From positions 1 to 21,293 of IMG/VR virus record IMGVR_UViG_3300042515_001939: a stretch of DNA of 21,293 bases; one strand, given 5' to 3'. Made by a program: the position numbers and the translations under genes. Every line of letters begins with the position of its first letter. Positions within the stretch are counted from its first letter, which is position 1. Below the pieces are notes generated by a model. That model searched no databases. It had not been told where the DNA came from and saw only the letters and a list, made by a program, of their open reading frames with translations. Source of the stretch: a virus. This document shows positions 1-21,293 of the stretch, one piece after another.

Positions 1-13
1 CGCGATAGCCCCT

Positions 14-33
14 TGTCCCTTTTGCGCTGTCCC
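14..33. repeat. Direct repeat TGTCCC x2 upstream of the first gene
   Basis: TGTCCC occurs at 14-19 and again at 28-33, a 14-base period, within a relatively AT-rich leader (TTTT and AAAAA runs) in an otherwise GC-rich window. It lies about 40 bases upstream of the first start codon. A direct repeat here could be a binding site for a regulator, but no clear -35/-10 pair goes with it. The function is unknown. Confidence 0.3.
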
Positions 34-69
34 AAAAATTGACGGCCTCCCGGCCGACAGGAACGAGCG

Positions 70-444
70 ATGAAGTCCTCCCGAACACGAGCCCAGCGGG
101 CAAAGCTGCCACCGGCGCCCTCGTCGACGCCCGACGTGTCCTACGCCGAGTACCTCCGTGCGAGCCTCATCCAGCTCGAGACGGCCGCCGTGAACGCAGC
201 CGAGGCCGGTAGCTGGCAAGCCGTGTCGACGCTCAAGCTCCGCGCCCTCGACTGCCGCGTACGGCTCGACGAGGAGATCGCGAAGGCGAGCTCGCCAGAC
301 GCGTCGATGTCTGACGAGCAGCTCCTGTCGATCATCGTGGCCGCCGTCGCGTCGATGCCGCCGCAACACCTCGAGCGCATCGAGGACGCCGTCGACATGC
401 GCCGCGGCGGCAAGGTGGTACGGCTCGCGAGTGGGGGCGCGTGA
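70..444 (+). CDS. Small phage protein of unknown function (possible packaging accessory)
   Basis: This 124-aa protein has a basic, Pro/Ser-rich N-terminus (residues 1-22), then a mostly alpha-helical core (SYAEYLRASLIQLE, about residues 24-75) with the phrase AAEAGSWQAVSTLKLRALDCR. Its C-terminal half is again helical and ends in a basic stretch. ATG at 70 is chosen because AGGA at 59-62 sits 7 bases upstream. Small helical proteins at the left end of packaging operons are sometimes terminase small subunits. I see no clear DNA-binding helix-turn-helix, and four genes rather than none separate it from the large terminase, so that role is only a possibility. The gene is followed by a 49-base gap holding the promoter of the next gene, so the two are probably separate transcription units. 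Confidence 0.7.
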   Translation: MKSSRTRAQRAKLPPAPSSTPDVSYAEYLRASLIQLETAAVNAAEAGSWQAVSTLKLRALDCRVRLDEEIAKASSPDASMSDEQLLSIIVAAVASMPPQHLERIEDAVDMRRGGKVVRLASGGA

Positions 445-457
445 GCCTCTCCGCTGG

Positions 458-487
458 TTGACATGTTGTCATTCGTTCGTGTACATT
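458..487 (+). promoter_or_regulatory. Sigma70-like promoter of the helix-turn-helix gene, predicted leaderless
   Basis: A consensus -35 TTGACA (458-463) is followed by an 18-base spacer and a -10 TACATT (482-487, four of six consensus positions). With the usual 6-7 bases from the -10 to the start site, transcription would begin at about 494, which is the A of the ATG of the next gene. No Shine-Dalgarno sequence precedes that ATG. The mRNA is therefore predicted to be leaderless. Confidence 0.6.
459..471. promoter_or_regulatory. Inverted repeat TGACA-N3-TGTCA over the -35 box (candidate operator)
   Basis: A perfect 5+5 inverted repeat, TGACA (459-463) and TGTCA (467-471), overlaps the -35 box. 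A second palindrome, TGACGTCA (487-494), covers the end of the -10 box and the predicted start site. Both are well placed for a dimeric XRE repressor acting on its own promoter. A near copy of the first repeat lies over the capsid promoter at 6484-6496. Confidence 0.5.
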
Positions 488-493
488 GACGTC

Positions 494-766
494 ATGCCAA
501 CATCATCTCGCTTTGCTGAACTCGCGCGCTCCTGGCGCCCCGATGGCTTGACACAGGCTGAGGCGGCTCGCCTGCTTCGTGTCGTCCCGAGCACACTCAA
601 CAAGATCGAGCAGGGCGAGCGCGGCGCGGCGCCGTGGGTGCTCGACAGGATGGCGGAGGTCTACGGCCTCTACCCCGACGACATCGCGGCGGGAGTGGCC
701 GCGCTCGCGGCTGACTACGAGGCCCGTCGAGTAGACGATGTCGCCGTCGAAGTGGAGGGCCTGTGA
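494..766 (+). CDS. XRE-family helix-turn-helix regulator
   Basis: This 90-aa protein has an XRE/Cro-type helix-turn-helix at about residues 19-62: LTQAEAARLLRV (first helix pair), then VPSTLNKIEQGER (recognition helix and the conserved IExGxR phrase), then WVLDRMAEVYGLYPDDI. The length and fold match small dimeric phage repressors and also the controller (C) proteins of restriction-modification systems. ATG at 494 is chosen over an upstream GTG because the protein then begins directly before the domain and the promoter places the transcript start there. The stop overlaps the GTG of the methyltransferase gene (GTGA), so the two are translationally coupled. It probably binds the inverted repeats in its own promoter. 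Whether it represses or activates cannot be told from sequence. Confidence 0.88.
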   Translation: MPTSSRFAELARSWRPDGLTQAEAARLLRVVPSTLNKIEQGERGAAPWVLDRMAEVYGLYPDDIAAGVAALAADYEARRVDDVAVEVEGL

Positions 767-1923
767 TCTCCTCTCATCCAGCCGCCGAGCTGTTCCCATT
801 CATGTCCGACGAGGAGCTTGCCGAGCTCGCCGCCGACATCCGCGCCCACGGCCTCCTCGAACCCATCGTGCTGCTCGGCGGCCTGGTGCTCGACGGACGC
901 AACCGCCTCCGCGCGTGCGAGGCGGCCGGCGTCGAGCCGAGCTTCATCGAGTGGGACGGGAGCGGCGACCCGGCGGTGTGGGTGATCTCGAAGAACCTCA
1001 AGCGGCGCCACCTCGACACGTCGCAGCGGGCGAGGATTGCACCCAAGCTCCTCGAGTACTACGCCGCGGCGGCGAAGGAGCGGCACCGGGAAGGGAGCCG
1101 CGTCGGCGGGGTGGGCGGGAAGGTTATTGCAAATTTGCAAGAACCTTCCGAGCCTACCAGCCACGAACGGACAGCCAACGCCGCCGTTGCAGCCGTGCTC
1201 AACGTCTCCCCCCGCAGCGTTGCACACGCCGTGACGGTGACTGAGGACGGCGTCCCGGAACTTGTCGCCGCGGTGGATCGCGGGGTGCTCGCGGTGTCGG
1301 CCGCAGCCGAGGCGACCCAGTTCGAGCCCGAGGAGCAGCGCCGCGTGGTTGAGCTCGTCGAGGCGGGCGCGTCGGGCGCCGAGGCCATCCGCGAGATCAA
1401 GCGCCCGCACGTCGCGAACAACAGCGGGGATAACGAGTGGTACACGCCGCCCGAGTTCATCGAGGCCGCGCGCCTGGTGATGGGGAGCATCGACCTTGAT
1501 CCCGCATCCTCCGAGGTGGCCAACCGCACGGTGGGCGCCGAGCGCATCTACACGGCGGCCGACGACGGCCTCAAGCTCGTGTGGGAGGGGCGCGTCTGGA
1601 TGAACCCCCCCTACGAGAAGGGACTTATCGACCGCTTCGCCGAGAAGCTCCGCGCCGAGGTGGCGGCCGGCAACGTCAAGGAAGCCGTGATCCTCGTCAA
1701 TAACGCGACGGACACGCGCTGGTTCGCCACGCTCTGCGAGGTAGCCAGCATGATCTGCTTCCCTACTGGCCGCATCCGCTTCCACAAGCCCGACGGCGAA
1801 CGCGGGGCGCCCTTGCAAGGGCAAGCGGTCATCTACATCGGTGGCCACCATGAGGGGTTCGCTCGCGCGTTCGCCAGCTTCGGCATGGTCGCGAAGGTGG
1901 TCGCGAAGGTGGTCGATGGATAA
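763..1923 (+). CDS. ParB-like domain fused to phage DNA N6-adenine methyltransferase
   Basis: This 386-aa protein has two parts. Residues 5-110 form a ParB/Srx-like domain (HPAAELFPFM, GLLEPIVLLGGLVLDGRNRLRA without the break, ISKNLKRRHL). A helix-turn-helix like that of KorB/ParB follows at about 137-160 (ANAAVAAVLNVSPRSVAHA). Residues 222-375 match phage DNA N-6-adenine methyltransferases (Dam, PF05869 type): N224-EWYTPP, SIDLDPASSEVAN, and the catalytic NPPY at 281-284. It would transfer a methyl group from S-adenosylmethionine to adenine; the target site is unknown. GTG at 763 is preceded by GGAGGG (754-759) and overlaps the regulator stop. The stop overlaps the nuclease start by 8 bases. 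A 32-bp palindrome lies in the linker (residues 119-129). The C-terminus carries a short duplicated unit (VAKVVAKVV). Phage roles for such enzymes include protection from host restriction and timing of packaging; which applies here is unknown. Confidence 0.9.
   Translation: MISSHPAAELFPFMSDEELAELAADIRAHGLLEPIVLLGGLVLDGRNRLRACEAAGVEPSFIEWDGSGDPAVWVISKNLKRRHLDTSQRARIAPKLLEYYAAAAKERHREGSRVGGVGGKVIANLQEPSEPTSHERTANAAVAAVLNVSPRSVAHAVTVTEDGVPELVAAVDRGVLAVSAAAEATQFEPEEQRRVVELVEAGASGAEAIREIKRPHVANNSGDNEWYTPPEFIEAARLVMGSIDLDPASSEVANRTVGAERIYTAADDGLKLVWEGRVWMNPPYEKGLIDRFAEKLRAEVAAGNVKEAVILVNNATDTRWFATLCEVASMICFPTGRIRFHKPDGERGAPLQGQAVIYIGGHHEGFARAFASFGMVAKVVAKVVDG
1118..1149. repeat. 32-bp near-perfect palindrome inside the ParB-methyltransferase gene
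   Basis: Arms of 16 bases match at 15 of 16 positions. Outer parts are GGAAGGTT (1118-1125) and AACCTTCC (1142-1149), and the core is the perfect 14-bp palindrome TTGCAAATTTGCAA (1127-1140). The only mismatched pair is A1126/G1141. The AT-rich core stands out in this GC-rich gene. It lies in the linker between the ParB-like domain and the helix-turn-helix. It could be a protein-binding site (parS-like) or form an mRNA hairpin. Confidence 0.85.
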
Positions 1924-2500
1924 GGCCACCTTCCTCCGAAATCTGGAGTACGGCCACATCGGCGAAGAGTTCGCCCGTCGGCACCTCGCCTTGTGCGGGC
2001 ATCATGTTGTTTCCGTCTACGCGGACGCAGAAAACAAGGCGCCCAAAGTTTACGTCGGCGACCGCATGATAACGGCCGCCGACCTGTTCTTCGTCGACGC
2101 CAAAGGCCGTGCCAATTGGGTCGAGGTCAAGAGCAAGACGAAGCCGGGCTACAAGTACAGCGGTCTTCATCGCGGGTTCGAGCATGGCGTTGACTTGCGC
2201 CACTTCGATGGCGACTATCGAGAGCAGGCGTCGCGCGCGCTGTTCTGGCTTGTCGTGCGCGAAGAGCTCACCATGCCGGGCGGTGATCCCGCCTGGGTGC
2301 CGCCGCCCGCGCCGAAGGGCGCTGACGGAAAGCCGGACTATCGCGATTACGAGCGCCACTTGGTGCCCGGCCCAGTGTGGCGAGCCATCTCGTTTAGGGA
2401 TGCCGAGAGGCTGGGCCGACGTGTCGACGGCTGGTCTGGTCATAAGGCCGGCTGGTTGTGGCCCGTCTCCGCTATGACCCGGTTTACGTTGATCGAATGA
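1916..2500 (+). CDS. Putative PD-(D/E)XK nuclease
   Basis: This 194-aa protein has the layout of a PD-(D/E)XK nuclease: an early helix with glutamates (GHIGEEFARRHLALCG, residues 13-28), an acidic residue at the start of a strand (D56 in AADLFFVDA), and the E-x-K signature (E70 and K72 in WVEVKSKTK). The phrase HRGFEHGVDLRHFDGDYREQA after it is also typical of phage and restriction-like nucleases of this group. It would cut DNA with a divalent metal; the substrate is unknown. ATG at 1916 is chosen because it overlaps the methyltransferase stop (ATGGATAA) and has AAGGTGG at 1906-1912; an earlier in-frame start at 1841 would add 25 low-complexity residues. Its stop overlaps the terminase ATG. 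Pairing with the upstream methyltransferase suggests a modification/restriction pair; a recombination or packaging nuclease is the alternative. Confidence 0.75.
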   Translation: MDKATFLRNLEYGHIGEEFARRHLALCGHHVVSVYADAENKAPKVYVGDRMITAADLFFVDAKGRANWVEVKSKTKPGYKYSGLHRGFEHGVDLRHFDGDYREQASRALFWLVVREELTMPGGDPAWVPPPAPKGADGKPDYRDYERHLVPGPVWRAISFRDAERLGRRVDGWSGHKAGWLWPVSAMTRFTLIE

Positions 2501-3882
2501 GCCTCTCCGCGCTCGCGTCGGCCGCGCACGTCCTCGGGCAGCGGGCGCACGCCGACCCGCTCGCCTATTACCGGCCGACGCCGCCTCAACTGCGTTTCCT
2601 CCAGAGCACAAGCCAGATCAAGCTGTTCCGCGCCGGCAACCAGGCCGGGAAAACCTGGGCCGGCGTCGCGGATTGCATCTGGCGCTGTCTCGGCGCGCAC
2701 CCGCACACGCTGGTCAAGTCCGCGCCCATCGAGGCCTGGGTCGTCGTCGTGTCGTGGGAGCAGTCGCTCTCCATCCAGGGCAAGATCTGGCAGCTGTTGC
2801 CCAAGGATCAGATCGAGGGCGACTGCGAGTACACGCCGGGCAAGGGCTTCCGGGGCAAGGTGCCCATCGTCCGATTCAAGAACGGCAGCATCCTCCGTAT
2901 CCGCACCGTCAACCAGGGCGCGCTGGCGCTCGCGGGCGCGACGATCGACTACGTCCTCATCGACGAGCCGCCGCCTGAGGCCATCTGGTCCGAGCTCGCC
3001 GCGCGCGTGCTTCGCCAGCGAGGCCGCATCGCCATCACGCTCACGCCCATCGGCCTGCCGCTCGGCTGGCTTCGCGCGCTGGTTGAGTCCGGCGAGGTGG
3101 AGGACATCCACACGCCGCTCACCGTCGAGGCCACGACACCCATCGGCGGGCGTCCGCTCCTGCGGGCCGACGACATCGCGAAGCTCGAAGCCCAGGTGCT
3201 CCCGATGGAGCGTGCCCAGCGCATCCACGGCGAGTGGGAGGCCGGGTTCACCGAGGGGCGGGTGTTTGTGCAGTTCGACCACACGACCATGGTGCGCGAC
3301 GAGGCGCCGACGGGCGAAGCGCAGATCGCGATCGGCATCGACCACGGGAAGGAGAGCGGCGCGCAAACGGCGGTCATGGTGGCGGTCACGCGCTCGCGAG
3401 ACAACGAGCCCCGGATCACGGTGCTCGATGTCGTGAGCTCGAACGGGATGACGACACCCGAGGATGACGCCGCGCAGATCCTGTCGATGATCAAGCGCGC
3501 CGGCCTCCGGTGGGAACAGATTGACCGCTGGGTCGGCGACCGCGCCGCCGTGTCGCGACGTGGGGGCGCGCTGAAGAGCAACGCGCTGCTCGTCCAGGCG
3601 TTCGAGAAGACGCTCAAGATCCCGATCGGGACGTGGCCCGGAAGGATTCACACGGCGTACAAGCCCGCCGGCTCCGTGTTCCACGGCTACCGCGTGCTCC
3701 AGGCCGCGATGCTACGGGGCGACTTCGTGATTCACCCGCGCTGCAAGCGCCTTATCGACGACCTCGGCAAGTTCGACGGGCGCGCCGCCTCCGAGCACAA
3801 ACACACGATAGACGCGCTACGCTACGCGCTCGAGCTCGTGACGCGTCGGCAGTACCAGCCGCAGCTCCTCCGCATCGGATAG
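2497..3882 (+). CDS. terL: Terminase large subunit (packaging ATPase/nuclease)
   Basis: This protein pumps DNA into the prohead and cuts it. It is 461 aa from ATG 2497, which overlaps the nuclease stop (ATGA); a GTG at 2458 in the same frame would add 13 residues. The ATPase domain shows Walker A RAGNQAGKT (residues 45-53) and Walker B YVLIDEPP with D156 and E157. The RNase H-like nuclease domain shows D282 in IGIDHG, D348 in VGDRAA and D439 in the C-terminal HTIDALRYALEL, the usual three acidic positions. The length is normal for the family. No clear small terminase gene is adjacent, which is unusual. The portal gene follows 8 bases after the stop. The identification is firm; the packaging type (cos or headful) cannot be judged. 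Confidence 0.95.
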   Translation: MSLSALASAAHVLGQRAHADPLAYYRPTPPQLRFLQSTSQIKLFRAGNQAGKTWAGVADCIWRCLGAHPHTLVKSAPIEAWVVVVSWEQSLSIQGKIWQLLPKDQIEGDCEYTPGKGFRGKVPIVRFKNGSILRIRTVNQGALALAGATIDYVLIDEPPPEAIWSELAARVLRQRGRIAITLTPIGLPLGWLRALVESGEVEDIHTPLTVEATTPIGGRPLLRADDIAKLEAQVLPMERAQRIHGEWEAGFTEGRVFVQFDHTTMVRDEAPTGEAQIAIGIDHGKESGAQTAVMVAVTRSRDNEPRITVLDVVSSNGMTTPEDDAAQILSMIKRAGLRWEQIDRWVGDRAAVSRRGGALKSNALLVQAFEKTLKIPIGTWPGRIHTAYKPAGSVFHGYRVLQAAMLRGDFVIHPRCKRLIDDLGKFDGRAASEHKHTIDALRYALELVTRRQYQPQLLRIG

Positions 3883-3890
3883 GATGACGC

Positions 3891-5585
3891 ATGAACGCCA
3901 GCATGACCGCCCCGATGCCGCCCGCGCCCGGCAACCCTGACGAGGCCCGCCGCGTCGAGCACACGCGGCACCGGTACGCGATGATGGAGGGGCGGTGGCA
4001 GCCCATCCTCGAGAGCTACATGGAGACGCAGCTCGGCTCCGTGCGCCGGGCCGCCATGGGTCTCGTGGACATCAGCTATTGCGCGCTCCGGACCACGTCG
4101 TACGAGCTCGCGACGCTGTACGACGCCGAGCCCGACGTGCGCCACAACCAGCTTGCCTCCCCGAACATCGACAGGCTCGTCGGCTCGGCGGGCTCGATCG
4201 CGCGCTCCGGCCTCTGGTCGCAGATGTCGAGGTTTCAAGCGTACACTCTCGCGTTGCGCGAAATGTGGATGCGCGCCGATGTCGAGGACGGGCGCCTCGT
4301 CTACCGGCCGGTCCCGCCGCACATGACGATGGCCGAGGCCGATCCGGCGCGCCCCAACGTGCCCACGCTGTTCGGCGAGCTGCGACTCCGTCAGGTCGAC
4401 GGACAGCTCATGTGGACGTTCGAGGTCTGGGACATTCGCAACCTCGCGAACCCTACCTACCGGGTAGTCGAGGCGCTCGACGGGTGGAAGTTCGGGCGCG
4501 ACCTGACGCGCCTCGTGCACGGCGCGACCTACGACGGCGCCAACTACCCGGCGTCCTGGCGCCGCTCGAACGGGACGCCGATCATCCCGGCGATCCTCTA
4601 CCACGCGTCCACGTACGGCGATCGGCTCTTCGATCCGTTCGCCAACATCGAGCTTTACACGGGCTCGCTCCAGCTCGGGCTCTTCTACTCGTACCTTGCC
4701 CACTGCATCCGCGACGCCAGCTACCCGCAACGGTACGCGGTGGGCGTCCGTGTCGCCGGCATGGATGCGTCAGACCTCGGGAGCCGCGCCGCGCGCTCCG
4801 AGGTGACGACGGACCCGACGACGATCCTCATGCTCGATCCCATCGCGGAGACGAGCCAGCCGATGATGGGGCAGTACCAGGCCGGCGCGGACGTGGAGAA
4901 GCTCGAGGCGGTGATCGCCGCGGTGGCGCACCGGCTCGCGACGGACGCCGGCCTCGCGCCGTCGGAGCTCCAGCGGACAAGCGGCTCCGCGCGCTCGGGC
5001 TACGCCATCTCGCTCTCCCAGGAAGGCAAGCGCCAAGCGCAGCGCCGGTACATCATGCAGTTCCGCGCGTCGGACGAGGCCCTTGTCGGCTTGTCGGCGG
5101 TGCTCTACAACCGCTGGAGCGAAGCGAACACGGAGCCGACGAACTACCCGGAAGGCGGGTACTCCGTCATCTACCGCGAGATCCCGCTGTCGCCGCAAGA
5201 GATGGAGGCGCGACGGAAGCACGTCTTGGAAATGCTTGCCGCCGGGCTCATGTCCGAGGTGGACGCGCTCCGCTTCTTCGGGAGCCTGTCCGAGCAGGAC
5301 GCGATTGCTCAGCTCGCCGCGATTCGCACCATGCGGACAGAGGCCCCGCCGACGTCGCCGCCGGAAGGAGGAACGACGCCAACGCCGACGGCGCCTGCCG
5401 ACGACGTATCCCACGCCGAGGCCATGGCCGAAGCGGTGGACGAGCTGGTAGCGTCCGAGGAGGCCGTCGCTTTGCTCCTCGAAGCGGCGACCGGCGACCA
5501 GGCCGACACGCTACGCGACCTGCTCGCCAGCATCCGCGAGGCCCGCGGCTACCTGACGGGCGCTCCTGTCGAGGCCGCCGAGTAG
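3891..5585 (+). CDS. Portal protein
   Basis: This 564-aa protein lies directly after the large terminase, the usual place for the portal, the dodecameric ring at the capsid vertex through which DNA enters and leaves. Sequence features fit: N-terminal helices (HTRHRYAMMEGRWQPILESY), a middle section of mixed strands (MWTFEVWDIRNLANPTYRVVEA), then the long helical region (VEKLEAVIAAVAHRLATDAG and SAIRSGYAISLSQEGKR-like phrase at about residues 363-380). A typical portal tail part follows (PLSPQEMEARRKHVLEMLAAGLMS without its continuation). The last 100 residues are a Pro/Thr-rich linker and an acidic helical tail. ATG at 3891 has AGGA (3881-3884), which overlaps the terminase stop. The next gene starts inside the stop codon. 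Assignment rests on position, length and overall pattern. Confidence 0.88.
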   Translation: MNASMTAPMPPAPGNPDEARRVEHTRHRYAMMEGRWQPILESYMETQLGSVRRAAMGLVDISYCALRTTSYELATLYDAEPDVRHNQLASPNIDRLVGSAGSIARSGLWSQMSRFQAYTLALREMWMRADVEDGRLVYRPVPPHMTMAEADPARPNVPTLFGELRLRQVDGQLMWTFEVWDIRNLANPTYRVVEALDGWKFGRDLTRLVHGATYDGANYPASWRRSNGTPIIPAILYHASTYGDRLFDPFANIELYTGSLQLGLFYSYLAHCIRDASYPQRYAVGVRVAGMDASDLGSRAARSEVTTDPTTILMLDPIAETSQPMMGQYQAGADVEKLEAVIAAVAHRLATDAGLAPSELQRTSGSARSGYAISLSQEGKRQAQRRYIMQFRASDEALVGLSAVLYNRWSEANTEPTNYPEGGYSVIYREIPLSPQEMEARRKHVLEMLAAGLMSEVDALRFFGSLSEQDAIAQLAAIRTMRTEAPPTSPPEGGTTPTPTAPADDVSHAEAMAEAVDELVASEEAVALLLEAATGDQADTLRDLLASIREARGYLTGAPVEAAE

Positions 5586-5932
5586 TGCCGCTGGACTTGC
5601 GCCCGCCGGCCACGGTCGCCGCCGCCGCGCGTCGCGGCCTCGAGCTGCGTCGCGAGTACGGGCGCGGCGGGACTGTCGTGGGTGTCGCGCGGGCGCGTGA
5701 CCTATCCAACCGGCGCACGCTCTCGATCGACACCGTGCGCCGCATGGCGTCGTTCTTGTCGCGTCATGCCGTCGACCTCGAGGCGCCCGCGGCGACGCCC
5801 GGACATCCCGACTATCCGAGCCCCGGCCGTATCGCGTGGCTGCTGTGGGGCGGCGACGCCGGGCGCCGGTGGGCGAACAAGATCCTAAAGCAAGAAGCTC
5901 GGCTTCAAGCCGAAACGAAGGGGTACGCATGA
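5585..5932 (+). CDS. Conserved small phage protein (IAWLLWGGDAGRRW family)
   Basis: This 115-aa protein starts at GTG 5585, sharing one base with the portal stop (TAGTG). It shows the recurring phage pattern PPATVAAAARRGLELRREYG, RGGTVVGVARARDLSNRR, TLSIDTVRRMASFLSRHAVD and, near the C-terminus, PSPGRIAWLLWGGDAGRRWA. I recall this pattern from many phage structural regions, where it is usually left without a function; its place between portal and scaffold suggests a role in head assembly or DNA entry. The sequence is basic and helical, with no membrane segment. The longer open frame upstream is only an overlap with the portal gene. The stop overlaps the next ATG (ATGA). The family is recognised with good confidence, the function is not. 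Confidence 0.85.
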   Translation: MPLDLRPPATVAAAARRGLELRREYGRGGTVVGVARARDLSNRRTLSIDTVRRMASFLSRHAVDLEAPAATPGHPDYPSPGRIAWLLWGGDAGRRWANKILKQEARLQAETKGYA

Positions 5933-6486
5933 GCGAAGAAGTGACCACGGAAACCACGGACCAGGGCGCGGCCTCCGCGCGGATTCGCCAGCTCGTGGCG
6001 CGCGTGAAGGAGCTCGAAGGCCGTGTCGGCGAGCTCGAGCCCGTCGCGGCCCAGGCCGAGAAGTGGCGCGCCCAAGTCGACGAGGTCAAGGCCGCGTCGA
6101 AGGCCGAGCGGGAGGCGCTGCGCGTTGAGCGCGAGATCGCCGCGGCCGGCATCACGGACGCCGAGGGCATGGAGTACGTTCAGCACGCGTATTCGAAGCT
6201 CGCCGCCGAGGGGCGGCCTCCTCTGTCGGAGTGGCTGGCGGCCCCTGACGGGCTCCCCAAGGCGGTTCGCGCGTACCTCCCGGCCTCTACCCCTGCCGCG
6301 CCCGCGCCGACGACCACGGCCGCGCCAGCGGCGCCGGTAGTGCCCTCGCCGCGCACGTCGACGGGCACGATCCCGCAAGCGCCGAGCGAACCCCAGGCAT
6401 GGAGCGCCGAGGCCATCGCGCGGCTGTCGCCCGCGGACTTCCGCGCGAACCGCGAAGCCATCATGGCGGCGCTGCGCACCGGTTGA
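5929..6486 (+). CDS. Scaffold-like head assembly protein
   Basis: This 185-aa protein lies just before the major capsid gene, where phage scaffolding proteins are found. Residues 1-15 are acidic and polar, residues 16-75 form a coiled coil (RIRQLVARVKELEGRVGELE and what follows), residues 75-120 are helical, and residues 122-160 are a low-complexity Pro/Ala/Thr linker. The C-terminus AEAIARLSPADFRANREAIM resembles the short capsid-binding helix ends seen in scaffold proteins. A scaffold directs coat assembly and then leaves the prohead. ATG 5929 overlaps the previous stop (ATGA) and has a purine-rich GAAGGGG upstream. No maturation protease is fused to it or visible nearby. The gene is followed by a 123-base gap with the capsid promoter. 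Confidence 0.75.
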   Translation: MSEEVTTETTDQGAASARIRQLVARVKELEGRVGELEPVAAQAEKWRAQVDEVKAASKAEREALRVEREIAAAGITDAEGMEYVQHAYSKLAAEGRPPLSEWLAAPDGLPKAVRAYLPASTPAAPAPTTTAAPAAPVVPSPRTSTGTIPQAPSEPQAWSAEAIARLSPADFRANREAIMAALRTG

Positions 6487-6511
6487 CAGATTGTCGCGGA
6501 GGACGTAGGCT
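6483..6511 (+). promoter_or_regulatory. Sigma70-like promoter of the major capsid gene
   Basis: A perfect -35 TTGACA (6483-6488), a 17-base spacer and a -10 TAGGCT (6506-6511). The -35 box overlaps the end of the scaffold gene. The predicted start site is about 6517-6519, at the foot of a hairpin. It would boost capsid mRNA above the level of the read-through transcript. Confidence 0.65.
6484..6496. promoter_or_regulatory. Inverted repeat TGACA-N3-TGTCG over the capsid -35 box (candidate operator)
   Basis: TGACA (6484-6488) and TGTCG (6492-6496) repeat the layout found over the helix-turn-helix promoter at 459-471: same arms, same 3-base gap, same overlap with the -35 box. Only the last base departs from perfect symmetry. 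A shared regulator, most simply the XRE protein at 494-766, is inferred. Confidence 0.45.
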
Positions 6512-6515
6512 GGAT

Positions 6516-6537
6516 GTGCGGGGTTAGCGCCCCGCAC
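6516..6537 (+). promoter_or_regulatory. Hairpin at the predicted 5' end of the capsid mRNA
   Basis: GTGCGGGG (6516-6523) and CCCCGCAC (6530-6537) form a perfect 8-bp stem with a 6-base loop. The predicted start site lies at its foot, so the structure would cap the 5' end of the mRNA. Such 5' hairpins are known to slow mRNA decay. No T-run follows, so it is not an intrinsic terminator. Confidence 0.55.
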
Positions 6538-6584
6538 GCGCACGGGGTCGAGCTCCCGTAAAAAAGCGAAAGGCGCGGGTACAC

Positions 6585-6604
6585 CCTCCCATTTTTGCAG
6601 GAGG
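6585..6604 (+). promoter_or_regulatory. Capsid ribosome binding site with a possible masking hairpin
   Basis: AGGAGG (6599-6604) lies 5 bases before GTG 6610 and decides that start over a TTG at 6595. CCTCC at 6585-6589 can pair with GGAGG at 6600-6604 across a 10-base loop containing a T-run, which would hide the ribosome binding site. The stem is only 5 bp, so the masking is a suggestion. Confidence 0.4.
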
Positions 6605-6609
6605 CCCCC

Positions 6610-7536
6610 GTGGCCAACGAAGTCTACTTTTCCAATCTCAGCGGCAACGCCCGCGTTGCGGCGATCCTGAACCAGTTCGTCGTGACCAAGCTCACCGACA
6701 CCGCGAGCCTCGTCAACCACCCGAGCATCACCCAGCTCCGTTCCATGAACGGCAGCGGCTCGACCGTGGTGCAGGTGCCCGTCGTGTCCTGGGGCGCGAA
6801 CGCCATGGCGTCCGTGGCCGAGAGCTCCACGGTCTCGAACACCGCGCTGACCACGACGAACGCCAACGTCACGATCGCTCGCCAGGCGCTCCGTCGCCAG
6901 ATCAGCGACCTCGCCCAGCTCACCTCCGCGGGCATCGCGCTGGACGTGACGTTGGACAACATCGCGGCCGACATGGTGTTGGCGTACAACAAGCGCGTGA
7001 CCGCGATGCTTGGCGATCTGGCGTCTGGCTTCTCGACCTCGGTCGGCTCCACGGGCGTTGACCTCACGGTCGCGAACTTCTACGCCGCGATCTTTCAGCT
7101 TCAGCTCAACAGCGCCGACGGGATGTTCACCGCGATCCTGCATCCCCAGCAGATCAACGACCTCATCTCCTCGCTTCGCTCCGAGACTGGCCCCGGCCAG
7201 TACCTCGCGACGAGCCAGGATCAGGTCCAGGCGAAGGGTCCAGGCTTCCGCGGAAACCTGTTCGGCGTAGACGTGTTTTCCTCGGCGAACGGCATCAATA
7301 CCGCCAACGCGGGCGCCGATCGCCTCGGCATGATGATCGCCCCCGGCGCGATCGGCGTGGCGACCGCAACCGCCGCGCCGATCCTCGGCGGGGCGACCAT
7401 CGCGTCGCAGTCGCCCATCCTCGTCGAGCTCGAGCGCGACGCGTCCTCCGGTTCGACGATCATCGTCGGCTCCGCATTCGTTGGCGTCGCCGAGCTCGAC
7501 GACCTCCGCGGCGTCGGCATCCTCTCCGACGCCTGA
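6610..7536 (+). CDS. Major capsid protein (HK97-fold)
   Basis: This 308-aa protein follows the scaffold and has its own promoter and the strongest ribosome binding site in the window, as expected of the most abundant virion protein. It begins MANEVYFSNLSGN. It shows the alternation of strands and Ala/Thr-rich segments typical of coat proteins: STVVQVPVVSWG, ALTTTNANVTIARQALRRQI (spine-helix region), TAILHPQQINDLISSLRSET, GFRGNLFGVDVFSS and the closing ILVELERDASSGSTIIVGS. The phrase in which a peptide sits at the loader-like HPQQ...L and then G..FGV.V is common in HK97-fold coat proteins. GTG 6610 is chosen by its AGGAGG site. It forms the icosahedral shell. A hairpin follows 18 bases after the stop. 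Assignment rests on order, expression signals and general pattern. Confidence 0.88.
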   Translation: MANEVYFSNLSGNARVAAILNQFVVTKLTDTASLVNHPSITQLRSMNGSGSTVVQVPVVSWGANAMASVAESSTVSNTALTTTNANVTIARQALRRQISDLAQLTSAGIALDVTLDNIAADMVLAYNKRVTAMLGDLASGFSTSVGSTGVDLTVANFYAAIFQLQLNSADGMFTAILHPQQINDLISSLRSETGPGQYLATSQDQVQAKGPGFRGNLFGVDVFSSANGINTANAGADRLGMMIAPGAIGVATATAAPILGGATIASQSPILVELERDASSGSTIIVGSAFVGVAELDDLRGVGILSDA

Positions 7537-7553
7537 TCCTCTGAGACACGCAC

Positions 7554-7590
7554 GCGCCCGCGTCGGTGGTTACCCTACCTGCGCGGGCGC
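7554..7590 (+). terminator. GC-rich hairpin after the capsid gene (partial terminator or mRNA-end signal)
   Basis: GCGCCCGCG (7554-7562) and CGCGGGCGC (7582-7590) form a perfect 9-bp stem around a 19-base loop in the only gap after the capsid gene. No T-run follows, so it is not a textbook intrinsic terminator. It may protect the 3' end of the capsid mRNA or reduce transcription into the tail genes. Confidence 0.45.
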
Positions 7591-7619
7591 ATCTGAGTCT
7601 GCGACACAAAGGAGCGACG

Positions 7620-8288
7620 ATGGCAGCGACATTTGGAACGAGTGGAACGGGACAGTTCGAGCGCCGCGCGGCGAGTCGCCCGCAGGCGATGCGCGAGCTC
7701 GTGCGTCTCGAGCCCTCTCCGACCTTCTGGTATCTGCACCATCCTGCGAAGTGGACCTATCGCCATGGCGAGTGGCTCCCGATGCTTTCGACGCTGCGCG
7801 CTGACCCTGGCGTCGCCAACGTGGATAAGGACGGAAACACCGACGCCGCCGAAGTCGCGAAGCGCCGTAAGGGCTGGACCGTCATTCCGTGGGAAGCGGA
7901 GGCTGGCGGCTACGTCGTCGCCTACGACGGCGTCGCGGGCACGGTCCACATGTCGAAGTGGGAATTGCCCAAGGTCGTTGCCGGGCAGACGCGCATCGAG
8001 AGCGACGAGGAGGGCTATTGGGCCTTCTGCCGCCGCCTCGTGGTGGACGGATACATCGAGCTGCCGGATACGGACTTTATTGATCTCCAGATCGAGCGCC
8101 AGGAGAAGAAGGTCGGCGAGTGGCGCGAGAAGGCACCGAGCTCGCCGTACCACCGTGACGCTCTCGCCAACGAGGAGGCCCTCCTCGACGGGATGCGCGC
8201 TGCCATGGAGCGCCTCTACGCGCCGCCCGTGACGGACGGCGAGGCGCCCGCCGCGCCCGCACCCAAGCCGCGCCGAGGCCGCGCGTGA
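7620..8288 (+). CDS. Phage protein of unknown function, after capsid
   Basis: This 222-aa protein is not recognised. ATG 7620 has AAGGAG (7609-7614) 5 bases upstream and is preferred over an in-frame GTG at 7566. The N-terminal half has aromatic-rich strands (PTFWYLHHPAKWTYRHGEWLPM; WTVIPWEAEAGGYVVAYDGV), suggesting a beta-fold. Residues 145-200 form charged helices (DFIDLQIERQEKKVGEWREK; ALLDGMRAAMERL), and the end is a Pro/Ala/Arg tail (APAPKPRRGRA). Its place between capsid and connector genes suggests a head-associated role such as a decoration, minor head or head-completion protein. No membrane segment or enzyme motif is visible. The stop overlaps the GTG of a 48-aa gene. Confidence 0.82.
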   Translation: MAATFGTSGTGQFERRAASRPQAMRELVRLEPSPTFWYLHHPAKWTYRHGEWLPMLSTLRADPGVANVDKDGNTDAAEVAKRRKGWTVIPWEAEAGGYVVAYDGVAGTVHMSKWELPKVVAGQTRIESDEEGYWAFCRRLVVDGYIELPDTDFIDLQIERQEKKVGEWREKAPSSPYHRDALANEEALLDGMRAAMERLYAPPVTDGEAPAAPAPKPRRGRA

Positions 8289-8431
8289 GCGAGCGCGCCG
8301 GCTACCGCGAGGCCATGGAGCGGATGACCCAGCGTCTCCGTGAGTCGGGCATGGCGAGCGACAAGGCGCGCAAGGTGGCCGAGGACACGGCGCGCCGTGC
8401 CGATCAGAAGCAAACCGACAAGGGCCGATAG
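8285..8431 (+). CDS. Very small basic phage protein (48 aa)
   Basis: This gene starts at GTG 8285, overlapping the previous stop (GTGA), with GAGG about 7 bases upstream. The product is 48 residues: MSERAGYREAMERMTQRL, then RESGMASDKARKVAEDTARR, then ADQKQTDKGR. It is highly charged and should be one or two helices. The phrase of a tyrosine, methionine-rich helix, SGM and then a paired helix is seen in other tiny phage proteins between capsid and connector genes, always of unknown role to my knowledge. Start and stop overlap and codon-position GC bias like its neighbours support it as real. Confidence 0.7.
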   Translation: MSERAGYREAMERMTQRLRESGMASDKARKVAEDTARRADQKQTDKGR

Positions 8432-8440
8432 GGGGCATCG

Positions 8441-9199
8441 ATGTCGCTCGCCGAGACTGTCTACACCGCGCGCTTTCGGAGCACTGAGACGCTCGAGCGG
8501 GGGCGCACGCAGACGATCTCGTGTCCGACCTCGCGCGCGGGCGCGACGGCGACGCCGACGAGCGGCACCGTCACCATCTACCGGCCCGATCAGAGCGTGC
8601 TCGTAACGGGCGCGGTGACGGTCGCGAGCATCGCGACGTTCTCGCTCACGGGAGCGACGACGACGGCCGAGGCGCTCGGCGAGGGGTTCTTGATCGAGTG
8701 GGCGCTCGTGATGCCGGACGGCGTGACGCACACCTTCAGGCAGGACGCCGCCGTCTGTAGGCGAACGCTCTACAACGTCGTATCGCAAGATGACCTCACC
8801 CAGCGGCACTCCGACTTGCCGTCGCTCCTCGGCGCCGCGGCGAGCTACCAGCCGTACATCGACGAGGCGTTCTTTACGATCTGCAACCGACTGATCGGCG
8901 CGGGCCGTCGGCCCTACCTCGTGATCCAGCCGAGCGCGCTCCGCGAGTGCCATCTAATGCTGGCGCTTCACCTCGTGTTTATCGACTACAGCACGTCGGC
9001 CGGCGACGGCGGGCGGTGGCAGGCCCTCGCCGCGCACTACCTGTCGGCGTACGAACAGGCCTACGGGGCGCTTCGATTCAGCTACGACGAGGCCGACGAC
9101 AACCGCGTCGACCCGACGAAGAAGAAGGCGGCCTCGTCGCAGATTTGGACGAACGGCCGCGGGCTCTCGCACGCGTCGTGGACTCGCTATGGCGGCTAA
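8441..9199 (+). CDS. Putative head-tail connector protein
   Basis: This 252-aa protein has a beta-rich N-terminal half (residues 1-105; short strands such as SGTVTIYRPDQSVLVTG and ATFSLTGATTTAEAL) and a helical C-terminal half. The latter begins at DDLTQRHSDLPSLL and includes EAFFTICNRLIGAGRRPYLV, ALRECHLMLALHLVF and WQALAAHYLSAYEQAYGAL. The helical part, with a conserved-looking RP-Y-I-x-PSALRE step, resembles adaptor (gp6-like) connectors that stack under the portal. ATG 8441 follows a GGGGG run at 8431-8435. It overlaps the next gene by 11 bases. The assignment as connector is an inference from order and helix pattern; the beta-domain at the front is not typical of the short connectors. 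Confidence 0.72.
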   Translation: MSLAETVYTARFRSTETLERGRTQTISCPTSRAGATATPTSGTVTIYRPDQSVLVTGAVTVASIATFSLTGATTTAEALGEGFLIEWALVMPDGVTHTFRQDAAVCRRTLYNVVSQDDLTQRHSDLPSLLGAAASYQPYIDEAFFTICNRLIGAGRRPYLVIQPSALRECHLMLALHLVFIDYSTSAGDGGRWQALAAHYLSAYEQAYGALRFSYDEADDNRVDPTKKKAASSQIWTNGRGLSHASWTRYGG

Positions 9200-9632
9200 G
9201 ACGGTTCGCCAGCTTCGCGAGGACGTGACGACGCGGATGCTCACGCTGTCGGGCTGGCGTGAGTCGCGCGTGCTCCCGGAGTCGTTCGGGCGCGACGCGG
9301 ACAGCATCGCCCACAAGGCATTCGTCGTGCACCCCATCGCGACGAAGGATCTCCGGCAGTACCGGGGCAAGCCTGCCGAGGGCACGCTCGTCGAGACGGA
9401 CCTCCAGATCCGGTACTCGTGGCGCATGGCGCCTAAGGACATGAGCAACAGCTACGACGACAGCCTCGACGGCGCCCAGGCCGTGATCAACCTGCTCATG
9501 GTCTACGACGCCAACTGGCCGAGCTCCTACAAGGTCCAAGTGCTCGAAACGTCGCAAGCCGGCACCGATACCGGTGAGTGGGTTATCGGCGTGGTAAGCT
9601 TCCGCATCGTCCACACGCTCCCGCTCCAATAG
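9189..9632 (+). CDS. Putative tail-completion or head-closure protein
   Basis: This 147-aa protein lies between the connector candidate and the tail tube gene, where tail terminator or head-closure proteins sit. Its pattern is an N-terminal helix (TVRQLREDVTTRML), then mixed strands: TLVETDLQIRYSWRM, a helix DSLDGAQAVINLLMV, SYKVQVLETS and the last strand GEWVIGVVSFRIVHTLPL. This alpha/beta order with a long helix in the middle and a strand running to the C-terminus fits tail terminator folds (lambda gpU type), which cap the tail tube. ATG 9189 lies inside the previous gene by 11 bases and has only a weak ribosome site, suggesting translational coupling. The function is inferred from context. 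Confidence 0.75.
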   Translation: MAAKTVRQLREDVTTRMLTLSGWRESRVLPESFGRDADSIAHKAFVVHPIATKDLRQYRGKPAEGTLVETDLQIRYSWRMAPKDMSNSYDDSLDGAQAVINLLMVYDANWPSSYKVQVLETSQAGTDTGEWVIGVVSFRIVHTLPLQ

Positions 9633-9640
9633 GTGGAATC

Positions 9641-10135
9641 ATGGCTCAAAGCACGACGATCAAGAATTTTCGCGACGGCACGCTGACCTTCACGGACAAT
9701 ACCGGCACGCCGCTCAGCATGTCGATCGTGTACGAGGCGGGCGACTTCTCGATCGACAACCTGAACGAAGGGCTCGTTGAGACGACGGCCTACCTCGATC
9801 GCGGCGAGTTCGCGACGTTGCGCAAGACCAACCGCGTGTTCCCGTCGTTCTCGTTCACGGCGCACATGACGGACCTGTCGGACGCGACCGACAAGTTGCT
9901 CTACGACCTCGCGCGCAAGACCGGCGCGTGGGCGTCGGCCGTGTCGACGCTCGGCGCCAACGCCGACGCCATGACGTACAAGCTCACCTGGGTTTGTGAG
10001 GGGACCAACTTCGGCGACACCGCCGACCACACCCTCGTGATGGATTCCTGCCGCATCACGATCTCGATCTCCGAGGGCGACCCCAACTCCTTCTCCGTGT
10101 CCGGCATCGTCTACGGCACCATCACGGCGACCTGA
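9641..10135 (+). CDS. Major tail (tube) protein
   Basis: This 164-aa protein has the length, order and strand-rich composition of siphovirus tail tube proteins: GTLTFTDNTGTPLSMSIVY at the front, then SIDNLNEGLVETTAYLDRGE, VFPSFSFTAHMTDL, a short helix TDKLLYDLARKTG, TYKLTWVCEGTN and the closing TLVMDSCRITISISEGDPNS and FSVSGIVYGTI. Its subunits stack in rings to form the tube. The ribosome site AGGTGG (9631-9636) 4 bases upstream fixes ATG 9641 and is stronger than those of the flanking genes, as expected of an abundant product. Its stop shares a base with the next ATG (TGATG). The chaperone pair that follows is the usual neighbour of a tail tube gene. Confidence 0.85.
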   Translation: MAQSTTIKNFRDGTLTFTDNTGTPLSMSIVYEAGDFSIDNLNEGLVETTAYLDRGEFATLRKTNRVFPSFSFTAHMTDLSDATDKLLYDLARKTGAWASAVSTLGANADAMTYKLTWVCEGTNFGDTADHTLVMDSCRITISISEGDPNSFSVSGIVYGTITAT

Positions 10136-10500
10136 TGCAGTCCCGTACCGTCCAGCTCGGCCCGCACACGGTCACGCTCCGCGCGCCGCCCTCGTTCGCG
10201 CTGGGGCGCGTGGTGTCCATGGCGCTGTCCCAGTCGCCGCTCCTGGGTCTCGGCGCGGCGCTCGGCGTGTGCTGGGGCGGCAAGCCGCTCAAGGCCTCGC
10301 TCAAGGCCTGCCAGCACGACGCGTGCGCCTACGGGGCGGCCGTCGTCGACGAGCTCCACGCGCTCGGCATTCCCGAGGGCGAGATCTGGACGGCGGCCTC
10401 GGCGGCGGTCGAGCTGCTCACGGCCTCGACGCCGACGGAGGCGGGCGTAGCTGCCGCTGCGGATTTTACCGCGCCCCCGGCGGCGGGCTCGACGCCGTAG
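10135..10500 (+). CDS. Tail assembly chaperone, first frame (gpG-like)
   Basis: This 121-aa protein lies between the tail tube and tape measure regions, the usual place of the gpG-type chaperone, which coats the tape measure protein during assembly. It has an N-terminal strand pair (RTVQLGPHTVTLRAPP), then helices (FALGRVVSMALSQSPLLGLG; KASLKACQHDACAYGAAVVD), and a low-complexity Ala/Pro/Thr tail. ATG 10135 overlaps the tail tube stop. A second open frame, one base back (-1), runs past the stop to 10685, and the run CCC CCG at 10474-10479 in the coding frame is a candidate slip site. Slippage there would join residue 115 to the second frame for a product of about 183 aa. This is the lambda G-GT arrangement. 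Confidence 0.75.
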   Translation: MQSRTVQLGPHTVTLRAPPSFALGRVVSMALSQSPLLGLGAALGVCWGGKPLKASLKACQHDACAYGAAVVDELHALGIPEGEIWTAASAAVELLTASTPTEAGVAAAADFTAPPAAGSTP

Positions 10501-10502
10501 CC

Positions 10503-10685
10503 ATGGAGATCGGGCTCGCCTACTGTGGGGAGCCCGACGCGTTCTACGCGTGGCCTGTCGAGACACAAGAGCGCGTGCTCGGATGGTGGCGCGCGAAGCA
10601 CACGCCGCCCGCGCCGGCGCCGAAGCGAGGCAAGTCCGCAGCCGAGGGCGACGCGGCGGCGCTTGCGTTCTGGGGGCTCGGGTGA
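10503..10685 (+). CDS. Tail assembly chaperone, second frame (GT extension) or separate small protein
   Basis: From ATG 10503 the product is 60 aa: MEIGLAYCGEPDAFYAWP, then VETQERVLGWWRAKHTPP, then a Pro/Lys linker and a closing ALAFWGLG. The W-rich helical phrase with a WPxETQ step is typical of the T domain of tail assembly chaperones. The ATG lies 2 bases after the gpG-like stop and has no good ribosome binding site, so it may be expressed by a -1 frameshift from the upstream gene. The open frame extends back well before 10500, as that needs. If independent, it would rely on translational re-initiation. Its stop overlaps the GTG of the next gene. Confidence 0.7.
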   Translation: MEIGLAYCGEPDAFYAWPVETQERVLGWWRAKHTPPAPAPKRGKSAAEGDAAALAFWGLG

Positions 10686-11371
10686 GGCCTCCCGGAACGC
10701 GCCGGTTCGTTTCAGAGACGACGACCGTAACGCTGGACCGCGCCCTCGATGACGCGCTCCTCGCGTTGGCGCGCGACGTTGCGGGCGGCGTGATCGACGT
10801 GCTCGAGGGGATGGCGTCGCAGACCGTCGATCAGACGCGCGCCAAGTGGTACACCATCGTTCGCAAGCGTTCCGGGCGCTCGGGCGCCGGCACGAAGTAC
10901 CGGATGGAGATTCGCGGCGACTCGATCCGCGCGATCGTCTACAACGACGCAAAGGCGCTTGCGAAGCGCGACGTCAACGTGGACGCGCAAGGCCGCCTTC
11001 TCCCAGGCAGGCAGCAGAAAGCCGGGCAAGTCGTCGCTACGCAAGAGTCCTACGCGTACTTTGTCCACGCGCCGGGCGCGCTCTCGACGATCGCGAAGTC
11101 GGTCCCCTTGGAGGAGTACCGAAAGCTGATGAGCCTGTGGCGCAAAGAGCGCCGCCTCCCGCCGGGCTACATCGCGGGCGCGTACAAGGACCGCAAAGGC
11201 CGCTCGCGGCCTGTCGGCATCGCGCGCATCGTGCGCAACCCGCTCGCGTCCGACGGCAAGAAGGTGTGGGACACCCTCGCCGTCAAGGGGTCCAAGGCCG
11301 TGATAAAGTCGGAACTCGTTGAGCTCGACCGCGCCCTACAGGCGGCCGGGAAAAACCTCGGGAGGCGCTGA
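10682..11371 (+). CDS. HK97 gp10-like tail/neck protein candidate
   Basis: This 229-aa protein starts at GTG 10682, overlapping the previous stop; an earlier in-frame start at 10550 would only read an out-of-frame part of the chaperone pair. It has an N-terminal helix (ALDDALLALARDVAGGVIDV), a section RAKWYTIVRKRSGRSGAG and a strand-rich core (YRMEIRGDSIRAIVYND). The phrase ESYAYFVHAPG resembles the YAxFVHxG step of HK97 gp10-like proteins, which help finish the tail. After it come basic helices and a long C-terminal helix. The position just before the tape measure gene is later than usual for gp10-like proteins, so another minor tail role is possible. The stop shares a base with the tape measure ATG. 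Confidence 0.72.
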   Translation: MRPPGTRRFVSETTTVTLDRALDDALLALARDVAGGVIDVLEGMASQTVDQTRAKWYTIVRKRSGRSGAGTKYRMEIRGDSIRAIVYNDAKALAKRDVNVDAQGRLLPGRQQKAGQVVATQESYAYFVHAPGALSTIAKSVPLEEYRKLMSLWRKERRLPPGYIAGAYKDRKGRSRPVGIARIVRNPLASDGKKVWDTLAVKGSKAVIKSELVELDRALQAAGKNLGRR

Positions 11372-13236
11372 TGGCGACGGCAGAACTCACCATCACCGCT
11401 AACATTGAGGGCCTCCGGCGCCAGCTCGAATCGATCAAGGACATCACCGCCGACCAAGCGACGGCGATGGCCAACCAGCTCAACAAGTCGATCAAGGCCG
11501 CCGAAAACGCGTCGCGCGCCGCCGCGAAGGCCTCAAAGGTCGCCGCCGACGAGGCGAAGGCGGCCGGGCGCGCGGCGGCCGATGCGCTGAATGTCGCCTC
11601 CGAGTCGGCCACGCGCTTCGGCGACAAGGCCGGGGCGGTAGGCTCGAACGCCGGCAAGCTGGCCGGTATCCTCGACATGCTCGTACCCGGCCTGGGTGGC
11701 GTGGCGCGCGGCGTGGCCGATGTCGCAGACACCGCCGAGGTGGCCTCCGTCGCCACGAAGGGCCTCGGCCTGTCGATGAGCTCGACGCTCGCCGTGCTCG
11801 GCCCCGTCGCCATCGCCGTCGCCGCGTTGGGGGCAACCTATGCGTATCTCTCGTCGGAGCTCGACGCGGCCGAACAGAAACAAGCGGCGGCGGCGGAAGC
11901 GGCGACGACGCAAGCGGAGGCCGCCGCGAGGTGGGCGGCGACGACGCAAGAGGCCGCCGACGCTGTCGCGATTGCGACTGATGCCAGCAACGGCGAGGCC
12001 ATCGCCATCCGCAAAGCGAACAAAGCCGTAGACGAGGGCGCCGCGGCGGTTCGGGCGTTGGCGGTGGTCAGGCGCGACGAGGCGGCGGCGGCGTCCAGGG
12101 CCTTTGGCACCTCGGAGTCGGACGCGGCTAAGGCTGCGTACGCTGAAGCCCAGCGCGAACAGGGGAAGCTCGACGCGCTGGACGCGCGCATCGACCGCAC
12201 GAAAACCGAGCGAGAGCTTGTGATCACCGGCGAGTACGCCAAGGGCCGCGCGGCGAAAGAGACGGCCGACGCGCAGATTCGAGCAGCCAACGCGGCGGCG
12301 AAGCGCGCGGCCGACGAAGCCGCCCTCGCCGAGGTCGAGCGCGTCATCCTTGAGCAGACGCAGACGTACCGTTCGGCGCTCACGTCCCTTCAGGAGACGA
12401 CGCGCGCCGCCAACGACGCGCAACTCACGGGCGCGGACGCGGTCGAGGCGGCGTTGGCGCGGCAGATCGAGAAGGTCAACGAACTTGCGGCGGCCCAAGT
12501 CGAGCGCGGCGTGGGCGGCACAGAGCAGATCCTCGCAGTCGAGGCCGCGCGGATCGAGGCCGTGACCGCCCTCGAAGCCAAGGGCGCCGCCGACATCGAC
12601 GCCATCTACGAGGCGGCGGCCCAGCGGCGCAACGAGGAGCGCGAAGCCGAGCTCGTCGCCGAGAAGGCGTACCAGCAGATGCGTGCGGAGGCAACGGCCT
12701 CGGCAACGTCAAGCCTGCTCGGCGCCACGTCGGAGGCCTTCGCCCAAGCGGCCGAAGAGCAGGCCAAGACCAATCAGGACGCCGCCGCCGCGAGCTTCGC
12801 GGCCTCGAAAGCCGCGGCTGTAGCGCAGGCGGTGGTAAACACGGCCCTCGCGATTAGCAGCGCCAACACCCTACCGCCCCCGGCGAACTTCATCGCCATG
12901 GCGGCGGCGGGCATCTCCGGGGCGACGACGCTCGCCTCGATCGCCGCGGCGCCGCCGCCCTCGTTCAACGACACGCCGGGCGTGCAGGTGATGGGGCAGC
13001 GCGGGAACGTGTCCCTGGCAAGCGGCGATTATTTCGCGGCGGCGCGGTCGCCGACGGAGCTACAGCGCCAGGTGGGCGCGTCGGCGTCGGGCGGGCCTAC
13101 GGTGCTCCAAGTGCGCCTCGGGCACAAAGTCCTCGATCAGTCCGTGGCCCGCACCATCCAAGAGGGCGGGCGCCTGTCGCGTGAGATCTCGGGCCGAGTC
13201 AAGTCGGGCACCACGGGACACCGGAGTCGCGCGTGA
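11371..13236 (+). CDS. Tape measure protein
   Basis: This 621-aa protein sets tail length and reaches the cell with the DNA. It is Ala-rich and almost wholly helical: coiled coil at residues 10-90, a Gly-rich hydrophobic part (GILDMLVPGLGGVARGVADV), and a likely membrane segment at about 130-160 (TLAVLGPVAIAVAALGATYA). Long Ala/Glu/Lys helices follow to about residue 480, then a second hydrophobic part (FIAMAAAGISGATTLASIAA) near the end. At about 1.5 A per helical residue the tail would be near 90 nm. ATG 11371 overlaps the previous stop and has GGAGG (11361-11365). A 16-base stretch (11899-11914) recurs at 11935-11950, giving two AATTQ-type units 12 residues apart. I see no lysozyme or peptidase domain. 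Confidence 0.88.
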   Translation: MATAELTITANIEGLRRQLESIKDITADQATAMANQLNKSIKAAENASRAAAKASKVAADEAKAAGRAAADALNVASESATRFGDKAGAVGSNAGKLAGILDMLVPGLGGVARGVADVADTAEVASVATKGLGLSMSSTLAVLGPVAIAVAALGATYAYLSSELDAAEQKQAAAAEAATTQAEAAARWAATTQEAADAVAIATDASNGEAIAIRKANKAVDEGAAAVRALAVVRRDEAAAASRAFGTSESDAAKAAYAEAQREQGKLDALDARIDRTKTERELVITGEYAKGRAAKETADAQIRAANAAAKRAADEAALAEVERVILEQTQTYRSALTSLQETTRAANDAQLTGADAVEAALARQIEKVNELAAAQVERGVGGTEQILAVEAARIEAVTALEAKGAADIDAIYEAAAQRRNEEREAELVAEKAYQQMRAEATASATSSLLGATSEAFAQAAEEQAKTNQDAAAASFAASKAAAVAQAVVNTALAISSANTLPPPANFIAMAAAGISGATTLASIAAAPPPSFNDTPGVQVMGQRGNVSLASGDYFAAARSPTELQRQVGASASGGPTVLQVRLGHKVLDQSVARTIQEGGRLSREISGRVKSGTTGHRSRA

Positions 13237-15005
13237 TCCTCTACCCGTCGCAGCTCACCGGGCGCCGCGTCTACTGGCTGCTCACCGTCGACGTGGGCGG
13301 CGTCCTGATGCGCATGGCCGACGACGAGGTCGACGTCGTTACGGCGTCGGGCCAGGTGCTCCACTACTCGGCGGGCCTCGACGGCATCGAGACAACCGAG
13401 GGCATCGACCTGTTCGGCGACAGCGTGGGGCAGCTCTCCGTGCCGCTCGAGTTCATCGCGCCGCCGGGTGTGAGCATCGCCGCCCTCGTCGCGCGCGGCG
13501 GTGACCTGTCGGCCGGGCGTGGCGAGCTCGCGCGGTGGGTGTCGGGCACTACCTACGAGGCGCGGCGCGTAGTGCTCGTCGGCGGCCTCACCGACCCCGA
13601 GTACGGCGACGACGGCGAGGCCGTGGCCACGTCGCTCGAGGAGCGCCTCGCGTACGACGAGACGCTCACGAGCGCGGCGTCACTGGCCACCACGGCGACG
13701 AACTGGGCACACACGGCGGATCTCCTCGACGACTGGATCGATGTGCCCTACCCCATCGTCATCGGCCGCCCCGGCTACCAGGGCGGGAGCTCCTACGTGA
13801 CCGGCTCGCCGGCTGTGTGGGCAGATCATCGAGACGTCGCCGTTGGGGGCGCGTTCCCTGGTCGGGCCGTCGGCAACATCTGCGTACTTGCCGGGCATCA
13901 CGTGTCGGCGAACTACGTCTACCTGAACCACGACCAGTATACGGCCGCCGACAAGCGTTTCCGAGTGTTCAACGGCTTCGACTTGGGCGGCAACCCCATC
14001 GCGTTCGCGGCGTGGTATCTGACGACGACGAGCCCCGACGCGTTCGAGTATTCATCCTCGTACGTCTACACGGTCTTTATCGACCCCGACCCCGCGACGA
14101 CGACGGGCGGCCCTACCGTCTCGTTCGGCTCGCTCTACGTCGACCTCGAGGCGACGTTCACGTCAGACGAACAGCTCCCGCTCTACGTCGTCTGGAAGGA
14201 CGAAGCCACGGTAAACGGCGGCGGCGGCGGGCTTGTGCGCGGTGGTGTACTTATCCGCAGCGCCGGCGATGTACTTGAGTACTTGTTGTCGCTCACGTCG
14301 ATCCCGGTGGACGCCGGGCGCTTCGCCGCCGCCGCGCCGCTCCTCGATGCGTTCCAGCTCGACGCGACGATCACGGAGCGCGTGAACGTGTGGGAGCTCA
14401 TCCAGGATGAGATCCTGCCGCTGCTACCCGTGTCGCTCGTGAGCGGCCCCGAGGGGCTCTACCCGGTCGTGTGGCGCTACTCTGCCGGCCCCGGTGACGC
14501 CGTGCTCGTACTCAACGCCGACACCGATCCCGACGTGTCGCGCGCCGGGCGCGTCGCCTACGACAGCAGCGACAGGAAGAACCGCTTCACCCTTGAATAC
14601 CAGCTCTCCTACCGCACGGGCAGCTATCAAGCGTCGCTGACCTACGGCGCCGCCGCCGACGCCGCAGACGACGCCTCCGTCACCGTGCATCCCGCGTGCA
14701 CCTACGCGCGGGCGCGAACCGGCCTCGTGGTCGAGCAGTCGATGTCAAGCGCGTGGGTGTACGACAGCGCGACGGCCCGCGCCGTGCTCGAATGGCAGGC
14801 CGCCGCCTACGCGCTGCCGACGCGCACCGTTGCCTACCTCGTTCCCGAGGTGGCCTTCGTCCACGTTGAGCGCGGCATGATCGTGGCGCTCACGGACTCC
14901 AGCATCTACCTCGCGGGCGCCCTCTGCATGGTGCGCGACGTTCTGACGGATGGGACGGGTTACCTGACGCTCACGCTCCAGCTCCTCGAGGCACCGAATG
15001 GCTAA
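13233..15005 (+). CDS. Large tail protein, probable tail-tip/baseplate hub
   Basis: This 590-aa protein follows the tape measure protein, where distal-tail and hub proteins lie. Residues 1-125 are strand-rich (RRVYWLLTVDVGGVLMRMAD; YEARRVVLVGGLTDPEYG), with a pattern I recall from other phage hub-like proteins. Then comes YPIVIGRPGYQGG (about 172-184), a Gly/Tyr-rich middle with many strands, and a section at about 350-590 resembling hub proteins (VDAGRFAAAAPLLDAFQLDA; VWELIQDEILPLLPVSLVSG; RKNRFTLEYQLSYRTG). It ends with VERGMIVALTDSSIYLAG and TGYLTLTLQLLEAP, a final strand pair common in tail-tip proteins. GTG 13233 overlaps the tape measure stop and has GGAG (13223-13226). Its stop overlaps the next ATG (ATGGCTAA). 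Function is inferred from order. Confidence 0.78.
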   Translation: MILYPSQLTGRRVYWLLTVDVGGVLMRMADDEVDVVTASGQVLHYSAGLDGIETTEGIDLFGDSVGQLSVPLEFIAPPGVSIAALVARGGDLSAGRGELARWVSGTTYEARRVVLVGGLTDPEYGDDGEAVATSLEERLAYDETLTSAASLATTATNWAHTADLLDDWIDVPYPIVIGRPGYQGGSSYVTGSPAVWADHRDVAVGGAFPGRAVGNICVLAGHHVSANYVYLNHDQYTAADKRFRVFNGFDLGGNPIAFAAWYLTTTSPDAFEYSSSYVYTVFIDPDPATTTGGPTVSFGSLYVDLEATFTSDEQLPLYVVWKDEATVNGGGGGLVRGGVLIRSAGDVLEYLLSLTSIPVDAGRFAAAAPLLDAFQLDATITERVNVWELIQDEILPLLPVSLVSGPEGLYPVVWRYSAGPGDAVLVLNADTDPDVSRAGRVAYDSSDRKNRFTLEYQLSYRTGSYQASLTYGAAADAADDASVTVHPACTYARARTGLVVEQSMSSAWVYDSATARAVLEWQAAAYALPTRTVAYLVPEVAFVHVERGMIVALTDSSIYLAGALCMVRDVLTDGTGYLTLTLQLLEAPNG

Positions 15006-18000
15006 GACGCAGCCGACTCACGACTTGCGCGGCCTGCTGGTCCCCGAGGCCGGCACGCTGACGGCGACGTACACGGCGACCTCCCAAGCGGGGCCGCGAG
15101 CTGGCGCGATCGTGCCCGATCAAGTCACCGGCCTCTCGCTCTACGGGTCGGGCGCCCTCGACGCCAACTCCCAGGCCGCGCTCGGCGGCGACATGATCCT
15201 CAACATCGCGGCGGCCGGGAGCGTCGGCACCGCTCAGTGCCGGTGGCGGTTCGACGGCGAGGTGGCGCGCAACTACGACCCGCCCGTGATGATGGCGGGC
15301 TGGGAGTACATCGACCGCACCACGACGGCGACGCGCTACCGCTATCCGCACATCGTGCGCCGCGCCGAGACCGGCCTCCTCGCCGTCGTGTCGACGTACA
15401 ACACCAACGACCTCCGCGTGCACGCCCAGGGCACCACGGGCAAGTGGACGATGGCGACGCTCGCGACGAGCAACTTCGCCTCGAAGGCCTGCCTCGTCGA
15501 TATGCCGTCGGGCCGCCTCCTCGCGCTCTACGTGGTGCCGTCCTCGCCGGCGGGCTCGTCGACACAGATCCGGATGGCCTACTCTGACGACGACGGCGCG
15601 ACGTGGACCACGGGCTCTGACGCCGTGCTTCCGTCCGCGATCGGCGTGGCGCCGTCGGACATCCAGCGCATCCGCGCCGTGGAGCTCGGCGGCCAGATCG
15701 CCATGCTCATCCACTACGTCTCGGCCGGCGTCGACGTGATCTACCAGTACGCGAGCCGCGACGGCGGCGGCACGTTCGCCACCATCGAGGCCGTCGGCCT
15801 CGTCGCGCGGGGGTTCCCTGACCTCGCCGTGAGTCAGGGCTCGATCTACGTGGCGCTCCTGCGCTACGACGCCTCGTTCACGCCCGTGACGATCCGGCCC
15901 TACGTCTACCGCCTCGCGTCGGCGTCGCAGCCTGTGACGAGCTCGCAGGGCGTCAACGCCGCAACCGCCGCGGGCAACGCGGTGTTCGGCTCGTACGCAG
16001 GCACGGCGTTCACGGCCGGCGAGCTGGCCATCCTCGCGACGGATGACGGGACGCTCTACCTGTACGGCGTAGACTTCGCGGGCGGCGGGACTGGCGAGGT
16101 CATCACGCGCGTCTCCGTTGATCGCGGCGCCAACTGGGACCAGAACTTCCGCAACTCGCGCGCGGCGGTGGGCGGCACGGTGGCGCACTACTCGGGCTCG
16201 GCCTCGACGGCCTGGCGCGACCTGTCCGTCGCTCCGGAGCGCGGGCGCGCCGTCCTGGCGCACACCTACATCGGAACCGTCGTCAACGACTACACGAGCC
16301 TCTGCGCGGCCTACCTCGGCGGGTGGTCGACGGTGGGGATGCCCGCGCCGGGCGATCAAGACGCGTGGGAGGTGGCGGGCTGGGACGACAGCTACGTCCC
16401 GATGGACCTCCCCGACGACGCCGGGCCTACGTGGACGCGCACGCTCACGGGCTCGGCAACCGAGGCGCTCGGCGATGCTGGCGTCACGTTGACGGCGACG
16501 GGCGCCGACCGCGTGTTCTTTACGACGGCGCCCACGACGACCGGCTACCTCGAGGACGGCATTCTCTGCGAGGCCCGCGTCGTCGCCACGTCCGGCACGT
16601 CGGCGATAGACCTCCGCGTGTGCGACGGTACGAACGGCTACCGTGCCAGGGTAGAGATCACGACGACGGGCGTAACGCTCTCCGACGTGGGCGGCGGCGC
16701 CTTCACGGCGACGACGGCGGTAGATGCCACGTTGGGCATCGTGGTGCGCATCGCGCTCGGGAAGGCGACCGGCGCATGGTCTACCAACGTCGGCCGGGTG
16801 CGCGCATGGGTGCGCGTCGATGGCCCCTACACCGGTGGCGCCGTCAACCACGGCCCGCGACAGGACCGCGAGTGGACGCAGATCGGCACGTCCTCGACGC
16901 TCCAGAGCATCGCCACGGCCGCCAACCGCATCGCCTGGGGCGCGCTCACGGCCGCCGCGACGTCGACGTGGGGGTGGGTGTACTTCTCGGCCGGACGGGA
17001 GACGGCCGGGAACATCCTGACGAGCGCCACGGGCACCACGCGCGGCCACGTCGTGCCGAGCTCGGCGAGCCCCGTGCACATCACGGACGGTCTCCGCGTC
17101 CACGGCGTCGACGGTCCCACCGTCCAGGGCGACTCGTTCCGCACGCGCGCCGACTACGAGTACCCCGTGTCGGCGATCAATCCGGCCGTGAGTCCGTCAC
17201 CGCGGCGCCGGTGGCGCTCAACCTCCGACGCTCAACAGGACATCATCCTCACCGGCGTGTCGCTCGGCGCCCGCTCGGGCGACCTCTACGGCTTGTACCT
17301 CGCGGGCTGCAACTGGCGCACGGCGACGCTCTACCGCGACTCGAGCGCGACCAACAAAGTCTGCGACATCGACCTCGGCGCCGGCATGTCCGCGCTCGAC
17401 TTCACGCGCACGCGTGGGCTCGTGTTCCCGATCGCCGGTGCGAGCGGGGGGATGCCGTTCTACGCGGGGGCACAGCGCCTCGCCGGCGCAACTGTCGAGT
17501 ACACGCAGGCAGTCGGGCCTACCGTCGTCGCTCGCGAGGTGGCCGGGAACACGTCGGGCGCTTGGATCGGCGGCTCGGCGACGGGCACCTATGCGGCCGT
17601 GCGCATCGACCTCGACGCGTTCGAGGCGGGCGACCCGACGACGGGGCAGATGGGCCTCCGGATGCCGAGCGCCGTGATCCTGTTCGACGCGCTCGTCGGG
17701 ACCGATACGCTGATGCTCCGGATTCCGGGCCAGGTCACGCCCGGCGACTACTTCTCGATCGGGACGATGATCGTGGGGCGCGTGCGGCTGTTCGGCAGGC
17801 AGTACTCGCGCGGGCGCGGCCTCACGTTCACGCCGGCCTACGAGCTCACCGAGACGCGCAGCGGCACACGCCGCGCTCGGCGGCTCGGCCCGACACGCCG
17901 CGCCATGGAGATGGCGTGGGACGATGGCATCGACACGACGGGCCTAAACACGGCCGGCACGGCGCCGGACTACTACGGCCTCGGGTACTCGGGCGCCGAC

Positions 18001-18282
18001 GGCCTCACGGCCATCGCGGACACCGGGCGCACGCTCGCCGGCCTGATCGAGCAGACGGACGGCGCCGTGCTGCCGGTCGTCGTGCTCCCGGCCATCCCGC
18101 AGCAGGCGTCCGCGCCGGGTACGACGGGCGTGCAGCTCCTCAACCCGGAGGCGCACCTCTACGGGCGCATCCTGACGGAGACGCTCCGCGTCGACAGTGA
18201 CGCGAGCGTGCGCGGGCAGGAGCTCCGCGACCCCGGCGAGGTGGTGCAGGTGTCCACAGTGATCGTGGAAGAGGAGCTCTGA
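14998..18282 (+). CDS. Large tail adhesin with sialidase-like beta-propeller
   Basis: This 1094-aa protein is the longest in the window. A YRYP motif at residues 114-117 (TRYRYPHIVRRAETGLLAVV) resembles the FRIP motif of sialidases, whose arginine binds the sialic acid carboxylate. Three Asp boxes follow: SDDDGATW (196-203), SRDGGGTF (253-260) and SVDRGANW (373-380). Together they indicate a six-bladed propeller of about residues 100-450. Residues 480-690 look like a lectin-type beta-sandwich (TATGADRVFFTTAPTTTGYL; EARVVATSGTSAIDLRVCDG; VRAWVRVDGPYTGGAVN). The last 400 residues are strand-rich. It is probably a tail fibre or spike that binds or trims a host surface glycan. D138 could act as the acid/base residue, but the other catalytic residues cannot be placed, so activity is open. 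ATG 14998 has GAGG (14988-14991) and overlaps the previous stop. Confidence 0.83.
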   Translation: MAKTQPTHDLRGLLVPEAGTLTATYTATSQAGPRAGAIVPDQVTGLSLYGSGALDANSQAALGGDMILNIAAAGSVGTAQCRWRFDGEVARNYDPPVMMAGWEYIDRTTTATRYRYPHIVRRAETGLLAVVSTYNTNDLRVHAQGTTGKWTMATLATSNFASKACLVDMPSGRLLALYVVPSSPAGSSTQIRMAYSDDDGATWTTGSDAVLPSAIGVAPSDIQRIRAVELGGQIAMLIHYVSAGVDVIYQYASRDGGGTFATIEAVGLVARGFPDLAVSQGSIYVALLRYDASFTPVTIRPYVYRLASASQPVTSSQGVNAATAAGNAVFGSYAGTAFTAGELAILATDDGTLYLYGVDFAGGGTGEVITRVSVDRGANWDQNFRNSRAAVGGTVAHYSGSASTAWRDLSVAPERGRAVLAHTYIGTVVNDYTSLCAAYLGGWSTVGMPAPGDQDAWEVAGWDDSYVPMDLPDDAGPTWTRTLTGSATEALGDAGVTLTATGADRVFFTTAPTTTGYLEDGILCEARVVATSGTSAIDLRVCDGTNGYRARVEITTTGVTLSDVGGGAFTATTAVDATLGIVVRIALGKATGAWSTNVGRVRAWVRVDGPYTGGAVNHGPRQDREWTQIGTSSTLQSIATAANRIAWGALTAAATSTWGWVYFSAGRETAGNILTSATGTTRGHVVPSSASPVHITDGLRVHGVDGPTVQGDSFRTRADYEYPVSAINPAVSPSPRRRWRSTSDAQQDIILTGVSLGARSGDLYGLYLAGCNWRTATLYRDSSATNKVCDIDLGAGMSALDFTRTRGLVFPIAGASGGMPFYAGAQRLAGATVEYTQAVGPTVVAREVAGNTSGAWIGGSATGTYAAVRIDLDAFEAGDPTTGQMGLRMPSAVILFDALVGTDTLMLRIPGQVTPGDYFSIGTMIVGRVRLFGRQYSRGRGLTFTPAYELTETRSGTRRARRLGPTRRAMEMAWDDGIDTTGLNTAGTAPDYYGLGYSGADGLTAIADTGRTLAGLIEQTDGAVLPVVVLPAIPQQASAPGTTGVQLLNPEAHLYGRILTETLRVDSDASVRGQELRDPGEVVQVSTVIVEEEL

Positions 18283-18719
18283 TGCCGGCGACGACTGTTT
18301 GCCCGGTGGCCTGGATTGAGATCGGCTCGCAGGCCGACGCGACGGTGCGGGCGCTCAAGATCGTGGCGGGCTCGGGCGTCACGCTGACCACGTCGACCTC
18401 GGCGGGCGTGGCGACGACGACGATCGCGGCCTCGGGCGGCGGCGGGAGCCCTACTGGTGCGGCGGGCGGCGACTTGGGCGGGACGTACCCGAATCCCACG
18501 GTGACCCAGGCCCGCGGCCTCCGCGAGACGGGCGGCCCTACGACGCTCACGGTGGGGGCCGTCGCCGACGGGCAATACCTGCGGCGCTCGGGCTCGTCGA
18601 TCGTCGGCGCCTATCTCGCGCTCGTCGTCGGCGTTACCGGCGGCGATCTCACATTCACCGACGGCAGCGCGGGCGTAGAGCTCCCGGCCGCCGCCGTTAC
18701 CGCGGGGACTGTCGCATGA
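18282..18719 (+). CDS. Tail-fibre protein with GDLGGTYPNPTV motif
   Basis: This 145-aa protein carries GGDLGGTYPNPTVTQARGLR at about residues 62-81, a motif common in phage fibre proteins, where it marks a turn before a trimeric shaft. After it comes TLTVGAVADGQYLRRSGSSI, the usual partner phrase. Before it are a beta-stretch (VRALKIVAGSGVTLTTSTSA) and a Gly/Ser hinge (SGGGGSPTGAAG). The protein is short, so it is probably a linker or secondary fibre rather than a whole fibre. ATG 18282 shares a base with the previous stop and has GGAG (18273-18276). Its stop overlaps the next gene (ATGA), which may supply the rest of the fibre. Confidence 0.8.
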   Translation: MPATTVCPVAWIEIGSQADATVRALKIVAGSGVTLTTSTSAGVATTTIAASGGGGSPTGAAGGDLGGTYPNPTVTQARGLRETGGPTTLTVGAVADGQYLRRSGSSIVGAYLALVVGVTGGDLTFTDGSAGVELPAAAVTAGTVA

Positions 18720-19708
18720 GTCTGGAGCACATCAACTGGCGATACGTCGGCTCGCAGTCGTTCGCTTCGGCGACCGTGGCGGCGGTCCTCGACGCAACCT
18801 ACACGCTCGGCATCAAGACGACCTATGCCAACGGGGCGACGCGCACCGAGGGCACCGGGAGCGCGTGGACGTTCACCGGCAACCGCTACCAGAACACCGG
18901 GACGACAGAGGCGCTCTATCCGGCGCCGCCTACCTCGACGCTGAACGGGCGCATCCTCCTCGCGGGCGCGGCCACTCTGCCGTCGCCCAACCCCACGATG
19001 GCCTCTCCTGACGCCGCCGCCGCCAACATCCTGCTCGCGAACGTCGTCAAGAACGCGGGGGCTTTCGCGACGTGGAACGCCGCCTCCCCGATGACCTCGG
19101 GCCAAACGTTCGGTTACTGGCGCGTGTGGCCCACCTCGGCCGGCACTGGCAGCGTCTACCTCTACGAGGGGAAAGACGCGCTGCTCGTCGTGGTGTCGGC
19201 GGGCGCTGCTGCCTACGCGTGGATCGGCGGCGCCATCGGCGACCCGGAGACGGACTCCACGTCGGACGGAGAGAGCGACGGCAAGGTCTACGGACAGGCT
19301 GTGTCAGGTACAAACGCCGTGTGGTTGGCCAACTGGTTCGGCGCCACGAGTGCCACAACTTCGGGTTTCCCGCTCGTCCACGCCACCGGGGCAAGTCAAA
19401 CCCACATCGGGGTATTTACTCCGGGCGGAAGCACGATTCTAACCGCGACGTCGCTTACGGGCGGTCTCGTCGCCATGACGACCACCGGACTGAAGACCCG
19501 CTCGGGCCGGTGGGCTCGGGCGCCGCTCCTCTACAGGTACACCGCCGCCGCGCCCAACGACGGCTTCGCGTTCCGCCTACGCGAGGTGTTCGCGTTCAGC
19601 GACGAGACCATGGGCCGCACCCAGACGAACGGCGCGACGACGATCGGCTACGTCGCCGGCCCCTCCGCGACGACCAATCAGGACGCGCTCCTTCTGGAGC
19701 ACGGATGA
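18716..19708 (+). CDS. Putative tail fibre/receptor-binding protein
   Basis: This 330-aa protein follows the fibre gene and overlaps it by 4 bases. It is Ala/Gly/Thr-rich and strand-rich, with no charged helices, as in fibre shafts and adhesin heads: SFASATVAAVLDATYTLGIK; TGYWRVW-like phrase at about 130-140; GSVYLYEGKDALLVVVSAG; AAAYAWIGGAIGDPETDS; then KTRSGRWARAPLLYRYTAAA and FAFRLREVFAFSDETMGRTQ. No enzyme motif is visible. The section around residues 140-230 and the R-x-R-E-V-F-A-F phrase suggest a compact beta-domain. I infer a role in the tail tip from context; no known family is recognised with confidence. Confidence 0.72.
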   Translation: MSLEHINWRYVGSQSFASATVAAVLDATYTLGIKTTYANGATRTEGTGSAWTFTGNRYQNTGTTEALYPAPPTSTLNGRILLAGAATLPSPNPTMASPDAAAANILLANVVKNAGAFATWNAASPMTSGQTFGYWRVWPTSAGTGSVYLYEGKDALLVVVSAGAAAYAWIGGAIGDPETDSTSDGESDGKVYGQAVSGTNAVWLANWFGATSATTSGFPLVHATGASQTHIGVFTPGGSTILTATSLTGGLVAMTTTGLKTRSGRWARAPLLYRYTAAAPNDGFAFRLREVFAFSDETMGRTQTNGATTIGYVAGPSATTNQDALLLEHG

Positions 19709-19917
19709 GCCCGGCCGTCGAGTGGCTCCGCGGCCACCTCGCCGAGGGGAGGTCCATCGCGCTCGTCTCCGTCGCCGTTGAGCATCACGAGGCGCTCCAT
19801 GCCTCCGGGCTCATCGCGGGCGCCGTCCTTGAACCGCCTCCCCCGGCGCGCGACGGGTGCATCGTCGTCATCGACGAGGCCGGTGACGAGTGGGCGGCGC
19901 ACCTGTCCGCGTCGTAG
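19705..19917 (+). CDS. Small phage protein of unknown function (70 aa)
   Basis: ATG 19705 overlaps the previous stop (ATGA), with GGAG at 19696-19699 five bases upstream. The 70-aa product has an amphipathic front helix (AVEWLRGHLAEGRSIALVSV), a middle helix (VEHHEALHASGLIAGAVLEP), a PPPPAR hinge and a strand pair (GCIVVIDEAGDEWAAHLS). The alternation suggests a small alpha/beta fold. It is the last gene before a 64-base gap, so it may end the tail segment. The family is not recognised. Confidence 0.7.
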   Translation: MSPAVEWLRGHLAEGRSIALVSVAVEHHEALHASGLIAGAVLEPPPPARDGCIVVIDEAGDEWAAHLSAS

Positions 19918-19981
19918 TCCGCCGCTCGGCGACGCGCGAGACAAACTGTGATACGACGTGTCCATCCGCAACAGGACGATC

Positions 19982-20287
19982 ATGCCTGACTCTCCCTCGT
20001 GGTACGGCAAAGCATTCAAGCTCGAAGGACCGGCCGGCATCCTCGCGATTCTGTTCACCAGCGGCCTGATCGGGGCGAGCGCGGCGGGGGGCGTCGGCGA
20101 GATCACGCGGGAGGCCGACATGGCGGCGGTGGACGCTCGCGTGGACGCGCGCATGGGCGACGTGGTCGAGCAGATCCGGCGGGAGCAGCAGGCCGCGAGC
20201 GACGCAGCCCAGGCCCTCGCGGGGGCGCGGTACGATGAGATTCTCCGTCGCCTTGACCGCATCGAGCGGCGACTGGATACCCAGTGA
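19982..20287 (+). CDS. Membrane-anchored coiled-coil protein, holin-like
   Basis: This 101-aa protein has one hydrophobic segment near the N-terminus (AGILAILFTSGLIGASAAGG, about residues 19-38), then a charged coiled coil to the end (MAAVDARVDARMGDVVEQIR; QQAASDAAQALAGARYDEIL; RRLDRIERRLD). One membrane helix plus a soluble coiled coil, next to an endolysin gene, suggests a holin or a membrane lysis partner; a Rz-type spanin is another option. ATG 19982 is chosen over GTG 19958 because AGGA (19972-19975) lies 6 bases upstream. The stop shares bases with the endolysin start. The upstream 64-base gap is the only one in the right half and may hold a weak promoter, but I could not define one. 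Confidence 0.75.
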   Translation: MPDSPSWYGKAFKLEGPAGILAILFTSGLIGASAAGGVGEITREADMAAVDARVDARMGDVVEQIRREQQAASDAAQALAGARYDEILRRLDRIERRLDTQ

Positions 20288-20715
20288 TGCCCTCGCGCAA
20301 CATCCTCGACCTGCACCCGGACCTCCAGCCGCTCGCGCTCGCGTTCCTGGCGCGGTGCGCCGCCCGCCAGGTGGACGTGCTCATCGTGTGCACGTACCGG
20401 AGCGGCGCCGAACAGGACGCGCTCTACGCCATCGGGCGCACGAAGCCGGGGGCGAAGGTGACGAACGCCCGCGCCGGGCAGTCGGCGCACAACCACACGA
20501 TCGACGGGAAGCCCGCCGCGCGCGCGTTTGACGCCGTTCCGCTTCTCCACGGCAAGCCTATCTGGGAAGATCCGCGCGACGCGGACACCGACTGGACGAA
20601 CGACTTCGGCTGGCGCGTGATGGGGGAGGTGGCCGCCGAGCTCGGGCTCGTGTGGTACGGCAAGCCGGGCTCGGCGTTCCGCGAGGCACCCCATTTCCAG
20701 CTGGCGGGCGCGTGA
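20287..20715 (+). CDS. Endolysin, M15-type peptidase (L-alanyl-D-glutamate peptidase-like)
   Basis: This 142-aa protein would cut the peptide part of the cell wall at the end of infection. It shows TYRSGAEQDALYAIGRTKPG (a signature of M15/VanY-like phage peptidases), then the zinc-site residues: H68 in QSAHN, D82 in ARAFDAVP and H136 in EAPHFQL. Between H68 and D82 there is a 7-residue insertion (HTIDGKP) relative to the compact SxHxxGxAxD form. The length is right for a single-domain enzyme, and there is no signal peptide, so it needs a holin. ATG 20287 shares a base with the previous stop; GTG 20284 is an equal choice that adds one residue. Its stop overlaps the next gene (GTGA). Confidence 0.88.
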   Translation: MPSRNILDLHPDLQPLALAFLARCAARQVDVLIVCTYRSGAEQDALYAIGRTKPGAKVTNARAGQSAHNHTIDGKPAARAFDAVPLLHGKPIWEDPRDADTDWTNDFGWRVMGEVAAELGLVWYGKPGSAFREAPHFQLAGA

Positions 20716-20897
20716 CCCTCGACGCTCTCGACGCGTTCATGGCCATCTTCGGCCTCACTCGCGTCCCCAACGACCCCGAGCTCGAGCCGACGAACGCCGA
20801 CCGCGCCCAGCTCGCCGCCCTCGGCGCGACGCCGCCCGAGGCGCTCACCGTGACCGTGCGCCGGCCCGAGCCAGCGGCGGGGCACTTCACCGACTGA
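20712..20897 (+). CDS. Small phage protein of unknown function (61 aa)
   Basis: GTG 20712 overlaps the endolysin stop (GTGA). The 61-residue product begins MTLDALDAFMAIFGLTRVPN, then DPELEPTNADRAQLAALG, then a Pro/Arg-rich end. The front is an amphipathic helix with several large hydrophobics, the rest is acidic. It has no membrane segment long enough to cross. Its position suggests a lysis-module accessory. The family is not recognised. Confidence 0.62.
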   Translation: MTLDALDAFMAIFGLTRVPNDPELEPTNADRAQLAALGATPPEALTVTVRRPEPAAGHFTD

Positions 20898-20907
20898 CGG
20901 AGCCCAG

Positions 20908-21093
20908 ATGCCCCTCACGCCGAACGAACACCCCACCGTCGCCCTCAACCTCGGCCGCGTGGTCATGCTCATCGTGCGCGCCCTCGGCAAGCAGAGCGAC
21001 GGCGGCGCCAAGATCACGCCGGCCGAGTGGGCGGCGATCGGAGTGGAGGCCGGCCTCGTCGCGGCGAAGGTGGCGCGCGACGTGCGCGATTAG
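20908..21093 (+). CDS. Small phage protein of unknown function (61 aa)
   Basis: ATG 20908 has GGAG (20899-20902) 5 bases upstream. The 61-residue product begins MPLTPNEHPTVALNLGRVVM, then LIVRALGKQSDGGAKITPAE and WAAIGVEAGLVAAKVARDVR. It has two hydrophobic helices (about 11-25 and 40-55) split by a Gly/Lys turn; neither is long enough to be a sure membrane segment. The pattern of a KITPAEW step followed by an Ala-rich helix recurs in small phage proteins near lysis genes, without known role. Its stop lies 1 base from the end of the minus-strand gene. Confidence 0.65.
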   Translation: MPLTPNEHPTVALNLGRVVMLIVRALGKQSDGGAKITPAEWAAIGVEAGLVAAKVARDVRD

Positions 21094-21094
21094 G

Positions 21095-21292
21095 CTACGG
21101 TAGACATCGATCTTCAGCCCGTAGTCGCGTCTCCTCCTCGCGGCGGTGCTCGCCGCGCTCAATGGCATCTGCGGCGCGCAGTAGCAGGCCGCGTCCGGAC
21201 GGGGACAGGGCGCGTTCTCCGGCCTCGATGGGGTGGGGCTCGTTCGCCTCGGCGTTCAGCCACGCCACCACGGCGGCGCGCTCGGCGGCTAC
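21095..21292 (-). CDS. Partial minus-strand gene, C-terminal 65 aa
   Basis: On the minus strand the frame ends at 21095-21097 and is open to the window edge, so the start lies beyond 21292. The visible part reads VAAERAAVVAWLNAEANEPH, PIEAGERALSPSGRGLLLRA, ADAIERGEHRREEETRLRAE and ends DRCLP. The phrase RAAVVAWL...ADAIERGEHR is typical of small helical phage proteins of unknown function. It faces the late operon tail to tail, with a single base between the two stops. Codon-position bias and the recognisable phrase support it. It probably belongs to another (early) transcription unit. Confidence 0.7.
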   Translation of the reverse strand, partial: VAAERAAVVAWLNAEANEPHPIEAGERALSPSGRGLLLRAADAIERGEHRREEETRLRAEDRCLP

Positions 21293-21293
21293 C

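Follow-up and report, generated by a model that had tools for sequence, protein, structure and literature searches.

A methyltransferase and predicted nuclease gene pair found as cargo at the terS-terL junction of a phage group

Three overlapping genes precede the large terminase gene in the phage sequence analysed here, an IMG/VR virus record of 21,293 bp (the window). They code an XRE-family HTH protein (XRE), an adenine methyltransferase fused to a ParB-like domain (MT) and a predicted PD-(D/E)XK nuclease (NUC). An earlier note read them as a controller-methyltransferase-nuclease (C-M-R) operon of restriction-modification type built into the packaging operon. The locus raises the questions of whether the three genes belong together, whether they belong to packaging, and what the pair MT+NUC might do for the phage. 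The features of the region are the following:

1..69, + strand: fixed genome left end, cos-proximal leader; many independent contigs start at the same base
70..444, + strand: TerS-like putative small terminase, 124 aa, found directly before TerL in empty-slot relatives
442..454, + strand: cassette left boundary, a 13-bp terL 5'-end remnant or duplicate, TGAGCCTCTCCGC
458..487, + strand: sigma70-like promoter TTGACA-18-TACATT, the sole promoter-like match in window 1-4000
459..471, + strand: palindrome TGACATGTTGTCA over the -35, candidate XRE operator
487..494, + strand: palindrome TGACGTCA over the predicted +1/ATG, candidate second operator
494..766, + strand: XRE-family HTH protein, 90 aa (ATG 494, TGA 764-766)
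763..1923, + strand: MT, ParB-Dam fusion adenine methyltransferase, 386 aa (GTG 763, TAA 1921-1923)
1916..2500, + strand: NUC, predicted PD-(D/E)XK nuclease, 194 aa (ATG 1916, TGA 2498-2500)
1964-1966, 2081-2083, 2123-2125 and 2129-2131, + strand: predicted NUC active site E17, D56, E70 and K72
2497..3882, + strand: large terminase TerL, 461 aa (Terminase_6N 1e-9, phrog_2 8e-18)
2498-2510, + strand: right boundary repeat, the first 13 nt of terL after its A and an exact copy of 442-454

A cargo slot between terS and terL

The open reading frames bear out the three overlapping genes of the earlier note, with overlaps of 4, 8 and 4 nt for XRE/MT, MT/NUC and NUC/TerL, the last one joining the NUC stop to the TerL ATG at 2497 as had been claimed. 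An alternative in-frame GTG for TerL is present at 2458, and TerL of empty-slot relatives begins at the equivalent of 2497. The TerS-like protein has no significant family match.

Comparison of 49 loci, mostly from one phage group, obtained by a TerL search of IMG/VR identifies the terS-terL junction as a cargo slot in which the window cassette is inserted at 442-2497. TerL is 93-99% identical across phages whose slot is empty (L070, L075-L077) or carries differing cargo. The latter is XRE-MT-NUC in the window and L002-L005 (the end of NUC is found in L006 and L059), a DPPY methyltransferase in L060-L063, L071, L074, L078 and L079, and N6/N4 methyltransferases in L064-L067 (Pfam 5e-26 for L065 and 2e-15 for L066). 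L003 has tandem cassettes, the end of a DPPY methyltransferase being followed by XRE-MT-NUC. A weakly D12-like methyltransferase is the cargo of L091 (TerL 68%), and the slot is mostly empty in the remaining more distant members (TerL 67-89%). The slot cargo is a recognisable DNA-modification gene in every case examined.

Mom-like cargo without a methyltransferase occurs at L069:3556-3984 and L089:4330-4758 (L089 TerL 82%); the protein matches phrog_1384 (4e-33) and XF1762_fam (1e-47). The DPPY methyltransferase of the slot (e.g. L060:450-1631) has two hypervariable segments, alignment columns 121-180 and 261-300, with 11-23% pairwise identity, flanked by constant parts that are ~70-97% identical (L060, L061, L062, L071, L074, L078, L079). 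The hypervariable modules are alike in either position and L060 has QWSFRRGEPDSGF in both, so that by their sequences they look as if they were shuffled target-recognition segments. A further ParB-methyltransferase fusion is coded just upstream of the TerS-like gene at L074:1-1215 and L079:1-1215; modification genes are thus present on both sides of terS in some relatives.

The empty slot reads GGGCGCGTGAGCCTCTCCGCGC, a junction at which the TerS stop codon and the TerL GTG share bases. The 13-nt repeat of the terL start in the window begins at the TerS stop codon, and the Mom-like cassettes also retain a similar terL-start remnant. As the empty junction is already coupled and the terL start is repeated, the overlap between NUC and TerL is a product of cassette insertion into a pre-existing coupled junction. 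Upstream of terS, independent contigs begin exactly at CGCGATAGCCCC (or CGCGTTAGCC), window 1-12, and other contigs read through CCCCCCGACC from upstream replication genes. Contig starts suggest that this fixed genome end is likely cos.

Regulator, methyltransferase and nuclease

XRE has Pfam matches to HTH_31 (1e-11) and HTH_3. Its gene is preceded by the promoter at 458-487, the one sigma70-like match observed in window 1-4000, where shuffled sequences have a mean of 0.3; its counterpart in L004 has TATATT in place of TACATT. The promoter ends 7 nt 5' of the XRE ATG, so that the leaderless XRE mRNA put forward in the earlier note is plausible. The motif TGACN(0-5)GTCA occurs twice in the whole 21 kb, both times at the cassette promoter (459-471 and 487-494). 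Promoter and palindromes fit an autoregulated leaderless XRE mRNA with XRE as the putative operator-binding protein, and XRE is the probable regulator of the cassette. This gene is restricted to the window's own lineage, and no XRE relative or HTH gene is found directly upstream of the distant MT-NUC loci inspected. Control by a C protein is therefore not general: the pair MT+NUC is what is conserved, not a C-M-R trio. The window genes do follow the C-M-R order cited for type II operons, yet not the common C-controlled layout. The usual one is C-R, the M gene being separate or divergent.

MT matches the Pfam Dam family (PF05869, 3e-14) with 53.6 bits against a curated cut-off of 28.1, and phrog_111 with 1e-39. 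Its amino terminus has a sub-threshold ParB_N Pfam match and hits ParB-like PHROGs down to 9e-17. The Dam domain, whose NPPY motif is coded at 1603-1614, aligns with M.Phi93DAM (27% identity, E 4e-9, NPPY included), the product of L132:2368-2790 (Pfam Dam 6e-34). By analogy with this single enzyme, MT is likely specific for GATC. The window has 132 GATC sites (O/E 0.89) and does not avoid the motif, so that a GATC nuclease could attack the genome if it were unmethylated; GATC avoidance does not distinguish the slot cargo types. CTAG is absent from window 1-21293 (0 observed, 16.5 expected), GATC being near expectation. The ParB-HTH middle of MT is variable (residues 91-170, window 1033-1272), which may mean that the DNA-binding part has recombined or diversified. 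Residues 91-150 are only 37-43% identical to those of L003/L004, most of the flanking sequence being 87-100% identical.

NUC has no match in Pfam, PHROG, NCBIfam, PADLOC or PDB sequences, solved restriction enzymes included. Its sole PDB profile match is the Hjc-type 2eo0, which is not significant (E 0.26). The PD-(D/E)XK assignment comes from homologues, active-site conservation and an AlphaFold2 model. Residues E17, D56, E70 and K72 are invariant in 83/83 sequences (a set clustered at 85% plus the window), the conservation of E70 and K72 being partly built into the search patterns; both are retained in 30 representatives matched by none of the catalytic-strand search patterns. Within the window lineage NUC is under purifying selection, with dN/dS of 0.16-0.38. 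The model, built from 76 sequences, has pLDDT 79.8 and pTM 0.74. A Foldseek search with it found nothing in PDB at E<=1e-3, and the structural comparisons therefore rest on VIA-align. The closest solved folds are those of the SPARDA nuclease (Z 12.0) and of Hjc resolvases (Z 11.9; 2.8 A, 115 residues), followed by I-Ssp6803I (Z 9.2) and by RecU, NhoI/Eco15I and DpnI at Z 9-7. The orthodox restriction enzymes EcoRV, HincII, MspI and SwaI reach only Z 6-7. The modelled fold alone does not decide the function of NUC. The nuclease call of the earlier note is upheld by the intact active site; a match to a recombination family had been one of its refuting conditions, and the presence of Hjc, a recombination nuclease, among the nearest folds leaves room for an alternative.

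The gene pair across viral lineages

Distant NUC homologues first emerged from unrelated viral contigs, and only among the genes that come right after a Dam methyltransferase. Relatives were then collected in searches seeded with NUC alone, pooled with a few loci first met through MT, which gave 135 loci in 86 lineages at 90% identity, of which two are cut by contig ends and 84 are informative; the loci come from motif-anchored scans and these counts describe the reach of the motifs. Single-sequence NUC searches of isolated phages, plasmids and GTDB genomes yielded no convincing relative. None of 50,697 isolated-phage records has one and GTDB genomes have only three, all others being found in uncultured viral contigs.

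A methyltransferase gene lies immediately upstream of NUC in 81 of the 84 informative lineages (96%). The partner is a Dam protein in 70 of them (69 assigned by script, and L232 by eye), MT-A70 in 10, and in one, L182, a ParB-N6_N4-like fusion with DPPYN...DPFMGVGT, also assigned by eye. The frames of methyltransferase and NUC overlap in 101/116 pairs. As a control, the first gene downstream of NUC is not conserved, its largest family accounting for 6/75. On the NUC tree the type of partner changed several times, with a methyltransferase staying in place. Judged by this gene order, MT and NUC form a true two-gene module. The correlation between NUC and Dam distances is weak (r 0.15) and the distances are large; no co-evolution is therefore claimed. 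Outside the window lineage MT+NUC mostly adjoins replication genes, and TerL makes up 4/140 downstream proteins.

The exceptions among the 84 lineages are L104, L106 and L120, where NUC has no methyltransferase immediately upstream. A C5 methyltransferase is found two genes away from NUC in L106 and L107. The contigs of L104-L107 and L120 are fragments and carry no Dam gene, and no Dam, N6_N4 or C5 methyltransferase is present on the partial contigs of L104/L105 and L120.

A second, seemingly unrelated small PD-(D/E)XK-like gene, A3, is coded immediately after many further Dam methyltransferases of phages. Its product has D-x-D, E and G-Q motifs, members include L010:5462-5932, L042:2412-2855 and L023:1182-1616, and S/T replaces the catalytic K in one subgroup. 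A3 does not align with NUC (hhalign probability 0.8%), and the two were not merged.

Proposed function, alternatives and known systems

The adjacent methyltransferase and the intact catalytic motif suggest that MT+NUC is restriction-modification-like. A near-obligate upstream methyltransferase whose type is repeatedly exchanged is expected of a nuclease that does harm when methylation is lacking, and is unexpected for a plain resolvase. The ParB-Dam enzyme, to judge from its family, would methylate adenines of the phage DNA, most likely in GATC, and the methylated DNA would be shielded from host restriction. NUC is probably translated together with the methyltransferase, since their reading frames overlap. 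Its conserved site points to an active PD-(D/E)XK endonuclease, which would cut DNA without the MT mark, whether that of the host chromosome or of a rival phage. The probable role of XRE is that of a repressor acting on its own leaderless promoter, and it would set the timing of the cassette apart from that of the late packaging operon.

The most likely division of labour, with MT as protector of the phage DNA and NUC as cutter of unmodified DNA, is, in our judgement, evenly balanced between right and wrong. The wider proposal is more tentative and falls somewhat short of an even chance: MT+NUC would be a widespread unnamed class of compact phage R-M module in which a Hjc/SPARDA-like NUC, able to change partners among Dam, MT-A70 and N6/N4 enzymes, is a modification-sensitive cutter that destroys host or rival DNA. 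Counting against a restriction role are the nearest NUC folds, Hjc and the SPARDA nuclease rather than an orthodox type II enzyme, the lack of any hit to PADLOC models or, by sequence, to solved restriction enzymes, the lineages L104/L105 and L120 with NUC and no Dam, N6_N4 or C5 methyltransferase on their partial contigs, and the low NUC-Dam correlation, a sign against tightly co-evolved specificities. Protection of phage DNA and exclusion of host or phage, much as in the earlier note, remain the best functional ideas.

NUC might instead be a Hjc-like Holliday-junction resolvase, or a branched-DNA nuclease, acting in replication and recombination, with the methyltransferase present by operon habit or guiding the site of cleavage. 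Hjc provides one of the best structural matches and the only profile match, albeit not a significant one; replication genes are the usual neighbours of MT+NUC, and the loci L104-L107 adjoin NinB-, RusA- or VRR_NUC-like genes. However, a resolvase has no known need for a directly upstream methyltransferase of three families, as seen in nearly all lineages, L106 already codes RusA just downstream, and the absence of the cassette from close relatives shows that it is dispensable. Because of the fold, the replication-gene neighbours and the three lineages lacking an adjoining methyltransferase, this, the main alternative, is kept as unlikely but deserving of some weight.

It is improbable that the cassette serves protection only, MT being an ordinary anti-restriction enzyme and NUC a nuclease-inactive accessory that binds DNA or lends specificity. 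In its favour, the other slot cargo is modification-only, and A3, the other small gene behind Dam, lost the catalytic K in a subgroup; the invariance of the four NUC catalytic residues and purifying selection speak against it. Still less credit is given to NUC as a homing-type endonuclease, which would spread the cassette by cutting empty terS-terL junctions. Repeats of the terL start mark this hotspot of insertion, NUC also resembles I-Ssp6803I, and an HNH gene occupies the slot of 936 phages, but most slot cargo lacks NUC, and NUC homologues elsewhere lie mostly off this junction and keep the methyltransferase. The methylation-dependent packaging switch of the earlier note, in which MT would mark a pac/cos-like site and cutting by NUC would control packaging initiation, draws on the translational overlap with TerL and the nearby genome end and is barely credible, given relatives with near-identical TerL whose slot is empty or holds other cargo and which lack both genes, the rarity of TerL next to the pair elsewhere, and a fixed contig start that suggests ordinary cos packaging. 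The link of the cassette to packaging is positional, not functional; of the operon first proposed, the M+R-like pair stands, while the conserved trio and the tie to packaging do not.

Restriction-modification sets of surveyed phages consist for the most part of methyltransferases that lack a cutting partner (PMC10711547). The present case is a methyltransferase-nuclease pair conserved in ~80 viral lineages, for which the family libraries searched offer no name. If NUC does cut unmethylated DNA, some methyltransferases regarded as orphan shields would each be one half of a system for attack. The slot itself is an example of DNA marks being swapped between phages at a constant site.

Viruses of eukaryotes are also known to have neighbouring genes for an adenine methyltransferase and an endonuclease: chloroviruses and marseilleviruses code CviAI/mel_015 with a GATC methyltransferase, for which host-DNA degradation or exclusion of rivals was proposed (PMC7019647, PMC7253447). 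Their likeness to MT+NUC is one of gene arrangement, cleavage by NUC being predicted. Phage ParB-methyltransferase fusions appear in surveys of polyvalent proteins and of ParB-CTPases, where, in the parts consulted, an anti-defence role is suggested (PMC5512222, PMC12704722). Like MT, these proteins join a ParB-like domain to a DNA methyltransferase; unlike the present case, a downstream NUC gene is not mentioned in those parts. NUC shares with archaeal Hjc resolvase the PD-(D/E)XK core and the same topology, to which it adds the conserved motifs K-G-P, R83, G-I-D and G-M, an insertion at ~119-150 and the near-obligate methyltransferase neighbour.

The closest parallel to the slot comes from lactococcal 936 phages, which have an insertion hotspot at terS-terL with methyltransferases that methylate phage DNA, among them M.Phi93DAM, which methylates GATC and blocks DpnII (PMC4190342, PMC4759559). 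The 936 hotspot (M.Phi93DAM, M.Phi93I, M.Phi145I) has the same position as that of the window, optional cargo, and adenine methyltransferases including PF05869 Dam, but belongs to unrelated phages and has HNH as its extra nuclease. Beyond the 936 cargo, the window group carries a Mom-like protein, methyltransferases with hypervariable segments, and MT+NUC with its own regulator and promoter.

Follow-up and report, generated by a model that had tools for sequence, protein, structure and literature searches.

Gene content of the virus record

The window analysed here is the whole of virus record IMGVR_UViG_3300042515_001939, a stretch of 21,293 bases. It carries a long open reading frame (ORF) for a tail protein with a propeller domain, lying directly downstream of a tape measure gene and a putative tail hub gene. 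The positions of these genes, and of the domains and residues discussed below, are given in Table 1. The hub assignment draws on phrog_1101, a tail protein family matched by 3 of 27 members, while comparison with the T5 baseplate hub pb3 gave non-significant E-values of 0.22 and 0.33.

Table 1. Features of the propeller-bearing tail protein and of the adjacent tail genes.
Feature	Position in window	Strand	Remark
Tape measure protein, 621 aa	11371..13236	+	E 6.2e-9 to phrog_1506, tail length tape measure protein
Putative tail hub gene, 590 aa	13233..15005	+	adjoins propeller gene in 54 loci
Propeller-bearing tail protein ORF	14998..18282	+	1094 aa; homologues at 74 viral loci
N-terminal region ahead of propeller, aa 1-90	14998..15267	+	AlphaFold2 strands
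Six-bladed sialidase-type propeller, aa 92-462	15271..16383	+	VIA-align and family profile
YRYP, aa 114-117	15337..15348	+	R115 where sialidases carry first catalytic Arg (HHalign to YRIP)
D138, base of shortened catalytic-Asp loop	15409..15411	+	Asp in 5/43 members
Asp box 1, SDDDGATW, aa 196-203, blade 2	15583..15606	+	pattern match
Asp box 2, SRDGGGTF, aa 253-260, blade 3	15754..15777	+	pattern match
G272-D275, blade 4 inner strand	15811..15822	+	G272/F273 at expected catalytic Glu place (strand register)
R289, possible second triad Arg	15862..15864	+	strand register; Arg in 10/43
T365, expected third Arg place	16090..16092	+	placed by distance from box 3
Asp box 3, SVDRGANW, aa 373-380, blade 5	16114..16137	+	pattern match
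W406, expected Tyr nucleophile place	16213..16215	+	strand register
Jelly-roll domain like Vibrio cholerae sialidase lectin domain, ~aa 458-677	16369..17028	+	VIA-align
Conserved C-terminal region, aa 691-1094	17068..18279	+	putative virion anchor

Other genes were also identified in the record. A 386-aa ORF at 763-1923 may encode a ParB-type N-terminus fused to an adenine methyltransferase, as judged by eye from its LDPAS and NPPY motifs. Immediately downstream of the propeller gene, 18282-18719 encodes a small protein. It contains a GGDLGGTYPNPTV stretch of a kind that we take to be known from phage tail fibre proteins; relatives of this protein are found in 6 of the 71 loci compared. Finally, 20284-20715 encodes an endolysin of the VanY / phrog_465 kind.

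Sequence motifs and fold of the propeller

An earlier note on this DNA, made from the sequence alone, had proposed that a YRYP motif and three Asp boxes mark a sialidase-like fold in a phage tail protein. All of these motifs are found in the ORF. The strict Asp-box pattern S.D.G..[WF] occurs on average 0.02 times per shuffle, and three matches were reached in 0 of 20,000 protein shuffles. The YRYP motif by itself is weak, since [YF]R.P is present in 17.5% of the shuffles; in the HHalign profile alignment it falls exactly onto the YRIP of real sialidases. The note had placed the feature at 15330-16140. The motifs do lie within this range, but the domain itself is bigger and covers aa 92-462, such that the expected site of the catalytic tyrosine, aa 406, falls just beyond the coordinates first proposed.

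The fold was predicted using AlphaFold2 with an alignment of 41 family members (alignment A3), giving a mean pLDDT of 83.9. In our reading of the model, the strands form six four-stranded blades, the last of which is closed by the strand at 91-106. The best VIA-align match of aa 92-462 is human Neu2 (4ncs; Z 29.1, 308 residues aligned, rmsd 3.0, 9% identity), while the bacterial sialidase NanA and a GH93 arabinanase reach Z 28.5 and Z 28.2, respectively. As these matches tie inside one Z unit, VIA-align does not name the nearest enzyme family. A family profile of the full-length protein matches sialidases in the PDB at E 4e-9; a profile restricted to the propeller (37 sequences) does so at E 2.6e-12.

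The sialidase signal obtained with the window protein as a single query is weak. Its match to Pfam BNR_2 (PF13088) scores 21.2 bits, below the gathering cut-off of 31.4, although 26 of 41 family members match BNR_2 at E <= 0.01. A search of PHROGs with the window's propeller protein gave no match, and the best hit of a single-sequence PDB search is a rhamnose-glucuronate lyase at E 0.057 only. Chance occurrence of the motifs is nevertheless ruled out by the shuffles together with the predicted fold. Thus, the sialidase-like fold claimed in the earlier note is upheld, and structure prediction and profile comparison confirm that this core tail protein contains a six-bladed propeller of the sialidase type.

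The protein family and its conservation

Scans of viral contigs identified 72 loci with the propeller as the query, and the full-length protein gave 74. From these 74 we removed eleven loci that were short, truncated or remote, and added the window; the resulting 64 sequences were reduced to 43, and alignment A3 contains all of these except L033 and L068. It should be noted that the scans used two patterns only, one of which is Asp box 1, so that the apparent conservation of this box is biased. Asp boxes 2 and 3 are strongly conserved, with S253 present in 43/43 members and W380 in 41/43. Asp boxes aside, the propeller has few polar positions that are conserved throughout the family. Outside these boxes, Asp and Glu together reach at least 28/43 only at columns 94, 103, 275 and 349. 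No clear difference in variation was seen between the faces of the propeller.

The inner strand of blade 3 carries a hallmark of the family, the sequence RxRAxY (aa 224-229, 15667-15684), in which R224 is found in 33/43 members and R226 in 35/42. Column 229 is Tyr in 32/43 members and Glu in the window. This motif is perhaps part of a binding pocket. Another virus record of 20,939 bases (IMGVR_UViG_3300044647_002122, loci L001 and L082) encodes an identical 1094-aa protein.

Outside these contigs, two UniProt entries from uncultured marine viruses, A0A0F7L5L8 ('Sialidase domain-containing protein') and A0A0F7L6H2, are full-length structural matches (TM 0.68-0.70, 23% identity). With these two look-alikes already on record, the family is not unseen; the literature searched yielded no description of it. 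Among 50,697 phage records, we found no match to the window protein, to its relatives L106, L099, L098, L124 and L086, to the C-terminal region of L101 or to window aa 921-1094. For the terminase and the capsid-like protein of the window, the matches in these records are remote only.

Catalytic residues compared with sialidases

Reference sialidases were drawn from the genomes searched for matching the phylum of the genome that carries L140, a homologue described below. They comprise 21 loci, 17 of which carry [YFW]R[IVLT]P and were aligned; one locus, L149, matches the Micromonospora viridifaciens sialidase 1eur at E 1.6e-101. In this set R14, D38, E201, R217, R280 and Y308 (L173 numbering) reach 95% conservation or more, which for R14 follows from how the set was chosen. 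We take the catalytic roles of these six residues from the sialidase literature. PDB titles mention a nucleophilic tyrosine and, for the Micromonospora enzyme, name Y370 as a residue of the active site.

Blades 1-2 of the window propeller are aligned with sialidases by HHalign (probability 96.4-96.7), whereas alignment of the whole domain in global mode, or of blades 4-6, gave meaningless registers. Since blades 4-6 cannot be aligned by profile, three residue equivalences rest on the strand register, i.e. on predicted strands, turns and distances from the Asp boxes. In this register, E201 corresponds to G272/F273, R217 to R289, R280 to T365 and Y308 to W406.

In blade 1, R115 is aligned with the arginine of the sialidase FRIP motif, yet this residue is Val in five of the seven close relatives (L079, L080, L081, L083 and L122). 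Arg is found in the other two, namely: L082, whose protein is the same as the window's, and L084. Across the family, column 115 is Arg in 11/43 members; the mean is 2.1 Arg per column, and 16 of 372 columns reach 11. The blade 1 loop that bears the catalytic Asp (D38 in L173) is eight residues shorter in the window. In blade 4, D275 lies two to three residues from the expected place of the catalytic Glu, and its column is Asp or Glu in 30/43 members.

The window protein has no Arg at 363-368 and no Tyr at 404-408. Each of these residues is present in its range in 14/43 members, and no member (0/43) combines Arg at 114-116, Glu at 271-275 and Tyr at 404-408. The counts at 363-368 and 404-408, like those of Arg at column 115 and of Asp or Glu at column 275, weigh against a complete loss: partial relics of the catalytic site persist in the family, and some relatives may keep more of the site than others. 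The earlier note had offered two possibilities, an enzyme acting on nonulosonic acids or similar sugars, or a glycan-binding relic of one. Our comparison favours the relic: the window lacks the Tyr and the third Arg at their expected places and the Glu at its own, with D275 close by, its Asp loop has lost residues and its R115 is not kept even in most close relatives. An active sialidase is thus unlikely.

Jelly-roll domain and C-terminal region

A second model, covering aa 455-1094, has a mean pLDDT of 78.9. In this model, the domain that follows the propeller resembles a sialidase lectin domain by fold. Its best VIA-align matches are the Vibrio cholerae sialidase and the isolated sialic-acid-binding domain of that enzyme (Z 17.1 and 16.9), followed by an unrelated chain (Z 14.3) and the CBM2 module of the evolved Dit of phage J-1 (Z 13.6). 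In sequence, a profile of 37 members recovered no sialidase lectin chain at E up to 1, and no Pfam family matches the domain.

Searches of the PDB and Pfam gave no notable match to the C-terminal region. phrog_8610, whose function is not assigned, matches this region in 11 of 35 members, the window not among them. It is the best conserved part of the protein among close relatives: identity to four of them is 83-91% over aa 921-1094, compared with 67-69% for the propeller and 57-62% for the jelly roll.

Gene neighbourhood, lineage and host

Synteny was analysed by tblastn of 17 window genes against 71 loci (70 viral contigs and L140), with several of the gene names being labels by position. The propeller protein was detected at all 71 loci, g8441 at 64, the tube-like protein at 61, the hub-like protein at 54 and the capsid-like protein at 50. 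In the 54 loci with both genes, the propeller gene precedes the hub gene in 47 and follows it in 7, and all seven belong to the close clade of the window. The reversed order in this clade (13233-18282 in the window) indicates that the gene order was swapped once.

The tape measure gene lies upstream of both the propeller and hub genes in 20/20 loci where it was detected. Furthermore, in most loci the propeller gene starts at most ten bases from a long Ala-rich ORF that resembles the tape measure gene. In most siphophages, dit and tal come after the tape measure gene (PMC7291167). As dit is usually the next gene, the propeller protein occupies the usual Dit place in most of the family, the window's clade being the exception.

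With regard to the host, one homologue, L140, is located on a phage-like contig that was assigned to a Gemmatimonadetes metagenome-assembled genome (MAG) by binning. Among 395 genomes searched as matching the phylum of the L140 genome, two gave a match, the second being a partial copy, L194. At 8753-11581 (reverse complement) of L194, a partial 943-aa family member lies in a bacterial chromosome with no clear prophage around it. Genome contigs scanned with patterns from alignment A2 yielded no relative. A NeuB-family match in the L140 MAG (42.5 bits) is little informative, and the matches in these genomes are too thin as evidence to name a host.

Functional interpretation

We propose that the ORF probably encodes a catalytically dead, sialidase-related, putative glycan-binding tail-tip protein. 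The computed features behind this proposal are the fold, the absence of the Tyr and the third Arg from their places (by the strand register of blades 4-6), the lack of conservation of R115 and the fixed place of the gene near the tape measure gene. As the key cutting machinery is missing, the protein most likely grips a sugar of the host surface instead of cleaving it. The product would belong to the core of the tail tip in an uncultivated lineage of long-tailed phages. Its aa 92-462 form a six-bladed propeller that is related to sialidases and has an incomplete catalytic set. The propeller pocket, the lectin-like domain or both may bind a host surface glycan without cutting it, and the conserved C-terminal region may anchor the protein in the tail tip.

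A different view is that the propeller and jelly roll form a purely structural scaffold of the tail tip or baseplate with no sugar binding left, and that another protein, e.g. a product of the small downstream fibre genes, finds the host. Such a role would fit a protein that is a core syntenic tail gene at 71 loci and not an accessory, that keeps few polar propeller residues family-wide beyond the Asp boxes, and whose variation is not clearly focused on one propeller face. We nonetheless consider it rather unlikely, because the propeller and the jelly roll are more variable than aa 921-1094, as would be the case for receptor-facing parts, and because two folds of sugar-related proteins within one tail protein suggest glycan binding.

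Enzymatic activity fares less well. A propeller that cuts a sugar of the host surface as a glycosidase or lyase, but with a different set of catalytic residues from that of sialidases, as is the case in other enzymes with six-bladed propellers, would agree with the near-equal VIA-align scores of the GH93 arabinanase and the sialidases, with the lyase as the best single-sequence PDB match (at its E-value of only 0.057), and with the frequent Asp or Glu at column 275. As no inner-strand carboxylate pair is conserved family-wide outside the Asp boxes, this appears improbable to us. We give even less credence to a retaining, sialidase-type enzyme acting on nonulosonic acids: YRYP, D138, R289 and D275 are present and the fold is sialidase-like, but the lack of an Arg at 363-368 and of a Tyr at 404-408 in the window, the Val in place of R115 in five of seven close relatives and the shortened catalytic loop all speak against it.

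A non-cutting, sugar-gripping tail-tip protein thus remains our preferred reading, and the protein, which belongs to the core, syntenic tail genes in an uncultivated lineage, looks like an enzyme turned lectin. A more far-reaching version, which we put forward only tentatively and regard as doubtful at present, is that a dead propeller and a sialidase-type lectin domain are built into the core tail-tip (Dit-slot) protein of the whole uncultivated siphovirus lineage. If this were true, the baseplate of each virion would necessarily include a ring of pseudo-enzymes that read sugars, in place of an add-on fibre. In either version, aa 85-465 and aa 458-677 are concrete domains for probing the receptor of phages that have never been grown.

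Comparison with known systems

The UniProt proteins A0A0F7L5L8 and A0A0F7L6H2 seem to be proteins of the window protein's kind that await characterisation. Compared with GH33-type sialidases (Micromonospora viridifaciens 1eur, NanA, NanI and human Neu2), the window protein shares a six-bladed propeller, matched along the entire domain at Z 27-29, the Asp boxes and a FRIP-like motif in the same position. It differs from them in that the Tyr nucleophile, the third Arg and the Glu are missing at the expected places and the Asp loop is shorter; identity is 9-15%, and the propeller is part of a phage tail protein.

A precedent for our preferred reading is the receptor-binding protein of Staphylococcus phage phi11, which also has a tail-protein propeller that was proposed to bind a surface sugar, with a cavity that could accommodate GlcNAc (PMC4901313). 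The authors of that study knew of two other beta-propellers in phage receptor-binding proteins when the structure appeared (PMC4901313). In contrast to the six sialidase-type blades of the window protein, the phi11 protein has five blades and an N-terminal triple-helix stem (PMC4901313). The AlphaFold2 model of the window protein has no helix before aa 90, i.e. no stem of the phi11 type.

The evolved Dit proteins of siphophages resemble our family in that the gene comes right after the tape measure gene, as in most of the family, and in having folds of the carbohydrate-binding type (PMC7291167). However, the carbohydrate-binding modules of evolved Dits are small beta sandwiches (PMC7291167), whereas the window protein has a 370-residue propeller. 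In addition, the order in the window's clade is tape measure, hub and propeller, which departs from that of the evolved Dits (PMC7291167).

Finally, phage K1F has an endosialidase tailspike that actively depolymerises the capsule and that also contains a beta-helix stalk and a C-terminal chaperone domain (PMC12632334), whereas the window protein lacks the catalytic residues and has other neighbouring domains. What the two have in common is a sialidase-type propeller within a phage tail protein (PMC12632334).
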